A DNA stretch of 64,000 bases, from the NCBI RefSeq assembly GCF_007828865.1, contig NZ_VIVK01000003.1, positions 434,001 to 498,000 of the forward strand, read 5' to 3'. The position numbers and the translations under genes were made by a program. Within the stretch, counting starts at the first letter, position 1. Each line of letters begins with the position of its first letter. The DNA comes from Kribbella amoyensis. GTDB lineage: Bacteria; Actinomycetota; Actinomycetes; Propionibacteriales; Kribbellaceae. The notes below the pieces were generated by a model that saw only the letters and a program-made list of their open reading frames with translations, ran no database searches and was not told where the DNA came from. Below are positions 1-64,000 of this stretch, in pieces.

Positions 1-128
1 TCCTGTGGTTCGCTGCCGGCCGCGAAAATGCCGGCGACCATGGCGATCGTGGCGACCAGCAGAGCGATCAGACCACCCGCGAGCAGACGTCCGGGCATCC
101 GGTGCCGGGCGGCGCGGGTGGCCCTCAC
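1..128 (-). CDS. N-terminus of a single-pass membrane protein (cut by window edge)
   Basis: Only the first 42 codons are present, read from a GTG at 128 towards the window edge. The peptide has a basic start (VRATRAARHRMPGRL) followed by one hydrophobic helix (residues 15-37) and then leaves the membrane. The pattern fits a signal anchor or uncleaved signal peptide. It lies downstream of mca and the small membrane protein on the same strand and could belong to that transcription unit, but a palindrome and a TATAGT box at 163-180 suggest a promoter of its own. No family can be assigned from this fragment. Confidence 0.55.
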   Translation of the reverse strand, partial: MRATRAARHRMPGRLLAGGLIALLVATIAMVAGIFAAGSEPQ

Positions 129-162
129 AGAGCGGTCCCGCCCTCGGCTCGGTTCAACACGC

Positions 163-180
163 GCTCACTATAGGGTGAGC
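163..180 (-). promoter_or_regulatory. Palindrome over a possible -10 box
   Basis: GCTCAC and GTGAGC are perfect 6-bp arms around a 6-bp centre. On the minus strand the centre contains TATAGT, a good -10 match, 35 bp before the GTG at 128. It could be the promoter/operator of the cut-off gene. No convincing -35 is visible. Confidence 0.3.
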
Positions 181-235
181 TGCGTCACCGTCGCCGCCTG
201 CGACACCATCTCGTGACCAGGCGGCGGTTGCGGCC

Positions 236-583
236 TCAGCGCTGGGTATGAGCCGGGTCGTCGGCCGGCTTCTCGGCAGCCGTCTCTTCGGCGGCCGCGT
301 CAGGCTTCGCCGTCGGCTCGGCAGCGCCAGCCTGGTCCGCTGAGCTGTCCGCCGTCGGCCGGTCGCCAGACGGTGCTCGGTCGTCCGCAGTGTCGTCCGC
401 GGGCGCGGGCCGCCCACCGGTGGGATCGAAGTCGATCCGCTTCAACTGCTTGCCCATGTTGCGCCACAGCAGCGCGGTGGCGGCAGCGAGCGCCAGCACG
501 ATCAGCAGCGCCACCCACCCGGGCCGCACCGTGTTCGGGTCGATCTCCCCCATCGGGAGCACGGTCGTCGGAGGAAGGGTCAT
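236..583 (-). CDS. Small membrane protein with a disordered acidic tail
   Basis: 115 residues from ATG 583; a GTG at 592 is the alternative. I prefer 583 because GGGTGA lies a few bases before it. A short N-terminus is followed by one membrane helix (about residues 22-38, WVALLIVLALAAATALLW) and a cytosolic motif GKQLKRIDF. The rest, from about residue 55, is low complexity and rich in Ala, Asp, Glu and Pro, so probably disordered. It starts about 40 bp after the mca stop codon on the same strand and may be co-transcribed with it. The helix followed by a KRIDF-type motif is common in small actinobacterial membrane proteins near mca. No function is known to me. Confidence 0.7.
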   Translation of the reverse strand: MTLPPTTVLPMGEIDPNTVRPGWVALLIVLALAAATALLWRNMGKQLKRIDFDPTGGRPAPADDTADDRAPSGDRPTADSSADQAGAAEPTAKPDAAAEETAAEKPADDPAHTQR

Positions 584-623
584 CGCGATCACCCGGCCAG
601 TGTCTCACCGTCCGCGCCCGCCG

Positions 624-1487
624 TCAGCGCAGCCCCGCGAACAGGTCGTCCTCGGGCACCGCTGTCTCGACCACACTCCGGGCCAGTTCGTAGTCCTCCG
701 TCGGCCAGGCCTGCTGGTGGACGTCCAGCGGAACGGCGAACCACGCCCCGTCCGGATCGATCTGGGTCGCGTGCGCCAGCAGCGCCCGGTCCCGGACGCC
801 GAAGTACTCCGCGCACTCCACCCGGGTGGTGATCCGGCGCTCGTTCTCCGGGTCCGGCTTCCAGTCCTTCAGCCGGTCCGCGTACGGCGACTCCAGGCCG
901 CGGGCGACCATCGCGTCGTGCAGCGCCTTCATCCGCTCCCGGTGGAAGGTGTGGTGGTAGTACAGCTTCAGCGGCTGCCACGGCTCGCCCAGCTCGGGGT
1001 ACGCGTCGGCGTCACCGGCCGCCTCGAACGCGGCCACGGTGATCTGGTGGCACATCACGTGGTCGGGATGCGGGTAGCCGCCGTTCTCGTCGTACGTGGT
1101 GACGACCTGCGGGCGGAACTCGCGGATCAGCTTGACCAGCGGGGCGGCGGCGGCCTCGACCTTGAGCGAGGCGAAGCAGCCGTCCGGCAACGGCGGCAGC
1201 GGATCGCCCTCGGGGAAGCCGGAATCGATCCAGCCGAGCCACTCCTGCCGGATCCCGAGGATCTCGCGCGCGGCGTCCATCTCCCGGCGGCGGATCTCGG
1301 TGATGTTCGCCAGCACGTCGGGGCGGTCCATCTTCGGATTCAGGATCGAGCCGCGCTCACCACCGGTACACGTGGCGACCATCACGTCGACGCCTTCGGC
1401 CACGTACCGGGCGGTCGAGGCGGCGCCCTTGCTGGACTCGTCGTCGGGGTGAGCATGGACATGCAGCAGGCGAAGATCTTCGGTCAC
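624..1487 (-). CDS. mca: Mycothiol S-conjugate amidase Mca
   Basis: 287 residues from GTG 1487 (VTEDLRLLHVH). Mca is a zinc amidase that cleaves mycothiol S-conjugates of electrophiles and antibiotics, releasing a mercapturic acid for export and GlcN-Ins for mycothiol recycling. The LmbE/PIG-L fold is clear: the zinc motif AHPDDE is at residues 12-17 and HPDH is at 140-143. The length matches Mca and is slightly shorter than MshB, and the C-terminal half (YYHHTFHRERM) is Mca-like. The start lies 35 bp from the divergent DUF4307-type gene, so the two share a promoter region. Several detoxification and drug-export systems follow in this window, which suits a thiol-conjugate detoxification role. 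Confidence 0.92.
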   Translation of the reverse strand: MTEDLRLLHVHAHPDDESSKGAASTARYVAEGVDVMVATCTGGERGSILNPKMDRPDVLANITEIRRREMDAAREILGIRQEWLGWIDSGFPEGDPLPPLPDGCFASLKVEAAAAPLVKLIREFRPQVVTTYDENGGYPHPDHVMCHQITVAAFEAAGDADAYPELGEPWQPLKLYYHHTFHRERMKALHDAMVARGLESPYADRLKDWKPDPENERRITTRVECAEYFGVRDRALLAHATQIDPDGAWFAVPLDVHQQAWPTEDYELARSVVETAVPEDDLFAGLR

Positions 1488-1522
1488 AAGACACAATGGT
1501 CCTCCAAGCCCGAGGAGAACCG

Positions 1523-1939
1523 TTGACCGACCCATCCGGAACCGACCTGGACGCCCGCTACGGACGGCGCCCGCGCGGCCGCCGACCCCTGCTGTACGTG
1601 CTCGCCGGCGTGCTCGTCGTGGTCGCGCTGGGGTGGCTGGTCCGGGTCGCGGTGATCCAGGCCACGCCACCGGTCTCGTCCCGGCTGCTGGCGTTCGCGA
1701 TCCCCTCGGACACCAGCGCGACGGCCACCATCCAGGTCGAGCGCCGCCGGTCGGTGGAGGCGTCCTGCCGGCTCCAGGCCAAGGCCGCCGACTTCGCCAT
1801 CGTGGGTGAACTCACAGTCACCGTCCCGGCCGACTCCCCGCGGCGCCAGACCGTCCCGGCCACCCTCACCACCCAGCGCGCGGCGACCTCGGTGGTGCTG
1901 ATCGGCTGCACCACGCCGGACAGCAAACGCCCGCACTGA
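1523..1939 (+). CDS. DUF4307-like membrane-anchored protein
   Basis: 138 residues from TTG 1523, chosen because GAGGAGAA lies just upstream (1512-1519); an in-frame ATG at 1496 would bury that site. Residues 1-20 are polar and contain the RYGRRPRGRR motif typical of this family. One membrane helix follows (about 22-41), then a ~90-residue extracytoplasmic beta-rich domain with two Cys (SCRLQ and IGCT). Actinobacterial proteins of this kind (DUF4307, name from memory) usually sit beside mca, as here. No biochemical role is established. Confidence 0.75.
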   Translation: MTDPSGTDLDARYGRRPRGRRPLLYVLAGVLVVVALGWLVRVAVIQATPPVSSRLLAFAIPSDTSATATIQVERRRSVEASCRLQAKAADFAIVGELTVTVPADSPRRQTVPATLTTQRAATSVVLIGCTTPDSKRPH

Positions 1940-1940
1940 C

Positions 1941-1963
1941 CGGCGGAAAAGTCGGCGGAAAAG
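1941..1963. repeat. Tandem 11-bp repeat
   Basis: CGGCGGAAAAG occurs at 1941-1951 and again at 1953-1963, a 12-bp period, immediately after the DUF4307-like stop codon. No function is evident. Confidence 0.4.
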
Positions 1964-2076
1964 CGCGCCCGGTACCCCGGACGCCGGGGAACGAAACGTG
2001 ATCCTGGACGGACTGTCCACAGAGCGAACAGACTGAAAAGCCGCTGGACTTCCGCGGAAGCAATCGATTACATCGC

Positions 2077-2104
2077 GGGACGCAACCGTTTTTGGTTCGG
2101 TCCC
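2077..2104 (+). terminator. Possible hairpin before the greA promoter
   Basis: GGGAC..AACC pairs with GGTT..GTCCC across a GTTTTT loop, with one 2x2 internal mismatch. It lies between the DUF4307-like gene and the greA promoter and could end the upstream transcript. There is no U-tract after it. Confidence 0.3.
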
Positions 2105-2144
2105 GTGGGCCGAAAGAACAGTGGGGTTCCGAGCCCGTTCTTGC

Positions 2145-2150
2145 TACGCT
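2145..2150 (+). promoter_or_regulatory. Likely greA -10 box
   Basis: TACGCT at 2145-2150 is a good TAnnnT -10 element about 74 bp before the greA start. No clear -35 is visible. Confidence 0.35.
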
Positions 2151-2223
2151 GAGTGGAATGGTCGCCGTCGTCGACGGCGGCCAGAGGCTTTTCTACCCAT
2201 CCCATCGACACAAGGAGCAGCCC

Positions 2224-2733
2224 GTGACGCAGAACATCGAAGAGAGCGTTGTCTGGCTGACACAGGATGGCTATGACCAGCTGAAAGCGGAGCTCGAGCA
2301 CCTGAAGGGCCCGGCCCGGGCCGAGATCACCCAGCGCATCAGCGACGCCCGCGACGAGGGCGACCTGAAGGAGAACGGCGGCTACCACGCCGCCAAGGAC
2401 GAGCAGGGCAAGATCGAGGCGCGGATCCGGCAGCTGGAGGACATGCTGCGCCGAGCCCAGGTCGGTGAGACGCCTAAGGTCGGCGGCAAGATCGAGCCCG
2501 GCATGAAGGTGTCGATCAAGTTCGCCGGTGACGACGACGTCGAGACCTTCCTGCTCGGCTCCCGCGAACTGCTCGCCCTGGACGCGTCGGTCGATATCGA
2601 CGTGTACTCACCGCAGAGCCCGCTCGGCGCCGCGATTCTCGGCAAGAAGAAGGGCGACAAGGCGACGTACGAAGCCCCGAACGGCAAGGACGTCACCGTC
2701 GAGATCGTCGCCGCGGAGCCGTTCACCAGCTGA
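2224..2733 (+). CDS. greA: Transcription elongation factor GreA
   Basis: 169 residues from GTG 2224, with AAGGAG at 2212-2217 as ribosome binding site. GreA enters the RNA polymerase secondary channel and stimulates cleavage of backtracked transcripts. The N-terminal antiparallel coiled coil (about 10-85) carries the family signature around SDARDEGDLKENGGYHAAK, including the acidic tip (D, E). The C-terminal FKBP-like domain follows (about 95-169, with GDDDVETFLLGSRE and SPLGAAILGKKKGD). Length is slightly above the E. coli protein, as usual in actinobacteria. It is monocistronic: its own leader lies upstream and a strong terminator lies directly downstream. Confidence 0.96.
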   Translation: MTQNIEESVVWLTQDGYDQLKAELEHLKGPARAEITQRISDARDEGDLKENGGYHAAKDEQGKIEARIRQLEDMLRRAQVGETPKVGGKIEPGMKVSIKFAGDDDVETFLLGSRELLALDASVDIDVYSPQSPLGAAILGKKKGDKATYEAPNGKDVTVEIVAAEPFTS

Positions 2734-2750
2734 TCCCCCAAACGCACAAG

Positions 2751-2786
2751 AGCGCCCCGGTGGATCCACCGGGGCGCTGTTGTTTT
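2751..2786 (+). terminator. greA rho-independent terminator
   Basis: An 11-bp perfect stem (2751-2761 with 2768-2778) closes a GGATCC loop and is followed by GTTGTTTT. It lies 18 bp after the greA stop and faces the convergent ABC permease gene. Confidence 0.85.
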
Positions 2787-2813
2787 GTGCGCGGGACGCC
2801 TTCTTCGTCAGTT

Positions 2814-3650
2814 TCAGTGGCCGGTCGTGAGGCGGTATTTGCGGACGGCCAGCGGTCCGAAGACGCCGATGATGACCGCACACCAGATCAGGCTCAGCCA
2901 GACCGGGTGCTGGGCCGGGAATCCGTCCGGACTCGCGAACGGGGACGGGTTGCCGAACAGGTGCCGGCAGGCGGCCACGATCGAGGAGATCGGGTTCCAC
3001 TCGGCGACCGGCTGGAGGGCGGCCGGGAGGTTCGGCGTGGGCACGAAAGCGTTCGACAGGAAGGTCAGCGGGAACAGCCAGATCAGGCCCGCCGACGCGG
3101 CCACCTCCGGGCTGCCGACCGACAGGCCGATCAGGGCGCCGACCCAGAGCATCGCGAACGCGAACAGCAGCAGGATCGCGAACGCCGCCAGCGCCTGGCC
3201 GAAGCCGTTGTGCCAGCGCCAGCCGACGATGAACCCGCAGATCACCATCACCAGCATCACGAACGCGTTGAACACCACATCGCCGATCACCCGGCCGGCG
3301 ATCACCCCGGACCGCGCCATCGGCAGCGACCGGAACCGGTCGATCAGCCCCTTCGACATGTCGTCCGCCAGCCCGACACTGGCCGAGGCGACCGCGAACG
3401 CCATCGTCTGCGCGAAGATGCCGGCCATCAAAAACTCCCGGTACGCCTGCGCGCCCGGGAAGCCGGGGATCGGGATCGCGTTGCCGAACACGTACGCGAA
3501 CAGCAGCACGAACATGATCGGCTGGATCGTCGCGTAGATCAGCATGTCCGGCGTCCGCGGAATCCGCTTCAGCGTGCGCCAGGCCAGGATCCCGGCGTCC
3601 GACACGGCCCGGCCGAGCGGACTCACCTTGGCGGGCGTCTGGGTACTCAT
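2814..3650 (-). CDS. ABC-2 type exporter permease (DrrB-like)
   Basis: 278 residues from ATG 3650. It is the membrane subunit of a drug exporter driven by the adjacent ATPase. About six membrane helices are visible, including MLIYATIQPIMFVLLFAYVF and a conserved ABC-2 segment around LMAGIFAQTMAFAVASASVG with the MARSGVIAGR cytosolic motif after FRSLP, all features of DrrB/daunorubicin-type permeases. The start overlaps the ATPase stop by 4 bp (ATGA), so the two are translationally coupled. The substrate cannot be read from sequence; DrrAB relatives export antibiotics or lipids. Confidence 0.85.
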   Translation of the reverse strand: MSTQTPAKVSPLGRAVSDAGILAWRTLKRIPRTPDMLIYATIQPIMFVLLFAYVFGNAIPIPGFPGAQAYREFLMAGIFAQTMAFAVASASVGLADDMSKGLIDRFRSLPMARSGVIAGRVIGDVVFNAFVMLVMVICGFIVGWRWHNGFGQALAAFAILLLFAFAMLWVGALIGLSVGSPEVAASAGLIWLFPLTFLSNAFVPTPNLPAALQPVAEWNPISSIVAACRHLFGNPSPFASPDGFPAQHPVWLSLIWCAVIIGVFGPLAVRKYRLTTGH

Positions 3651-4663
3651 GCTCGTCCTCTCGCCGCGCCCACGGCGGACTCGTCGGTGTCGGTGTCGGG
3701 GTTGTCGGTCGCGTGCCCGGTCAGGGTGAGGAAGACGTCGTCCAGGGTCGGCCGGCGCAGCCCGATGTCCGCGATCCGGATGCCGTTGCCGTCGAGGGTG
3801 CGGATCACCTCGACCAGGGCGCCCGCGCCACCCGGCGCCGGCAGCGTGATCCGGTGACTGTTGCCGTCGATCGAGGTGGCGTCCGGGTCGGTGACCTGGA
3901 GCGCGGTGACGAGCAGCTTCAACGCGCGATCGGCCTCCGCCGGATCCTGCGGGACCACCTCGATCCGCTCCCCGCCGACCTTGGCCTTCAGCTCGTCCGC
4001 GGTCCCCCGGGCGATCACCGAGCCGTGGTCGACGACCGCGATGCTGTCGGCCAGCTCGTCGGCCTCTTCCAGGTACTGGGTGGTGAGCAGGATCGTGACC
4101 CCCTCGCTGACCCGGTCCCGGATGATCTGCCACAGGTCGAGCCGGCTGCGCGGGTCCAGCCCGGTGGTCGGCTCGTCCAGGAACAGCACCTTCGGATGGG
4201 CGATCAGCGAGCCGGCCAGGTCGAGCCGGCGGCGCATCCCGCCCGAGTACGTCTTCAGGGTCCGGTCGGCCGCTTCGGTGAGGTCGAAGATCTCCAGCAG
4301 CTCGTCGGCCCGTTGCTTCGCCTGGGCGCTGGACAGCCGGTAGAGCCGGCCGAACATCCACAGGTTCTCCCGGCCGGTCAGCAGTTCGTCGACCGCCGCG
4401 TACTGCCCGGACAGCCCGACCAGCTGCCGGACCGTGTCCGCCTCCTTGACCACGTCGTGGCCGAGCACCCGCGCGCTGCCCTCGTCGGGCCGCATCAGGG
4501 TGGTGAGCACTCGGACGGTGGTCGTCTTGCCCGCGCCGTTCGGCCCGAGCAGGCCCAGCACGCTGCCTTCCGGCACCTCCAGATCGATCCCGTCGAGCGC
4601 CTTGACCGTGTTCTTCCGGGACTTGAACGTCTTCACGAGGCCAGTCGCCTCGACAGCAGCCAT
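3647..4663 (-). CDS. ABC exporter ATPase (DrrA-like)
   Basis: 338 residues from ATG 4663, with GAAAGG about 10 nt upstream. An in-frame ATG further upstream is less likely. Walker A is GPNGAGKTT (about 40), the signature is YSGGMRRR, and Walker B plus D-loop is FLDEPTTGLDP. The C-terminal extension (about 230-338) with RPTLDDVFLTLTGH is typical of the DrrA subfamily. It should form an exporter with the overlapping permease gene. It is divergent from the MFS gene at 4875, and the shared intergenic region holds repeated operators (4805-4853), so the regulator of one may control both. Confidence 0.88.
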   Translation of the reverse strand: MAAVEATGLVKTFKSRKNTVKALDGIDLEVPEGSVLGLLGPNGAGKTTTVRVLTTLMRPDEGSARVLGHDVVKEADTVRQLVGLSGQYAAVDELLTGRENLWMFGRLYRLSSAQAKQRADELLEIFDLTEAADRTLKTYSGGMRRRLDLAGSLIAHPKVLFLDEPTTGLDPRSRLDLWQIIRDRVSEGVTILLTTQYLEEADELADSIAVVDHGSVIARGTADELKAKVGGERIEVVPQDPAEADRALKLLVTALQVTDPDATSIDGNSHRITLPAPGGAGALVEVIRTLDGNGIRIADIGLRRPTLDDVFLTLTGHATDNPDTDTDESAVGAARGRA

Positions 4664-4804
4664 CCCCAGTGCCTTTCTTCCTGATGCGAGTGTGATGCAG
4701 GTCATCCTGACCGAGCCCACCGACAATGCGCGACGGGATATTCGACAGGCTAAGTACGTTATCAGCTATATAAGCCAGCGCAACTATTAGCTCGCGGCTC
4801 AACC

Positions 4805-4853
4805 TTGAGTCGAGCAGACTCAACTTTGTTGACATTGAGTCGACAAGGCTCAA
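4805..4853. promoter_or_regulatory. Duplicated operator-like inverted repeats
   Basis: TTGAGTC-N5-GACTCAA is at 4805-4823, and a second copy with one arm mismatch (TTGAGTC-N5-GGCTCAA) is at 4835-4853, exactly 30 bp downstream, or about three helical turns. The second copy overlaps the probable -35 of the MFS gene at 4875. This looks like a pair of dimeric repressor sites. No regulator gene is adjacent, so the binding protein must be encoded elsewhere. Confidence 0.55.
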
Positions 4854-4868
4854 CTTCGGGGCTACGGT
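4840..4868 (+). promoter_or_regulatory. MFS promoter, probably leaderless
   Basis: TCGACA (4840-4845), a 17-bp spacer and TACGGT (4863-4868) make a plausible sigma-70 type promoter. The ATG at 4875 follows after 6 nt, so transcription would begin at or next to the start codon. Confidence 0.5.
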
Positions 4869-4874
4869 CCCGGC

Positions 4875-6131
4875 ATGACGACCGGCCGAGGCATCCTGAG
4901 CCACCCCGATTTCCGCCGCTTGTGGATCGCCGACCTGCTCAGTCAGCTCGGGAGCCGGCTCGGCATGATGGCCGTCCCGCTGCTCGCGGTCCTCACGCTG
5001 AACGCGTCGACCCTGCAGGTGTCGCTGCTGCGGACCTGCGAGACGGCCGCCTGGCTGCTGCTCGGTCTGTTCGCGGGCGCCTGGGTCGACCGCGTCCGCT
5101 GCCTACCCGTACTCGTCGCCGCCGACCTCGGCCGGGCGCTGCTGTACGCCTCGATCCCGGTGGCCGCGGCGTTCGGCGTCCTGAGCCTGCCGCAGTTGTA
5201 CGTCGTCCTCGCCGCGACCGGCCTGCTGACCGTCCTGTTCGACGTCGCGCACAGCTCGTACCCGCCTCGCTTGCTGTCGCCGGAACAGCTCCTCCCCGGC
5301 AATGCCCGGCTCGCCGCGAACCACTCGGTGGCAGCCGTGGTCGGCGCGGGCGCGGGTGGCGTCCTGGTCCAGTGGCTCACCGCGCCGATCACGATCGGCC
5401 TGAACGCGCTCGGCTTCCTCTGGTCCGCGGTGTGGCTGCGCTCGATCCGTACGCCGGAACCGCGGCCGGCACCGCAGGACCGGCCGAACCTGCGCCGCGA
5501 GATCGGCGAGGGCCTGCGGTACGTGTTCCGTCACCCCCTGCTCCGGCCGATCACGTTGAACACCGCGACCACGATGCTCTTCCAGGCCGCCGGCAACGCC
5601 GTGATGATCGTGTTCCTGGTCCGGGAGATCCACCTGTCCCCCGCCACGATCGGCCTGCTGAGCATGATCGGGCTGCTCGGCGCCCTGGCCGCGTCGGCGC
5701 TGACCGAGCGGATCAGCCGGTGGATGGGCGACGCCCGGGCGCTCCTGGTCGCGGCGATCGGGATGGGGTTCGCCTTCTCGCTCCAGGCGCTGACCCGGCC
5801 CGGCTGGGGCCTCACCTGGTACGTCGCCGGCACGTTGCTCGCCGCGATCTGCATCATCGTCGGCTACATCCTCCAGGTGAGTACCCGGCAACGCGTCTGC
5901 CCACCCGAACTGCAGGGCCGGGTGAGCGCCACGATGAGCTTCGTCTCCTGGGGAGCTGCCCCGATCGGCAGCCTGCTCGGCGGCATTCTCGGTACCGTCT
6001 TCGGCCTCCGCCCCACGCTCTGGATCGCGGGCGCCGCCATGCTCGCCGGTTCGGCCTGGCTGATCTTCTCCCCGTTCCGGACCCTGCGGAGCGTCCCCAC
6101 CGAAGCGGAGTCGCTCAGGCGTCCCGCTTGA
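4875..6131 (+). CDS. MFS transporter (12-helix drug-efflux type)
   Basis: 418 residues from ATG 4875, with no Shine-Dalgarno site but a -10 box 6 nt upstream. Twelve hydrophobic segments are visible. The loop after helix 2 has the motif-A variant GAWVDRVRCLPVL, and ISRWMGDARALLV fills the equivalent central loop position. It resembles the actinobacterial MFS_3/enterobactin-exporter-like group (LSHPDFRRLWIADLLSQLGS start). Substrate unknown. It probably answers to the duplicated operator upstream. Its 3' end overlaps the convergent ABC permease gene by 17 bp. Confidence 0.85.
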   Translation: MTTGRGILSHPDFRRLWIADLLSQLGSRLGMMAVPLLAVLTLNASTLQVSLLRTCETAAWLLLGLFAGAWVDRVRCLPVLVAADLGRALLYASIPVAAAFGVLSLPQLYVVLAATGLLTVLFDVAHSSYPPRLLSPEQLLPGNARLAANHSVAAVVGAGAGGVLVQWLTAPITIGLNALGFLWSAVWLRSIRTPEPRPAPQDRPNLRREIGEGLRYVFRHPLLRPITLNTATTMLFQAAGNAVMIVFLVREIHLSPATIGLLSMIGLLGALAASALTERISRWMGDARALLVAAIGMGFAFSLQALTRPGWGLTWYVAGTLLAAICIIVGYILQVSTRQRVCPPELQGRVSATMSFVSWGAAPIGSLLGGILGTVFGLRPTLWIAGAAMLAGSAWLIFSPFRTLRSVPTEAESLRRPA

Positions 6132-6810
6132 GAAAGGCCACCACCGCCACCGTCCCGATACAGAGCACCCAGGCCAGCAGAACCGCCCCGCCGCCCGCCG
6201 GAGCGAACGGCCCGGGATCGACCGAGTACAGCGCTCGGCCGGCCTGATCGGGCAGCCACCGGACCTGATCCGTGACCGATCCCAGCAGCGGCGACGCGAT
6301 GACCACACCGCCGAGTGCGACGCCCAGCGCCGGGAGGAGCGACCGGATCACCACCGTGACAGCGCCCGCCAGCAGGCCCACCAGTACGAGGTAGGCCGCG
6401 GCGCCGGCGACCCACCACAGCGAGGTACGCACTTCGTCGGTCATCAGCACCGCAGTCGCCAGCCCCGCCGCCAGGGCGATGACGCTGGTCGCGGTGATCG
6501 CGATCAGCTGTGCCACGGCCTTGGCGGTCAGCGAGACCACCCGGTTCGGCGTCGCCGTCAGGGTCGTCCGCAGCTCATGGCTTCCGTACTCCGAGGCTAC
6601 GGAGAGGACGCCGAGCACGATCGATCCCACCTGCAGGTACGCGACGCTGCCGAGCGCGACCGTCACCGCGTCCGCGGCCGGATCGACGGACGAGCTCGCA
6701 TCCGCCGCCGTCACGAGGACCGCCGCTGCGACCGTCAGCAGGCTCGTGATCCACACCGCGGGCAGTGTGCGCAGCTTGATCAGCTCAGCCGCGACCGACG
6801 ACCCGATCAT
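6115..6810 (-). CDS. ABC exporter permease, second subunit
   Basis: 231 residues from ATG 6810. Six hydrophobic helices, an opening of the form AAELIKLRTLPAVWIT, and SEYGSHELRTTLTATPNR after helix 2 mark it as an ABC-2 family permease of the kind often regulated by two-component systems. It is the last gene of a three-gene unit (ATPase, permease, permease) and overlaps the upstream permease stop by 4 bp. It and the next permease share the SEY..N/S..T/R pattern and end in RRDA/KRDA, so they are probably a heterodimer that arose by duplication. Confidence 0.8.
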   Translation of the reverse strand: MIGSSVAAELIKLRTLPAVWITSLLTVAAAVLVTAADASSSVDPAADAVTVALGSVAYLQVGSIVLGVLSVASEYGSHELRTTLTATPNRVVSLTAKAVAQLIAITATSVIALAAGLATAVLMTDEVRTSLWWVAGAAAYLVLVGLLAGAVTVVIRSLLPALGVALGGVVIASPLLGSVTDQVRWLPDQAGRALYSVDPGPFAPAGGGAVLLAWVLCIGTVAVVAFLKRDA

Positions 6811-7580
6811 GCGTCGCGACGGGTGAGGACGACCGCGGCGACCAGCAGCAGTACGGCAGTCCACACCGCCATCACGATCCCGCCGGTGACGGGAGGCAGC
6901 GCGTCGTCGACGGCGGTGAAGGTCTCGCCGGCGAACAACCGGGTGCCGGCGAGGTCGGGGAGATACCGGGCCAGCGGCGTGACCTTCCACAGCAGGAAGG
7001 ACACCGACACCACCGTGCCGTTGGCGATCAGCACGATCAGCGGCACGATCCCGCTCCGGGCGAGGACCGTGATCGCCAGCGCCATCAGCGCGGCCAAGGT
7101 CCAGTACAGCCCGGCCCCGACGAATCGGCCCATAGACAACTCGGCATCCGGTGGTGCGGCGTCACCGATGATGATGGTGGCCGCAGGCAACGACACCGAC
7201 AGGCTGACCACGGCAGCCGGTACGACGAGCGCAACGACGACAGCCGTCTTCGCAACGAGGAGCGACCAACGCCGTGGGGACGCGATCAGGGTTGTACTGA
7301 TCTGCCGTCCGCCGCCCGCGTCGGTGCTGTTCGCGGTGTACTCGCTGCTGATCACCACGATGCCGAGGACCATCGCACCCACGGCACCCAGCGGTACGCC
7401 GGACAGCGCGGCCTCAGCGGGCGTGGAGTACCCGACGCGACCGCCCGTCGTCAGGGCATCGCGGACGTTGAACGCATTAAGTACGGCCAGCGCGATCGGA
7501 CCGATCACCGCGATCGCCAGCGCGACGGCGGTGGCCGGCAACGTCACGGCCTTACGTAGTTCCGCGGCCACCTGGTTCAT
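6807..7580 (-). CDS. ABC exporter permease, first subunit
   Basis: 257 residues from ATG 7580, overlapping the ATPase stop by 4 bp. About six membrane helices. The start (MNQVAAELRKAVTLPATAVALA) and SSEYTANSTDAGGGRQI after helix 2 parallel the companion permease, and both proteins end in RRDA or KRDA. Probably pairs with the 6115-6810 product. The divergent sensor kinase/regulator pair starts 132 bp from the operon's ATPase gene and is the likely regulator. Confidence 0.8.
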   Translation of the reverse strand: MNQVAAELRKAVTLPATAVALAIAVIGPIALAVLNAFNVRDALTTGGRVGYSTPAEAALSGVPLGAVGAMVLGIVVISSEYTANSTDAGGGRQISTTLIASPRRWSLLVAKTAVVVALVVPAAVVSLSVSLPAATIIIGDAAPPDAELSMGRFVGAGLYWTLAALMALAITVLARSGIVPLIVLIANGTVVSVSFLLWKVTPLARYLPDLAGTRLFAGETFTAVDDALPPVTGGIVMAVWTAVLLLVAAVVLTRRDA

Positions 7581-8284
7581 CGCTGCTCCCCGGGCTGGGT
7601 CAGGACGAAGAAGGCGTCCTCCAACGTCTGGTGCCCGGCGCCGATCTCGGCGCAGGGGCCGGAGGCAACCACCCGTCCTCCGGCGAGGACCACGAGGTCG
7701 TCGGCGAGTTGGGCGACCTCGCCGATCTGATGGCTGGACAGCAGGACCGTTCCGCCGGCGGCCGCGTGGTCCCTCAACAGGTCCCGCAGCCACCGGATCC
7801 CGTCCGGGTCCAGCCCGTTCGACGGCTCGTCCAGCACCAGCGCCTCCGGTTCGCCCAGCAGCGCGGCCGCGAGACTCAGCCGGCAGCCCATCCCGAGGGA
7901 CAACCGGCCCGCCTTGGTCTTCCGGCTGTCCGCGAGGCCGACCTGATCCAGGACCTCGTCGACCCGTCGCTGCGCGATGCCGTTGCTGCGAGCGATCCAG
8001 GCCAGGTGGTGGGCGGCCCGCCGGGACCGGTGGGCCCCTGATCCGTCGAGCACCGAGCCGACCGCGCGCAGCGGGTGCCGCAGTTCGTGGTACGGGCGCC
8101 CGCCGACCAGCGCGGTACCGGACGTGGCCCGGTCCAGGCCGAGGAGGATCCGCAGGGTCGAGGACTTGCCCGCGCCGTTCGGGCCGAGGAAGGCGGTGAT
8201 CCGGCCCGGCGTGGCCTGGAAGCTCACCTCGGACAGCACCACGCGGGCGCCGCGTCGTTTCACGAGAGCGTCGATTGTCAGCAT
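7577..8284 (-). CDS. ABC exporter ATPase
   Basis: 235 residues from ATG 8284 (MLTIDALVKRRG); ATG 8293 is an alternative three codons upstream. Walker A GPNGAGKSS (about 34-42) and Walker B VLDEPSNGLDP are intact. The signature reads LSLGMGCRL rather than LSGGQ, with Leu in place of the first Gly, as in many BcrA/YxlF-like ATPases. The short length without a C-terminal extension also fits that group. The ATPase heads an operon of two overlapping permease genes and is divergent from the histidine kinase gene. Confidence 0.85.
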   Translation of the reverse strand: MLTIDALVKRRGARVVLSEVSFQATPGRITAFLGPNGAGKSSTLRILLGLDRATSGTALVGGRPYHELRHPLRAVGSVLDGSGAHRSRRAAHHLAWIARSNGIAQRRVDEVLDQVGLADSRKTKAGRLSLGMGCRLSLAAALLGEPEALVLDEPSNGLDPDGIRWLRDLLRDHAAAGGTVLLSSHQIGEVAQLADDLVVLAGGRVVASGPCAEIGAGHQTLEDAFFVLTQPGEQR

Positions 8285-8403
8285 GCGCACCATCCCAGCG
8301 CCCTGGGTCGCCGCCCGGATCGGCCTGCGGACCGGACTTCGCCGCGCGCCTCCGACCGGGGTCTGTCAGACCTGGGTCCGATGTCCCGCCCGGCCGGCGA
8401 ATC

Positions 8404-8409
8404 TAGACT
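8404..8409 (+). promoter_or_regulatory. -10 box of the two-component operon, leaderless
   Basis: TAGACT lies 6 nt before the GTG at 8416, the spacing expected when the start codon is also the transcription start. No clear -35 is visible. Confidence 0.45.
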
Positions 8410-8415
8410 CGCCCC

Positions 8416-9270
8416 GTGGAGGCTGGCCGACCGACCCGATCCTCAGGCGTTCGTGCGGCCGCCGGTACCGTCGCGGTGCTGCTCGCAAGCCTTCTCCTGG
8501 TCGCCGGCGGCGAGGCGCCGGCCACCCTGATCGCTCCGGTCGTGATCAGCGGGCTCGCGATCGCGGTATCGGTGTGGGCCGTGATCCGCAGTCGCCGGCA
8601 GCGGCGCGAGTACGAGGAACGCCTGACCGCGTGGGCCGGCGAGCAAGCGGCCCAGGCCGAACGCCTGCGGATCGCCCGGGACCTGCACGACCTGGTCTCG
8701 CACGGGCTGGGCCTGATCACCATCCGGGCCGCCGTCGCCCGCAGAGCGGGAGCCGACAGCGCGACCGGGCTGAACGCGGCACTGACCGACATCGAGCAGG
8801 TCAGCCGCGGGACCACGACGGAACTGCGGCGGATGCTGAACGTGCTGCGTTCCGAGAACGGCGAGTCGGCGCCACTGCGGCCCGCGGAAACGCTCGACGA
8901 CCTGCCGGCGATCATCGACGAGGCCCGCGACGCCGGTCTCCGGGTCACCGCCGACCTGCCCGAGCTGGACGACGTCTCCCCGGGCGCGCAGCTCACCGTC
9001 TGCGCCGTAGTACGGGAGGCGCTGAACAACACGCTGCGCCACTGCGGTCCCACCCGCGCCCACCTCGCCGTACGCCGCGAGGACGGCGTACTGCAGTCGT
9101 CGTACCGTGACGAAGGACCGGTAGACGGCTGGACCGCTCACCTCGGTGGAGGACACGGCCTCACCGGTCTGCACGAACGGGTCACCGCTCTCGGCGGCAC
9201 TCTGGAGGCGAGACCGGAGCGAGGCGGCTTCGTGGTCATCGCCCGACTCCCCGACGGGCTCGCCGAGTGA
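8416..9270 (+). CDS. Two-component sensor histidine kinase (NarL/DesK type)
   Basis: 284 residues from GTG 8416. Two membrane helices (about 15-31 and 35-57) leave almost no extracytoplasmic loop, so it probably senses the membrane or a partner protein. The HisKA_3 motif RIARDLHDLVSH puts the phospho-acceptor at His91. The N-box (REALNNTLRH) and G-box (GGGHGLTGLHERV) of the HATPase domain follow. It overlaps the response regulator by 4 bp (GTGA) and is divergent from an ABC exporter operon. In actinobacteria this layout usually means that the system controls the exporter, often in response to cell-envelope antibiotics. Confidence 0.92.
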   Translation: MEAGRPTRSSGVRAAAGTVAVLLASLLLVAGGEAPATLIAPVVISGLAIAVSVWAVIRSRRQRREYEERLTAWAGEQAAQAERLRIARDLHDLVSHGLGLITIRAAVARRAGADSATGLNAALTDIEQVSRGTTTELRRMLNVLRSENGESAPLRPAETLDDLPAIIDEARDAGLRVTADLPELDDVSPGAQLTVCAVVREALNNTLRHCGPTRAHLAVRREDGVLQSSYRDEGPVDGWTAHLGGGHGLTGLHERVTALGGTLEARPERGGFVVIARLPDGLAE

Positions 9271-9923
9271 ACGCGCCCATCCGCGTACTGATCGCCGACG
9301 ACCAGCCCCTGCTACGACACAGCCTCGCCCTGCTCATCGACGCCACCGACGGCCTGACCGTGGTCGGTCAGGCCGGTACAGGACGGGAGACCGTCGAACG
9401 CGGTCGGGAGCTGCGGCCCGACGTCGTCCTGATGGACATCCGGATGCCCGGCGGCGACGGCATCGAGGCCACTCGACAGCTCACCGGCCTGCTGAACGGC
9501 ACCCGCGTGCTGGTCCTGAGCATGTTCGAGCTCGACGAGTACGTGTACGCCGCGCTCCGTGCGGGCGCTAGCGGCTTCCTGCTCAAGGACGCCGAGCCCG
9601 ACCAGCTGCTCGACGCCGTCCGCCGGACCCACCGTGGGGAGTCGTTGTTCGCCCCGCGGATCGTGACCCGGCTCGTCGAGCACTACCTCGACCGGCCGAC
9701 GGCCCACCGGTCCCGATCGGTCGACCGGCTGACCGAGCGCGAGACCGAGGTACTGGTCCTGGTCGCCCGCGGCCTGTCCAACGACGAGATCTCGGCGGCC
9801 CTGCGCATCTCGATCAAGACGGTCAAGACCCACATCGGGAACCTGCTCGCCAAACTGGCCGCCCGCGACCGCGCCCAGCTCGTCATCACCGCCTACGAGG
9901 CTGGGCTGGTCACCGCTGGTTGA
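9267..9923 (+). CDS. Two-component response regulator (NarL/FixJ family)
   Basis: 218 residues from GTG 9267. The receiver domain (1-120) has the acidic pair DD at 11-12, phospho-acceptor Asp57 (VLMDIRMP), switch Ser near 85 (VLSMF) and Lys106 (LLKDAE). The LuxR-type HTH covers about 150-215 (LTERETEVLVLVARGLSNDE). It is the partner of the kinase whose gene it overlaps and the probable regulator of the divergent ABC exporter operon. Confidence 0.93.
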   Translation: MNAPIRVLIADDQPLLRHSLALLIDATDGLTVVGQAGTGRETVERGRELRPDVVLMDIRMPGGDGIEATRQLTGLLNGTRVLVLSMFELDEYVYAALRAGASGFLLKDAEPDQLLDAVRRTHRGESLFAPRIVTRLVEHYLDRPTAHRSRSVDRLTERETEVLVLVARGLSNDEISAALRISIKTVKTHIGNLLAKLAARDRAQLVITAYEAGLVTAG

Positions 9924-9972
9924 CGCGGGACGGCGGCGCATCCGGCGCCACCGTCAGTCTTACCGGGGGCCG

Positions 9973-11085
9973 TCAGTCCGAGCTGATCTGCGCGGAGCCG
10001 ACGAGGACCTCGACGTCGAGGGCGGCCCGGCCGCGGCCGATCTCCACGTCCTTGGACTGGCCGTTGACGGCTCCCGTCCAGGTGACCCGGCCGAGCTGCG
10101 ACTCGGTGTGCACCCGGACATCGGATCCGCGCCGCAGGTTGACGGTCGCTGAGCCCGACTCGACCCGGACCCGGGACCGGCCCTTGGTGACCTGTGCGTC
10201 GAGGTGCGCCGAGCCCGCCTGGACCAGCAGGTCGATCGGGCCGTCGACGTCGGTCACCTTGGCCGTCCCGGCGGTCACGCGGACCCGCTGCAGGCCGGGC
10301 AGCCGTTCCGCGACGACGCTGCCGCCGGTCACCTCGATCTCGACCTCGAGCATCGGGTTGACCCGGATCGACAGCTCCTTGGCGAAGCCGTTCACGTGCG
10401 ACTTGAGATCGCCGACCGACCGGGTCCGCAACATGCTGAACCCGTCGATCGAGACGCCCATGTCGCCCTCGCTGTTGATCGCGAGCGTGTCGCCGTCCCG
10501 CTTGATCACGTGCGGCCCGTCCACCGCGACGCCGTTGATGGCCGGCTCGCCGATCAGCCGGACCCGCCGGCCGATCGCCCGGATCGTCACCCGCTGCACC
10601 CCGGACGGCACCGGGACGTTGCTGTGCTCGGCCTCGCGCTCGTCCTCGGTCGGCTCGGCGTCCAGCGGCTCGTCCAGCACCGCGCCCTCGACCGGCGAGG
10701 CCGCCGCACCTGCGTCCGCGGGCGCGTCGTCCACGACGCTCTCCGCCGGCGCGTCCCCGGCCGAGGTAACCGTCGGCGCATCGGCCGCAGGGGTCGAAGC
10801 GCCCGTGGTCGGCGAATCGACCGCGTCGGCCCACACCGAGGTGGACGGCACGTCGTCACCGACCGCGGAGCCTGCCGGGGATCCGGCTGCTGATCCGGAC
10901 GCGGCTCCGGCGTCGGCGGGGGTACCGGCGTCGGCTCGGGTCTCGGGCTGGGCGACCGGACCGGTCGGTGGGGTCGGCTTGGTGAGGGCCGCGATCAGCG
11001 TCGCGGCCTCTTCGCTGGTCAGGTGGCCCTGGGCGACCCGGTCGAGGATGTCCTTGACCCGGCGGTCGTAGTCGCTCTCGCTCAT
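9973..11085 (-). CDS. DUF4097-like beta-repeat protein with a disordered linker
   Basis: 370 residues from ATG 11085; an upstream GTG/ATG is in frame but less likely. Residues 1-33 form a small helical domain (YDRRVKDILDRVAQGHLTSE) of the SHOCT-like type seen at the front of such proteins. Residues 35-155 are an Ala/Asp/Thr/Pro-rich linker. Residues 160-370 are short alternating beta strands (SGSATVNLRRGSDVRV), as in DUF4097 putative adhesin domains, which fold as a beta-solenoid. There is no signal peptide or membrane helix, so it is probably cytosolic. Function unknown. Confidence 0.65.
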   Translation of the reverse strand: MSESDYDRRVKDILDRVAQGHLTSEEAATLIAALTKPTPPTGPVAQPETRADAGTPADAGAASGSAAGSPAGSAVGDDVPSTSVWADAVDSPTTGASTPAADAPTVTSAGDAPAESVVDDAPADAGAAASPVEGAVLDEPLDAEPTEDEREAEHSNVPVPSGVQRVTIRAIGRRVRLIGEPAINGVAVDGPHVIKRDGDTLAINSEGDMGVSIDGFSMLRTRSVGDLKSHVNGFAKELSIRVNPMLEVEIEVTGGSVVAERLPGLQRVRVTAGTAKVTDVDGPIDLLVQAGSAHLDAQVTKGRSRVRVESGSATVNLRRGSDVRVHTESQLGRVTWTGAVNGQSKDVEIGRGRAALDVEVLVGSAQISSD

Positions 11086-11151
11086 GACCCCAGTCCAGCA
11101 CCCGCACCGGGCCAAACCAATAAGGGATCGCCCCGAAACCTCCCGAACACG

Positions 11152-11192
11152 GCAGTGCGGGTCCCGGCGGAGTAGCCCGAGACCCGCACTGC
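11152..11192 (-). terminator. Strong hairpin downstream of the MFS gene
   Basis: A 12-bp perfect stem (11152-11163 with 11181-11192) and 17-nt loop lie 60 bp past the MFS stop codon. There is no U-tract, as is common in high-GC actinobacteria. Confidence 0.6.
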
Positions 11193-11252
11193 GCTCTGTA
11201 TTGACTGCACGACTCGACAGAGCCGGTTGTTGTCGTCAGCCGAGCGCGTGGT

Positions 11253-12770
11253 TCACGCCGCCGGCGTGACTTCCTCCCGCGACAGCTCGCGCTGCACGGC
11301 TTCCAGTTCAGCGGCCTCCTGAGCCTCCAGGGCCCGGCGCGCCCGCAGGCCGCGCAGCCCGGTGAGACCGATCAGCAGACCGACCGCCGCGATCCCGGTG
11401 ACGACCGCGAGCGCCGGCTTGTACGCCGTCAGCATCCCGGCCGCCGTGGTCACGCCGGCCGACTGGCTGCTGATCACCGCGGTGACGACGGCCAGCATGA
11501 TCGCGCCGCCGACCTGGTTCGAGGTGTTGAAGAGCCCGGAGGCCAGCCCCTGCTCGTGGTCCGCGACCCCCGAGGTGGCCTGGATGTTCAGCGCCGGGAA
11601 GGCGATCGCGAAGCCGAGACCGATCAGCATGATCGTCGGGAAGACGGTCGCGAAGTACGCCGACTCCGGGCCGATCCGCAGCGACAGGGCGTAGCCGGCG
11701 ACGAACAGCGCCATCCCGGCCACGATCATCCGCTCGGTACCGATCCGGTCGGCCAGCTTGCCCATCTGCGGCGACAGGGTGGCCACCAGCAGACCGGCGG
11801 GCAGGAAGCCGAGCGCGGTCTCGAACGAGGACCAGCCGAGCAGGTTCTGCAGGTACAGCGTGCCGATCAGCTGGAAGGCGACGTACGCGCCGAAGACGGT
11901 CAGGATGGCCAGGTTGGCGCGGCGCAGCGGTGCCTGCCGCAGGATCCCGAGCCGGACCAGCGGGTGCTTCGACTTGCGCTCGACCAGGACGAATGTGGTC
12001 AGCATCGCGACCGCGAGGACGAACAGGCCGATGGTCTGCAGCGACACCCAGCCGGCGTGCTCGGCACCGACCACGGCGTACACCAGGGACAGCATGCCGG
12101 CCGTGACGGTGACGGCGCCGGGGACGTCGTAGCCGCCGGCCGAGTCGTCCCGAGGGCTGTTCGGGATCAGCTTCAGCGCGAACAGGAAGACGATCAGCGC
12201 GACCGGGCCGGGCATCAGGAAGGTCCAGCGCCAGCCGACCTCGGTCAGCGCGCCGCCCAGGATCAGGCCCATCGAGAACCCGCTGGCGGCGCAGGTGGTG
12301 AAGATGCTGAGGGCGCGGTTGCGGTCCGGGCCCTCGTGGAAGGTCGTGGTGATGATCGAGAGCGCGGCCGGCGCGGTGAACGCGGCGGCGACGCCCTTCA
12401 CGAACCGCGCGGCGATGAGCAGTTCGGGGTTGGTGGCCAGTGAGCTCAGCATCGAGACCACGGCGAAGACGGCGAGGGCGATCAGGAACACCCGGCGGCG
12501 GCCGAGCAGGTCCGCGGTCCGGCCGCCGAGCAGCAGCAGACCGCCGTACCCGAGCACGTACCCCGTGACGACCCACTGCAGTGACGAGAGCGGGACGCCG
12601 AGGTCGGCGCCGATGGCGGGCAGGGACATCCCGACCATGGACACGTCCAGGCCGTCGAGAAAGATCACGCCGCAGACCACCAGGAGGGCGCCCCAGAGGC
12701 GCGCGTCCCAGGTCAGGCGGTCCGGTGATGTGGTGTGCGTTGTCTGTGTCACGAGGAGAGAGCTTTGCAT
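11253..12770 (-). CDS. MFS drug-efflux transporter (DHA2 family, 14 helices)
   Basis: 505 residues from ATG 12770. A TTAGAT box lies 8 nt upstream, consistent with a leaderless start; GTG 12752 is possible. Fourteen membrane helices. Motif A is GGRTADLLGRRRVF and motif C-like glycines lie in helix 5 (FSMGLILGGAL), as in EmrB/QacA-type proton antiporters. It resembles the MFS protein at 22390-23769 closely (same LDGLD start and AAAFTAPAA.S..TTTF helix 4), so the two are paralogues under different regulators. Divergent from the MarR gene; four operator repeats fill the gap. Confidence 0.9.
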   Translation of the reverse strand: MQSSLLVTQTTHTTSPDRLTWDARLWGALLVVCGVIFLDGLDVSMVGMSLPAIGADLGVPLSSLQWVVTGYVLGYGGLLLLGGRTADLLGRRRVFLIALAVFAVVSMLSSLATNPELLIAARFVKGVAAAFTAPAALSIITTTFHEGPDRNRALSIFTTCAASGFSMGLILGGALTEVGWRWTFLMPGPVALIVFLFALKLIPNSPRDDSAGGYDVPGAVTVTAGMLSLVYAVVGAEHAGWVSLQTIGLFVLAVAMLTTFVLVERKSKHPLVRLGILRQAPLRRANLAILTVFGAYVAFQLIGTLYLQNLLGWSSFETALGFLPAGLLVATLSPQMGKLADRIGTERMIVAGMALFVAGYALSLRIGPESAYFATVFPTIMLIGLGFAIAFPALNIQATSGVADHEQGLASGLFNTSNQVGGAIMLAVVTAVISSQSAGVTTAAGMLTAYKPALAVVTGIAAVGLLIGLTGLRGLRARRALEAQEAAELEAVQRELSREEVTPAA

Positions 12771-12825
12771 GCATGTGCATCTAATGTCTAGGCATTAAAT
12801 GCATTTGCATGAAATGCGTGTGCAT
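12769..12825. promoter_or_regulatory. Four operator repeats at exact 15-bp spacing
   Basis: 12-bp sites begin at 12769 (ATGCATGTGCAT), 12784 (ATGTCTAGGCAT), 12799 (ATGCATTTGCAT) and 12814 (ATGCGTGTGCAT). The common form is ATGNNNNNGCAT, most clearly ATGCA-N2-TGCAT. The array spans both promoters: one site covers the MFS start codon and another sits between -35 and -10 of the MarR gene. This fits cooperative binding by the MarR protein and joint repression. Confidence 0.65.
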
Positions 12826-12831
12826 GATAAT
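12826..12831 (+). promoter_or_regulatory. -10 box of the MarR gene
   Basis: GATAAT is one base from the TATAAT consensus and lies 9 nt before ATG 12841, with no Shine-Dalgarno site between. TTTGCA at 12804-12809 is a possible -35 (16-bp spacer). Confidence 0.5.
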
Positions 12832-12840
12832 GTCGCCGGC

Positions 12841-13287
12841 ATGACCGAGACGAAGGTCAGCGCCGGCCCTGGTGAGACCAGCGCGGAGGAGACCGGCACC
12901 GACGTGCGCGCCTGGCGCGAGCTGCTGGCCCGGCACGCCGACCTGACCTGTGCGCTGGACCGTGCGCTACAGGCCGGTCACCAGCTGGGCATGAGCGAGT
13001 ACGAGGTGCTCGAGCGGCTGGCCGAGCTGCCCGAGCAGTCGGCGAAGGTGCAGCAGATCGCCAAGTCGGTGCACCTGAGCCAGAGCGCGCTGTCCCGTGT
13101 GATCGGCCGGCTGGAGACGGCCGGGCTGGTCGAGCGGCACATGTGCCCCGAGGACCGGCGCGCGGTGAACGTCCGGCTCACCGACGAGGGCCTGCTCCGG
13201 CAGACCGAGGCGCAGCCGACCCAGCGCCAGGTCCTCGCCGACCGGCTGCACGCTCCCCTGCTGAAGAGCTGCGAGCCGGCCGACTAG
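12841..13287 (+). CDS. MarR-family transcriptional regulator
   Basis: 148 residues from ATG 12841; earlier in-frame starts lie inside the operator array. The winged helix is clear: YEVLERLAELPEQ, then the recognition region AKSVHLSQSALSRVIGRLE, and the wing ERHMCPEDRRAVNVRLTDEG with the conserved D/R pair. It is divergent from a DHA2 exporter, the usual layout for a drug-responsive repressor that releases both promoters on binding the drug. Confidence 0.88.
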   Translation: MTETKVSAGPGETSAEETGTDVRAWRELLARHADLTCALDRALQAGHQLGMSEYEVLERLAELPEQSAKVQQIAKSVHLSQSALSRVIGRLETAGLVERHMCPEDRRAVNVRLTDEGLLRQTEAQPTQRQVLADRLHAPLLKSCEPAD

Positions 13288-13313
13288 TACCGCGGGACGC
13301 GGCGCCGGCGGAG

Positions 13314-14120
13314 CTACTCGCGCACGGCGCCTTCGAGCATGCCCTGGATGAAGTGCCGCTGCAGGAACGCGTAGATCAGTACCACCGGCGTCCCCACGAT
13401 CACGGCACCGGCCGCCAGCAACGTGAAGCCCGAGGTGTACTGGCCGGAGAAGAACGCGAGTCCGAGCGGCGCGGTCCGCAGCGACTCGCTCGTCACCATC
13501 ACCAGCGGGATCAGGAACTCGTTCCACGTCCACATGAAGACCAGGACGATCAACGTCACCAGCGCGGGCCGCGCCGGCGGGACCAGCACCTGCCACAACG
13601 TCCGCCAGTGACCGGCCCCGTCCAGCCGGGCCGCCTCCACCAGGGACCGGCTGGAGGAGCGGAAGTACGCCCGCATCCAGAACGTGCCGAAGGCCACCGA
13701 TTGGGCGACCTGCGGCAATGCGACCGACCAGAACGTGTTGGTCAGCCCGAGCGAGCGCAGGTCGAAGTACAGCGGCACCACGATCGCCTCGGTCGGCATC
13801 ATGATCCCGACCAGGAACAGGTAGAACAGCGGCCCCGCCCCGCGGAACCGCATCGTGCCGAACGCGTACCCGCTGAGGATCGACAGCAGCACACTCGCGA
13901 TCACCACGGTCACCGACACCAGCACACTCGTCCGCAGGTACGTGCCGAAGTGGCCGACCTCCCAGGCGCGGCCGAAGTTGCCGAAGCCGCTGGTCCCGCC
14001 GCCCGCGTCGTCCGGGCCGAGCGCCGCGGTGACGATGGAGACGATCGGCGCCAGCGCGAAGAGACCGAAGACCGCCAGCAGCAGGTAGTTGCCGAAGCGC
14101 TCGGCCGCCGACGCCCTCAT
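13314..14120 (-). CDS. Sugar-type ABC importer permease (MalG-like)
   Basis: 268 residues from ATG 14120. Six membrane helices. The EAA loop that contacts the ATPase is EAARLDGAGHWRTLWQVLVP. Membrane subunit of a CUT1-type carbohydrate importer. Its start overlaps the stop of the MalF-like gene by 4 bp, and it is the last gene of the unit. No ATPase gene is present, so the importer probably uses a shared MsiK-type ATPase encoded elsewhere, as is common in actinobacteria. Confidence 0.9.
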   Translation of the reverse strand: MRASAAERFGNYLLLAVFGLFALAPIVSIVTAALGPDDAGGGTSGFGNFGRAWEVGHFGTYLRTSVLVSVTVVIASVLLSILSGYAFGTMRFRGAGPLFYLFLVGIMMPTEAIVVPLYFDLRSLGLTNTFWSVALPQVAQSVAFGTFWMRAYFRSSSRSLVEAARLDGAGHWRTLWQVLVPPARPALVTLIVLVFMWTWNEFLIPLVMVTSESLRTAPLGLAFFSGQYTSGFTLLAAGAVIVGTPVVLIYAFLQRHFIQGMLEGAVRE

Positions 14121-15037
14121 GCGGTACCCCGATCCGCGATCCGGTTCACGCCGAGCGTGATGACGAAGATCAGCACGGTCAGGCAGACCCCGATCGCGGC
14201 CGCCGAACCGACCTGGCCGAGCTCGAACGCCCGGTGGTACACCTCGTACGACGGGACCGTGGTCGACGTCCCCGGTCCTCCGCTGGTGGTCACGTAGACC
14301 AGGTCGAACGTCCGCAACGCCGCGATCACCGTCAACGTCACCGCGACCGCGATCTCACCGCGGACCGCGGGCAGCACGACCGCGAAGAACTCGGCGAACG
14401 GCCCGGCCCCGTCGAGCCGCGCCGCCTCGTACCGCTCCCGCGGGATCCGGGCCATCCCGGCCAGCAGCAGCACGGTGACCAGACCGGTCTCGAACCAGGT
14501 CCCGATCACGCCGACGGCGGGCAGGGCGAACGTGTAGTCGCCGAGCCAGCCGCGCGCGAGCGAGTCGAGCCCGACGGCCCGCAGTACGTCGTTGAGCGGG
14601 CCGTCCGGCGCGTAGATGTGGCGCCAGGCAACGGCGACCACGACCATCGCGACCACCTGCGGCAGGAACACGACGGTCCGGAAGAAGCCGAGCCCACGGA
14701 CCCGCGCTCGCTGCAGGACCGACGCGAGCGCGAGCCCGATCACGACCGGCAGGACCGCGTAGAAGACGATCAGCACCAGCGCGTGCCCGAACGCGGCCCG
14801 CAGCCCGGCGTCCGCGACCACGTCGGCATAGTTGCTCAGGCCAACGAACTTGCCGAGCGTGATGCCGTCCCACTCGAAGAAGGACAGGTGCACGGCCCGG
14901 CCGAGCGGGTAGAGCAGGAACAGGCCGTAGACGACCAGCGCCGGTAACAGGTAGAGGTACCCGATCCTGCGCGGCTCCCCCGGCGGGGCGCCGCGGCCGG
15001 CCCGGGCGGCCCGCGCAGTGGCCGCGCGGGCCCTCAC
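14117..15037 (-). CDS. Sugar-type ABC importer permease (MalF-like)
   Basis: 306 residues from ATG 15037. A basic N-terminus of about 25 residues precedes six membrane helices. The EAA motif reads EAARLDGAGPFAEFFAVVLP. It pairs with the MalG-like subunit to form the transport channel. It overlaps the solute-binding protein gene by 4 bp and the MalG-like gene by 4 bp. Confidence 0.9.
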   Translation of the reverse strand: MRARAATARAARAGRGAPPGEPRRIGYLYLLPALVVYGLFLLYPLGRAVHLSFFEWDGITLGKFVGLSNYADVVADAGLRAAFGHALVLIVFYAVLPVVIGLALASVLQRARVRGLGFFRTVVFLPQVVAMVVVAVAWRHIYAPDGPLNDVLRAVGLDSLARGWLGDYTFALPAVGVIGTWFETGLVTVLLLAGMARIPRERYEAARLDGAGPFAEFFAVVLPAVRGEIAVAVTLTVIAALRTFDLVYVTTSGGPGTSTTVPSYEVYHRAFELGQVGSAAAIGVCLTVLIFVITLGVNRIADRGTA

Positions 15038-16374
15038 TGGCCGGCGAACTTGCTGTAGTCGGTCTCGAGCTTGGTGAGGAACTGGTCCGGGGTCGCCTTC
15101 TTGGCGGTCAGGTCCTGCAGCGCGGCACCGAGGGTGTCGTACATGGTCGGCGTGGCGTAGTCGAGGTACGGCACCAGGCCCTCCTTGCTGACCGCGGTCC
15201 CGAAGCTGCTGAACACGTCGGCGGCGAGTCCGGGCGGCGCCTGCTGGCTGGAGGTGTCGGCGATCGGCAGGTTACCGGTCGAGGTGAGCACCTTCATCGC
15301 GTCCGGGCTGGTGATGAAGTTGATGTACGCCGCGGCCGCGTCCGGGTTCTTCGCCTTGTTGGTGACCGCGAACGGCAGCCCGGTCCCGCCGGTGACGACC
15401 GGCTTCGCGTCGGCCGCCTGCCCCGGCGGCAGCATGAACCCGACCTTGTCACCGAGCGCCTTCTGCAGATCGGCCTGCAGCCAGGTCCCGGCGATCAGGA
15501 AGACACCCTTGCCCTTGCCGAAGTCCTGCCAGGCCGGGTCGTACCCCTGCCCGTTGACGCCGGAGTTGAAGTACCCCTTGTCCACCCACGACACCAGCGC
15601 CTCGGCGGCCTTGGTGTTCTCCGGCGTCTTCCAGGAGGCACCGGACCGGCCGAAGGCGAGGGTGGTGATCTGGTCGGCCGGGGTGAACCGGCCCTGGACC
15701 GTGCCGAAGACGTGGATGGCCGGCCACTTGTCCAGGTTGCCGAGCTGCATCGGGACCTCGCCGGCCGCCTTCGCCTTGGCCAGCGCGTCCTCGAACTCGG
15801 CCCATGTCTTCGGCGGCTGCACGCCGAGCTTGGCCAGCTTCTCCTTGTTGTAGTAGATCCCGACGACCTCGCCGACCTGCGGCAGCCCGTACAGGTTGCC
15901 CTCGCCGAACGTCTTGCCGTCGGCGGAGTACCGCGAGTACTGCAGGACGGAGGCCGGGTACCGGCTGCCCCAGTCGTACGCCTTCGCCCACTCGTCCAGC
16001 GGGACCAGCTGGCCCGCTTTGACGAACTCGCCCATGTCCGAGCGGCCGTTGTTCGCCTGGACGACGTCGGGGGCGTCGTTGCCGGTCAGGGCCAGTCGCA
16101 GCTGTGTCTTCAGGTCGTCGAAGGAACGGGAGACCCGGTTGAGCTTGATGTTCGGGTACTTGGCCTGGAACTGCTTGTTCAGCTCGGCCATCTGGGCCGC
16201 CTGACCACCCCGCACCTCCTGGTCCCAGACGGTCAGGGTGACGTCGCCGAGTGACGCGGCGTCGGTCTTCACCGAGCTCGGCGTACTCGCCGACCCACCC
16301 GGGTTGTCCGAGCCCGGCGTGCAGGCGGCGGTGAACAAAACAGCGGCTGCGGCCACTAGGGCGACGACCTTCAC
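15034..16374 (-). CDS. Extracellular solute-binding lipoprotein of the sugar ABC importer
   Basis: 446 residues from GTG 16374, with GAGGAG as ribosome binding site. Residues 1-18 are a lipoprotein signal ending in the lipobox FTAAC (lipid on Cys18), followed by a Ser/Gly/Thr-rich tether. The mature part is a family 1 binding fold (MaleE/UgpB type: LTVWDQEVRGG, APDVVQANNGRSDM, VGIYYNKEKLAKLG). Captures a carbohydrate for the two downstream permeases. Its start lies only 10 bp after the ilvA stop, so it may be partly transcribed from the ilvA promoter. The sugar cannot be told from sequence. Confidence 0.9.
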   Translation of the reverse strand: MKVVALVAAAAVLFTAACTPGSDNPGGSASTPSSVKTDAASLGDVTLTVWDQEVRGGQAAQMAELNKQFQAKYPNIKLNRVSRSFDDLKTQLRLALTGNDAPDVVQANNGRSDMGEFVKAGQLVPLDEWAKAYDWGSRYPASVLQYSRYSADGKTFGEGNLYGLPQVGEVVGIYYNKEKLAKLGVQPPKTWAEFEDALAKAKAAGEVPMQLGNLDKWPAIHVFGTVQGRFTPADQITTLAFGRSGASWKTPENTKAAEALVSWVDKGYFNSGVNGQGYDPAWQDFGKGKGVFLIAGTWLQADLQKALGDKVGFMLPPGQAADAKPVVTGGTGLPFAVTNKAKNPDAAAAYINFITSPDAMKVLTSTGNLPIADTSSQQAPPGLAADVFSSFGTAVSKEGLVPYLDYATPTMYDTLGAALQDLTAKKATPDQFLTKLETDYSKFAGQ

Positions 16375-16384
16375 GACTTGCTCC

Positions 16385-17587
16385 TCAGTTCAGGGTGTAC
16401 GTGTACCCGTTGCTGTCCAGACTGGCCAATACCCTCATCCGGTGCTCCTCACCCCGGGTCTCCAGTTGCAGGGCGACCTCCACCTCGTCCAGGTGCAGCG
16501 AGGCCGAGATCCGTTCGTGCAGTACCTCGATGATGTTCGCCTCCTCCTGCGCCAGCCGGGTCAGCAGGGTGGCGAGGCCGCCCGGCGTGTCCGGGATCCG
16601 GACCCGCAACGAGAGGTACCGCCCCGCCGCCGCCAGGCCGTGCCGGAGGACGCGCAGGAGTAACAGGGGATCGATGTTGCCACCGGTCAGCACGACGACG
16701 ACCGGCGGCTCGAACCGCAACGGATCGTCCAGCACGGCGGCCACTCCGGCGGCACCGGCCGGTTCGACCATCAGCTTGGCGCGTTCCAGCACCAGCAAGA
16801 GGGCCTTCGACAACGAATCCTCGTCGACCGTGACGATCTCGTCGACGTGCTCCCGGATCACCTCGAACGGCACCTTGCCCGGCAGCCCGACCGCGATCCC
16901 GTCGGCCATCGTCGCCATCTTGTCCAGGGCAACCGGTTCACCGGCGGCGAGCGACGCCGGGTACGCCGCGGCCGCGGCCGCCTGCACCCCGACCACGCCG
17001 ATCGGCATACCGTCGCGTTGCATGGCCGACGCGATGCCCGCGATCAGGCCGCCGCCCCCGGTGGGGACGACGACAGTCCGGACCTGCGGGCACTGCTCGA
17101 CGATCTCCAGCCCGGTGGTCGCCTGCCCGGCCACGATGTCCGGGTGGTCGAAGGGATGAATCAGGATCGCGCCGGTCTCCCGCTCGAACTCGGAGGCGGC
17201 GGCCAGGCAGTCGTCGATCGAGGTGCCGGCGAAGCGCACGTCCGCACCGTAGGCGCGGGTCGCCTTCTCCTTCGGGATCGGGGCCCCGTACGGCATGAAC
17301 ACGGTCGCGTCGATCCCGAGCAACTGCGCCGCCAGCGCGACCCCCTGCGCGTGGTTGCCGGCGCTCGCCGCGACCACGCCGCGGGCCCGCTCCTTCTTCG
17401 ACAGCCGCGCCATCCGCACGTACGCGCCGCGCAGCTTGAACGAGCCGGTCCGCTGCAGGTTCTCGCACTTGAGGAACACCTCGCCGCCGACGAGCTCACT
17501 CAGCCACCGCGAGTACTCCAACGGCGTCGGCGCCACGACGTCATGCAGCAGGTCCGCCGCCCGCACGATGTCCCTGGCATCGATCAC
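16385..17587 (-). CDS. ilvA: Threonine ammonia-lyase with C-terminal ACT domain
   Basis: 400 residues from GTG 17587. PLP-dependent deamination of threonine (and serine) to 2-oxobutanoate, the entry step of isoleucine synthesis. The PLP lysine is Lys51 (RTGSFKLRGA), the substrate loop is SAGNHAQG and the phosphate-binding loop is PTGGGGLIAG. A single ACT domain occupies about 325-400 (LRVRIPDTPGGLATLL). The ~400-residue, one-ACT layout is that of the short biosynthetic/catabolic type common in actinobacteria. GAGG lies only 2 nt before the GTG, so the start is somewhat uncertain. Confidence 0.92.
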   Translation of the reverse strand: MIDARDIVRAADLLHDVVAPTPLEYSRWLSELVGGEVFLKCENLQRTGSFKLRGAYVRMARLSKKERARGVVAASAGNHAQGVALAAQLLGIDATVFMPYGAPIPKEKATRAYGADVRFAGTSIDDCLAAASEFERETGAILIHPFDHPDIVAGQATTGLEIVEQCPQVRTVVVPTGGGGLIAGIASAMQRDGMPIGVVGVQAAAAAAYPASLAAGEPVALDKMATMADGIAVGLPGKVPFEVIREHVDEIVTVDEDSLSKALLLVLERAKLMVEPAGAAGVAAVLDDPLRFEPPVVVVLTGGNIDPLLLLRVLRHGLAAAGRYLSLRVRIPDTPGGLATLLTRLAQEEANIIEVLHERISASLHLDEVEVALQLETRGEEHRMRVLASLDSNGYTYTLN

Positions 17588-17633
17588 GTCCTCACAGTAA
17601 TAGCGATGCCTGCTGATGTGGCGGCAATTTGCG

Positions 17634-18410
17634 TTACCGCGGCCGCCTGCCGAGGTGGCGGTTGTTGGCCAGCCTTCGGCGGACCGGACGGTCCAGGTAC
17701 TGCGCCCAGTCGGGGTCGCGTTCGTCGCGGAGGGCCGCGTAGTACGCGAGCGCCTCGGCCAGCGCGTCCTCGCGCAGGTACCCACGGGCGAGCGGAAGCT
17801 TCCGTCCACCGGGATGCGTGCGCACGTCGTACGCGGCGTTGGCGGTGAAGATGCCGAGTCCGAAGAAGACGGTGAGCAGATCGGTCAGCGACTCGTGGTC
17901 GGGCCGCGCGATCGGCGAGATCCGCCCGTCACCGAGCAGGATTTCGTGGCCCGCCTCGTGCGCGCACACGGCCACCAGCGCGACCGGGTCCTCAGCCAGC
18001 GCCGGGACGAGCCAGATGCGGTTGTGGTCCTCTCCCCTGATCCACCGGCCGCTCAGCTCCTTCACCAATGGCCGGGACCCGGAGCGGGCCGGTCGGCGGC
18101 TCCGCGTGTCCGGCAGGTCGAAGCAGATCTCGAGGCGGTCGGCGGGGATGTCCATCCGCTCCCGGATCCGGGCCGTCACCGCTTCGGCCGCGGCCAGGCT
18201 GCCGTCGTACCCGTCGGGGATCACGTCGTCGGGCAGGACGATCGGCCGGCGCAGCACGTCGGTGCCGAACTCGTCGGCCATCCAGCGCATCGACTTCGCG
18301 ATCCACTGCCGCCGCCCACCCGGCAACCGCTCTCGGGGTGCTCGCAGCTCGGCCCGGACCCGCTGCCCCCGGCGGAACGCGTCGATCGAATTCGTCAGCC
18401 GCAGGATCAT
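17634..18410 (-). CDS. Putative zinc-metalloprotease-like protein (HEAGH)
   Basis: 258 residues from ATG 18410. An HExxH motif, HEAGH, is at 151-155 after a hydrophobic stretch (PVALVAVCA). Further downstream DHESLTDLLTVFFGLGIF supplies an acidic residue (Glu173) that could be the third zinc ligand, 18 residues after the second His. A basic first 40 residues precede it, and there is no signal peptide. It sits 46 bp upstream of ilvA on the same strand, but no link is implied. The HEAGH plus DHExLTDL pattern occurs in uncharacterised bacterial proteins; peptidase activity is an inference. Confidence 0.6.
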   Translation of the reverse strand: MILRLTNSIDAFRRGQRVRAELRAPRERLPGGRRQWIAKSMRWMADEFGTDVLRRPIVLPDDVIPDGYDGSLAAAEAVTARIRERMDIPADRLEICFDLPDTRSRRPARSGSRPLVKELSGRWIRGEDHNRIWLVPALAEDPVALVAVCAHEAGHEILLGDGRISPIARPDHESLTDLLTVFFGLGIFTANAAYDVRTHPGGRKLPLARGYLREDALAEALAYYAALRDERDPDWAQYLDRPVRRRLANNRHLGRRPR

Positions 18411-18512
18411 GCCCTGTCCGACGCCGAGCCGGGGTGGATAGTTCCGCAGCGTCGTCGGCCGGGGACTGCGCGTGAGCGGTTAAACCAGGTGTGGGATCCG
18501 GATCCGTCGACC

Positions 18513-18518
18513 TACGAT
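18513..18518 (+). promoter_or_regulatory. -10 box, leaderless start
   Basis: TACGAT lies 6 nt before GTG 18525 with no ribosome binding site, so it supports both the start choice and a leaderless mRNA. Confidence 0.5.
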
Positions 18519-18524
18519 CCGTCG

Positions 18525-19805
18525 GTGCCCGAGACGACGACGATCAGCGCTGTCATGGTGGACCCGGAAGGCTCGGACCCGCGGGGACCGGTGACCGTGT
18601 CGATCCCGGAGAAGGTCTGGTTTCCCGACGTCGAGGACCCGTTGCGGGCTTTGCGCGAGCAGCTTGGCATCGACGGTTACGTGCTCACCTGTCTCGCCGA
18701 CGAGCCGGGCCGGGTCTCGTACCTGCTCGTCAGCGACCAGCCGGTACCTGGCCAGGACCTGACCGAGGACTCCACGCTCAAGCTGGCCGGCGAACACCTC
18801 GCCCTGCCGGTCGGACACCCGGTGACTCCGGCGTGGACGAGGCCGGGCTGGTACGCCGAGGCGCTGCCCTGGCTCGACGAGCAGCTGGCCGTGGCGGGGA
18901 CGCGGCGCACCGGCATACCGACGCAGGTGCGGACGTGGGGTCTGTCGAATGTGCTGCGCTGTCCGACCGAGGCCGGGGACGTGTACTTCAAGGCGCAGGC
19001 GCACACCAGCACGGTGGTACCGATCCGGCCGGATGCGCCGGCGCTGTTGTTCGCCCACGAGCCGCGGGTGCTGCACGCGTTGTCGAGCAAGTTGCCCGAA
19101 TTCGTGGTCACGCCGCTCGCGATCGACGAGGACCGGGCCTGGATGGTGCTGCCCGATCTCGGGACGGCGCTGGCGGACAGCGATGATGTGGAACTGTGGC
19201 TCGCGGCCGTGCGTGGGCATGCCCGGTTGCAGCGTGCCTTTGTCGGCCGGGCCGACACGTTGCTGGAGTACGCCTGTGTGGATCGCCGGCTCGAGCTCCT
19301 GACCGGCGAGCTTGATCGGCTGTTCGGGCCGAATCTGCTGACCGACCGGCTCGATCCCGGGGATCGCGACAAACTTCGTGAGGCGGCGGGGCGGTTCGGT
19401 ACCGCGATCCAGGAGCTCGCCGCGATCGGGGTCCCGGAGACCTTGCTGCACGGGGATCTGCACCCGCGCAACGTCGCGATCCGGGACGGCCGGGCGCTCG
19501 CGTTCGACTGGACCGACGCGGCCGTGTCCCATCCGTTCCTCGACCTGGTGACGTTCTTCGAGCAGGCGACCGCGGTGACCTCGGATCCGGCGACGGCCGA
19601 GCTTCTGCGGGACGCGTACCTCGCGGAGTGGTCGGAGTACGCGGGAGTGGACGACCTTCGCCGGGCCGTCGAGCTGGCCGGGCAGGTCGGCATCCTGCAC
19701 CAGACGATGACCTACCTGCACCTGTCCGAGCACCTGTCCGGGCCGAGCCGCCGCTCGATGCTGGGTGGCGGCGACTACTGGCTGAAGCGGCTGCTGGCTA
19801 CTTGA
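18525..19805 (+). CDS. APH-fold phosphotransferase-like protein
   Basis: 426 residues from GTG 18525 (VPETTTISAVMVDPEG); the open frame runs far upstream but only this start has a promoter in place. The N-terminal half (1-130) is an uncharacterised mixed alpha/beta region. The C-terminal half is an aminoglycoside phosphotransferase fold: the catalytic loop LLHGDLHPRN is at 308-316 and the metal-binding Asp follows in AFDWTDAAVSHPFLD (about 327). Such enzymes phosphorylate small hydroxylated molecules. No substrate or resistance can be inferred. It ends 8 bp inside the convergent ABC permease gene. Confidence 0.75.
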   Translation: MPETTTISAVMVDPEGSDPRGPVTVSIPEKVWFPDVEDPLRALREQLGIDGYVLTCLADEPGRVSYLLVSDQPVPGQDLTEDSTLKLAGEHLALPVGHPVTPAWTRPGWYAEALPWLDEQLAVAGTRRTGIPTQVRTWGLSNVLRCPTEAGDVYFKAQAHTSTVVPIRPDAPALLFAHEPRVLHALSSKLPEFVVTPLAIDEDRAWMVLPDLGTALADSDDVELWLAAVRGHARLQRAFVGRADTLLEYACVDRRLELLTGELDRLFGPNLLTDRLDPGDRDKLREAAGRFGTAIQELAAIGVPETLLHGDLHPRNVAIRDGRALAFDWTDAAVSHPFLDLVTFFEQATAVTSDPATAELLRDAYLAEWSEYAGVDDLRRAVELAGQVGILHQTMTYLHLSEHLSGPSRRSMLGGGDYWLKRLLAT

Positions 19806-20604
19806 GCAGGAGCCGGCCGAGCCGGCGGGAGGCGACGTACAGACCGAGGGCGCCCATCGCCGCGAGGTACAGGGCGTTCAGGATCATCGTCCAGCCGACG
19901 GTGCCCGTGGTGAGGGCGCGTTCCAGCGCGACGCCCTGGTACAGCGGGGTGAGCTGGACCAGCCAGCGGATCGCCCCGGGGTACGTCTCGACCGGGTAGA
20001 AGGTCGCCGAGAACAGGAACATCGGCATGATGATCAGCTGGACGAACTCGAAGTCCTGCCAGCTGCGCATGAACGTGGTCAGCGCCATCCCGGCCCCGGC
20101 GAACGCGAACCCGATCAGCACCGCGACCGGCAACGCGAGCACGGCCCACCACGACTCGATCAGGCCGAGCACCAGCATCACCACGATGAACATCGCCGAG
20201 TAGCAGGCGCCCCGTAGCAACGCCCACGTCACCTCACCCGTCGCCACGTCCCACGGCCGCAACGGCGTGGCCAGCATCGAGTCGTACAACCGGGCGTACT
20301 TCATCCGGAAGAAGATGTTGTACGTCGAGTCGAAGATGGCGCCGTTCATCGCCGAACTGGCCAGCATCGCCGGCGCCACGAAGGCGGCGTACCCGATCAC
20401 GGTGCCGTCGGCCAGGGTGAAGTCGCCGACCAGCTGGGCCACCCCGATCCCGATCGACAGCAGGTAGAACACCGGCTCGAAGAAGCCGGAGACGAACACC
20501 ACCCAGGACCGCCGGTAGACCAGGTAGTTCCGCTCGACCAGGTGCCGGCCCGCGCCGAGCCGGACCGGCAGCGGGACCACCCGCGCGGTCAGGGTCCCCG
20601 TCAT
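19798..20604 (-). CDS. ABC-2 exporter permease (NodJ-like), second subunit
   Basis: 268 residues from ATG 20604. Six hydrophobic helices and NodJ-like motifs (VFVSGFFEPVFYLLSIGIG, the PVETYP loop before the last helices, and RRLGRLLLK at the end). It follows the first permease with a 4-bp overlap and the ATPase before that, so the three form one exporter unit. The two permeases share the layout FEPV/LPLL, ATPLRP, FFPV/FYPVE and are a likely heterodimer. Confidence 0.82.
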   Translation of the reverse strand: MTGTLTARVVPLPVRLGAGRHLVERNYLVYRRSWVVFVSGFFEPVFYLLSIGIGVAQLVGDFTLADGTVIGYAAFVAPAMLASSAMNGAIFDSTYNIFFRMKYARLYDSMLATPLRPWDVATGEVTWALLRGACYSAMFIVVMLVLGLIESWWAVLALPVAVLIGFAFAGAGMALTTFMRSWQDFEFVQLIIMPMFLFSATFYPVETYPGAIRWLVQLTPLYQGVALERALTTGTVGWTMILNALYLAAMGALGLYVASRRLGRLLLK

Positions 20605-21386
20605 TTGATCAACCTCCGGGTCAGGCCGCGGACCGCGAACCAGGTGCCGACGCCGAACCACGCGCCGAGGTACAGCAGGTTGCCCAGGGCGGGCAGCGGC
20701 TCGACCGTGTCCAGGCTGAGGTCACGCGCCAGCTCGACGCCGTGCCACAACGGGCTCAGGTACGCGAGCCACTCGATCCAGTCCGGCAACTGCGAGACCG
20801 GGAAGAACGCACCCGAGAACAAGAACGCCGGGATCACCCCGAACCGGAAGATCATCGCGAAGCCGGAGTCGTTCTCCAGCCGGGTCGCGACCGCGCAGAC
20901 CGGCGCCGACGCGGCCATCCCGACCAGCAGCGCGACCGGCAATCCGAGCAGCCCGAGTGGCGTGGCGAGCCCGCCGAACATCGCGATCACCACCGTGAAC
21001 ACCGTGCACGTGGTCAGCACCCGGAACGCGATGAACGCGAGCTGCCCGTACATCACGTCGGCCGGCCGCAGCGGCGTGGCGATCATCGAGTAGTAGAACT
21101 TGTGCCACTTGATCCCGCCCATCACCGGGTACGTCGACTCGCTCACGGCGATCTGCAACGCGGTCGCCGCGAGCAAGCCGGGCGCGATGTACTGCAGATA
21201 GCTGACTCCGCCGAGGGCGCCGGTACCGTTCTCGTCGACGAAGGACCCGAGCCCGATCCCCATCGCGGCCAGGTAGAGCAGCGGCAGCAGGAAGCTGCTG
21301 ACCAGGCTGCCCTTCCAGGTCCGCTTGTAGACGGTGAGCCAGTAGTCGAACTGACGGCGGCCGTTCTCGACCAGGACCGCGGTCAT
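20601..21386 (-). CDS. ABC-2 exporter permease (NodJ-like), first subunit
   Basis: 261 residues from ATG 21386. Six helices, with SFLLPLLYLAAMGIGLGSFV in helix 1, MIATPLRPADVMYGQ in the loop, and FFPVSQLPDWIEW before the C-terminal helices, as in NodJ-type lipo-oligosaccharide and drug export permeases. Its start overlaps the ATPase stop (TGATG) and its stop overlaps the next permease start, so the three genes are coupled. Confidence 0.82.
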   Translation of the reverse strand: MTAVLVENGRRQFDYWLTVYKRTWKGSLVSSFLLPLLYLAAMGIGLGSFVDENGTGALGGVSYLQYIAPGLLAATALQIAVSESTYPVMGGIKWHKFYYSMIATPLRPADVMYGQLAFIAFRVLTTCTVFTVVIAMFGGLATPLGLLGLPVALLVGMAASAPVCAVATRLENDSGFAMIFRFGVIPAFLFSGAFFPVSQLPDWIEWLAYLSPLWHGVELARDLSLDTVEPLPALGNLLYLGAWFGVGTWFAVRGLTRRLIK

Positions 21387-22351
21387 CAGTCCACCAACGT
21401 CCGGCCGGTGAGCCGCAGGAAGACGTCCTCGAGCGTGGACCGGCGGACCAGGACCGCGGCCGGCTGCAGACCACGCTCGTGCACCGCGGCCGCCGCGTGC
21501 TCACCGTCGTCGGTGTAGAGCAGCAGGCGATCGGGCAGCACCTCGACCCGCTGGGCCAGATCCTCGACCTTGCCGGCCAGCGCATCGTGGTCGGCGAGCA
21601 TCACCTCCGGCCCGAACCGCAGCTCGGTGACCTCGCGGGTGGAGTAGTCCCGGATCAGCTCGGCCGGCGAGCCCTCCGCCGCGATCAGGCCGCCGTCCAT
21701 CACCACCAGCCGGTCGCACAACTGCTCGGCCTCGTCCATGTAGTGCGTGGTGATGATCAGCGTCACCCCGGTCTGCTTCAGCCGGAACAGCTTGTCCCAC
21801 AACAGGTGCCGGGCCTGCGGGTCGAGTCCGGTGGTCGGCTCGTCGAGCAGCAGCAGGTCCGGCCGGCTCACCAGCGACCGGGCGATCGTCAGCCGCCGCT
21901 TCATCCCGCCGGACAGCTCGTCCACCTTGACCTTCGCCTTCTCGGTCAGGGCGACGAACTCGAGCAGCTGCTCCGCCCGCTCCCGGCACTCGGCCCGGCT
22001 GAGCCCGAAGTACCGGCCGTAGATGGTCAGGTTCTCCAGGACGGACAGCTCGACGTCGAGGGTGTCGTCCTGCGGGCAGACGCCGAGCCGGGCCCGGATC
22101 GCCGGCCCGTCCACCGCCGGGTCCTGGCCGAGGATCCGCAGCGTGCCGCCGCTGGTCGGCGAGACGGCGCCGATCATCCGCATGGTGGAGGACTTGCCGG
22201 CGCCGTTCGGCCCGAGGAACCCGAAGGCCTCGCCCTTCCAGACGTCCAGGTCGATCCCCGCGACCGCCTCGAAGTCGCCGTACGACTTCCGCAGACCCCG
22301 CGCGTGCACGAGAGACTCCCGCTGCTCACTCACGTCCACGACAGTAACCAT
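21386..22351 (-). CDS. ABC exporter ATPase (NodI/DrrA-like)
   Basis: 321 residues from ATG 22351; GGCGGAG touches this codon, so a GTG a few codons downstream could also be used. Walker A GPNGAGKSS, NodI-type CPQDDTLDVELSVLENL, signature LSGGMKRR and Walker B LLDEPTTGLDP are intact. The C-terminal regulatory extension ends in RRSTLEDVFLRLTGRTL. It powers the two overlapping permeases. The MFS gene ends 38 bp upstream on the same strand, so the MerR-controlled promoter at 23.8 kb may also read into this exporter. Confidence 0.87.
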   Translation of the reverse strand: MVTVVDVSEQRESLVHARGLRKSYGDFEAVAGIDLDVWKGEAFGFLGPNGAGKSSTMRMIGAVSPTSGGTLRILGQDPAVDGPAIRARLGVCPQDDTLDVELSVLENLTIYGRYFGLSRAECRERAEQLLEFVALTEKAKVKVDELSGGMKRRLTIARSLVSRPDLLLLDEPTTGLDPQARHLLWDKLFRLKQTGVTLIITTHYMDEAEQLCDRLVVMDGGLIAAEGSPAELIRDYSTREVTELRFGPEVMLADHDALAGKVEDLAQRVEVLPDRLLLYTDDGEHAAAAVHERGLQPAAVLVRRSTLEDVFLRLTGRTLVD

Positions 22352-22389
22352 CTCCGCCGACAATGCGCTTGTCGTTTTGGGCAGTCCGC

Positions 22390-23769
22390 TCAGCGGGACC
22401 GGCGGAAGACCTGCGCCACCAGGGTCAGCACGGCGAACGCCAGGATCACCCACACCCCCGGCGGGAACATCCCCGGCTCGGTCCCGGGCGCGATCGCGGC
22501 GGTGACCACGGCCAGACCGGACGCGCCGCCGACCTGGAGCGAACTGTTCAGCAGCCCAGCCGCCAGGCCCTGCTCCTCGTCGGCCACCCCGCTGGTCCCG
22601 GCGACCATCAACGCGGAGATGCTGAGCGCGAAGCCGAGCCCCCACAACACCGACGCGGGGAGCAGGACCGTCCACAGGTCCGGCTCGGGGCCGAGCCGCA
22701 GCAGCAGGGCGTACGCGGGGATGAACGCGGCCAGCCCGGTCAGCAGGACCCGGCCCACGCCGTACCGGCTCAGCAGGGCGCCGAGCTTCGGGCCGATGAG
22801 GACGACCATCAGGCCGGCCGGGAGCAGGACGAACGCCATCTGCCAGGGCTGCCAGCCGTTCACGTTCTGCAGATAGAGGGCGAGCAGGAACTGGAAGCCC
22901 ATCGCCCCGCCGTACAACAGGGCGGCGCTCACGTTCGCGGTCGCCAGGGCGCGGTTGCGGAAGATCCCGAGCCGGACGAGCGGGCGGCGGACGGTCCGCT
23001 CGATCATGCCGAACGCGGTCAGGAGTGCGGCGGCCACCACGAGTCCGCCGATCGTCCGGGTCGAGGTCCACCCGGCGTCCGCGGCCGACGACACGGTGAA
23101 CACGAACAGCAGCATCCCACCGAGCAACGTCACCGCTCCGCCGACGTCGAGCCGCTCCCGCTCGGTCCGCGGTGGGTCGGGCGGCAGGTACCGGATCGCG
23201 GCGAACACCAGCAGGACCGCGATCGGGATCGGCAGCACGAACGTCGCCCGCCAGTCGATCGTGGCGAGCAGACCGCCGACGAGCAGCCCCGAGGAGTACC
23301 CGGAGGCCTCGAAGACGTTGAAGATCCCGAACGCCCGGTTCCGGTGCGGACCCTCGGGGAACGTGGTGGTCAGCAGCGACATCGCGGCCGGCGCGGTGAA
23401 CGCGGCCGCGGCGCCCTTCAGGAACCGGGACACGATCAGCAGCACCGGATCGGTGGCCAGCGCGCCGAGCAGCGAGACCACGGCGAACACGGTCATCGCA
23501 ACGACGAGCACCCGCCGCCGCCCGAACAGGTCGGCGCACCGCCCACCGAGCAACAGGATGCTGCCGAACGCCAGGATGTACGCCCCGGCCAGCCACTGCG
23601 CCACGGCCGCGGTCATGCCCAGCTCGTGCTGGATCTGCGGGATCGCGACCGTGATCATCGAGATGTCCAGGCCGTCGAGCAGGATCACCCCGCTGCAGAT
23701 CAGCAGCGCGATCCAGGTCCGGGCCGGCCAGCGCGGTGGAACTTGGGTGGACGCGGAATGTTGACTCAT
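22390..23769 (-). CDS. MFS drug-efflux transporter (DHA2 family, 14 helices)
   Basis: 459 residues from ATG 23769, chosen because a -10 box (TAACGT) ends 7 nt upstream; GTG 23778 is the alternative. Motif A is GGRCADLFGRRRVL. Helix 4-5 region LKGAAAAFTAPAAMSLLTTTF and ASGYSSGLLVGGLL match the DHA2 group. Paralogue of the exporter at 11253-12770, but controlled by a divergent MerR instead of a MarR regulator. The ABC exporter operon follows 38 bp downstream. Confidence 0.9.
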   Translation of the reverse strand: MSQHSASTQVPPRWPARTWIALLICSGVILLDGLDISMITVAIPQIQHELGMTAAVAQWLAGAYILAFGSILLLGGRCADLFGRRRVLVVAMTVFAVVSLLGALATDPVLLIVSRFLKGAAAAFTAPAAMSLLTTTFPEGPHRNRAFGIFNVFEASGYSSGLLVGGLLATIDWRATFVLPIPIAVLLVFAAIRYLPPDPPRTERERLDVGGAVTLLGGMLLFVFTVSSAADAGWTSTRTIGGLVVAAALLTAFGMIERTVRRPLVRLGIFRNRALATANVSAALLYGGAMGFQFLLALYLQNVNGWQPWQMAFVLLPAGLMVVLIGPKLGALLSRYGVGRVLLTGLAAFIPAYALLLRLGPEPDLWTVLLPASVLWGLGFALSISALMVAGTSGVADEEQGLAAGLLNSSLQVGGASGLAVVTAAIAPGTEPGMFPPGVWVILAFAVLTLVAQVFRRSR

Positions 23770-23776
23770 ACCGGGC

Positions 23777-23812
23777 ACGTTAGGAATTCACACCGGTGTC
23801 AAGGTCAAGTCC
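23777..23812 (-). promoter_or_regulatory. MerR-type promoter with long spacer and central palindrome
   Basis: On the minus strand TTGACC, a 20-bp spacer and TAACGT (23782-23777) precede the MFS ATG by 7 nt. The spacer holds a near-perfect palindrome, TTSACACCGGTGTSAA (23787-23802). A 19-20 bp spacer with a dyad between -35 and -10 is the mark of promoters that MerR proteins activate by twisting the DNA. Confidence 0.65.
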
Positions 23813-23824
23813 GAAGAGGTGCGC

Positions 23825-24169
23825 ATGCTGATCGGCGAGTTGTCCCGGCGGACGGGAGTCAGCCCGCGCCTCCTGAGGTACTACGAGGCGCAGGGCCTGC
23901 TGGAGCCCGACCGCGGCCCGAACGACTACCGCAGCTACACCGAGGACGCGGTCGCGACGGTCCGCAAGATCCGCGCCCTGCTCGGGGCCGGGCTCACCAC
24001 CGAGGTGATCCGCGCGGTCCTCCCCTGTGTCCGCGGTGACGGCACGCGGTTCGACTGGTGCCAGGACCTCCGCGACATCCTGGCCGGCGAGCTGTCCGCG
24101 ATGGACCAGCGGCTCGACGACCTCCGCCGGACCCGGGGCACGCTGGCCGGCCTGATCGTCCAGAGCTGA
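23825..24169 (+). CDS. MerR-family transcriptional regulator
   Basis: 114 residues from ATG 23825, with GAAGAGG 5 nt upstream; GTG 23819 would leave no such site. The N-terminal HTH is typical (LIGELSRRTGVSPRLLRYYE), with the wing EPDRGPNDYRSYTEDAV. A dimerisation helix follows (SAMDQRLDDLRRTRGTLAGL). The short C-terminus contains two Cys (LPCVRGDG and FDWCQDL) but no known metal-binding pattern, so a drug or redox signal is as likely as a metal. It should regulate the divergent MFS promoter. Confidence 0.88.
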   Translation: MLIGELSRRTGVSPRLLRYYEAQGLLEPDRGPNDYRSYTEDAVATVRKIRALLGAGLTTEVIRAVLPCVRGDGTRFDWCQDLRDILAGELSAMDQRLDDLRRTRGTLAGLIVQS

Positions 24170-24172
24170 CCG

Positions 24173-24901
24173 CTACCCGCGTCCGGCGTACGGCATGCCG
24201 GCGGCCATCACGGTCAGCGTCGGCACCGCCACGGTGACGGGGAGCTGCGCGACCCGGACCACGAAGTCGGCCACGATCCGCGGATCGAAGGTGGGCTCGA
24301 CCGCCGTCGTTCCGTCCGGCTGCAGCGCACCCTGCTCCATCCGCTCGGTCATCGCGGTAGCCGCGTTGCCGATGTCGATCTGGCCGGCGGTGATGCCGTG
24401 CGGGCGGCCGTCGAGCTCGAGCCCTTTGGTCAGCCCGGTGATGGCGTGCTTGGTCGCGGTGTACGCGATCGCGTGCGGCCGCGGGACGTGCGCCGAGATC
24501 GACCCGTTGTTGATAATCCGGCCGCCCTTCGGGTCCTGCCGCAGCATCCGCGCGAAGGCGGCCTGGGCACACAGGAACGAGCCGGTCAGGTTCGTGTCGA
24601 CGACCTGCCGCCAGTCCGCCTCGGCGACGTCCTCGACCGACGCGGCCGGCATCCCGATCCCGGCGTTGTTCACCAGCACGTCGATCCGCGGCAGCGCCTC
24701 GAAGAACGCCCGGACCGCGGCGCCGTCGTTCACGTCGAGCACGCCGTACCGCACCTGGCCGGCGCCGAGCTCGGCCGTCTCGCGCAGCTTCGCCTCCGTC
24801 CGCCCGGTCACCCAGACACCGAAGCCGGCCCCCGCCAGCGCGAGCGCCATCTCCCGCCCGAGCCCGGACCCGCCCCCGGTGACGACTGCGATCTTCTCCA
24901 T
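24173..24901 (-). CDS. Short-chain dehydrogenase/reductase (SDR)
   Basis: 242 residues from ATG 24901. Classical SDR: cofactor loop [10 protein letters not shown] (8-17), NNAG (78-81), catalytic Ser near 134-136 and YTATK with Tyr147 and Lys151. NAD(P)H-dependent oxidoreductase of unknown substrate. It is convergent with the MerR gene (3 bp between stops). The segment after the active site ([17 protein letters not shown]) is usual for actinobacterial SDRs annotated as oxidoreductases of unknown role. Confidence 0.87.
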
Positions 24902-24986
24902 CCGACCCTCTTCCCACGCTGTCCGTGACCGTCAGACTACGAATAGTTACTCTCTTGCGGCGATAGGACCATCTTAGGAAACTCAT

Positions 24987-25030
24987 TTGCGTGTATCACG
25001 CAAGCATGTATATGCTTGCAGCATGCAAGC
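24987..25030. promoter_or_regulatory. Three overlapping palindromes across the MarR/MFS promoter
   Basis: TTGCGTG-TAT-CACGCAA (24987-25003), GCAAGCAT-GTAT-ATGCTTGC (25000-25019) and GCTTGC-AGCAT-GCAAGC (25014-25030) are each perfect and share half-sites. They cover a likely -35 (TTGCGT, 24987-24992), an 18-bp spacer, a -10 (TATGCT, 25011-25016) and the start codon at 25023. This is probably the autoregulatory site of the MarR protein. Confidence 0.65.
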
Positions 25031-25559
25031 AAATGACGCGTACGTTCCGCAGACCCCGATCGAGGGTGTGCTGCACGCGTTCACCCGGATCGGCCGGCGG
25101 CTGAAGTCGAAGGCGCCGGGTGACACGATCGACCACAGCGCGCACGTGCTGTTGTTCGTGCTGCGCTGCAACGGTGCCCTGCGGCTGTCCGACCTGGCGG
25201 CCAAGATGGAGCTCGACGCCTCCACCACGAGCCGGCACGTCCGGGCGATGGAGCAGGCCGGCCTGGTCCGCCGCTCCGCGGACCCCGACGACGGCCGCGC
25301 GTTCCGGGTCGAGCTGACCGAGCGGGGCATCGAGGAATGGGAGGCCGCGGCCAAGCGCCGGACCGCCCTGCTGGCCCAGGCCATGGAGGGCTGGACCGAC
25401 GAGGACATCGTGACTTTCGAGCGACTGATGACGCGCTTCGCCGAGGGCGTCACCACCATCGTCGACGCACGTGGCGGCGACCCGAGGGCCTGGGCCGACA
25501 AGGGCTGGGCGATCGCCGCGCGGCAGAACACCGAAGAGAACGTGGAGAGCACCAGATGA
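25023..25559 (+). CDS. MarR-family transcriptional regulator
   Basis: 178 residues from ATG 25023, leaderless by its position 6 nt after TATGCT; TTG 24987 is part of the operator. The winged helix includes LRLSDLAAKMELDASTTSRH and the wing RSADPDDGRAFRVELTERG. It overlaps the downstream MFS gene by 4 bp (ATGA), unlike the divergent MarR/MFS pair at 12.8 kb. Expected to repress its own operon. Confidence 0.88.
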   Translation: MQANDAYVPQTPIEGVLHAFTRIGRRLKSKAPGDTIDHSAHVLLFVLRCNGALRLSDLAAKMELDASTTSRHVRAMEQAGLVRRSADPDDGRAFRVELTERGIEEWEAAAKRRTALLAQAMEGWTDEDIVTFERLMTRFAEGVTTIVDARGGDPRAWADKGWAIAARQNTEENVESTR

Positions 25560-27160
25560 GCACCACCGAGTCCGCCCCTGCCGGCGGGCCTCAGTCCACC
25601 CCGGACGCACCGGGGTACCTGTCCCACAAGCAGATCCTGGTCGTGCTGGCCGGGCTGATGGCCGGGATGTTCCTGGCGGCGCTCGACCAGAGCATCGTCG
25701 GGACCGCGTTGCCGCAGATCGTCAGCGAGTTCAACAGCCTGGACAAGCTGTCCTGGGTGGTCACCGCCTACCTGCTGACGTCCACCGCCTCCACCCCGCT
25801 GTGGGGCAAGATCTCCGACCTGTACGGCCGCCGCCCGCTGTTCATCGCGGCGATCGTCACCTTCCTGGCCGGTTCCGTGCTGTCCGCGATGTCGCAGAAC
25901 ATCGAGATGCTGATCGGCTTCCGGGCCGTCCAGGGTCTCGGCGCCGGTGGTCTGATGTCGCTCGCATTCGCCACCATCGGCGACGTGATCCCACCGCGCG
26001 AGCGCGGTAAGTACATGGGGTACTTCGGGGCCGTCTTCGGGCTGTCCTCGGTGGCCGGGCCGCTGCTCGGCGGTCTGCTCACCGACGGTCCGGGCTGGCG
26101 CTGGATCTTCTGGATCAACCTGCCGATCGGCCTGGTCGCGCTCGGGATCGTCGCCGCCGTGCTCAAGCTGCCGCACGTGAAGCGCTCGCACAAGATCGAC
26201 TACCTGGGCGCCGCCGTCGTCACCGCCGCGGTCACCACGCTGCTGCTGGCCGTCTCCTGGAGCGGCCCGGACCACGGCTGGGGCGCCGGGACGACGATCG
26301 GGCTGCTGGGCGCCGCGGTCGTGCTCGCGGTCGCCTTCGTCCTCATCGAGCTGCGGGTGGCCGAGCCGATCATCCCGATGGACCTGTTCAAGGGCCGGAT
26401 CTTCTCCGGGTACGCCGGGTACGCGTTCCTGCTCGGGTTCGCGATGTTCGGCGCGCTGATCTTCCTGCCGCTGTACCTGCAGGCCGTCAAGGACCTGTCG
26501 CCGACCGCGTCCGGGCTGGCGCTGCTGCCGATGATCGTCGGGATCTTCAGCGCGTCGATCCCGAGCGGCCAGCTGATGAGCCGCACCGGCCGGTACAAGA
26601 TGTACCCGATCATCTCGGCCGTCCTGGTCGGCGGGGCGATGGTGATGCTGTCCACGATCGGCCTGCACACGCCGTACTGGCAGCTGGCGATCTACATGTT
26701 CGTGATGGGCTCCGGCCTGGGTCTGTCGATGCAGATCACCGTCACCGCCGCGCAGAACAGCGTGCCCCGCAAGCACATGGGCACCGCGACCTCGACGATG
26801 ACCTTCTTCCGCTCGATGGGTGGCGCGATCGGGACCGCGGTGTACGGCGCGGTGCTGACCAGCCGGCTGAAGGAGCACCTGGGCGAGATCGTCCCGCAGA
26901 CCGCACAGAACATGGTCGGCATGCTGGCCAAGGCGGCCAACAGCGTCGACGCCCTGCACGCGCTGCAGCAGCCGATGAAGGGCTGGGCGCTGCTCGGCCT
27001 GGTCGAGGCGATGGGCGACGTCTTCCTGGTCTCGCTGCCGTTCCTGGCGATCGCGCTGATCATCGCGGTCATCACCCCGGAGCAGCGGCTGGCCGGCCGC
27101 ACCGACGGCGAGGCGAAGCCGGAGGACGTCGAAGCCTCCGCCGCGGCCGCGATGCACTGA
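25556..27160 (+). CDS. MFS drug-efflux transporter (DHA2/EmrB-QacA family)
   Basis: 534 residues from ATG 25556. Fourteen helices; motif D1 LDQSIVGTALPQI, motif A GKISDLYGRRPLF, motif B-like RAVQGLGAGG and motif C GLSSVAGPLLGGLL are all intact, the full set of an EmrB/QacA-type proton/drug antiporter. Co-transcribed with the overlapping MarR gene. A strong hairpin lies just downstream. Confidence 0.93.
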   Translation: MSTTESAPAGGPQSTPDAPGYLSHKQILVVLAGLMAGMFLAALDQSIVGTALPQIVSEFNSLDKLSWVVTAYLLTSTASTPLWGKISDLYGRRPLFIAAIVTFLAGSVLSAMSQNIEMLIGFRAVQGLGAGGLMSLAFATIGDVIPPRERGKYMGYFGAVFGLSSVAGPLLGGLLTDGPGWRWIFWINLPIGLVALGIVAAVLKLPHVKRSHKIDYLGAAVVTAAVTTLLLAVSWSGPDHGWGAGTTIGLLGAAVVLAVAFVLIELRVAEPIIPMDLFKGRIFSGYAGYAFLLGFAMFGALIFLPLYLQAVKDLSPTASGLALLPMIVGIFSASIPSGQLMSRTGRYKMYPIISAVLVGGAMVMLSTIGLHTPYWQLAIYMFVMGSGLGLSMQITVTAAQNSVPRKHMGTATSTMTFFRSMGGAIGTAVYGAVLTSRLKEHLGEIVPQTAQNMVGMLAKAANSVDALHALQQPMKGWALLGLVEAMGDVFLVSLPFLAIALIIAVITPEQRLAGRTDGEAKPEDVEASAAAAMH

Positions 27161-27176
27161 CCCACGGCACTCCGAA

Positions 27177-27215
27177 CCACCGCCTCCCGGGCCGCAACGG
27201 CCCGGGAGGCGGTGG
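27177..27215 (+). terminator. Terminator of the MarR-MFS operon
   Basis: A 17-bp perfect stem (27177-27193 with 27199-27215) around GCAAC lies 16 bp after the MFS stop. Only a short T-rich run follows. Confidence 0.8.
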
Positions 27216-27318
27216 TCTGTCCGGGCCCGGTTTCGTCGCGGGATAACCGGCAAACCCTTTCCTGGACAGTATCTGGGACGTCGTCTCGATGCAGCTCAAA
27301 GTGACCCCCGCAGCGCTT

Positions 27319-27324
27319 TAGGTT
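27319..27324 (+). promoter_or_regulatory. Conserved box upstream of cassette copy 1
   Basis: TAGGTT within CTTTAGGTTGCGG matches the boxes before copies 2 (TAACGT at 32273) and 3 (TAGCGT at 34215). Likely a -10 element; no shared -35 is visible. Confidence 0.4.
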
Positions 27325-27364
27325 GCGGTCGGAAGACGACGCTCTGAACGACGGGAACAGCTTG

Positions 27365-27958
27365 GTGAAGACTCTCGACCGGCCGCTGGACGACGACGAC
27401 CGCGCGATGGCGGACCTCGCCGAGGTCCGTGACTGGCGTCGCGTCGCCGGTGCGTTCAGGAACCAGAACGGGTCGGCCGCTGTCCGCAAACTGGTCCGGC
27501 GGGTCAAGTCGGCGACCGGGTGGAAGCCCTGGCCGTACGGCCGCGACACCGTCATCGACGACCTGCTCGACGGCTGGGGCTTCCTGACCAAGCGCGGGAC
27601 CGAGATGGCCGTGTACGGCGACCAGGTCCTGCCGCACAGCCCGTTCAGCGGCTGGGTGGCGTACGAGATCGGCCGCGCCGACCTGGCCGCAGCCGAAGCC
27701 GGGCTGGACGAGAACTGGCCGGCCAAGTTCCAGCTGGCCTGCAAGCACTGGGGACAACCGGCGTACATCGGGCTCGACAACAGCCCGCAGTTCGTCGACG
27801 AGTGGGCGTCCGGCGCCGGCCTGGACCGGCGTCACCTCGCGGTCTGGACCCCACCGGGAGCCGAGATCCACCTCTACAGCAACAAGCCGTCGAAAGACCC
27901 GGTGACCCTCTCGGTGGGGATAAACTACGCGGTCTACCTCAACGAGGAGGGCACGTGA
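27365..27958 (+). CDS. Cassette copy 1, first gene: paralogous ~195-residue protein (DUF6301-like)
   Basis: 197 residues from GTG 27365 (VKTLDRPLDDDD). Soluble, acidic, Trp-rich protein with no signal peptide. It is homologous along its length to the proteins at 32324 and 34283; shared marks are DRPLD-DDD..MADL, ATGWKPWP, the G-F-T/L-xRG-T segment, the KHWGxPxY motif and HLAVW..GA..HLYSNKP. Here the N-terminal region differs most (RRVAGAFRNQNGSAAVRKL) and WPYGRD replaces WPLEPG. The family name DUF6301 is from memory. Many actinobacterial proteins of this size beside variable genes are immunity-like, but no function is shown. Stop overlaps the next start (TGATG). Confidence 0.7.
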   Translation: MKTLDRPLDDDDRAMADLAEVRDWRRVAGAFRNQNGSAAVRKLVRRVKSATGWKPWPYGRDTVIDDLLDGWGFLTKRGTEMAVYGDQVLPHSPFSGWVAYEIGRADLAAAEAGLDENWPAKFQLACKHWGQPAYIGLDNSPQFVDEWASGAGLDRRHLAVWTPPGAEIHLYSNKPSKDPVTLSVGINYAVYLNEEGT

Positions 27959-28257
27959 TGGCTGTACCACCGAACATCGCCGAGGCTCGGCGCCAGCGGG
28001 AGGCGCACCGGGACGCCCTGGCCAACAGTCCCGTGCGGCCGCCGGCCAACAGCGTCTCGCCGGACCGGCTGACGTCCGTCGCCAGGGGGTACGGCCGCGG
28101 GGGCGCCGGAGTCGGCGACGACCTGGCGAACAGCTTCCGCGCCGGCACCACACCTTCGCCGCGGTCGACCAGCCGGCCAGGATCGGCCGCCGACGAGCGG
28201 CAGGGCACCCGGCCCACCGGGTCGCGCGGCAAGGGCAATCAGGGTCCGGCTCTCTGA
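27958..28257 (+). CDS. Cassette copy 1, second gene: small disordered basic protein
   Basis: 99 residues from ATG 27958, with GAGGAGG upstream. Rich in Arg, Ser, Gly, Pro and Ala, with no hydrophobic core, so probably disordered; the first 22 residues (IAEARRQREAHRDALAN) may form a short helix. It occupies the same position as the much longer second genes of copies 2 and 3 but has no clear similarity to them beyond composition. Followed by a 26-bp perfect palindrome. Confidence 0.6.
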   Translation: MAVPPNIAEARRQREAHRDALANSPVRPPANSVSPDRLTSVARGYGRGGAGVGDDLANSFRAGTTPSPRSTSRPGSAADERQGTRPTGSRGKGNQGPAL

Positions 28258-28264
28258 GTCAGCG

Positions 28265-28290
28265 GGCCGCCTCGTCGCGACGAGGCGGCC
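28265..28290. terminator. 26-bp perfect palindrome, bidirectional terminator
   Basis: A perfect dyad (arm GGCCGCCTCGTCG) lies between the convergent cassette copy 1 and the AI-2E family gene. Probably ends transcription from both sides. Confidence 0.65.
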
Positions 28291-28305
28291 GGAGCCCCGG
28301 GGTAC

Positions 28306-29577
28306 TCAGCCGTCGGTGATGTCCTGGATCGGCCGCCGGAGCGGTCTTCGGGGCAGAGGTCTGGGGGGTTCGGGGTCCACGTCGTTGCCGGCCAGGTGAT
28401 TGACGATGGTGTTCACCACGGCCGCCGTCGGGACGGCGATCAGCGCTCCGACGATACCGGCCACCACGACGCCGGTCGCGATCGCCAGGATCACCGCGAG
28501 CGGGTGCACGCTGACCGCGCGGCCGAGCAGGAACGGCTGCAGCACATGGGCTTCCAACTGCTGCACGCCGATCACCACGGCGAGCATGATCACCGCGATC
28601 AGCGGGCCCTTGGCGACCAGCGCGACCAGGACCGCGACACCGCCGCTGACCAGGGCGCCGACCACCGGGACGAACGCGCCGACGAAGACCAGGATGCCGA
28701 TCGCGCTGACCAGCGGCAGCCCGAGGATCGCGGCGCCGAGCGTGATCCCGATCGCGTCCACGGCCGCGACGATGATGGTCGCCCGCACGAACGCGGTCAG
28801 CGAGACCCACGCCTTCCGGCCCGAGGAGTCCGCCTTCTCGCGCGCCTGCCGCGGGAACAGCCGGACCAGCCAGGCCCAGATCTGCTCGCCCTGGTAGAGG
28901 AAGAAGAACAGGCAGAACAGCGAGATGAACAGCCCGGCGACCACGTGCGTCGCCGTCGTCCCGACCTCGGCCGCGCGCTGCCCGATCACGCCGCCGGACA
29001 TCACCGTGTCGCGCAGCTGGTTCAGCGCGTTGGTGATGTCGGCGTCGGTGATGTTCAGGTTGACCCGGGCCAGGTCACGGAGTTCCTGCACGCCCTGACC
29101 GACCTGGGTGGACAGGTCCTCGAACTGGCTGGCGATCTGCGTCCCGACCAGGGTGAGCAGACCGGCCACCACCACGATCGTCGCGACCACGGTGAGCCCC
29201 GCTGACGGACCTCGCGGGATCCGTACCTTCTGCAGGGCGTTCGTGACCGGGACGAGCAACGCGGTGAGCAGGATCCCGACGGTGACCGGGACGACGACCT
29301 CGGACAGGTACCGCAGCAGGTACCCGATCACGCCGAGCGCGGCCACGACCACCAGGAACCGCCAGGCCCACGCGCTCGCGATCTGCATGCCCGGCGTCAC
29401 CCCGGTGTCCACCCGGCCGCGGCTCGACGCCACCACCACGCGGTCGGCGGCGTCCGGGACCACGCTGTCGCTGACGTTGTCGGCGACCTCGTTGTCCGCC
29501 ACCGGGCTGGGCCCGTCGCGCCCGACCTCGGGTACGTCCACCTGGTCCGGGTCCTCGGTGTCCCTGGGCTCGCTCAT
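28306..29577 (-). CDS. AI-2E family (TqsA/PerM-like) membrane protein
   Basis: 423 residues from ATG 29577, with GGGAGGGG upstream; GTG 29580 is an alternative. A 60-residue acidic disordered N-terminus is followed by about eight membrane helices in the family pattern: two pairs at the start, a long soluble region (about 140-205), then the C-terminal block FVPVVGALVSGGVAVLVAL and AIPTAAVVNT-type end (ALIAVPTAAVVNTIV). The family was named for TqsA, linked to autoinducer-2 export, but members have diverse or unknown roles. No quorum-sensing gene is near. Confidence 0.85.
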   Translation of the reverse strand: MSEPRDTEDPDQVDVPEVGRDGPSPVADNEVADNVSDSVVPDAADRVVVASSRGRVDTGVTPGMQIASAWAWRFLVVVAALGVIGYLLRYLSEVVVPVTVGILLTALLVPVTNALQKVRIPRGPSAGLTVVATIVVVAGLLTLVGTQIASQFEDLSTQVGQGVQELRDLARVNLNITDADITNALNQLRDTVMSGGVIGQRAAEVGTTATHVVAGLFISLFCLFFFLYQGEQIWAWLVRLFPRQAREKADSSGRKAWVSLTAFVRATIIVAAVDAIGITLGAAILGLPLVSAIGILVFVGAFVPVVGALVSGGVAVLVALVAKGPLIAVIMLAVVIGVQQLEAHVLQPFLLGRAVSVHPLAVILAIATGVVVAGIVGALIAVPTAAVVNTIVNHLAGNDVDPEPPRPLPRRPLRRPIQDITDG

Positions 29578-29607
29578 CACACCCCTCCCAGCTAGCTGGT
29601 CCCGAGA

Positions 29608-30993
29608 CTAGTGCCCCTGACCGGCCGTTCCATGAATGCCCGAACCCACACGCCGGGCCAGGCCCTCCGCTGCGAGCGGATCCACCTCGGCCAGCAGACC
29701 GACGCCGGCCAGCACGTAGTCCTGGTCGACGCAGGTCCGCGCCTCGGCCGGGACCAGCCAGCCCTCCTCGCGGGCACCGTGCGCGACCGCGCCGAGGATC
29801 CGCTCGGCCACCTCGGGCGGGTTGTGCCGCAGCACTCCCCCGGACCCGACCAGCAGATCCACCTCGCGCAGGTCCTTGCCGGACCGCTCGATCACCCTGC
29901 CGCCAGGACCGAACACGACGCGTTGCCGCCCCGCGTGCCGCCTGAGTGCCACCGTCGCGGCCACCCGCGCCAGCGTCTCGTCGTACGCCGCCTCGCCGCT
30001 CCCGCCCGGCAGGTACGCCGGGTCGTCGTGTCGCCGTTGCGCCGCGGTGAGGAGGGCGGGGTCGTCGGTGAGCAGCCCGGCCTCGATTCCGGCCTGGACC
30101 ACCGGGACCGCGCTCCACCGCATCCCCAGGTCGCCCTCGACGGTCCGGGTGACCGGGTGGGTCGCGACCACCTCGCGGCCGAGGTTCGCGTCCTCCGGGT
30201 CGAGCTCGATCACCGAGTGCACGTCCGTGGTCGCGCCGCCGATGTCGACCACGGCGACGTCCCCGTGGATCCCGGCGAGCACCTCGACGCCCCGCAGCAC
30301 GACGTCGGGGGTGGCGGCCCGGATCATCGCGGCGAACCCGGGGTCGCGGGACAGGTGCTTGCCGCCGATCACGTGGGCCAGGAACATCTCCCGGATCGCG
30401 GCCCGCGCACCGTCCGGCGCGAACACCCCGATCTCCGGGACGACGTTGCCGGCGGCAACGTGCGGGACGTCACCGGCGGCGAGGGTCGCGGCCACCTGGC
30501 CCCGGGCCTCGATGTTGCCCGCGACAACGACCGGGCGACGCCACCTGTACCGGGCGAGAACCTCCGCCGCGTTCGTCAGGACCGCGGAGTTGCCGCCGTC
30601 GGTCCCCCCGAGCAGCAGGACCACGTCGGGCCGGTCGGACCGCAGCTGCTTCAACGAGGTGGCGGTGAGGCCGCCGCTGACCACGGCGACGACCCGGCCA
30701 CCGCTGGACAGGGCGACCCGGCGACCGGCCTCGGCGGTGACCAGCTCTTCGTTGCCGACGACACCGATCCGCAGGCCGCCGCCCGCACTCGAACAGGCCA
30801 GCACCTCGGCCCGCTCGAGCCCGCGGTCGACCGCGAGCAACTGCTGCCGGCAGGCGGACCAGCCGTCCATCACGTCGGTACCGAGCGTGGTGCGGTACTC
30901 GGCCCGGGCGATCAGCTCACCCGAGCCACCGTCCACCGCGACGGCCTTCGTGAAGGTCGACCCGAAGTCGACCGCCACCCACCGGGTGGTCAC
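29608..30993 (-). CDS. GlmL/MutL-like protein (glutamate mutase accessory family)
   Basis: 461 residues from GTG 30993. ASKHA-type ATPase fold: phosphate 1 motif VDFGSTFTKAVAV at 8-20, VVDIGGATTDVHSV as second phosphate/ADP loop, and VVFGPGGRVI further on. Length and motifs match GlmL/MutL, thought to reactivate adenosylcobalamin-dependent glutamate mutase. No glutamate mutase subunit gene (GlmE or GlmS type) is in the window. Its start overlaps the metB-like gene stop by 4 bp (GTGA), so the two are translationally coupled, which is an unusual partner for it. Confidence 0.82.
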   Translation of the reverse strand: MTTRWVAVDFGSTFTKAVAVDGGSGELIARAEYRTTLGTDVMDGWSACRQQLLAVDRGLERAEVLACSSAGGGLRIGVVGNEELVTAEAGRRVALSSGGRVVAVVSGGLTATSLKQLRSDRPDVVLLLGGTDGGNSAVLTNAAEVLARYRWRRPVVVAGNIEARGQVAATLAAGDVPHVAAGNVVPEIGVFAPDGARAAIREMFLAHVIGGKHLSRDPGFAAMIRAATPDVVLRGVEVLAGIHGDVAVVDIGGATTDVHSVIELDPEDANLGREVVATHPVTRTVEGDLGMRWSAVPVVQAGIEAGLLTDDPALLTAAQRRHDDPAYLPGGSGEAAYDETLARVAATVALRRHAGRQRVVFGPGGRVIERSGKDLREVDLLVGSGGVLRHNPPEVAERILGAVAHGAREEGWLVPAEARTCVDQDYVLAGVGLLAEVDPLAAEGLARRVGSGIHGTAGQGH

Positions 30994-32147
30994 GCCATCG
31001 CGCGGTCGAGATCCTGGAGCAGGTCGTCGACGGTCTCGATCCCCACGCTCAGCCGGATCAGGTCGGCCGGCACCTCGAGCGGGGTCCCGGCGACCGACGC
31101 GTGCGTCATCCTGCCCGGGTGCTCGATCAGCGACTCGACGCCGCCGAGCGACTCGCCCAGCGTGAACACCTCGGCCTTGTTGCAGATGTCGATCGCCTGC
31201 TGCTCACCACCGCGGACGCGGAACGACACGATGCCGCCGAAGCGCTTCATCTGCTTGGCCGCGGTCTCGCTGCCAGGGTGGCCGTCGACGCCCGGGTACA
31301 GCACCGAGCTGACCGCCTGGTGCCGCTGCAGGAACTCGACGACCTTCTCCGCGTTGTCGCTGTGCCGGTCCATCCGGACGCCGAGCGTCTTGATGCCGCG
31401 CAGCACCAGCCAGGAGTCGAACGGCCCGGCGACCGCGCCGATCGCGTTCTGGTGGAAGGCGATCTTGTCGGCCAGCTCCTGGTCCCGGACGATCAGCGCC
31501 CCGCCGACCACGTCCGAGTGCCCGCCCATGTACTTCGTGGTCGAGTGCACCACCACGTCAGCGCCGAGCTCGAGCGGCTGCTGCAGGTACGGCGAGGCGA
31601 AGGTGTTGTCGACCACCAGCAGCGCGCCGGCCTCGTGCGCGATCTGCGCGACGATCGCGATGTCGGCCACGTTCAGCAGCGGGTTGGTCGGCGTCTCCAG
31701 CCAGACCACCTTGGTCCGGCCCGGCTGGATCGCGGCCCGGATCGCGTCCGGGTGGGTCACCGCGGCCGGGGTCATCTCGACGCCCCAGGTGCCGAGCACC
31801 CGGGAGAACAGCCGGAACGTGCCGCCGTACGCGTCGTCGGGGAACACCACGTGGTCGCCGGGGACGCAGATCGACCGGATCAGGGTGTCCTCGGCCGCGA
31901 GCCCGCTGGCGAACGCGAACCCGCGCTGGCCCGCTTCGATCGCGGCGAGACACTCCTCCAGCGCGGTCCGGGTCGGATTCGCCGACCGCGAGTACTCGTA
32001 GCCGTTCCGCAACCCGCCGACGCCGTCCTGCTTGTACGTGCTGGTGGCGTAGATCGGCGGGACCACCGCGCCGGTGGTCGGGTCAGGCTCGTTGCCCGCG
32101 TGAATCGCGAGCGTCTCGAAACCGTACTGCCGGAGTTCGTCGTTCAC
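30990..32147 (-). CDS. metB: Cystathionine gamma-synthase/gamma-lyase family enzyme
   Basis: 385 residues from GTG 32147. PLP enzyme of trans-sulfuration: PLP Lys205 in HSTTKYMGGHSD, the cofactor-stacking region SGLAAED (81-87), and Asp180 in VVDNTFASP binding the pyridine nitrogen. The sequence as a whole (FETLAIHAG, YEYSRSANPTR, FTLGESLGGVESLIEHP) is that of actinobacterial MetB. MetB and CGL cannot be separated safely by eye, so gamma-lyase activity remains possible. Overlaps the GlmL-like gene and is divergent from cassette copy 2. Confidence 0.87.
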   Translation of the reverse strand: MNDELRQYGFETLAIHAGNEPDPTTGAVVPPIYATSTYKQDGVGGLRNGYEYSRSANPTRTALEECLAAIEAGQRGFAFASGLAAEDTLIRSICVPGDHVVFPDDAYGGTFRLFSRVLGTWGVEMTPAAVTHPDAIRAAIQPGRTKVVWLETPTNPLLNVADIAIVAQIAHEAGALLVVDNTFASPYLQQPLELGADVVVHSTTKYMGGHSDVVGGALIVRDQELADKIAFHQNAIGAVAGPFDSWLVLRGIKTLGVRMDRHSDNAEKVVEFLQRHQAVSSVLYPGVDGHPGSETAAKQMKRFGGIVSFRVRGGEQQAIDICNKAEVFTLGESLGGVESLIEHPGRMTHASVAGTPLEVPADLIRLSVGIETVDDLLQDLDRAMA

Positions 32148-32272
32148 CGGACCAGCGTACGTCCTGGTCCTACCCCGCCCGCGGCCCGGTCCACCGATCA
32201 CGGATCGGCGGCGAATCCCGGCCGGACTCGGCCGTGCCCCGGCGTGTCGGGCGGTTTGGCCCCGTCGGAATC

Positions 32273-32312
32273 TAACGTTTCCCCAGAGGCCGGCCGGCCA
32301 TGGACGGAAGGA
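32273..32312 (+). promoter_or_regulatory. Promoter box and conserved leader of cassette copy 2
   Basis: TAACGT (32273-32278) is the likely -10. The leader element TGGACGGAAGGA at 32301-32312 is repeated exactly before copy 3 (34258-34269) and contains the ribosome binding site. Confidence 0.45.
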
Positions 32313-32323
32313 CACCGCGCGGG

Positions 32324-32905
32324 ATGAAGACCCAGGACAGACCCCTGGACGAGGACGACCTGGCGATGGCCGACCTCGCCGAGATCACCGACTGGACCCG
32401 GATCGCCGGTCCGGACGACGACGCGGCCGGCCCCGAGGTCGTCCGCGCCCTGGTCTACCGGGTGATGAACGCCACCGACTGGAAGCCGTGGCCGTTGGAG
32501 CCGGGCGAGGTGATCGACGAGGCGATGGCGTCCTGGGGGTTCACCACCCGGCGTGGGATCACGATGATCGTGTTCGCCGGGCTGACCTTCTCGGACTGCC
32601 CGGACAGCGGCTGGTCGGCGTACGACATCGGCCCGGACGACATCGCGGCGGCCGAGAAGGGCCTGGACGCGGCCTGGCCGGACCACCTCGCGCTGGCCCG
32701 CAAGCACTGGGGCGAGCCCGACTACCTCGGCGACGACAGCGCGCCGATGTTCGCCGACGAGTGGGAACCGGGCGCCGGTTCGGGGCGTCGGCATCTTGCG
32801 GTCTGGTTGCGGACCGGCGCGCAGTACCACCTGTACAGCAACAAGCCGACCCGCCAGCCGCTCAGTACGGCGGTCGGGGTGAACTACTCCGTGTACATCG
32901 ACTAG
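32324..32905 (+). CDS. Cassette copy 2, first gene: paralogous ~195-residue protein (DUF6301-like)
   Basis: 193 residues from ATG 32324; GGAAGGA lies upstream. Very similar to the copy 3 protein (shared MKTQDRPLDEDDLAMADL, WPLEPGE, ASWGFTTRRG, FSDCP/RNSGWSAY, WPDHLALA, KHWGEPDY, TAVGVNY) and less similar to copy 1. Acidic and Trp-rich, cytosolic by sequence. The stop codon is part of the next gene's ribosome binding site (TAGGAGG). Function unknown; an immunity, chaperone or antitoxin-like partner role for the adjacent gene is only a hypothesis. Confidence 0.72.
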   Translation: MKTQDRPLDEDDLAMADLAEITDWTRIAGPDDDAAGPEVVRALVYRVMNATDWKPWPLEPGEVIDEAMASWGFTTRRGITMIVFAGLTFSDCPDSGWSAYDIGPDDIAAAEKGLDAAWPDHLALARKHWGEPDYLGDDSAPMFADEWEPGAGSGRRHLAVWLRTGAQYHLYSNKPTRQPLSTAVGVNYSVYID

Positions 32906-32913
32906 GAGGCCTG

Positions 32914-34101
32914 ATGAGCACGCCGCACCGCGCACCCTCGCGGAACCCGATTCGCCGGCTGGCCGCCGGCGTCTCGCGCTGGCGGAACACCCGCCGGGGC
33001 ACGGCGACACTGAAGGCCGCCTACGCGCAGGCCGCGCGTGACGCGAAGCGGATGGACCCGGCCGTCCGGGCGGCCGTCGGCCGGGCGAAACTGGGCAAAG
33101 AGGACCTCAAGGCGCTGGCGCACTCCCAGATCTCCGCGCACGCCAACCGCGACGGGGGGCTCGCCCAGCAGCTCGATGGCATGGCCGCCGGCCAGATCGC
33201 GGCGACCGACCGGCCGCGGCAGCGGACCTTCAACCCGGTCAAGATGGTGCAGAACCGGGTCACCCGCTGGCGGGAGACCCGGCAGGGCACGGCGACGCTG
33301 AAGGCCGCCTTCGCCCAGGCGGCCCGGGACGCGAAGCGGATGGACCCGGCAGTACGGGAGGTGATTGGGCGGTCGAAGATCGGCAAGGCCGACCTGGCCC
33401 ACTTCGTCAAGGCACAGATGGCCCAGTCCCTCGACCCCCGCACCGCCGCCGCCAGAGCGTCCGCCGCCGGGACGCACGTCCCCACCGCGGCCCCTGCCGG
33501 TCGATCCCGGCCGGCCCATGCCGCGCCGTCGCAGTCAGCGGGTCAGCGCGTGGCGAACGCCGTCAACACCATGTCGCGCTGGAAGAACGCGGTGAAGAGC
33601 GGCTCGGTCGACAAGGCGCGGAAGTTCCGGGACGACTACAACGAGCGTCGCCAGAACCCCACCGGCCGCGCGGCCCGGGCAGCCCAGGCCGCTCAGCCGG
33701 CCACCGGCCGGGTCGACCCCGCCTGGACGGCCGGCCCCGGTCAGGCCACGCCCCGGCCCGCGACACTGGGGCAGTCAGCTCCCGCTCAGACGCCCGGTCA
33801 GGGTCAGTCGCCCGAGGACAAAGCGAGACTGGCGAAGGCCTTCCACGCCTCGGTGAACAACTCGGTGCCGCTGGCATCGGAGGCGGCGGAGAAGTCGGAC
33901 AAGTTCGGTGGCCAGGAGTCCGGGGGCGGCAAGCACCGGGCGCCGGACTGGGCGCTCGACGGCAACGCGCCGGCGTCGGGTGCGGTGAAGAACGCGCCGA
34001 AGGCCGACAAGTCCAGCGCGGCCGGCCAGAAGGGCGAGGCCCCGGAGACCAGCCGGCACGGCACCGCGACCAAGACCCCGGCTCACCGAGAGCGGGACTG
34101 A
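32914..34101 (+). CDS. Cassette copy 2, second gene: Arg/Ala-rich protein with an internal repeat
   Basis: 395 residues from ATG 32914, 8 bp after the first gene. Residues 11-72 and 107-168 are a duplicated helical unit with a 96-residue period: RW.xTRxGTATLKAA followed by AQAARDAKRMDPAVR and GR.K.GK.DL. A weaker third copy may start near 213 (RVANAVNTMSRWKNAVKSGS). From about 245 to the end it is low complexity (Gln, Pro, Ala, Gly, Lys). Near residue 347 it has GGKHRAPD, matched by GGKHRKPD close to the end of the copy 3 protein. Strongly basic, no signal peptide, no membrane helix. Could bind nucleic acid or be a secreted or delivered protein; nothing proves either. Confidence 0.65.
   Translation: MSTPHRAPSRNPIRRLAAGVSRWRNTRRGTATLKAAYAQAARDAKRMDPAVRAAVGRAKLGKEDLKALAHSQISAHANRDGGLAQQLDGMAAGQIAATDRPRQRTFNPVKMVQNRVTRWRETRQGTATLKAAFAQAARDAKRMDPAVREVIGRSKIGKADLAHFVKAQMAQSLDPRTAAARASAAGTHVPTAAPAGRSRPAHAAPSQSAGQRVANAVNTMSRWKNAVKSGSVDKARKFRDDYNERRQNPTGRAARAAQAAQPATGRVDPAWTAGPGQATPRPATLGQSAPAQTPGQGQSPEDKARLAKAFHASVNNSVPLASEAAEKSDKFGGQESGGGKHRAPDWALDGNAPASGAVKNAPKADKSSAAGQKGEAPETSRHGTATKTPAHRERD
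32944..33415 (+). repeat. Imperfect 288-bp-period repeat inside cassette copy 2
   Basis: Two units of about 185 bp (32944-33129 and 33232-33415) encode the duplicated helix. The stretch GCGAAGCGGATGGACCCGGC is identical in both; changes between units are mostly at third codon positions, so the protein sequence has been kept under selection. Confidence 0.7.
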
Positions 34102-34108
34102 GGCGTAA

Positions 34109-34138
34109 CCGCCGCGGGTGGGAGCGCCCCCGCGGCGG
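34109..34138 (+). terminator. GC-rich hairpin after cassette copy 2
   Basis: A 10-bp stem CCGCCGCGGG/CCCGCGGCGG lies 8 bp past the stop codon. No U-tract follows. Confidence 0.5.
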
Positions 34139-34214
34139 GCAGCATCAGCCGATCGCGTCGCCGGACCGGCTCCGGACGAACCGCGGGCGGGTCGCGGATG
34201 GACCTGCCGGGCCT

Positions 34215-34269
34215 TAGCGTTGCGCAGACGGCTTGTTGCCCCCGAGCCGTGACCCCGTGGACGGAAGGA
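34215..34269 (+). promoter_or_regulatory. Promoter box and conserved leader of cassette copy 3
   Basis: TAGCGT at 34215-34220 lies in CCTTAGCGTTGCGCAGA, which aligns with the boxes of copies 1 and 2. TGGACGGAAGGA at 34258-34269 repeats the copy 2 leader. Confidence 0.45.
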
Positions 34270-34282
34270 ACAGGGCACAGGG

Positions 34283-34864
34283 ATGAAGACGCAGGACAGA
34301 CCGCTCGACGAGGACGACCTGGCGATGGCCGACCTCGGCGACGTGTCGGATTGGACCGCGGTCGCCGGGCCGGACTCGGACGAGACCGGTGAAGCAGTGG
34401 TACGCGCCCTGGTCCAGCGCGTGATGGCGGCGACCGGCTGGCAGCCGTGGCCGCTGGAACCGGGCGAGACGATCGACGAGGTGGCCGCCTCCTGGGGTTT
34501 CACCACCCGGCGCGGGACCACCATGGTCGTGTTCGACGGGCTGACGTTCTCCGACTGCCGCAACTCCGGCTGGTCGGCGTACCAGATCGGGCCGGACGAC
34601 ATCGCGCAGGCCGAGGCGGGCCTGGACGCGCACTGGCCGGACCACCTGGCCCTGGCCGTGAAGCACTGGGGCGAGCCGGACTACGTCGGCGACGAGTCCA
34701 GCCCCACGTTCCTCGACGAGTGGGCGCCCGGGGCCGGTACCGACCGCCGGCACCTGGCCGTCTGGCTGCGGCCCGGCGCGCAGTTCCACCTGTTCAGCAA
34801 CAAGCCGACCAAGGACCCGCTGACACCGGCGGTGGGTGTCAACTATGCGGTCTACCTCGACTAG
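34283..34864 (+). CDS. Cassette copy 3, first gene: paralogous ~195-residue protein (DUF6301-like)
   Basis: 193 residues from ATG 34283, with GGAAGGAACAGGG upstream. Same length as the copy 2 protein and nearly collinear with it, so the two are recent tandem duplicates. Conserved positions include the DEDDLAMADL start, ATGWQPWP, RRGTTMVVFDGL, KHWGEPDYVGDE, FLDEWAPGAG and HLAVWLRPGAQFHLFSNKP. No membrane segment or signal peptide. The stop codon again forms part of the next ribosome binding site (TAGGAG). Confidence 0.72.
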   Translation: MKTQDRPLDEDDLAMADLGDVSDWTAVAGPDSDETGEAVVRALVQRVMAATGWQPWPLEPGETIDEVAASWGFTTRRGTTMVVFDGLTFSDCRNSGWSAYQIGPDDIAQAEAGLDAHWPDHLALAVKHWGEPDYVGDESSPTFLDEWAPGAGTDRRHLAVWLRPGAQFHLFSNKPTKDPLTPAVGVNYAVYLD

Positions 34865-34872
34865 GAGTACTG

Positions 34873-35700
34873 ATGAGCACTGAGGGTCTGTGGAAGCAGG
34901 GCGACCAGAAGGCCGCGCTGGAATGGCTGGCCAACCTCGACACCAAGTCCCAGGTCGCGCTGCAGCGGTCCATCCGGACCCATCAGGCGCTCGGCCCGGT
35001 CTACAACGCCATCGCGCGGACCGTCCACTTCGCCCAGCGGAACACCACCCGGCTGAGCGACTTCGCCCAGCGGCTGGCCAGCAGCGGCAAGAACAGGTAC
35101 CAGCAGGCCAAGGAGAAGCACGAGACGAAGTCCGCCGCGCGCAGTGAGCGCAGGGCGGAGATGGTCAGCAACGTCAAGGAGAACGTCGCCAACGCGAAGC
35201 AGTGGGCCGGCGACACCCGCCGCGACCTGGTCGCCTCGGGCAAGGAAGCGGCGGGCAAGGCGGTGGCCGCCGGAAAGGAGACCGCCGCGAAGGGCTCGCG
35301 GTGGTTCAACCAGAAGATCAGCAACGGAGCGGCCCGGGCGAGCGCGGCGTTCGCCGGGATCGCCGCCCGGCGCAGCTCGCCGGAACTGCAGGGCCCGGAC
35401 CTGAAGCTGCCGACGAACCTGCAACTGGCCGAGCACCTCTCCCACGTGGCGACGGCCACGACGCCGGAGCAGCTCGCGAAGGCCGAGGCGAACCTCGGCA
35501 AGTTCATCGACGCGAAGCGCACCGAGCTGCAGTCGGCGCAGACCGGCGTCAACAAGGCGCAGAACCTGGCCTGGGCACTGCAGGGCAGCTCGCCGGCCGC
35601 CGGGGCGGTCCAGCAGAAGCCGGCCGCCGGTCAGCCGGGCCAGGCCGCCGAGAACAAGCAGGGCGGCAAGCACCGCAAGCCCGACGGCAAGGAGATCTGA
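34873..35700 (+). CDS. Cassette copy 3, second gene: long helical, LEA-like basic protein
   Basis: 275 residues from ATG 34873. Predicted almost wholly helical and rich in Ala, Lys, Gln and Glu. Residues about 105-155 (NVKENVANAKQWAGDTRR, GKEAAGKAVAAGKETAAKGS) resemble the ~11-residue amphipathic repeats of LEA or apolipoprotein-like proteins. A second helical region spans 180-240. The C-terminus GGKHRKPDGKEI shares GGKHRxPD with the copy 2 protein. Otherwise unrelated to the second genes of copies 1 and 2. No signal peptide. Function unknown. Confidence 0.65.
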   Translation: MSTEGLWKQGDQKAALEWLANLDTKSQVALQRSIRTHQALGPVYNAIARTVHFAQRNTTRLSDFAQRLASSGKNRYQQAKEKHETKSAARSERRAEMVSNVKENVANAKQWAGDTRRDLVASGKEAAGKAVAAGKETAAKGSRWFNQKISNGAARASAAFAGIAARRSSPELQGPDLKLPTNLQLAEHLSHVATATTPEQLAKAEANLGKFIDAKRTELQSAQTGVNKAQNLAWALQGSSPAAGAVQQKPAAGQPGQAAENKQGGKHRKPDGKEI

Positions 35701-35720
35701 CCTTCCGTACTCCGTGCAGC

Positions 35721-35760
35721 GCCCGTCGACGGTCCCCCGTCGGCGGGCGTTTCGTTTGTC
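35721..35760 (+). terminator. Terminator after cassette copy 3
   Basis: A 12-bp stem with one mismatch (35721-35732 with 35737-35748) is followed by a T-rich GTTTCGTTTGTC. It separates the cassette from the convergent TetR gene. Confidence 0.7.
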
Positions 35761-35775
35761 CGGACCGGCCAGGCC

Positions 35776-36363
35776 TCAGGCGTCGGCGGGGGCGTGGGCG
35801 CGCAGTGCCAGAACGGCGGTTGCGGCATCGAGCAGATGGGCCCGGAGCTCGGCGTCGCTGATCTCGGCCGTGTTGAGCCCGGAGGAGAGCACCGCGCCGA
35901 TCACCTCGACCGCGGCCGCCGCCAGCACCCGGTCCCGCGGCGTCGGATCGTCCCCGGCCAGCCAGAGCTGGAAGGCGCGGCTGCGCGCGATCAGGTCGTC
36001 CAGGTCGTCGCCGAACGCGGCCAGCACCGCGGCCACGTCCCGCAGCACGGTCGGCCCGGTGGACCGGTGCTTGATCACGACGTCCAGGTACGCCCCGAGC
36101 AGTTCGCGCTCGCTCTCCGGTGACCAGGGCACCGTCTTGATCAGCTCGAAGATCTGGTTCATGTCGTCGAAGAACGTGCCGATGATCGCCCGGAGCAGGT
36201 CCTGCTTCGACGAGTAGTGGTAGTACAGCGACGCCTTGGTGATCCCGACCTGTTCGGCGATCTCGCGCAGGCTCGTCTTCTCGTACCCCTGACTCGAGAA
36301 CAGCTCGAGGGCGGCGCGGTGGATCTCGCTCTTGGTGTCCCGGGTTCGCGTCTCGTGCTGCAT
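35776..36363 (-). CDS. TetR-family transcriptional regulator
   Basis: 195 residues from ATG 36363. N-terminal HTH (about 10-56) with FSSQGYEKTSLREIAEQVGI and TKASLYYHYSSKQDLL, the standard TetR recognition helix and following helix. The C-terminal ligand domain is all-helical and variable. It is divergent from an MMPL exporter, and two inverted repeats lie between them, so it very likely represses both. Confidence 0.9.
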   Translation of the reverse strand: MQHETRTRDTKSEIHRAALELFSSQGYEKTSLREIAEQVGITKASLYYHYSSKQDLLRAIIGTFFDDMNQIFELIKTVPWSPESERELLGAYLDVVIKHRSTGPTVLRDVAAVLAAFGDDLDDLIARSRAFQLWLAGDDPTPRDRVLAAAAVEVIGAVLSSGLNTAEISDAELRAHLLDAATAVLALRAHAPADA

Positions 36364-36388
36364 GTCACCACTTTCTCACTTCCCGTGC

Positions 36389-36430
36389 CTACCGGACGGC
36401 AGGTAGTCTACCAACCGACCGGCAGGTAGA
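36389..36430. promoter_or_regulatory. Two TetR-type operators
   Basis: CTACC-N8-GGTAG at 36389-36406 is directly followed by TCTACC-N12-GGTAGA at 36407-36430. Both contain CGGCAGGTAG on the same strand, so they are also direct repeats. They lie between the TetR and MMPL starts and ahead of the MMPL ribosome binding site. Confidence 0.6.
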
Positions 36431-36450
36431 CAGCAGCTCAGGAGGGTTCC

Positions 36451-38613
36451 GTGTTCACTCGGCTCGGGCGATTCGTCGTCCACAACCCCTGGAAGGTGAT
36501 CGCCGCCTGGGTGATCGCGGCGATCGCCGTGGTCGCGTTCGCACCCACGCTGGCCGACGTCACCAACAAGGACCAGGCCAGCTTCCTGCCCGACAAGTAC
36601 GAGTCGGTGCAGGCGCAGAAGCTGGCCGCGGACGCGTTCGGCCAGACCAACGACGCCACCGCGAGCATCGTGGTCAAGCGTGCCGGCGGCGGTGAGCTGA
36701 CCGCCGCCGACCAGGCCGAGGTGACCGAGCTCGCGAAGAAGATCACCGACGCCAAGATCGAGCGGGTCACGGCCGCTCTGACCGGACCGCAGGCGCTCTC
36801 GCCGAACAAGCAGGTCCAGCTGGTCTCCGTCGGGTTGAAGGGGATGCCCGACGACCAGGCCGTCCTGGACGCGGTCCAGAAGGTCCGCGACGTCGCCGGG
36901 CCGGCCCTGGCCGACAGCGGGCTCGAGTACGGCGTGACCGGTGACGCGGCGTTGTTCCTGGACAACCAGGACGCGTTCGAGAACGCGTTCGTGGTGGTCG
37001 GGATCGCGACCCTGGTCCTGATCGTCGGCCTGCTGCTGTTCATCTACCGCAGCCCGGTGGCCGCGTTGCTGCCGATCCTCACGGTCGGCCTGGTCAGCGC
37101 GATCGCGCCCGGCCTGATCGCGCTCGCGGCCAAGGCCTTCGACCTGCAGGTGACGCAGGACCTGCAGACCATCCTCACCGTCGTGCTCTACGGCGTCGGC
37201 ACGGACTACATCCTGTTCCTGCTGTTCCGGTACCGCGAGCGGCTGCGGGCCGGCGAGGAGCCGAAGCAGGCCCTGGTGATCGCGACCGCCCGCGTCTCCG
37301 AGGTGATCGTGTCGGCGGCCGGGGCGATCGTGGTCGCGTTCAGCGCGCTGCTGCTGGCGGTGTTCGGCGGGTTCAAGAGCCTCGGCCCGGGCCTCGCGAT
37401 CGCGGTCGCGGTGATGGCGTTCGCGGCGATCACGCTGATCCCGGCGGTCGTGTCGCTGCTCGGCCCGAAGGTGTTCTGGCCGTCGAAGTCGTGGCAGCAG
37501 ACGCCGAAGGGCGCGATGTTCAAGCGGTTCGGCCGGTTCACCGCGAAGCGCCCGGCCGTGGTGGCGATCCTGTCCGGCGGCCTGATGGTCGCGCTCGCGC
37601 TCGGCGCGCTCGGGATGAAGGTCGACTACGACGCGTTCAGCCAGCTCCCCGACAACACCGAGTCCTCCCGCGCGGTCAAGGACCTGCAGGCCGGCTTCCC
37701 CGCCGGTGCGCTCAACCCGACCACCGTGTACGTGAGGTCCACCGACGGTACGCCGCTCGACCCGGCCGAGCTCACCGCATACGCCGGGAAGCTGGCCAAG
37801 GTGGAAGGTGTCGGAGCTGTCCTCCCGGCTGCCGCGGACGGTTCGCCGGCCTTGCTCAACCAGGACAAGACCGTTGCCCAGATCAACGTCGTGCTGGCGG
37901 ACCCGCCGTACGCGACCTCTGCGCTCGACCTGGTCGACGGGAAGCTGCGGGACGCCGCCCACGCCGAGGCGCCGGACGGTACGACCGCTCTGCTCGGTGG
38001 GGTCACCGCGAGCTACACGGACATCCGGGACGCGAACACCCGGGACCTGTCGGTGATCTTCCCGGTCGCGGGTGGGCTGATCGCGGTCATCCTGGCGCTG
38101 TTGCTGCGGAGCCTGCTGGCGCCGCTGGTGCTGATGATCGCGGTGGTGCTCAGCTTCTTCAGCACCACCGGCGCGACCGTGCTGGTGTTCCAGGGCGCGG
38201 CCGGTCATGCAGGCGTGACGTTCTCGCTGCCGATCATGCTGTACCTGTTCGTGGTTGCCATCGGCACCGACTACAACATCCTGATGGTGGCCCGGTTGCG
38301 GGAGGAGGCCGAGCGCGGGACGGATCCACGGGAGGCGGCCGACCTGGCGATCGAGCACGGTGGCCCGTCGGTCGCGGCGGCCGGGCTGATCCTGGCCGGT
38401 ACGTTCTCCTCGCTGATGCTGGCCGGGATGGCGCTGCTGACCGAGATGGGATTCTCGGTCGCCGTCGGGATCGCGATCTCCGCGTTCGTGATGTCGATCT
38501 TCCTGGTCCCGAGCGTCACCGCGTTGCTGGGTGACAAGGCCTGGTGGCCGCGGAAGCCGCGCCAACGGGCCAAGCCGGCTCCGGAGGAGCGTGAGTTGGC
38601 GCCCGTCGGCTGA
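36451..38613 (+). CDS. MMPL/RND-family membrane exporter
   Basis: 720 residues from GTG 36451, with AGGAGGG upstream. Twelve membrane helices in the RND pattern: helix 1 (about 14-34), a periplasmic domain (35-190), five helices, and the same arrangement repeated (helix near 375, domain 395-530, five helices). Conserved Asp-Tyr pairs in helices 4 and 10 (YGVGTDYILFLL and AIGTDYNILMV) are the proton relay of MMPL proteins. Likely exports lipids or hydrophobic drugs. Controlled by the divergent TetR. Confidence 0.9.
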   Translation: MFTRLGRFVVHNPWKVIAAWVIAAIAVVAFAPTLADVTNKDQASFLPDKYESVQAQKLAADAFGQTNDATASIVVKRAGGGELTAADQAEVTELAKKITDAKIERVTAALTGPQALSPNKQVQLVSVGLKGMPDDQAVLDAVQKVRDVAGPALADSGLEYGVTGDAALFLDNQDAFENAFVVVGIATLVLIVGLLLFIYRSPVAALLPILTVGLVSAIAPGLIALAAKAFDLQVTQDLQTILTVVLYGVGTDYILFLLFRYRERLRAGEEPKQALVIATARVSEVIVSAAGAIVVAFSALLLAVFGGFKSLGPGLAIAVAVMAFAAITLIPAVVSLLGPKVFWPSKSWQQTPKGAMFKRFGRFTAKRPAVVAILSGGLMVALALGALGMKVDYDAFSQLPDNTESSRAVKDLQAGFPAGALNPTTVYVRSTDGTPLDPAELTAYAGKLAKVEGVGAVLPAAADGSPALLNQDKTVAQINVVLADPPYATSALDLVDGKLRDAAHAEAPDGTTALLGGVTASYTDIRDANTRDLSVIFPVAGGLIAVILALLLRSLLAPLVLMIAVVLSFFSTTGATVLVFQGAAGHAGVTFSLPIMLYLFVVAIGTDYNILMVARLREEAERGTDPREAADLAIEHGGPSVAAAGLILAGTFSSLMLAGMALLTEMGFSVAVGIAISAFVMSIFLVPSVTALLGDKAWWPRKPRQRAKPAPEERELAPVG

Positions 38614-38653
38614 CGCCGCTCCCCCACAGACCGCAGGCAGAGGGGTCCTGCGA

Positions 38654-38688
38654 GGCGAGGCCCTGGACCACCGGTCCAGGGCCTCGCC
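38654..38688 (+). terminator. MMPL gene terminator
   Basis: A 16-bp perfect stem with a 3-nt loop (38654-38669 and 38673-38688) lies 40 bp past the MMPL stop and faces the convergent yczE-like gene, so it may act in both directions. Confidence 0.8.
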
Positions 38689-38707
38689 GTTGGTACCTGC
38701 CGTTGGG

Positions 38708-39376
38708 TCAGGTGGTCCTGGCCGGGTGGTCGAGGCGGACGGTGAAGATCGGCAGCAGGACGTGGACGAGCGGGCCGATCGCGAGGGCGTACGCCACCGT
38801 GCCGAAGCCGACCACGCCGCCGAGCAGCCAGCCGATCGCGAGCACGCTGACTTCCAACGTGGTCCGGACCAGCCGGACGCTCAGCCCGGTCCGGCGGACC
38901 AGGCCGGTCATCAGCCCGTCCCGGGGACCCGGGCCGAACTGGGCGCCGATGTACAGCGCGCCGGCGAGCGCGTTCAGCACGATGCCGCTCGCGATGAAGA
39001 CGATCCGCAGCCACAGCGCGTCCGGGGTGTGCAGGAGGTACAGGGTGAGGTCGGTGACCAGGCCGATCACGATCGCGTTGCTGATCGTGCCGAGCCCGGG
39101 CCACTGACGCAGCGGGATCCAGGCCAGCAGGACGACGAAGCTCATCGCGATCACCACCGTGCCGAAGCTGAGCGGCAGGTGCTTGGTGATCCCGGAGTGC
39201 AGCACGTCCCATGGGTCCAGGCCGAGGTTGCTCTCGATCATCAGGCCCATCGACCCGCCGTACAGCGCCAGCCCGGCGTACAGCTGGACCAGGCGGCGCG
39301 GCAGGTGGCCGGCGCGGAGTTGCTGCAGCGGGTTCAGCGCGGCGAGAGTGCGTGGGGCTTCGGCAGTGGCGGTCAC
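38708..39376 (-). CDS. yczE: YczE-like membrane protein
   Basis: 222 residues from GTG 39376; CAAACT lies 6 nt upstream as possible -10. About five to six membrane helices; motifs LYGGSMGLMIESNLGLDPWDVLH and GAQFGPGPRDGLMTGL are typical of the YczE/YitT-like group. The divergent MocR gene is its known partner in many bacteria (YczR-YczE pairs), where the regulator is thought to control this putative transporter. Substrate unknown. Confidence 0.82.
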   Translation of the reverse strand: MTATAEAPRTLAALNPLQQLRAGHLPRRLVQLYAGLALYGGSMGLMIESNLGLDPWDVLHSGITKHLPLSFGTVVIAMSFVVLLAWIPLRQWPGLGTISNAIVIGLVTDLTLYLLHTPDALWLRIVFIASGIVLNALAGALYIGAQFGPGPRDGLMTGLVRRTGLSVRLVRTTLEVSVLAIGWLLGGVVGFGTVAYALAIGPLVHVLLPIFTVRLDHPARTT

Positions 39377-39393
39377 TCGTCCAGTTTGTGCCT

Positions 39394-39433
39394 CGATTGG
39401 CCTGGTGATCGATAGCCACTTGGGCAATAGTGG
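39394..39433. promoter_or_regulatory. Likely MocR (YczR) binding region
   Basis: The 62-bp gap between yczE and the MocR gene holds CCACT-N8-AGTGG (39416-39433), CGAT-N10-ATCG (39394-39411) and two TTGG half-sites 23 bp apart (39397 and 39420). MocR proteins usually bind direct repeats about two turns apart. Confidence 0.5.
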
Positions 39434-39438
39434 ACTGT

Positions 39439-40881
39439 ATGAGCACGCGACACGTCCCCGCGAGTACGTTGACCGGCCTGCTGGGCGAATGGGCCGACGC
39501 CACCGGCCCGGCGTACCGGGCACTGGCCGAGCGGTTGCGGCTGCTGATCGCGGACGGGCGCGTCATCCCCGGTTCGCGGCTGCCGAGTGAGCGGGAGCTG
39601 ACCGACGCGCTCGGTGTCAGCCGGACCACGGTCGCCTCGGCGTACCGGGAGCTGCGCGACCGCGGGTACCTGGTGAGCAAGCGCGGGTCCGGCAGTCTCA
39701 CCGCGCTCCCGTCCCGGATCGAGCCCGAACTCGGCCGCCACCACGCCCCGGGGATCGAGACGGACGGGCTCTACGACTTCACCTGCGCCGCGTCGACCGC
39801 CGTACCAGGGGTGAGTGCCGCTGTCGCCGAAGCACTCGAGGATCTCCCCCACCACCTCGCCACGCCCGGGTACCACCCGCAGGGGCTGCCCGTGCTGCGG
39901 GAAGAGATCGCGGCCGCGTACGAGGCGCGCGGGTTGCCGACATCGCCGGACCAGGTGATCGTCACCGCCGGTGCGCTCGCGGCCACGTCGATCGCGGTCC
40001 GGGCGATGACCCAGATCGGTGACCGGGTGCTGACCGAGAGCCCCACGCACCCGAACTCGATGGACGCGATCCGGCGTAGCGGGGCCCGGGTGGTCGCCGC
40101 CCCGATGAGCCCGGGTGGCTGGGACCTGCCGTTGCTGGAGGCCACCATCCGGCAGACCTCGCCGCGGGCCGCCTGGCTGGTGGTGGACTTCCAGAACCCG
40201 ACCGGCCGGCTGATGCCGGCCGCGGACCGGGAGCGGCTGGCGATCGCGTTCGCCCGCAGCCGGACCACGGCGATCGTCGACGAGACGTTGTTCGAGCTGT
40301 CCCTCGACGGCCAGGAGATGCCGCCGCCGTTCGCCGCGTACGACCCGGGCGGCGTGATCACGGTCGGCTCGGTGAGCAAGTCGTTCTGGGGCGGCCTGCG
40401 GATCGGCTGGCTGCGGGTCCCCGAGTCGCTGGTCGCTCGGGTTCTGGACGCGCGCGCCTCGATGGACCTGGGCGCCCCGGTACTCGAACAGCTCGTGGTG
40501 GCCCGGCTGCTCCGCGACCGAGCCGCGATCCTCCCGGAACGCCGGCTGGAACTGCGGTCCCGGCGCGACACCCTGGCCGCGGCACTCCGGGAACACCTGC
40601 CGACGTGGCGCTTCGAGGTACCAGGGGGCGGGCTGTCGTTGTGGTGTGAGCTGCCGGCCGCGGTCGGTTCAAGTCTGGTGGGCGTGGCTCAGCGGAACGG
40701 GGTACTGCTCGTGGCTGGGTCGCGGTTCTCGGCGGAGGGCGGGCTGGAGCGGTTCATGCGGTTGCCGTACACGCAGGATGCGGACACGCTCCGTGACGCG
40801 GTCGAGCGGCTCGCGTCGGCGTACGCCCAGCTCACCGAGGCGCCGGCGGTACGGCGGACCGCGTCGGCCCTGATCGCGTGA
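39439..40881 (+). CDS. yczR: MocR/PdxR-family regulator (YczR-like)
   Basis: 480 residues from ATG 39439; GTG 39430 is the alternative. N-terminal GntR winged helix (about 15-85, RLPSERELTDALGVSRTTVASAYREL). A short linker leads to a fold type I aminotransferase-like domain with NPTGRLMP, DETLFELSLDG and the probable PLP lysine in VGSVSKSFWGGLRIGW. Such regulators use PLP as ligand and do not catalyse transamination. The pairing with a divergent YczE marks it as the YczR type. Confidence 0.88.
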   Translation: MSTRHVPASTLTGLLGEWADATGPAYRALAERLRLLIADGRVIPGSRLPSERELTDALGVSRTTVASAYRELRDRGYLVSKRGSGSLTALPSRIEPELGRHHAPGIETDGLYDFTCAASTAVPGVSAAVAEALEDLPHHLATPGYHPQGLPVLREEIAAAYEARGLPTSPDQVIVTAGALAATSIAVRAMTQIGDRVLTESPTHPNSMDAIRRSGARVVAAPMSPGGWDLPLLEATIRQTSPRAAWLVVDFQNPTGRLMPAADRERLAIAFARSRTTAIVDETLFELSLDGQEMPPPFAAYDPGGVITVGSVSKSFWGGLRIGWLRVPESLVARVLDARASMDLGAPVLEQLVVARLLRDRAAILPERRLELRSRRDTLAAALREHLPTWRFEVPGGGLSLWCELPAAVGSSLVGVAQRNGVLLVAGSRFSAEGGLERFMRLPYTQDADTLRDAVERLASAYAQLTEAPAVRRTASALIA

Positions 40882-40968
40882 CGTCAGCGCGCCGTAATGT
40901 CCCGGGGGAAGGTTCGTCCGGGAGATCGCGTTGGACGACAATGAGAGTCACTCTGCGAGAGGTGTGAG

Positions 40969-41619
40969 ATGTCGTTCTTCAAGCACAAGACAGCCCTGGT
41001 CGAGCCCGACGCCGCGCTGCCCGGCCGCGCCGAGCCCGGATTCGCCGTCCCGGCGGACAACATCGTGCTCGGCACTCCGCAGACCGCGCCGGCCCCCGAG
41101 GGGTACGAGGAGGTCTGGTTCGGCACCGGGTGTTTCTGGGGTACCGAGGAGATCTTCTGGCAGCTGCCCGGCGTCTACACGACCGCCGTCGGCTACGCGG
41201 GCGGGTACACCCCGAACCCGTCGTACGAGGAGGTCTGCACCGGCCGGACCGGGCACACCGAGGCGGTCCGGATCGTCTACGACCCGGCGAAGATCTCCTT
41301 CACCGACCTGCTGAAGGTCTTCTGGGAGACCCACGACCCGACCCAGGGAATGCGCCAGGGCAACGACCTCGGCTCCCAGTACCGCTCGGCCGTCTACTAC
41401 ACCACCGAGGCCCAGCGCGAGGAAGCCGAGCGCACCAAGACCCTGTACGCCCCGGTGATCGCCGACCGCGGCTACGGCGAGATCACCACCGAGATCGCCC
41501 CGGCCTCAACCTTCTACTACGCCGAGGGCTACCACCAGCAGTACCTCTCCGACTTCAAGAACCCCAACGGCTACCGCTGCCACAGCAACACGGGCGTCTC
41601 GTTCCCTGCCGACGGCTGA
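40969..41619 (+). CDS. msrA: Peptide methionine-S-sulfoxide reductase MsrA
   Basis: 216 residues from ATG 40969, with GAGAGG upstream. Repairs the S-epimer of oxidised methionine. Catalytic Cys55 is in [15 protein letters not shown] and GHTEAVRI complete the family core; the resolving Cys204 lies near the C-terminus (GYRCHSNTG). The ~45-residue N-terminal extension is usual for actinobacterial MsrA. Confidence 0.95.
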
Positions 41620-41630
41620 GACCTGACAAA

Positions 41631-41657
41631 GAGGGCGCACCTTTCGGTCGCGCCCTC
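41631..41657 (+). terminator. msrA terminator
   Basis: GAGGGCGC and GCGCCCTC form an 8-bp stem around an 11-nt loop, 11 bp past the msrA stop. It faces the convergent gene at 41670. Confidence 0.65.
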
Positions 41658-41669
41658 GTGGTCAGCGTC

Positions 41670-42107
41670 TCACCGTGAGGCTGCGAAGAATTGCGCTACC
41701 TCGGTGCTGAGTGCGTCCATCTCGGCACCGGCCTCGACGTCGAACTCTGCTGACGTTTCCCACACATCTCGGTGATGAGTGGACCGCAGATGGACCCGCA
41801 GCGTCACATGGCCGCGGCTCGACCACTTCGCCACGATCCGGAGCTGCCCCTCGAGGCTGCGCCACTCGCGGACGCCCTCCCATCCGCGGAATCGCTCAGC
41901 CAGGTCGCTGAAGTAGGCGTCCAGCGAATCCCCTTCCAAGCTCGTGACGACGGCTTCTGCCTCCAGCCCCTCACCGGTGATGGAGACCAGGTAGTCCAGC
42001 ACAGCATCCTGCCAAGGCCGCTGTGGCGCGCTCAGCATGAGTCGTACCGAACGTTGTCGAGCCGCTACCAAGAGCACGACCGGTTCGCCAGGGAAGGGTT
42101 CTCGCAC
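41670..42107 (-). CDS. Small conserved protein (DUF6228-like)
   Basis: 145 residues from GTG 42107; no ribosome binding site is visible. Soluble alpha/beta protein. The stretch SLDAYFSDLAERFRGWEG..EWRSLEG and RGHVTLRVHL.. resembles DUF6228 proteins of actinobacteria (name from memory). Function unknown. It is the last of three minus-strand genes here, 100 bp after the methyltransferase gene. Confidence 0.6.
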   Translation of the reverse strand: MREPFPGEPVVLLVAARQRSVRLMLSAPQRPWQDAVLDYLVSITGEGLEAEAVVTSLEGDSLDAYFSDLAERFRGWEGVREWRSLEGQLRIVAKWSSRGHVTLRVHLRSTHHRDVWETSAEFDVEAGAEMDALSTEVAQFFAASR

Positions 42108-42209
42108 CGCTGAATCCTGGCACAGCCCACCTGCTACCCCGACCGGCTTCTATCGCCCGCGAGGTATCGCAACCACCAGCAACCTTTCCGATCTCAACGA
42201 CCCGAACGG

Positions 42210-42968
42210 CTACTCGCGGCGGGCGAGGTGGAGGTGGAGTTCGGCGTCGAGTTCCACGGTTTCGGGGAGGACCTGGAGGATTCGGCGGAAGACCTGGTCC
42301 CGGTCGGCGGGCGGGAGCATGACGTACGCCGAGACCGTCGAGAGTTGTCCGACGTAGTCGTGGGCGCTCATCGTCAGACGCCGGTCGATCACCGACTGCC
42401 GGACATCGGTGAACCACTCGGATTGCTGCAGCTCCGTGCCGGGCCACTGCATCGGGCGATCCGCGGGTGTGCCGTCGGGCGACGGGACGCCGTCGTCCGC
42501 GAGGTACGGCGCACGGGCCGCGCGCACGGCCTCCTTGAGCGCCGGATCGGCCAGCTGGATCGGTGCGCCGAACGAGGCGAACACACCACCCGGCCGGACG
42601 AGTGCGGCCATGCGGTCCCACCGGCCTTCAGGTTTGGTCCAATGGAGCGCGGCGGCCGAGTACACGAGGTCGTACGACGAATCCAGCGGCAGATCCTCGA
42701 ATGCGGCCTGCTCGGTCGTGACGTTGGCCGGCAGGTGTTTCCGCAACTCCGCGAGCATGGCCGCGTCCGGGTCGGTCGCCGTGACCGCGATCCCGCCCTG
42801 CGCGAACAAGTGGGTCGCTTTGCCGGTCCCGGCGCCGATCTCGAGCGCGGTCCGGATCGGCCCACCGGCGTACGCCGTCACCAACTCGAGGACTTCCGCC
42901 GGATACCCGAACCGGAACCGTTCGTACGCCTCTGCCACCGACCCGAAGCTCAACGCCCGCTCAACCAT
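42210..42968 (-). CDS. SAM-dependent methyltransferase (class I)
   Basis: 252 residues from ATG 42968; an upstream in-frame ATG at 43034 seems less likely. SAM-binding motif I is ALEIGAGTGKAT (about 43-54), motif II acidic residue in VTATDPDAAML, then DLVYSAAALHWT (motif IV). The FGSVAEAYERFRFGYP start is typical of small-molecule methyltransferases of the UbiE/Tam group. Substrate unknown. Confidence 0.85.
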   Translation of the reverse strand: MVERALSFGSVAEAYERFRFGYPAEVLELVTAYAGGPIRTALEIGAGTGKATHLFAQGGIAVTATDPDAAMLAELRKHLPANVTTEQAAFEDLPLDSSYDLVYSAAALHWTKPEGRWDRMAALVRPGGVFASFGAPIQLADPALKEAVRAARAPYLADDGVPSPDGTPADRPMQWPGTELQQSEWFTDVRQSVIDRRLTMSAHDYVGQLSTVSAYVMLPPADRDQVFRRILQVLPETVELDAELHLHLARRE

Positions 42969-43082
42969 CCCGGCATCCTGGCACCTTCCACACCCCAGAG
43001 CCCGCCATTTTCCAGGCAGGAACAGCGCCATCACCAGCAGTACCGACTCTTGCCGGTCGGGGCGCTCGCGGGTCCTGGGTGG

Positions 43083-43610
43083 TTAGCCCATGCTTTTCTG
43101 GCCGTCGATGGCTTCTCGGATGATGTCGGCGTGGCCGGCGTGCTGGGCTGTTTCGGCGGTGATGTGGAGGAAGACGCGGCGGACGGTCCAGAAGACGCCT
43201 GGTGGTTGCCACGGGGCGGCCGGGAGTTCGTAGCTGGTGTCCAGGTCGAGGGTGCGGACCAGGTCGTCGGTTGCGGCGGCGACCCGCTCGTACTCCGCGA
43301 GGGCTCCGGCCAGCGTTTCGCCTTCGGTGAGGCGGAACTGGTCCTGCCATTGGGCGAGCAACTCCGGGGTGAACTCGGTCTGCTCGGGCACGTCCTCGCC
43401 ACCCGTCTGGGCGAACTCGGCCCACCTCTGCTCGACCGCGGTGACGTGCTTGATCAGGCCACCGACGGTGAGCTCGCTGACGGTACTGCGGGTGTTCGCC
43501 TGCTCGTCGGTCAGGCCTTCGGCGGTGTGCCGCAGGAAGTAGCGGTGCTTGGCGAGGAAGTCCAGGATGTCGGCGCGCTCGCCGGTGACGGCCTGCTCGG
43601 ATGAAGTCAT
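43083..43610 (-). CDS. DinB-family protein
   Basis: 175 residues from ATG 43610; TACGCT ends 6 nt upstream and GGAG lies in between, so either a leaderless or a normal start is possible. Four-helix DinB/YfiT fold with the three metal-binding His: one in GGLIKHVTAVEQRW, and two in the late helix AETAQHAGHADI. Actinobacterial members include mycothiol-dependent enzymes, so a thiol S-transferase role is possible but not shown. Confidence 0.83.
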   Translation of the reverse strand: MTSSEQAVTGERADILDFLAKHRYFLRHTAEGLTDEQANTRSTVSELTVGGLIKHVTAVEQRWAEFAQTGGEDVPEQTEFTPELLAQWQDQFRLTEGETLAGALAEYERVAAATDDLVRTLDLDTSYELPAAPWQPPGVFWTVRRVFLHITAETAQHAGHADIIREAIDGQKSMG

Positions 43611-43661
43611 ACTCCGAGCGTAGACACCGAAGCGGCCAGGATGTGACCTCTACCTCGGCGG

Positions 43662-43667
43662 TACAGT
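43662..43667 (+). promoter_or_regulatory. -10 box, leaderless start
   Basis: TACAGT lies 6 nt before GTG 43674, with no ribosome binding site. Confidence 0.45.
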
Positions 43668-43673
43668 CGTCCT

Positions 43674-44216
43674 GTGACCGCCCTGCCGGAAGACCGCCCG
43701 CCGATGATCGGCAACGAGGACCGTGACGCGGCTGTGCAGCGGCTGCAGGACGCCTACGCCGACGGGTACCTCTCGCACGACGATCTCGAGGAACGCCTCC
43801 ACCAGGTGCTCACCGTGAAGACGCAGGGCGAACTGGTCGTGGCATTGGGCTCGCTTCCGGCGGAGAAGGCGGCCACGTCGTCCACGATCGCGGCCGCCGG
43901 TGGGCGGATCCAGCGGCGGGGCGTTTGGCGCGTCCCGCGGAACCTCAAGGTCGAGTCGGCGTTCGGCCGGGTGCGGCTTGATCTGTCCCGGGCGATCATC
44001 GAGGACCCGGTGGTCGACCTCGAACTGCAGCTCGGGACCGGCCGGGCCACGATCGTCGTCCCCCGGGATGCGGTCGTCGACATCGAGGGTCTGCAGACCG
44101 GATGGAAGGACACGTCGTACCGCCCCCGGCGAGGCGCTGGTTCGGGCGGGCCGACGATCCGGGTCTCCGGGACGATGGGGTTCGGCCGGCTGAAGATCCG
44201 TCACGCGCGGCGCTGA
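43674..44216 (+). CDS. DUF1707-domain protein
   Basis: 180 residues from GTG 43674. Residues 10-65 form the DUF1707 domain (GNEDRDAAVQRLQDAYADGY, LEERLHQVLTVKTQGEL). The C-terminal part (95-175) has short beta strands like a cell-wall-active antibiotic response or DUF2154-like beta domain. No membrane helix. Family members are often annotated as envelope-stress related, but no function is established. Confidence 0.8.
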   Translation: MTALPEDRPPMIGNEDRDAAVQRLQDAYADGYLSHDDLEERLHQVLTVKTQGELVVALGSLPAEKAATSSTIAAAGGRIQRRGVWRVPRNLKVESAFGRVRLDLSRAIIEDPVVDLELQLGTGRATIVVPRDAVVDIEGLQTGWKDTSYRPRRGAGSGGPTIRVSGTMGFGRLKIRHARR

Positions 44217-44267
44217 CTCTCCTTTCTGCGGCAGGCTTCTGGGCCGGCTGCTCGTTGCCTTCTGCAC

Positions 44268-45914
44268 CTATTGTTCCGCCGGGCGGAGGGCGATCGTGTA
44301 CATGATCGTCGTACCGGAGGTGGTCGCCCCTGTCGCCGTGAAGGTCCCCGTCGGTGCGATGCCGACCGCGGCATCTGTGTCCGCGAGTGTGGCTGTGATG
44401 TGTCCGCCGCTACTGCCGCTGGCCGTCCTCCGTTGTGTCAGCGTCGTCGGGATCGTGTAGCCCGTGTTCGTCGACGACTTGTCCGCCCAGTACACGACGA
44501 CCCAGTCGCCGCCCTGCGTCGGCGTGACGGACGGGGCCGGATGGCTGGCGGTGGTGACCGTTTGGATGGTCATCGCGTGGACGTCGACCGGCTGTGTGGC
44601 CGAGATCCCCCGGTACGCGGTGACCATCAGGTCCGCCTTGTTGATCACCGAGTTCGTGACGGTGACATTGGTACCGGCGTCGGTGGCCGTCGCCGTCCTG
44701 GTCCAGACGCGGCTCCGCATCCCGGTCGGATCGGCGGTTCGCAGCTGGGTCCAGCCGGCCGGGCCGGTGGTACTCGCCGGGTTCTGGTTGGAGCTGAAGA
44801 AGAGCAGCAACGTGTCGCCCGCTCGGACCGTGCCGGGGATCTGCACGGTGTGGTTGACGAGGTTGCCATTGCTCCCCGCGATTCCGACGGCCTCGATCGC
44901 GGTCGGGTCCGGCGGGTCGGGTGGATCGACGGTGCCGCCGTAGAACTCGTCGTTGCCCATCGTGCCGAACGCGGCGAGTGCGGAGGCGCTGCTGTTCGTG
45001 AGCCAGTTGCAGTTCCCCGACCCGGAGAACGGGTAGTCGAAGTAGGCGACACCGCGGAACTGAGCGTAGTCAGGCCGCTTGAACAGAGCTTGCGCGTCCG
45101 CGATCCACTGAGCCTTTCGGCCGGGGACCGCTGGGTCCTCGGTACTGGCCCATTCGGTCAGCCAGAGTTCCTCGTCCGGATGAGCCGCACCGAAGTCGCG
45201 GTACGGGCGGATGATCTGCTCCAGCGACTTCCACGGGTTGCTGATCCCGGTCCGGCAGTTGTGCCAGTTGTACGCGTCCGCGCCCATCGCTTCCAGGTAC
45301 GCGTCGCCCGGGTACCACTTGGCGGCGTCGTTGCGGGCCTGAGAACCGACGAAGAAGCTGTAGTCGGTCATGATCCAGATGAACTTCGCGTTGGTGACGC
45401 CGCGATCGTTGAAGATGCCGCGGATCTTGCGCCAGGCCGCGATGAAGTCGGTGGCCGTACCGAGCGCCTGACTCGCTCCCGATTCGGGCTCGTGGTTGAA
45501 GGCGAAGTAGATCGGCGCCTCGAACGCCTTGATCCGATCCGCCCAGCGCACCATGTCGTTGTACAGCGTGCTTCCTGGCTGCGCTGCGACGAGGTTTGCC
45601 CACAGGACCGAAGCGCCGTTTGCCCGCTTCGACTTCACCGACAGGATCAACGTGTGGTCGGTGCTCTTCAGCCAGTTGTGGAAGGAGTTCGGGAACGCCG
45701 AGTCCCAGGACAGGAACTCCCGGACGACATCGAGATGCCCGGCGGTCTGCTCCATCCGTTGCACGGCGGCCTGATCGGTCTCCCCACCGCGGGTGGCGAC
45801 CCGGGCCCCGAACTCCATCCCGGTCGGCGAAGCCTGCGCGGGAACAGCGGTCACGCCGCCGGCGAAAAACAGTACGAAAACAAGCAGAAGCGTCACAAGA
45901 CGAAATCTGGCCAT
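44268..45914 (-). CDS. Secreted glycoside hydrolase (GH26-like) with a C-terminal beta domain
   Basis: 548 residues from ATG 45914; GTG 45917 is the alternative. Signal peptide 1-28 (VPAQA before the cut). The catalytic TIM barrel runs to about 315: YFAFNHEPES places the acid/base candidate at Glu142, and ELWLTEWAS the nucleophile candidate at Glu254. Together with RPYRDFGAAHPDEELW this fits clan GH-A, most like GH26 mannanases, although other GH-A families remain possible. A PPDPPDP linker leads to a ~200-residue beta-sandwich-like domain (about 335-548) with Thr/Val repeats, likely for carbohydrate binding. Acts on extracellular polysaccharide. Confidence 0.75.
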   Translation of the reverse strand: MARFRLVTLLLVFVLFFAGGVTAVPAQASPTGMEFGARVATRGGETDQAAVQRMEQTAGHLDVVREFLSWDSAFPNSFHNWLKSTDHTLILSVKSKRANGASVLWANLVAAQPGSTLYNDMVRWADRIKAFEAPIYFAFNHEPESGASQALGTATDFIAAWRKIRGIFNDRGVTNAKFIWIMTDYSFFVGSQARNDAAKWYPGDAYLEAMGADAYNWHNCRTGISNPWKSLEQIIRPYRDFGAAHPDEELWLTEWASTEDPAVPGRKAQWIADAQALFKRPDYAQFRGVAYFDYPFSGSGNCNWLTNSSASALAAFGTMGNDEFYGGTVDPPDPPDPTAIEAVGIAGSNGNLVNHTVQIPGTVRAGDTLLLFFSSNQNPASTTGPAGWTQLRTADPTGMRSRVWTRTATATDAGTNVTVTNSVINKADLMVTAYRGISATQPVDVHAMTIQTVTTASHPAPSVTPTQGGDWVVVYWADKSSTNTGYTIPTTLTQRRTASGSSGGHITATLADTDAAVGIAPTGTFTATGATTSGTTIMYTIALRPAEQ

Positions 45915-46080
45915 CACTCAAAGCCCCCCCTGGCCGGCCCCAATTCCTGGCCCAAGAGCAACACCACTCAGGCCAACGGGTCAAGGGTCCTAAGTCCCCA
46001 CCGATCAGCAAGCGAATGAATACCCGAGCGGAATGCAGCACCCGTTGTGTACCTTCCGTCCATGGAGACCGAGGTGTGAA

Positions 46081-46629
46081 TTGACGGCCAATGTGAATTG
46101 GACCGGCCGAGGCCCGACCTGGCTCGGAGTACCCGCCCTGATCGTCGCCGCTCTCGGCGGCCTGATGCTTGCTGAACTCACCTATCGGCAGTCGCTCTGC
46201 CGAGACCTGCTCACCAATGGGGTTGAGACGACTACGTCGTCCGTACAGGTGCACATCGGGCGAGGCATGTCCGAACCGGAAATCGTCTTCCGCACCCGCG
46301 ACGGCCAGGACATGAGCACGACGCTGGCCGAGTTCGAGGACGACGGCGAGGGTATGCCGGAGGGCCTGCAGACGCCCGCGCCAGGCACCCGGTACGCTCC
46401 GCCGTTGAGCATCGTCTATCGGCCGTCGGACCCAACAGTCGTCCTGGCCACGGTGGACGCACGCGAGTGGGCCGCCGACAGCCACACAGCACCGCGAGCC
46501 ATCGCTATGATCATCGGCGGTCTGGCGGTCACGCTGTTCGCGATGGGCTGGCTGACCCGCGACGCCCGCCGCCGCGGCCTCACCTGGTGGAAGTGGTACA
46601 CGGACGCCCCGGCGAAGAATCCGCGCTGA
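46081..46629 (+). CDS. Membrane protein with two helices (DUF3592-like)
   Basis: 182 residues from TTG 46081, chosen because GAGG lies 6 nt upstream. One helix near 12-33, an extracytoplasmic domain of about 100 residues (QVHIGRGMSEPEIVFRTRDG, PPLSIVYRPSDPTVVL) and a second helix near 140-160. This layout and the YRPSDP motif are those of DUF3592 proteins. Function unknown. Confidence 0.68.
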   Translation: MTANVNWTGRGPTWLGVPALIVAALGGLMLAELTYRQSLCRDLLTNGVETTTSSVQVHIGRGMSEPEIVFRTRDGQDMSTTLAEFEDDGEGMPEGLQTPAPGTRYAPPLSIVYRPSDPTVVLATVDAREWAADSHTAPRAIAMIIGGLAVTLFAMGWLTRDARRRGLTWWKWYTDAPAKNPR

Positions 46630-46635
46630 GTATTG

Positions 46636-46743
46636 TCAGGCGGATTCTTCGGTGAGGAGGTTGATGCGGCGGCGGAGGTTGCGGGGGAGGTACCAGTGGT
46701 GGGCGAGGAAGGTGATCGCGACGAGTGTTGAGAACGCTGCCAC
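46636..46743 (-). pseudogene. 35-codon membrane fragment or small ORF
   Basis: From GTG 46743 the frame reads one hydrophobic helix, AHHWYLPRNLRRR and LLTEESA before the stop. Positive charges after the helix look like a genuine protein C-terminus, but a stop codon lies a short way upstream in the frame and no ribosome binding site is present. Either a gene remnant or a very small membrane protein. Confidence 0.3.
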
Positions 46744-46855
46744 CGGATAGCCGTGGATCGCTCTCTGCGCACACGCTGATCATCCGACACCGCCCCCCCA
46801 ACTGTTACAGGGTTCGCGCTGTAGTCGTAGGCAACTTTCGTCGCCGCGTTCCTGG

Positions 46856-47170
46856 TCAGCTTGGTTGCTGGCCGGCGGGGTTCAGGTGGGGTTGGGTTTC
46901 GGTGGCGGCCAACGTGGCCAGGAGTTTGAGGTTGTCGGCTGTTGGGTTGCCGGGTCGGCTGTGTAGACGAGGAGGGTGAGGCCTGGGTCGGAGGGGAATT
47001 CCATGGCTTCGAAGTTGAGGACCAGGTCGCCTACTGCTGGGTGGTGGAGCTTCTTCAGCCCGGTGCGGTGGAAGCGGACGTTGTGGGCGGCCCACCTGGC
47101 GCGGAAGACCTCGCTGCGGGTGGAGAGTTCGGGCTCAAGGTCAGCCGGATCGCGCTCGGACCTGCACCAC
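46856..47170 (-). pseudogene. Remnant of an XRE regulator (MmyB-like C-terminal domain)
   Basis: The minus strand reads PELSTRSEVFRARW, HNVRFHRTGLKKLHHPAVGD and DPGLTLLVYTA, the end of the MmyB-like ligand domain that follows an XRE HTH. At about 46957 the reading frame must shift by one base to continue as PGNPTADNLKLLATLAA. The HTH half is missing. So the gene is both truncated at its 5' end and frameshifted. Confidence 0.75.
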
Positions 47171-47185
47171 TCATCAACCTCCCAA

Positions 47186-47242
47186 CCAGCCGGCCGCCTG
47201 AGGCCCTCCACGCCTACTCCAGTCCGACAGCCAGCCGGCCGC
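47186..47242. repeat. 12-bp direct repeat at the deletion junction
   Basis: CCAGCCGGCCGC occurs at 47186-47197 and 47231-47242, between the broken ends of the XRE and aldo/keto reductase remnants. It could relate to the deletion or be chance in GC-rich DNA. Confidence 0.35.
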
Positions 47243-47254
47243 ACAGGTTGGTGA

Positions 47255-47599
47255 GTGCTGCGGGTCCCGAGCCCGCTCGCCAAGGGCCGGCTGGCGCGGC
47301 CGTGGGGGACGCAGACGCAGCGCGCCGACACGGATCCGGTGGGCCGCCGGTTCTTCGCCGGGAACGACGAGCCGATCGCGGACGCCGTCCAGCGGGTCGC
47401 GGAGGCGCGTGGTGTCCCGATGGCGCAGGTCGCGCTGGCCTGGGTCCTGGCCAACCCGGTTGTCGCCGCGCCGATCGTCGGCCCGACCAAGCCGCACCAC
47501 CTACCCGACGCGGTCGCCGCCCTCGACCTCGAGCTCACCCCCGACGAGCTCGCCGCGCTCGAAGCCCCGTACACCCTGCGCCCACCGACCGGCTTCTGA
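47255..47599 (+). pseudogene. Remnant of an aldo/keto reductase (C-terminal third)
   Basis: From about 47267 the frame encodes SPLAKGRLARPWG, RGVPMAQVALAWVLANP, APIVGPTKPHHL and LDLELTPDELAALEAPY, the last ~110 residues of an aldo/keto reductase with its NADPH-binding loop. The catalytic Tyr/Lys/His part of the barrel is gone. The frame opens at a GTG (47255), but a stable enzyme is not expected. Confidence 0.8.
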
Positions 47600-47743
47600 C
47601 GCCCACCTCGCCCGGCGAGCTCCGCCGCTACCTCGCCCCGAGACCTGGCGAACGGCTGGACGTCGCCGGCACCCTGCCTCCGCACGGCGCTGGTCGGCGT
47701 CTCTTGGGCGTGGTGTGATGAAGGTGGGAGTTGGGGGTGCGTG

Positions 47744-48526
47744 GTGAGCAACGGTGGGGCGGTTTGGCAGCCGGACGGGTGGGATGCGCGGACGCGGATC
47801 GGGGTGCTGACGCCGCACGCGGATCTCGGGCCCGAGTCGGAGTTGCAGGCGATGGCGCCCTCGGGGGTCCGGATCCACGCCGCGCGGGTGCCGTTCGGGG
47901 CGATGGCGAGCGGTGGCGCGATGAGCCGGACGATCCCGCTCGCCCCGGTCGAGGCGTTCGTCCGGCCGCCGCACATCGACGAGGCGCTGGCGTTGCTCGC
48001 CGCCGCCCCGCTCGGGGCGATCGGCATCGGGTTCACCAGCGCGGGGTACGTGGTCGGCGCGGCCGGTGAGCGGAAGCTGATCGAGCGCCTGCACGAACGC
48101 GGCAGCGGCGTCCCGATCATCAGTACCTGCGCGTCGGCGGTCGAGGGACTGCGTGAACTCAAGGCCGAGCGGATCGCGCTGTTCGACCCACCGTGGTTCG
48201 ACGCCGAGCTGAACCGGCTGGGCGCGGAGTACTTCGGGTCGCAGGGCTTCGAGGTCCGGTACCACGCGCCGTGCGGACTGCCGAGCCGCCAGCAGAGCAT
48301 CAACCCGGCCGAGCTGTACCGGTGGATCCGCGACCACACCCCCGCCGAGGCCGACGCGATCTTTGTCGGAGGCAACGGGTTCCGCGCGGTCGGTGTGATC
48401 GCCGCGCTGGAGGAGGATCTCGGCCGGCCGGTGCTGACCGCCAACCAGGCCCTGCTCTGGACCACACTCCGCGCGGCCGGCTCGCACGCGAAGCCGGCCG
48501 GCTACGGTGCGCTCTTCGCGCTCTGA
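47744..48526 (+). CDS. Aspartate/glutamate racemase superfamily protein (maleate isomerase-like)
   Basis: 260 residues from GTG 47744; GTG 47741 is equally in frame. The fold is that of the Asp/Glu racemase group, closest by eye to maleate cis-trans isomerase or arylmalonate decarboxylase: RIGVLTPHADLGPESELQAM at the start, first catalytic Cys candidate in ISTCASAVEGL. At the second Cys position it has VGGNGFRAVGVI, with Asn instead of Cys, so a two-Cys racemase mechanism is doubtful. Substrate unknown. Confidence 0.72.
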   Translation: MSNGGAVWQPDGWDARTRIGVLTPHADLGPESELQAMAPSGVRIHAARVPFGAMASGGAMSRTIPLAPVEAFVRPPHIDEALALLAAAPLGAIGIGFTSAGYVVGAAGERKLIERLHERGSGVPIISTCASAVEGLRELKAERIALFDPPWFDAELNRLGAEYFGSQGFEVRYHAPCGLPSRQQSINPAELYRWIRDHTPAEADAIFVGGNGFRAVGVIAALEEDLGRPVLTANQALLWTTLRAAGSHAKPAGYGALFAL

Positions 48527-48569
48527 TCAGCTGATCGGCAGTCCGGGACTCAGCTGATCGGCAGTCCGG
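48527..48569. repeat. 23-bp tandem duplication at the 3' end of the SARP gene
   Basis: The 20-bp sequence TCAGCTGATCGGCAGTCCGG is present at 48527-48546 and 48550-48569. The second copy encodes the last residues (SGLPIS) and stop of the SARP protein. The first copy lies just past its end and touches the convergent racemase-family gene stop. Confidence 0.75.
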
Positions 48570-51333
48570 AGACCAGGAGTTTCTGGATGTCCTCGGCCTG
48601 GATGGTCGCATGTCGGTCGGAGGTGGGCAGCCGGTCCAATTCGTCCAGCGCCTGCTGCCAGCTCCGGTGGGCGTCGTCCAGCCGGGTCAACGCGGTCAGG
48701 GCATGCCCTAGCGTCACCAGGACCTCGACCTTGGACCACGGGAGTTGCTCTCGCTCGGACAGCTCGAGCGCCTCCTCGAGCAGGGCCCTGGCCTCGTCGG
48801 GCTGGTCGCGCCGGAGCGCGATCTCGGCGCAGGTGTGCAGGGCGAAGGTCAGCCCGTCCCAGTCCGCGAGCTCGCGATGCGTCCGCACTGATCTGGTGGC
48901 GGAGGCGTACGCGTCGTCGAGGTGGCCCAGATCGCGTTGCGCGTTCGCCAGGTTGTTGGACAGCACCCCGATGTCGTGAAAGCTCCCGGCCTCCAGCGCG
49001 TCGTCCAGCGCGCCGTTGAGGTGCATCACGGCCTCGTCCAACCGGCCCAGCCGCCGCAGCGCCAGCCCGAGGTTGCCGGTGGTCATCATCTGACCACGCA
49101 GGTTCCCCAAGCGCAGGAAGAGGGCACGGGAGTGCTCGATCTCGACGACTGCCTGGGCGTACTCCCCAGCTCGGCCGTAGCAGGTCGCGAGCTGATTGGC
49201 GGCGATGGCTTCCAGCAGCGGATCACCGGCCGCGCGAGCCGCGCTCGCCGCCGTCCGCATGGTCACGAAGGAGTCGGAGAGGGCCGATTTCCGGGTCAGG
49301 TGCTGCCACAGGTAGACACCGACCATCGCCGCTTTCCGGGGGTGGCCGTTCTCCGCGGCCCGCCCGACGGCGGAGACGATGTCGCGGTACTCGAGCTCGA
49401 ACCAGGCATGCGCCTCACGATCCGAGGCGAACCCCAGCGGTTCGGCACCGGCCACGAACTCGGGCAGCAGGACGAGGTTGTGGCCGATCACCGTGGCCGC
49501 GGCCCGCAGTGTCGCCAGGTACCAGTCGAGGAGCCGGCCGAGGACGGCCTGGACCCCTGCCTCGCCGTCGACCGCGAGGGCCTGCTCGGCGGCGAACACC
49601 CCTAGCAAGCTGTGGAACGTGAAGCGGCCGGGCCGTGGCTCCTGGACGAGATGGAGGTCGGTGAGCTTCCGGAGCGCCCGGACCGTCGCGGCGTCGCCCA
49701 GCCCGCCCAGCGCAACGGCACATGGGGTCGATACGGACTGCGCACCGCTCGCCGCCAGGGCGCGGAACAGCGCGGCGCAGTCCGGGTCCAACGCGCGATA
49801 GGAGCGGTCCACGATCACCCGGACGTCGGCCGCGTCGTCGTCGCCGGTCCGCAGCAGATCCAGCCGCGCCGGTGCCGAGCGGAGATCCTGGACGAGCTGC
49901 TCGACGCCGAGCTCCGGTTGCCGGTTCGCCTGGCCGGCGGCGACCGCCAGGGCCAGCGGCAGGTGTCCGCAGAGCTCGGCCAGCTCGGTCAGCCAGCGGT
50001 CCGGCCGGTCTGCCCCGGCCACGCCCGGGCGCAGCGATCCAGCCAGCATCGCCCGGGACTCCTGCGGACTCAGCGGAGCGACCGAGACCTGCCGGAAGTC
50101 GTCGCGAGCGGCCAGGCCGTCCAGCCGATGCCGGGAGGTGATGACCACGAACGCGGATCCGCCCGGCAGCAGCGGGCGTACCTGGTCGGCGTTGCGCGCG
50201 TCGTCGAGAACGAGCAGGATCCTCCGCCGGGCGACCGCTGTCCGGAACTCGGCGGTCCGGGCGTCGGTGGAGGCGGGCACCGCGTCGGCCGGTACGCCGA
50301 GCGAGCGGAGCAGGTCGTGCAGGGCGTCCGCCGGGTCGACGGGCGAGCGCTGACCGTAGCCGCGAAGGTCGACGAAGAGGCAGCCGTCGGGGAACTCGGC
50401 GCCGGCCTGATGCGCCCATTGCACGGCCAGCGAGGTCTTGCCCACGCCAGGTGGTCCGTGCAGGATGACGCCCGCGTTCGCGCCGGCTTCGTCAGGGCGC
50501 GTGCCGAGCAGCCGATGCAGGTCCGCCAGCACCTCGGACCGGCCGCCGAACCGTGCGACGCGAGGCGGCAGCTGCCACGGGATCATCGGATCCGCGCACG
50601 CCTCGGCCGCGTCCGCGGTGAGCGCGAGCGTGAAGGCTGCGCGCAGCTCCTCCCCGGGATCCACGCCCAGTTCCTCGGCCAGGTGCCGCCGGACCCGGTC
50701 GTACTGCCCGAGCGCCTCGGCTCGGCGCCCGGACCCGGCCAGGGCACGGATCAGCCGCGACCACAGGGACTCCCGGAGCGGGTACCGGTCGGCCAGGTCG
50801 CGGAGCTCGGCGCTGACCAGGTCGTGCCGGGCCAGGGCCAGGTCGAGATCCACCCGGGCCTCGAAGGCGCCCAGGTACCGTTCGATCAGCCGGGTCCGCT
50901 CGTCCTCCGGTACCTCCGGGGCGGACTCGTCGCGGAGCGGCTCGGGCCACATCGCCAGTCCCTGCGCGAGCAGCTCGTACCGGCGGGCGCTGTCGGTTTC
51001 GTTGCCGGCGGCCTCGAACTGGCCGAGCATCCGGAGCACGTCGACGTCGCCGGGATCGATCTGCAGGCAGTACCGGCCGCGCTCGCTGCTGATCGCGCTC
51101 TCACCGAGGACCCGGCGCAGCCGTGCGATCGCCGAGTGCAGGGTCGGCCGGGGGTTGTCCGGGGAGCGGTCGTCCCAGAGCCGGTTGATCAGCGAATCGG
51201 CGGTGAGCGGACGCCCGGCGGACAACGCGAGGAGCGCCACCAGCGACCTCGACAACGCGCCCCGGAACTCGACCGGCGTGCCGTCCAGCGCGACCGAGAA
51301 ACCGCCCAGGAGCTGCACCTTGATCACAGCCAT
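48550..51333 (-). CDS. SARP-type transcriptional regulator (AfsR-like)
   Basis: 927 residues from ATG 51333; TATTCT lies 5 nt upstream, suggesting a leaderless start. Domains in order: OmpR-type winged helix (1-95, LLGGFSVALDGTPVEFRGAL), BTAD (about 97-245, ending LAEELGVDPGEELRAAF), NB-ARC ATPase (about 265-560, Walker A GPPGVGKTSL and Walker B ILLVLDDARN), then a TPR region (about 650-920). This is the full AfsR layout. Such regulators activate secondary metabolite or secretion genes. No biosynthetic cluster is visible in the window; the adjacent secreted Cys-rich protein gene is a candidate target. Confidence 0.92.
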   Translation of the reverse strand: MAVIKVQLLGGFSVALDGTPVEFRGALSRSLVALLALSAGRPLTADSLINRLWDDRSPDNPRPTLHSAIARLRRVLGESAISSERGRYCLQIDPGDVDVLRMLGQFEAAGNETDSARRYELLAQGLAMWPEPLRDESAPEVPEDERTRLIERYLGAFEARVDLDLALARHDLVSAELRDLADRYPLRESLWSRLIRALAGSGRRAEALGQYDRVRRHLAEELGVDPGEELRAAFTLALTADAAEACADPMIPWQLPPRVARFGGRSEVLADLHRLLGTRPDEAGANAGVILHGPPGVGKTSLAVQWAHQAGAEFPDGCLFVDLRGYGQRSPVDPADALHDLLRSLGVPADAVPASTDARTAEFRTAVARRRILLVLDDARNADQVRPLLPGGSAFVVITSRHRLDGLAARDDFRQVSVAPLSPQESRAMLAGSLRPGVAGADRPDRWLTELAELCGHLPLALAVAAGQANRQPELGVEQLVQDLRSAPARLDLLRTGDDDAADVRVIVDRSYRALDPDCAALFRALAASGAQSVSTPCAVALGGLGDAATVRALRKLTDLHLVQEPRPGRFTFHSLLGVFAAEQALAVDGEAGVQAVLGRLLDWYLATLRAAATVIGHNLVLLPEFVAGAEPLGFASDREAHAWFELEYRDIVSAVGRAAENGHPRKAAMVGVYLWQHLTRKSALSDSFVTMRTAASAARAAGDPLLEAIAANQLATCYGRAGEYAQAVVEIEHSRALFLRLGNLRGQMMTTGNLGLALRRLGRLDEAVMHLNGALDDALEAGSFHDIGVLSNNLANAQRDLGHLDDAYASATRSVRTHRELADWDGLTFALHTCAEIALRRDQPDEARALLEEALELSEREQLPWSKVEVLVTLGHALTALTRLDDAHRSWQQALDELDRLPTSDRHATIQAEDIQKLLVSGLPIS

Positions 51334-51422
51334 GCCGCAGAATAACGGGCCCGGAGTCCAGCCGGCGACGCCCTGGGAACAGCCGGCCCGGAGCGGGCCG
51401 GCTGCTGGTCCGGTCAGCGCCG

Positions 51423-51884
51423 TCAGTACCGGATCTGGACGCAGGCCGGCTGCGGCTGCTTGCCCTCCCAGATCGCCTTGGAGCAGACCTGCGAACCCGG
51501 CTGGAACTGCTTGTTCACGGTGAACTTCGCCCCCAGGTGGCCCAGGGCGCAGGTGTTGTGCTGGAAGCTGTTGGAGTACGGGTACCCGCCGAGCTCGGTG
51601 CCCCAGACCTCGATCTTGACGTTGCAAACGGTGACCGGGTAGCCGGGTACGCCCTTGGAGTCGATCCAGCCCTCGATGGACTCGACGTTCAGGCCGGCGC
51701 CGTTCACCCGGACGCAGTGGTTGTTCCAGTTCCCCGGACCGTGCGCCGCGGTACAACCCGCCGCGCCCTCGGGGTCGGACGCGGTGACCGCCGCGTTCGC
51801 GGTCGCCGCCGGAATCGTTGCTGCCAGCAACCCGATCAGGGCGGCGGCCAGGACGAGGAGACTGCGGGCGCGAATCGAACTCAT
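51423..51884 (-). CDS. Secreted Cys-rich protein of unknown function
   Basis: 153 residues from ATG 51884. Signal peptide about 1-31 (LLVLAAALIGLLAAT, cut after ANA). The mature ~120 residues contain six Cys (GCTAAHG, HCVRVNG, VCNVKIE, TCALGHL, VCSKAIW, ACVQIRY), enough for three disulfides, and many Gly, Asn and Tyr. The spacing suggests a compact beta protein such as a small antimicrobial or enzyme inhibitor; this is inference. Upstream is a 15-bp palindrome (GTGAA-N5-TTCAC, 51888-51902). It lies directly upstream of the SARP gene on the same strand. Confidence 0.65.
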   Translation of the reverse strand: MSSIRARSLLVLAAALIGLLAATIPAATANAAVTASDPEGAAGCTAAHGPGNWNNHCVRVNGAGLNVESIEGWIDSKGVPGYPVTVCNVKIEVWGTELGGYPYSNSFQHNTCALGHLGAKFTVNKQFQPGSQVCSKAIWEGKQPQPACVQIRY

Positions 51885-51887
51885 TTG

Positions 51888-51902
51888 GTGAATGATGTTC
51901 AC
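51888..51902. promoter_or_regulatory. Short palindrome before the secreted protein gene
   Basis: GTGAA-TGATG-TTCAC ends 4 bp before the ATG at 51884. A possible operator; no known consensus is matched. Confidence 0.3.
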
Positions 51903-52111
51903 TGTTGCTCCACTTCGGCCGGTGCCGGCGCCGATCGGGCGCCTCGGAACACCGGTGTGCCGCCAGCTTTGCCAACCAGTCTTCCGTTTCGCTGCCCGCA
52001 GGCTGTCGGAGCCACGTCCGCCGACAGCGGTCAGCCGGTCACCTGCCAAGGGCTCAGGTCGAGGTCCGGGTACCGCATCCGCATCCCCGCAAGGGTTTCG
52101 GGCGTCCAGAA

Positions 52112-52951
52112 TTAGGGGCCGGGCCGCGGAAAACCGAAGAGCTCGAGCTGCCGCACCGTTGCCCTGGGCACGAACTCGTACCAGGCCGGCTCGTGACTGC
52201 GGCCGGCCCAGGCGACCCGGTTGCCCCAGTCAACTTCCGCCGCGCGGAAGGTGAGCTGCATCGAGTACCGCGCACCGCGGGGCTTGCGCAGGCCGGTACC
52301 GCGGTGAAAGGTGTTGGTGCTGAAGGCAATCACCGTCCCGGCCGGCCCGGCTCCGGACTCCTCCACGTCGTACAACGCGGTGTTGTCGGCGGTCGAGACG
52401 AACCGGTCCCCCTGGCCGCCGGACCGCGGCAGGAAGTTCGGGCTCATCGGCAGGTCGGCGGTGTGGGTCCGCGAGACGAGGTGCGGCGGACCGAGGTCTT
52501 CGGGCACGTCGACGAGGAAGACGAAGAACTCGACCTGCTGGTACTCGTCCGCGGTCGTCGGTACCAGCACGGTGTGGTTGAGGTAGTCCCGGTGCAGCTC
52601 CTGGTCGTACGAGGTGGCACCGGTGTACTTCGCCCAGGCCTCGGCCGAGTAGATCCGCAGATCCGTATGCCCGATCAGCGTCTCGGCCAGCTCGACGATC
52701 CGCGGATGCACGGCGAGCAGACTCAACTCCGGACTGGCGAACGGGAACGTGTCGATCCCGTCGAACTCGTCCTCGAGGTACCTCTTCCGCCGTGGATCGG
52801 TGCCGTCGTGGAACCCATCCGGCGTGGGGAACATCGTCTCCAGTTCCCCCAGCGCAGGTGCAAGGTCCTCCGCCGAGAGGAACCCGGGCAACTTCACGAA
52901 ACCATCGGTATGCCACGTCCGGGCGAGCTCATCACGATCCACCCCAGCCAT
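52112..52951 (-). CDS. Phytanoyl-CoA dioxygenase (PhyH) family protein
   Basis: 279 residues from ATG 52951; TTG 52978 would add nine residues. Fe(II)/2-oxoglutarate oxygenase: iron ligands His120 and Asp122 (ELHRDYL) and His216 (TFHRGTG), with Arg near 219-222 for 2-oxoglutarate. Members hydroxylate lipids or secondary metabolites. Substrate unknown. The 228-bp gap downstream to the secreted protein gene holds no gene. Confidence 0.85.
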   Translation of the reverse strand: MAGVDRDELARTWHTDGFVKLPGFLSAEDLAPALGELETMFPTPDGFHDGTDPRRKRYLEDEFDGIDTFPFASPELSLLAVHPRIVELAETLIGHTDLRIYSAEAWAKYTGATSYDQELHRDYLNHTVLVPTTADEYQQVEFFVFLVDVPEDLGPPHLVSRTHTADLPMSPNFLPRSGGQGDRFVSTADNTALYDVEESGAGPAGTVIAFSTNTFHRGTGLRKPRGARYSMQLTFRAAEVDWGNRVAWAGRSHEPAWYEFVPRATVRQLELFGFPRPGP

Positions 52952-53007
52952 CGTGTTCGCCCGATCCCCAGCCGGCAACAGGTTTTTCCCCCTGTCAGAC
53001 TGGCGCG

Positions 53008-53238
53008 GTGATCACGCCGAGGGAACTCAGCCAGGGCCACCAGGTCGCCGACGCCGATCTCCCCCTCCTCGCCGCCCACTGGCTGGCCGACGGCTACGAC
53101 TCCCCCACCCTTCGCGAACTGGCCGGCCTCACCCACCGCGACGGCCAAGAGGCCCGTACCCTCCGCGACACCGTCCTCGCCGAACTCGGCCACCCGATCA
53201 AGCTGATCACCTCCCCGTACGAGGGACTACCGAGCTGA
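53008..53238 (+). CDS. Small conserved protein of unknown function
   Basis: 76 residues from GTG 53008; CAGACT lies 6 nt upstream, consistent with a leaderless start. All-helical, with LPLLAAHWLADGYDSPTLRELAGL resembling a short family common in actinobacteria that is annotated only as hypothetical. No Cys, membrane helix or HTH. Confidence 0.6.
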   Translation: MITPRELSQGHQVADADLPLLAAHWLADGYDSPTLRELAGLTHRDGQEARTLRDTVLAELGHPIKLITSPYEGLPS

Positions 53239-53326
53239 TCGGCGTGTTGAGGTCGGCGGTGCGATCTCGGCGGTATTGCGAGAATTGAGCGAAGAGGACG
53301 TACCCGCTCTGGCTTGAAGCCGGCGG

Positions 53327-54349
53327 TCAGTCGCGGAGGAAGTCGATCGGGGTGGTTGCGTCGAAGCCGGAGCAGGCTTCGGCGAGGGCTTCCAGGGTCG
53401 GCTGCTCGGTGCCGTGGACGGCCGGGTCGGGGCGGAAGCGGATCGTGGTCCCGGTGCTTCCCGACGCGTCGACCTTGGTGAGCGGACCCCGCGGCAGGCC
53501 GTGTTCGTACCGTTGGGTCCAGCTGCCCTCGGTCCGGCGGTTGGTGTGCTCGACCCATTCGCTCAGCGCGCACACCACCGACATCCCCGAGCGGCGCCGG
53601 CCGTCCGGGAGTACGGGTGAGTCGGCGACCTCGAAGAAGCGCAGGTCCTTGGTCGCCATGATCGGCTTGACCATCGGCACACCGGCCGCGTCGAAGCGCA
53701 CCGCGGTCCCGCGGCCGTTGTCCTCGACCGAGACGGAGCCGTCGTCGTGCAGGATCACCCGCACGTGGTCCGTCGTCCCCTCGCGCGCCTCGTCCAGGGC
53801 GTACGCGATCACCTCCAGCGCGGCATGCAGCACCCCGCCCTCCGCGTACCGGCTCGCCTCGCGCTGGATCGCGGCGACGTGCTCGGTGTCCGTGCTCGAC
53901 AACCAACTGTGCGTACTCAACCGCATCGTCAGGAACGGGATCGTGTCACCGTCCAGCACATACCGCTCGGTCTCCACGAAGCCGTGCCGTTGCGCGAAGT
54001 ACACGCCCTCCTCGTTCGTCGCGAGGATGACGGTCTCGACCGCGGTGGCGCCCAGTTCGTCCGCCTTCGCCAGCCCCCGCCGGTACAACTGCTCCCCGAA
54101 CCCGCGACGCCGGTACTCGGGCAGGATGCGCGCGATCACGGTCACCGTGTCCGTCTCCCCGTCCGGCGGCCGCACGGTCGAGCAACCGACCGCCGTGTCA
54201 CCGAGGTAGGCAACGTCGAGGTGGTTCCGCTGGACCCGCTCGCGAACCTCGTCGGTCGACAAGGGCGCCGTCGGGATGATCGCGTTGTGCACCTCCCGCC
54301 AGTCCTCGACCAACGCGTCCCCGTCCACCGGCACGATCCTCAGCTCCAC
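53327..54349 (-). CDS. GNAT acetyltransferase fused to a degenerate GyrB-like ATPase domain
   Basis: 340 residues from GTG 54349 (GTG 54352 equally possible). Residues 1-145 are a GNAT domain with the acetyl-CoA loop RRRGFGEQLYRRG (80-92) and FAQRHGF late in the fold. Residues 165-315 follow the GyrB N-terminal GHKL domain closely: LHAALEVIAYALDEA (N-box, 174-188), DGSVSVEDNGRG (203-214), SVVCALSEWVEH (257-268) and GTTIRFRPDP (300-309). In GyrB the N-box reads EVVDNxxDEA; here the Mg-binding Asn is Tyr183 and the Asp before it is Ala. The glycine-rich ATP lid (GLHGVGxS) is replaced by GRRRSGMS. ATP hydrolysis is therefore unlikely; ligand binding may remain. Confidence 0.75.
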   Translation of the reverse strand: MELRIVPVDGDALVEDWREVHNAIIPTAPLSTDEVRERVQRNHLDVAYLGDTAVGCSTVRPPDGETDTVTVIARILPEYRRRGFGEQLYRRGLAKADELGATAVETVILATNEEGVYFAQRHGFVETERYVLDGDTIPFLTMRLSTHSWLSSTDTEHVAAIQREASRYAEGGVLHAALEVIAYALDEAREGTTDHVRVILHDDGSVSVEDNGRGTAVRFDAAGVPMVKPIMATKDLRFFEVADSPVLPDGRRRSGMSVVCALSEWVEHTNRRTEGSWTQRYEHGLPRGPLTKVDASGSTGTTIRFRPDPAVHGTEQPTLEALAEACSGFDATTPIDFLRD

Positions 54350-54400
54350 CACGCCAGCACCCAACCCCGTTCCCCGGCCGCGCGTCAACCCTGTTCCGGC

Positions 54401-54406
54401 GACAAT
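54401..54406 (+). promoter_or_regulatory. -10 box, leaderless start
   Basis: GACAAT lies 5 nt before ATG 54412, with no Shine-Dalgarno site. Confidence 0.4.
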
Positions 54407-54411
54407 GGGGC

Positions 54412-54996
54412 ATGCCGATCGCCCACGAACTGACGCCCGAGGCAACGAACCCGGAACCCGGCCGGGTGATCCTGCTGAACGGCACGTCCAGCTCCGGCAA
54501 GTCGAGCATCGCGGCCGAACTCCTCACCACCCTCGACGGCCCGTGGTACCACCTCGCCGTCGACCACTGCCACCGCATCCGCTCCCGCCACCCGTGGACC
54601 GAGAACGAGTTCCTGCCGATCTTCCAGCGCACCCTCCTCGGCTTCCACCGCATGGTCGCCGGGATGGCAGCGGCGGGGAACGACGTCGTGGTCGACCACA
54701 TCCTCAGCGAGGACTGGCGCCTGACCGACTGCCTCGAAGTCTTCGCCGGACTCGACCTGTACTACATCGGCATCCACTGCTCCCTGCCAGAGCTGGAACG
54801 CCGAGAAGCCGACCGCGGCGACCGCACCACCGGCCTCGCCGCCCTCCAGTACCCCCTGGTCCACCGCCACGGCGTCTACGACCTCGAAGTCGACTCCGAG
54901 AAGCACGACCCCACAACCTGCGCCACCAAAATCCGAACCCGCCTCACCCAATCGCCACCCACCGCCTTCCCCACCCTGAGGAAGTCGTTCGGTTAG
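54412..54996 (+). CDS. Chloramphenicol phosphotransferase-like P-loop kinase
   Basis: 194 residues from ATG 54412. Walker A GTSSSGKSS at 24-32 and a shallow Walker B-like VVVDHILSED. The pattern of WYHLAVD, the VDH around 102-104 and HCSLPELERREADRGDR matches the CPT family (P-loop kinases including chloramphenicol 3-O-phosphotransferase). Most members are uncharacterised, so resistance cannot be assumed. Its end overlaps the convergent GDPD gene by 4 bp. Confidence 0.8.
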   Translation: MPIAHELTPEATNPEPGRVILLNGTSSSGKSSIAAELLTTLDGPWYHLAVDHCHRIRSRHPWTENEFLPIFQRTLLGFHRMVAGMAAAGNDVVVDHILSEDWRLTDCLEVFAGLDLYYIGIHCSLPELERREADRGDRTTGLAALQYPLVHRHGVYDLEVDSEKHDPTTCATKIRTRLTQSPPTAFPTLRKSFG

Positions 54997-55619
54997 GGGA
55001 GGTTGGTGAGGAGGGGGAGGTTTTTGCTGATGATGCCGGTGACGCCCAGGCGGTGGGCTTCGTCCAGGGCCGTGGCGTCGTCGACGGGCCAGGTGAGGAC
55101 GAGGTCGGCTCTTCGGCGGAGTTCGGTGACGAGGGCCGGGGTGAGTAGGCGGAGGTGGACGCAGACACCGTGAACCGGGCTCACTTTGAGTCTGCGGCGG
55201 AGGCGGCTCAACCCACGGCGGCTACCCGCTGAGTACACCAACTTCGCCTCAGGCTGGTCCGCCAACTTCGGCAGCATCCACCAGTGCTGCGTGCACACGG
55301 TGATCGGCGTACCGCGGACCGCCGCGGCCACGCGACCCGCCAAGTACGGGTGGATGCCCTTGAGGTCCAGCATCAGCCGGGGATCCCCGCCGACCGCCGC
55401 GAGCAGATCCGCGAGGGACGGCACCGGGGTACGGCGTACCAGCTCGCCTTGCTCCCACAGGAACCACGGGCCGAGCGTCTTGTGGTGGCGGATCTCCAGG
55501 CGGCCGCGGTACCCGTGCACGTCCGCCTCGACGAGGTCCACGCCCGCGTCGAGGGCTTCCCGGAGTCCGGCCAGATCGTTGCCGGCGCGGTGGGCGACGG
55601 TGACGAGGCGCTCGGACAT
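54993..55619 (-). CDS. Glycerophosphodiester phosphodiesterase (GDPD)
   Basis: 208 residues from ATG 55619. The catalytic marks are VAHRAG (His-Arg, 8-13) and LVEADVHGYRG (Glu, Asp and His), then HHKTLGP. TIM-barrel end SPVHGVCVHLR, ADLVLTWPVDD and GVTGIISKNLP. Shorter than the usual ~240 residues but no core motif is missing. Cytosolic, no signal peptide. Its start overlaps the stop of the upstream flippase-like gene by one base (TGATG), so the pair likely acts together on glycerophospholipids. Confidence 0.83.
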   Translation of the reverse strand: MSERLVTVAHRAGNDLAGLREALDAGVDLVEADVHGYRGRLEIRHHKTLGPWFLWEQGELVRRTPVPSLADLLAAVGGDPRLMLDLKGIHPYLAGRVAAAVRGTPITVCTQHWWMLPKLADQPEAKLVYSAGSRRGLSRLRRRLKVSPVHGVCVHLRLLTPALVTELRRRADLVLTWPVDDATALDEAHRLGVTGIISKNLPLLTNLP

Positions 55620-56605
55620 CAGGCCGTGGCTGGTCGTCTCGACGTTCGCCAGCGCAGCAGCAGTCCACCGCCGCCGAGCAGCAACGCCGGGACCCACGTC
55701 AGCAGCGCCGTCAACGCCACAGCGCCCAGCGCCGCCGTCCACGGCACGCCGATCGCCGCGAGCCCCGCGACGAGCGCACCCTCCCGCGGGGTCGCACCGT
55801 GGACGCCCGGGAGCGCGCCGGCCACCTGGCTCGCGCCGAAGACACCCAGCAGCTGCAGCGCCGACACCGAGTCACCGACCGCGTGGATCGCGCCGACGAG
55901 CAGGCAGACGATGGTCAGCTGGTAGACCACCGACAACGCGACCCCACCGGCGAACACCTTCCACGACGGCCACGGCCAGCGGTCCTTGAAGCCGGGTTTG
56001 CGCCGGTTCACCAGCACCGCGACGGCGAGCACCACCGCGGCACCGACCAGGGCGACACCCATCACGATCGGCGGCAGCGCGACGCCGGACACGACCACGG
56101 CGACGATCATGCCGACCGCGCCGACGAACCGGTCCAGCGCGACCTCGGCGACCGCGGGCGCCCGGCGTACTCCGGTGGTCTCGAGGCGGTGCACCCGCCA
56201 GAGGTCCGCACCCGCGTGCCACGGCGTGATCAACCCCAGGATCTCGCTCTCCGCGTACGCGCGCAGATGCCAGCGCCGGGTCTGTCCGCTCGCCGACAAC
56301 GCGTGCCAGCGCAGCGGACACGCGACGTACTTGCCGATCACGAACGGGAGGAGGCCGACCACGGCGGGCAACAGGGTCAGGTGCGGAACGCGATCGACGT
56401 TCCACGCCGAGACCAGCACGGCCACGACCAGCGCGGCGACCCGGAACAGCCGGTTGTGGAAGAGCGCCTGGCCCCAGCGGAGAGCGGTGGTCGCGGCGCG
56501 GCGGATTCCGCTCACCGGTGCAACGGTGGCGGTGACGGTCGGTGTCTCTTCCGAGGAGGAGAGATTTTCTGATGCCGCCCCAGACGGCACGGGGGAGAGA
56601 TTCAT
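55619..56605 (-). CDS. Lysylphosphatidylglycerol synthase TM-region-like protein (UPF0104)
   Basis: 328 residues from ATG 56605. About eight membrane helices after a 40-residue disordered N-terminus. The family signature region ESEILGLITPWHAGADLWRV and EVALDRFVGAVGM is present, as is PGVHGATPREGALVAGLAAIG. Equivalent to the flippase part of MprF without the lysyl-transferase domain. Likely moves a lipid or polyprenyl-linked substrate; coupled to the GDPD gene. Confidence 0.8.
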   Translation of the reverse strand: MNLSPVPSGAASENLSSSEETPTVTATVAPVSGIRRAATTALRWGQALFHNRLFRVAALVVAVLVSAWNVDRVPHLTLLPAVVGLLPFVIGKYVACPLRWHALSASGQTRRWHLRAYAESEILGLITPWHAGADLWRVHRLETTGVRRAPAVAEVALDRFVGAVGMIVAVVVSGVALPPIVMGVALVGAAVVLAVAVLVNRRKPGFKDRWPWPSWKVFAGGVALSVVYQLTIVCLLVGAIHAVGDSVSALQLLGVFGASQVAGALPGVHGATPREGALVAGLAAIGVPWTAALGAVALTALLTWVPALLLGGGGLLLRWRTSRRPATA

Positions 56606-56732
56606 GGGGGCTTGTGGTTTTCTGGTAATGAGGGGTTCTGGTCGAGCCGGCCGACCCTGGGGGGTCGACTCGCGGGAAAGTCTAGGCAGCAGCACCCAAA
56701 CGCGCAGGTCGAAGCGTTGCGGGAGGGGCAAC

Positions 56733-57461
56733 GTGAGTGCTACACACCGTGACCCCGCACGCAGGATTCTCTTCGAAGCCGCCCTGATCGCGACCGCGGT
56801 CCTGCTGTACTTCCTGGTCCGCGGTCTGATCGAAGAGCGCGTCGCGACGGCCTACGAGAACGCGGAGTCCGTGGTCCGCTTCGAGCAGCGGACCGGCTTC
56901 TTCGTGGAACCCCACCTGCAGCAGTATGTGACCGACCACCCGTCCCTCGTGGTGTTCGCGAACTGGATGTACATCTACGGCCACTGGCCCGTCGTCGTGA
57001 TCACGCTGGCCTGGTTGCTCACCCGGCACCGGACCGAGTACCGGCGGTTCCGCAACGCGATGCTCATCTCGGGGGCGATCGGCCTGGTGATCTTCGCGCT
57101 CTTCCCGGTCGCACCGCCGCGCTTCCTGCCCGGCCTTGGGTTCGTCGACACCGTGACCGAGCAGTCCTCGTCGTACCGGGTCCTGCAGGCGCCCGGGATG
57201 ACGAACCAGTACGCCGCGGTGCCGAGTCTGCATTTCGGCTGGAACCTGCTGATGGGGATCGCCTGGGCGACGGTGGCGACGCATCCGCTGGCTCGCGCGT
57301 TCGGCTGGATCATGCCGCCGGCGATGTTCGCGGCGATCGTGCTGACCGCGAACCACTACATCGTCGACGGCCTGCTCGGTGGGTCGATCGCGCTGTTCGG
57401 GCTCTGGCTCGGGACCCGGATCGACCGCCGGAACCCGGGTCTCAGGCCGGGGCGCCGGTGA
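56733..57461 (+). CDS. PAP2-superfamily membrane protein (inositol phosphotransferase-like)
   Basis: 242 residues from GTG 56733, with GGGAGGGG upstream. Six helices. PAP2-like motifs: FPVAPPRFLPGLGFVDT, AVPSLHFGWNLLMG (motif C2, SxxxH-like with His) and ANHYIVDGLLGG (motif C3 with catalytic His and Asp). This is the aureobasidin-resistance/inositolphosphotransferase-like branch. Probably acts on lipid phosphates. Divergent from the flippase-like gene; overlaps the convergent APH gene by 20 bp. Confidence 0.83.
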   Translation: MSATHRDPARRILFEAALIATAVLLYFLVRGLIEERVATAYENAESVVRFEQRTGFFVEPHLQQYVTDHPSLVVFANWMYIYGHWPVVVITLAWLLTRHRTEYRRFRNAMLISGAIGLVIFALFPVAPPRFLPGLGFVDTVTEQSSSYRVLQAPGMTNQYAAVPSLHFGWNLLMGIAWATVATHPLARAFGWIMPPAMFAAIVLTANHYIVDGLLGGSIALFGLWLGTRIDRRNPGLRPGRR

Positions 57462-58335
57462 CGTCGGCGACCACCTGGTCGATCACGTACTGCGCGTTCG
57501 CGGCGATGCCCGGGTTCGTCTCGCGGTAGTACGGCAGCTGGATCAGCGCCATCGACAGCGCCCTCGCCCGGCCGCGGATCCAGGTGTCCTCGTCGACGTC
57601 GACGGCCGCGCGGAACGCTGTCCGGGCGGGCCCGGTCAGCAGGTTCCACGCCGGGATCAGGTCGCAGGCGGGATCACCGGTCCCCGCCGTCGCGAAGTCG
57701 AGCACGGCAAGCAGCCGGTCCCCCTGGACGAGCAGGTTCGACGGCATCAGGTCGGCGTGGAGCCAGACCGACCCCGTCGCCGGCGCGGCCGCGAGCCCAG
57801 CATCCCAGCCGGCCATCGCCGCCTCGACGTCGATCCAGCCCACCAACTGCCGCAGCGCCGACCGCGTCCCTGCGTCCTGCTCGCTCAACGGCCCACCCCG
57901 GTACGCCGCAGGCGCGTCCGGCAGCGTGATCTTGCGGAACTCCCGGACCAACTCGCCCAGCTCGGTCCCGAGGGTCGTCGAGGTCGTCCCGGCCACCGGG
58001 AGGTCGCCGTCGATCCAGCGGTTCACCGACCATCGCCACGGGTACTCGTCGGCCGGCTCCCCCAGCGCGACCGGGACCGGGATCTCGACCGGCAGCAGCG
58101 GCGCCAACCGCGGCAGCCAGGTGGCCTCCTTGCCGATGTCGTCCACTCCACCCGGGACCCGCGGCAGCCGGACGGTCAGCGAGTCACCGAGCCGGTACAT
58201 CGCGTTCACGGTCCCGCTGGACGGGATCTCGGTCACCGTCAGCCCGGCCCACTCGCGGAACTGACCCGCCACCAGGCGCTGGACCAGTTCCGCGTCGATG
58301 TCCACCTCGTCCGCGTGCATTCTCACGGCCGCCAT
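57442..58335 (-). CDS. Aminoglycoside phosphotransferase-family protein
   Basis: 297 residues from ATG 58335; ATG 58320 (MHADEVDIDAEL) is the other likely start. Complete APH fold: VNAMYRLGDSLTVRLPR (P-loop and Lys-type strand), WLHADLMPSNLLV with the catalytic Asp, and LLAVLDFATAGTGDPACDL with the metal-binding Asp. One of the widespread actinobacterial members with a MHADEV start; substrates are unknown, so no resistance is claimed. Confidence 0.85.
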   Translation of the reverse strand: MAAVRMHADEVDIDAELVQRLVAGQFREWAGLTVTEIPSSGTVNAMYRLGDSLTVRLPRVPGGVDDIGKEATWLPRLAPLLPVEIPVPVALGEPADEYPWRWSVNRWIDGDLPVAGTTSTTLGTELGELVREFRKITLPDAPAAYRGGPLSEQDAGTRSALRQLVGWIDVEAAMAGWDAGLAAAPATGSVWLHADLMPSNLLVQGDRLLAVLDFATAGTGDPACDLIPAWNLLTGPARTAFRAAVDVDEDTWIRGRARALSMALIQLPYYRETNPGIAANAQYVIDQVVADVTGAPA

Positions 58336-58457
58336 CCCACCGGATCGGGCCGTCCTTGTCGAGCCGATTCCCACCAATTACGGGCCGAAGGCAACCAACT
58401 GGTCCGAACCTTCCGCCGAGTTCGCGCGTCTGCACCGGCATGAGAGGGTGGGCGGTC

Positions 58458-59246
58458 GTGCGGGTGCGGAACTGGTTACTGGGCGTCGGGCTGCTCGGTG
58501 CGACGGTGTGGTCGTTCGTGGTGAGCGCGTCGATGCCGAGCTGGTTCGACCCGAGCGAGGACTGCGCGCTGACCGCGTCGAGCGACGGCGTCTACGGCAG
58601 CAGCGCCGGGATCGACATCCGGACCAGCTGGTTCCCGCCCCGGGCCGTCTGCGACTTCGGCAGTGGCGAGAAGTACGAGTTCATCTCCCAGGCCGAATCG
58701 GTGACGCTCACCGTTCTCGCGGTCGTGCTCGCGCTCGCGCTGGTCGCCGGGCTCGTCCTGGCGGTCCGCGGACTCACGGCGACCGGCGGCGTGATCCGGG
58801 CCGCCGACGCGATCAACCTCCGCCGCCGGCTGCTCACCCATCTCGCCGTCGCCGCGTTCCTGGGCTACGTGGCGAGCTCCGGTCTGGTCATCGGCCAGGT
58901 GATCGGGATCATGCTCACCGGTCCGCCGGGCCTGGTCACGCTCGTCGTCGGCGCCCTGGTCGTGCTCACAGCCGTCACCACCGCGGCCGACCGCGCGTAC
59001 GGTCCGCTGCCGAGCACGGCCACCGACTCGTACCGGCGCGGGACGACCGCGGCGGTCCTGGTCGTCCTCGTCGTGACAACCATCGCGGTCGTCAACTTCC
59101 CGCTGCGCGACCTCGACGTCGCGATCCCCGGCGCGGCCACGTACGCCGCGGTGGTGGCGGTCCAGTGGTTCAGACCGCGCCGATCGTCGCTCCCGGTACC
59201 TGCGGACAGTCCAGCAACTGCTGATCGGTCCGCCGAGCCCCGGTGA
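58458..59246 (+). CDS. Five-helix membrane protein of unknown function
   Basis: 262 residues from GTG 58458, with AGAGGG 9 nt upstream; ATG 58440 would add six residues. Helix 1 (about 6-24), an extracytoplasmic loop with two Cys (SEDCALTAS and RAVCDFG) that could form a disulfide, then four further helices. The C-terminus is Pro/Arg/Ser rich. No family recognised. Its last 77 bp overlap the convergent LacI gene. Confidence 0.6.
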   Translation: MRVRNWLLGVGLLGATVWSFVVSASMPSWFDPSEDCALTASSDGVYGSSAGIDIRTSWFPPRAVCDFGSGEKYEFISQAESVTLTVLAVVLALALVAGLVLAVRGLTATGGVIRAADAINLRRRLLTHLAVAAFLGYVASSGLVIGQVIGIMLTGPPGLVTLVVGALVVLTAVTTAADRAYGPLPSTATDSYRRGTTAAVLVVLVVTTIAVVNFPLRDLDVAIPGAATYAAVVAVQWFRPRRSSLPVPADSPATADRSAEPR

Positions 59247-60189
59247 TCTGGTCGACCAGCAGACGCACCGCCCGCCGGCCGAGCTCGCGACGCGGTACCT
59301 CGAACCCGCTCACGTCCGGCCGGCCCTTCGGCTGACCCAGCACGGCGAGCGACAGGTCCTCGGGGAGCCGGAGACCCGCCTCCTCCGCAGCGGCCAGGGC
59401 GGCTCTCGACAAGACGCCGAGATCGGTCTCCTCCACGACGACCGCGGTCACGCCCTCGTCCCGCCATTTCGTCAGCAGTGCGGCATCCACGTCGGCGGAC
59501 TGCGCGCGCACGACAACACGGCGTACCGGCAGGCGCGCTCGACGGATCGCGGCAAGCACGCCCTTCTCCCGGTCCGTCGAGGACAGCGCGTCCTCCACGG
59601 AGCGCAGGTACCGGATCTCGCGGTGTCCCAGCTCGAGCAGCCGCTCCACCACCGCGGCCGACGCGGCCACGTAGTCCACGCCGACGAACGGGATCCGGCC
59701 GCCGAGCTCGTCCCGCCGGCCGACGTACACCAGCGGGAAGTCGCCGTGCAGCAGCCAGTCGATCGGCTCCTCCGGCACATGCCGGCCGAAGAACACACAG
59801 CCGTCGGCGACCCTGGTCCGGCGGATCGCGGTCTTCGCGTCGGTGCGCGCGTCCAGCCCGCCGGTCCCGGTGAACAGCACCAGGTCCTGGCCGAGCGCGG
59901 TCGCCTCCGCCTCGATCCCGGCCAGGATCGGGTAGTAGAAGTCGTCCAGCTCGATCGGGAACGCCGAGGCGAACGTGTACACCCCGAGCAGGTGGTTGCG
60001 GGCCGAGGCGAGCCGGGTCGCGACCGGATCGGGGACGTAGCCGAGCTGCTCGGCCGCGGCCAGCACCCGCTGCCGGGTCGGCTCCGACAGCCGGGTACCT
60101 TCGGTGTTCCCGGACAGCACCAGGGACACGGTCGTCTGCGACACCCCGGCGACCGCCGCGATGTCCGCCTGCCGGGGAGCTCTCGCCAT
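59170..60189 (-). CDS. LacI-family transcriptional regulator
   Basis: 339 residues from ATG 60189. HTH at 7-30 (ADIAAVAGVSQTTVSLVLSG), hinge region near 40-62 (RQRVLAAAEQLGYVPDPVA) and a periplasmic-binding-type ligand domain to the end (GVDYVAASAAVVERLLELGH, LGQPKGRPDVSGFEVPRREL). Probably senses a sugar or similar small molecule. Own promoter visible within the 3' end region of the upstream oxidase gene. No sugar transporter is next to it. Confidence 0.9.
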   Translation of the reverse strand: MARAPRQADIAAVAGVSQTTVSLVLSGNTEGTRLSEPTRQRVLAAAEQLGYVPDPVATRLASARNHLLGVYTFASAFPIELDDFYYPILAGIEAEATALGQDLVLFTGTGGLDARTDAKTAIRRTRVADGCVFFGRHVPEEPIDWLLHGDFPLVYVGRRDELGGRIPFVGVDYVAASAAVVERLLELGHREIRYLRSVEDALSSTDREKGVLAAIRRARLPVRRVVVRAQSADVDAALLTKWRDEGVTAVVVEETDLGVLSRAALAAAEEAGLRLPEDLSLAVLGQPKGRPDVSGFEVPRRELGRRAVRLLVDQITGARRTDQQLLDCPQVPGATIGAV

Positions 60190-60195
60190 CCCGGC

Positions 60196-60215
60196 AGTGT
60201 AGCTAATACGGATTA
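60196..60215 (-). promoter_or_regulatory. LacI gene promoter with overlapping operator
   Basis: On the minus strand TACACT (60201-60196) lies 6 nt before ATG 60189, a leaderless arrangement. TAATACGGATTA (60204-60215) next to it is a near-perfect dyad with central CG, the usual form of LacI-family operators, so autoregulation is likely. Confidence 0.55.
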
Positions 60216-61592
60216 CTTCGAGCCATTCCCGGCGGGTCGGATGTTCTGGTTCAACCGGAACACGTTGCCCGGGTCGTACTCCGCCTTGATCACCGCGAGC
60301 CGCTCGTAGTTGTCCTTGCCGAACCCGGCCACCACCCGGTCCCGGCCCTCGTCGCCGATGAAGTTCAGGTACACCGCGCCGGTCGCCCACGGCCGGACGT
60401 CCTCGCACAGTGCGCGGGCCCAGCCGATCCCCTGGCCGTCCTCGGCCGGATCCGCCCACAGCCCGAACGGGTGGATCACCCAGTCGGCACTGCGGTGCGG
60501 CAACGGCCACCGGTCCGCGTCCCGAGCCACGGCGCCGCCCCACGGTACGGCGATCTGCTGCGACGGCGACGGGGCCGGCATGTCGGCGGACCGGTCACAG
60601 AAGGCCTGGACCGCCTCGTCCGGGAACGCCGACAGGTGCTCGGCCGACCAGTAGTTGCGGAAGCCCGGTGGATCGTCGAGCGCGGACTGCAGGCCGGCGT
60701 ACGGCAGCTCGGCGATCATCGCGCCCTCCGGAGCGAGCTCGAGCATCGGCCGGAACACCTCGCGCGCCTCGGCCTCGTGGCCCGCGTAGATCGCCCCGGC
60801 CGCGACCAGGAGCCGGCCGTGCAGGTGCTCGGGTACGAACTCCTCCGGCGGCCCGGTGAGGTAGATCGCGCCACCGCCGAGGTCGTCGGGCGCGCCGCTG
60901 GTGATCAGGTCGCGGTATGCACGGACGATCTCGGGACCCGATTCGGCCGGCCACAGCAGCAACATCAGTGTGACCGCCGGTAGCGGGCGGACCCGGAAGG
61001 TCAGCGAGGTGGCGACCCCGAAGTTGCCACCACCACCGTGCAGCGCCCAGAACAGCTCGGGGTTCTCGTCCTCGGAGGCGGTCACGGTCCGCCCGTCGGC
61101 GGTGACCAGCTCGACCGCGACGAGGTTGTCGCAGGCCAGTCCCCACTTCCGTTCGAGCCAGCCGGATCCGCCACCCAGGGTGAGCCCGGCGATCCCGGTG
61201 GTGGACACCCGGCCGCCGGTGGTGGCCAGCCCGTACGGCTGACACGCCCGGTCCAGATCGGCCCAGAGCGCGCCGCCCTCGACCCGGGCCAGACCCGCCT
61301 CCGGATCCACCTGGACCCCGTTGAGGCGGCGCAGGTCGACGACCAGCCCGCCGTTGCTCAGCCCGGTCCCGGCCACCCCGTGACCACCTCCCCGGACCGC
61401 GATCTCCAGCCCCTGGTTCACGCCGTACCGGATCGCCGCGGCCACGTCGGCGGCCGACTCGCACTGGGCGATCAGGCCCGGCCGTTTGTCGATCATCGCG
61501 TTGAAGATCGTCCGCGCCTCGTCGTAGTCCGGCTCACCGGCCCGCAGTACCCGGCCGCCGAACCCGACCGGTTGTGCCATCGTCTCTGCCAT
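60213..61592 (-). CDS. FAD-linked oxidase (BBE-type, PCMH fold)
   Basis: 459 residues from ATG 61592; ATG 61580 is possible. FAD_binding_4 domain (about 35-205): GLEIAVRGGGHGVAGTGL carries the His used in 8-alpha-N-histidyl FAD linkage, and GLTLGGGSGWLERKWG follows. Berberine-bridge C-terminal domain (about 395-459) with YLNFIGDEG and KAEYDPGNVFRLNQNI. The second covalent site (Cys) is not seen: GLACDNLV has a Cys in the equivalent region. Oxidises alcohols or sugars; in actinobacteria often in secondary metabolism. The LacI gene follows 23 bp downstream. Confidence 0.88.
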   Translation of the reverse strand: MAETMAQPVGFGGRVLRAGEPDYDEARTIFNAMIDKRPGLIAQCESAADVAAAIRYGVNQGLEIAVRGGGHGVAGTGLSNGGLVVDLRRLNGVQVDPEAGLARVEGGALWADLDRACQPYGLATTGGRVSTTGIAGLTLGGGSGWLERKWGLACDNLVAVELVTADGRTVTASEDENPELFWALHGGGGNFGVATSLTFRVRPLPAVTLMLLLWPAESGPEIVRAYRDLITSGAPDDLGGGAIYLTGPPEEFVPEHLHGRLLVAAGAIYAGHEAEAREVFRPMLELAPEGAMIAELPYAGLQSALDDPPGFRNYWSAEHLSAFPDEAVQAFCDRSADMPAPSPSQQIAVPWGGAVARDADRWPLPHRSADWVIHPFGLWADPAEDGQGIGWARALCEDVRPWATGAVYLNFIGDEGRDRVVAGFGKDNYERLAVIKAEYDPGNVFRLNQNIRPAGNGSK

Positions 61593-61768
61593 CTCGGGAA
61601 CGCCCCCTCTTGCCTGACCCCTGATCCCCGTGCACATGGCCGATGCTCCGCCGACCATCTCCCCCGGTCAACGCCCCCGATCCCTGGCACACAAGGCGTT
61701 CCCGGTCCGCGACGCACCGTCGCGTGGTCCAGCACCTGGGCCGAGCACCCGGCAACCGTTTGCACAGC

Positions 61769-61774
61769 TAGGGT
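61769..61774 (+). promoter_or_regulatory. -10 box of the LarA-like gene
   Basis: TAGGGT lies 7 nt before ATG 61782; GGGTGGGG in the same stretch could also act as ribosome binding site. Confidence 0.35.
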
Positions 61775-61781
61775 GGGGCGC

Positions 61782-63025
<1,244 letters not shown>

Positions 63026-63029
<4 letters not shown>

Positions 63030-63919
63030 GACGCGTTCTCCGCGCTCTCGAGTTTCGGCTGTTCCACGGCCGCTTCGAGGGCCCGGTGGAACGCGTCGGC
63101 GACGTACGTCGGGACCCGCAGGCCGTTGCGGTGCGCCCAGAGCAGCTCGTACTCGATCCGGGCGACCTGCTCGGCGTACCGGGCGACCGCGGAGTCGTCA
63201 CCGGTGGCGACGCCTAGCTTGCGCATCACCGTACCGAAGTGGATCCGCTGGTGGTCGTTGCCGACGCCAACGGGGGCGAAGGTCTTCCGGCGCAGGGTGC
63301 GGACCAGCCACTTCTGCCAGGACCCCAGCTGACCCCACAGCCCGCGCGCCGCGATCTGGTAGTACGCGAAGTGGCCCGGCTCCTGCCGGCGGATCGGGGC
63401 GATCACCGTCTTCGCGATGGCGCGTTCGCCCAGCCGCAGCAGGCCGCCGTGCAGGTCGCTGTAGGCCAGCACGGCGGAGCGTTCGGTCGCCATCCCGGTC
63501 AGGTAGTAGAGCATCCGGCTAACGTCCTGGACCGCGCCGATCCGCCCGAGCGCACCGAGCAGCCGGAGCTTGAACGACACCGTGGTCAGGTCCGGCTCTG
63601 CCGCCGGCAGCCCGATCAGGGTCTGCAGCTTGTCCAGGATGACGCCGTGCTGGGTCTCCTGCGGCAGCCAGACGTCGGCGTAGAAGTGCCGGTCGATCTC
63701 CGGCGGATCGGGCAGCACGGCGTTCAGTTCGAGCACGTTCCGCTCGACCTCGAGCTCGACCCGGGACATGTAGGTCAGCACCGGACCGAACCGGTCCGCG
63801 ACCAGGCCCGGACGGGCCATCGTGTAGTCCACCGTGCCGAGCTCGATGGGCGGGTGTTCGTCGGCCTGACGCGCGACGTGGTCGGCGAGCCGCCGCTCGG
63901 CGGCATCCAGACCGCTCAC
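63026..63919 (-). CDS. Ferritin-like di-iron protein (acyl-ACP desaturase-like)
   Basis: 297 residues from GTG 63919, with GGAG upstream. All-helical. Two ExxH motifs typical of ferritin-like di-iron sites: QETQH (Glu88, His91) and RRQEPGHF (Glu180, His183), with further acidic candidates in SRVELEVER (54-60) and ATERS (Glu146). Helical bundle context DVWLPQETQHGVILDKL is like acyl-ACP desaturases and related mono-oxygenases. Reaction and substrate unknown. Convergent with the LarA-like gene, overlapping by 4 bp. Confidence 0.72.
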
Positions 63920-64000
63920 CCGACGCTCCTGCCCAGGGCAGCGGGCGACGATGCAGCGATCAAGTCCCCTCCTCGCGGGCGCGTACGTGAACGGGAGAAT

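Follow-up and report, generated by a model that had tools for sequence, protein, structure and literature searches.

The 24-kDa unit of the DNA gyrase subunit GyrB (GyrB24) binds novobiocin on its own, as seen in structures such as 1aj6 and 7ptf, while GyrB dimerises through an N-terminal arm (GyrB43) and carries Gln335 and Lys337 in its transducer domain. Degenerate GHKL domains are known from the topoisomerase VI B-like proteins, which have kept the fold with changed ATP-binding motifs and have a role in eukaryotic meiosis. In GyrB, Asn46 is a ligand of the Mg ion (PMC4159350) and the triphosphate is held by Asn46, Lys103, Gln335 and Lys337 (PMC4388272). Fusions of GNAT acetyltransferases with ligand-binding or catalytically inactive domains are a recurrent feature of actinobacteria (PMC6434083; PMC8556138), and the type III GNATs of these organisms are switched by cAMP and ACT domains (PMC8556138; PMC6434083).

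The window analysed here is the whole 64,000 nt stretch of DNA from the soil bacterium Kribbella amoyensis, in which the product of one minus-strand gene (53327-54349) consists of a GNAT domain and, C-terminal to it, a GHKL domain of the GyrB 24-kDa type. The open reading frame has 340 codons and is uninterrupted. A sequence-only reading of the window had placed the gene at these coordinates, which are right except that the start is probably GTG at 54352, one codon upstream, because a V-x-E-L-R beginning is common to the orthologues; GTG at 54349 is the next candidate, and the gene accordingly covers 53327-54352 with 340 or 341 codons plus the stop. Full-length orthologues occur in four other Kribbella genomes, at 65-74% identity. 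The GNAT domain (53918-54349, residues 1-144) matches Pfam PF00583 over residues 20-124 (E 4.7e-9, above the gathering score), the solved structures 2ge3 and 2ae6 in a PDB search, and separate GNAT genes of other Kribbella genomes at 53-68% identity. The profile match is joined by the acetyl-CoA-binding motif R-x-x-G-x-G of the superfamily, here RRRGFG (54095-54112, minus strand, residues 80-85), which has been kept in both fused and separate copies and is intact in all fusions.

The remainder of the protein (53330-53914, minus strand, residues 146-340) is related to GyrB. The general Pfam model HATPase_c matches residues 173-307 slightly under its cut-off, an NCBIfam GyrB model matches residues 172-321 (E 1.3e-22), and solved GyrB chains align to residues 169-324 (E 7e-19); by these searches the similarity (E about 1e-19 to 1e-22) is far above chance level. 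Only positions 28-191 of the NCBIfam gyrB profiles are matched, far under the cut-off. An AlphaFold2 model of the whole protein predicts two domains well (pLDDT 84), the nearest solved fold to the second being GyrB24 (Z 21.2 across 176 residues), and when the domain was re-modelled with a 40-row alignment (pLDDT 88.6) the match rose to Z 22.9 across 175 residues; the matched structures include 1aj6 and 7ptf. The GHKL ATPase sub-domain fold of GyrB and ParE is thus predicted, without the transducer (and its catalytic Lys337), TOPRIM and tail, as the protein stops where GyrB24 stops. The profile, the solved chains and the fold, with PF00583 for the first half, all bear out the earlier claim of a GNAT joined to a GyrB-type GHKL domain, and the comparison with GyrB that had been suggested as a check returned the GHKL fold with GyrB24 nearest (Z 21-23).

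The resemblance to the GyrB 24-kDa sub-domain extends from the fold to about 30% identity throughout and to Glu42, Glu50, Asp73, Arg76, Gly77 and Thr165 (E. coli GyrB numbering), while Asn46 has become Tyr, Asp45 Ala and Lys103 Phe, the ATP lid has been rebuilt, and the domain is encoded alone or as part of an enzyme fusion. How far these features are shared was examined in an alignment of 94 sequences, 89 separate and five fused. The N-box, EVIAYALDE (53789-53815, minus strand, residues 179-187), holds Glu179 at Glu42, Ala182 at Asp45, Tyr183 at Asn46 and Glu187 at Glu50, and DNGRG (53708-53722, minus strand, residues 210-214) holds Asp210, Arg213 and Gly214 at Asp73, Arg76 and Gly77, its D, G, R and G being invariant. 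These motifs, together with SVVCALSEWVE, GTTIRFRPDP, the lid segment GRRRSGMS and the changes to Tyr183 and Ala182, had been quoted exactly in the sequence-only reading. The positions of Glu42, Glu50, Asp73, Gly75, Arg76, Gly77, Arg136 and Thr165 are invariant in all 94 sequences, Arg136 being represented by Arg272 (53534-53536, minus strand) and Thr165 by Thr301 of the TGT motif (53447-53455, minus strand, residues 299-301). In that motif Gly300 and Thr301 are invariant, and residue 299 is Thr in 5/5 fusions and 85/89 stand-alone copies. Strict constraint on the adenine side of the pocket (Glu42, Glu50, Asp73, Arg76, Gly77, Thr165 and also Arg136) is apparent from this alignment. The same 94 sequences share His147, Trp149, Lys228, Pro229, Asp235, Arg237, Arg253, His268 and Asn270. 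Within the remodelled lid region (53579-53647, minus strand, residues 235-257), where Phe239 stands at Lys103, the residues Asp235, Arg237, Arg253, Gly255 and Ser257 are invariant.

The phosphate side is different. An active GHKL ATPase has an N-box Glu and a Mg-binding Asn; here the Glu (Glu179) is present in 94/94 sequences and the Asn is Tyr (Tyr183) in 94/94, with Ala at Asp45 in 92/94 and Phe or Tyr at Lys103 in 94/94. ATP hydrolysis of the canonical type is very unlikely, judging from these residues, because Asn46 and Lys103 of the four GyrB triphosphate ligands have been replaced and Gln335 and Lys337 are missing along with the transducer domain. The GHKL half had been called apparently dead, which is sound as regards canonical ATPase activity and wrong as regards degeneration of a single copy, since the substitutions are invariant family-wide and Glu179 is intact; it should rather be read as a conserved, non-canonical pocket with the catalytic Glu retained. 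Gene decay was rejected on the same invariance and on dN/dS values of about 0.3-0.5. The topoisomerase VI B-like proteins are a parallel in keeping the fold with changed ATP-binding motifs, but they belong to another GHKL branch, serve eukaryotic meiosis and have no transferase fusion.

Sequence comparisons place the GHKL half in a conserved, mostly stand-alone actinobacterial family with Tyr for Asn in the N-box, here termed GHKL-Y. Among 84,980 species genomes scanned, 170 relatives turned up; 80 of these were retrieved, and in this set only the two Kribbella fusions were not separate genes. The stand-alone genes encode about 190-240 aa and are annotated, where annotation is given, as 'ATP-binding protein' or 'DNA gyrase', while Pfam coverage consists of the general HATPase_c model alone, under its cut-off. 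A family profile separates members (E 1e-50 to 1e-99) from true GyrB and ParE (about 1e-34 at best). What emerges is a conserved group of GyrB-like pseudo-ATPases for which databases offer these labels only; the literature searched on standalone or degenerate GHKL proteins, GyrB-like proteins, decoys and self-resistance yielded nothing on it. All hosts found are Actinomycetota, including Streptomyces, Kitasatospora, Nonomuraea, Amycolatopsis, Nocardia, Nocardioides, Terrabacter, Arthrobacter, Cellulomonas and others. The distribution is patchy, with the family in 6/297 genomes of the class sample (about 2%) and in 43/393 Streptomyces genomes (about 11%), the genus having been inferred via named relatives. 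A phage origin or a defence role was rejected: no relative was confirmed in viral contigs, PADLOC (defence systems) gave no match, and PHROG matches were limited to phage topoisomerases and generic acetyltransferases.

The stand-alone gene can be mobile. In one Streptomyces genome (G1461) it lies inside a 4,902-bp element present in three copies (L188:4682-9583; L189:683-5584; L190:4637-9538) that are 99.98-100% identical and end in near-perfect 15-bp terminal inverted repeats (GGGCTGTTCTTGAGT / GGACTGTTCTTGAGT). The element also has transposase-like and tyrosine-recombinase-like ORFs, neither of which was matched by Pfam, and it is read as a transposon with the lone GHKL gene as cargo. The lone domain probably benefits the host by itself, because it is carried alone as cargo. 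Across 66 neighbourhoods and Pfam scans of 85 neighbours, no conserved operon partner or shared pathway was detected, and neither gyrase genes nor biosynthetic-cluster genes were among the recurrent neighbours; those that do recur are lineage-specific, namely LysR in seven and a membrane protein in four Streptomyces. In the latter four (L044, L048, L061, L076) a gene for a membrane-protein-like product of about 610 aa ends 4 to 22 nt inside the GHKL gene, an overlap that suggests translational coupling.

The fusion to GNAT is rare, as had been supposed when the architecture was called non-standard. It occurs in 5/38 Kribbella genomes, in 0/256 genomes from other genera of the order and in 0/296 other genomes of the class sample. 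The fusions form a single clade in the trees of both domains (SH-aLRT 99 for GHKL; 97/93 for GNAT), which places a single origin within Kribbella. The sister group of the fused GNATs in the GNAT tree consists of GNAT-only genes at the same chromosomal site, with shared flanks comprising an aminoglycoside-phosphotransferase-like gene, a LacI-type regulator, an oxidoreductase and further genes, and in another Kribbella genome (G097) the GHKL domain alone occupies the syntenic locus. Extensions past the stop of GNAT-only genes (L011, L122, L125) turned out to be chance similarity, and no broken fusion remnants were found beside such genes. Nei-Gojobori dN/dS values are about 0.26-0.55 for the GNAT half and 0.27-0.41 for the GHKL half; purifying selection acts on both. 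As separate genes, the two domains show no clear association in Kribbella (14 genomes with both, 15 with GNAT only, one with GHKL only, three with neither).

A second fusion is carried by three genomes that belong to a single genus of a different actinobacterial family. In it DUF3626 (PF12294, E 2.5e-64) precedes a GHKL domain with Tyr for Asn (L145:3109-4632 on the minus strand, in G901:C14; G925:C5:67091-68605; G927:C1:2622578-2624044). These proteins have a C-terminal pseudo-GHKL domain of the same family, whose AY N-box is intact or almost intact, and differ from the Kribbella protein in having DUF3626 instead of GNAT at the N-terminus. The tree separates the two kinds of fusion, and on this evidence they arose independently. 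In the rest of that family (f9) DUF3626 and GHKL-Y are separate genes, with both in 16 genomes, GHKL only in 8, DUF3626 only in 45 and neither in 116; this co-occurrence (Fisher p 3e-4, uncorrected for kinship) is only suggestive. SopF is an ADP-ribosyltransferase, and if its remote kinship to DUF3626 and this activity hold, DUF3626 may be an ADP-ribosyltransferase-type domain, in which case both fusion partners would be group-transfer enzymes with adenine-containing donors. The kinship is indicated by a paper that describes DUF3626 in SopF, a Salmonella protein (PMC6682159). Two independent fusions to different enzyme-like domains and carriage by a transposon are direct, testable hints of function.

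The best reading of these features is that the GHKL half is a non-hydrolysing, ligand-binding pseudo-ATPase, which would capture a small molecule for a group-transfer enzyme or switch such an enzyme. The half keeps the adenine or inhibitor side of the pocket, and since Mg-triphosphate would not be held as in gyrase, it would act via binding, without hydrolysis. A small molecule fitting the old adenine pocket would be captured. The GNAT tethered to the pocket in Kribbella would acetylate the captured molecule or be aimed at it, whereas for the lone domain binding itself would be the function. Our tentative preference goes to capture followed by modification, with the GHKL domain binding a small molecule and presenting it to the fused transferase. 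The invariant adenine side, the lost phosphate ligands, the purifying selection, the two independent fusions, the transposon cargo and the patchy distribution point in this direction, while the neighbours, which share no pathway, and the conserved catalytic Glu, unexpected in a pure binder, do not. To our knowledge, GNAT substrates are not predictable from sequence. Among the three hypotheses previously offered for this protein, an acetyltransferase tuned or directed by a ligand is the best fit.

The other form of the best reading, an allosteric switch in which a metabolite, adenine-containing or not, is sensed by the pseudo-ATPase and so turns an acetyltransferase for proteins or small molecules on or off, is possible though somewhat unlikely. 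It would agree with the joining of actinobacterial GNATs to ligand-binding or inactive domains (PMC6434083; PMC8556138), with a pocket that is conserved yet not ATPase-like and with the intact CoA motif in every fusion. The nearest models, the type III cAMP-GNATs MtPat and MsPat and the ACT-GNAT AAPatA, likewise combine a GNAT with a small-ligand-type domain. A GNAT fused to a pocket-bearing domain is observed here too, but that domain is GyrB-like and C-terminal, any ligand regulation is putative, and the GNAT is not closely related in the searches run. Against a switch are the GNAT-first order and the absence of the known ligand-regulated Pat enzymes from the PDB matches to the GNAT half, and a domain that is mostly alone, patchy and transposon-borne suits an accessory trait over core metabolite sensing.

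Capture of a small molecule also allows a special case, unproven and in our estimate quite unlikely, in which the GyrB 24-kDa unit has been turned into a transposon-borne binder of gyrase-inhibiting natural products, a target mimic to which GNAT and DUF3626 were separately tethered to disarm the captured drug. Such a module would fit with the retained Arg136, Asp73 and Thr165, with the kind of enzymes that are fused and with a distribution that is patchy and mobile. Of the aminocoumarin contacts of GyrB24, which we take to be Asn46, Asp73, Arg76, Ile78, Pro79, Arg136 and Thr165, the family keeps Asp73, Arg76, Arg136 and Thr165, but the changes of Asn46 to Tyr, Ile78 to Thr and Pro79 to Ala or Asp do not fit, and no biosynthetic-cluster gene recurs nearby; the aminocoumarin binding once suggested for this protein is conceivable. 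Should the pocket bind gyrase inhibitors, part of the drug target would have been made into a resistance mechanism. At Arg136, the classical aminocoumarin-resistance site, the GyrB of K. amoyensis itself (L002, G000:C1:1741213-1741677) has Thr, unlike the Arg of the pseudo-GHKL family.

Somewhat less probable still is that the domain remains a nucleotide hydrolase or another enzyme, with Glu179 as the base and Tyr183, Lys228, Arg237 and Arg253 replacing the lost phosphate and metal ligands. The invariance of these residues and Asp235 in 94 sequences resembles the constraint on an active site, but an equivalent of Lys337 and Gln335, a GxxGxG lid and the Mg-binding Asn are all lacking. A decoy role, with the domain attaching to gyrase or rivalling GyrB for its partners and the GNAT acetylating gyrase, is improbable: direct homology to GyrB is in its favour, but the domain has neither the transducer nor the N-terminal arm of GyrB, and gyrase genes do not recur beside it, leaving the suggestion of a decoy that binds gyrase itself without support. 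Equally improbable is an accident of gene order that joined two independent domains with no joint function, for although neither half needs the other, because each stands alone at the syntenic locus in sister species, five species retain the fusion (65-74% identity; dN/dS about 0.3-0.5 in both halves), and the GHKL domain has entered a second fusion, with a different enzyme-like partner.

The syntenic Kribbella block as a whole (window 53327-62999; L118-L124, L129) differs between species in this respect: some have the fusion in it, others only the GNAT or only the GHKL gene. A divergent gene about 60 nt from the fusion (window 54412-54996, plus strand) encodes a kinase-like protein of the chloramphenicol-phosphotransferase type, with a Walker A motif (GTSSSGKSS) recognised by eye, and its homologue likewise adjoins the fusion in a further genome (G058).
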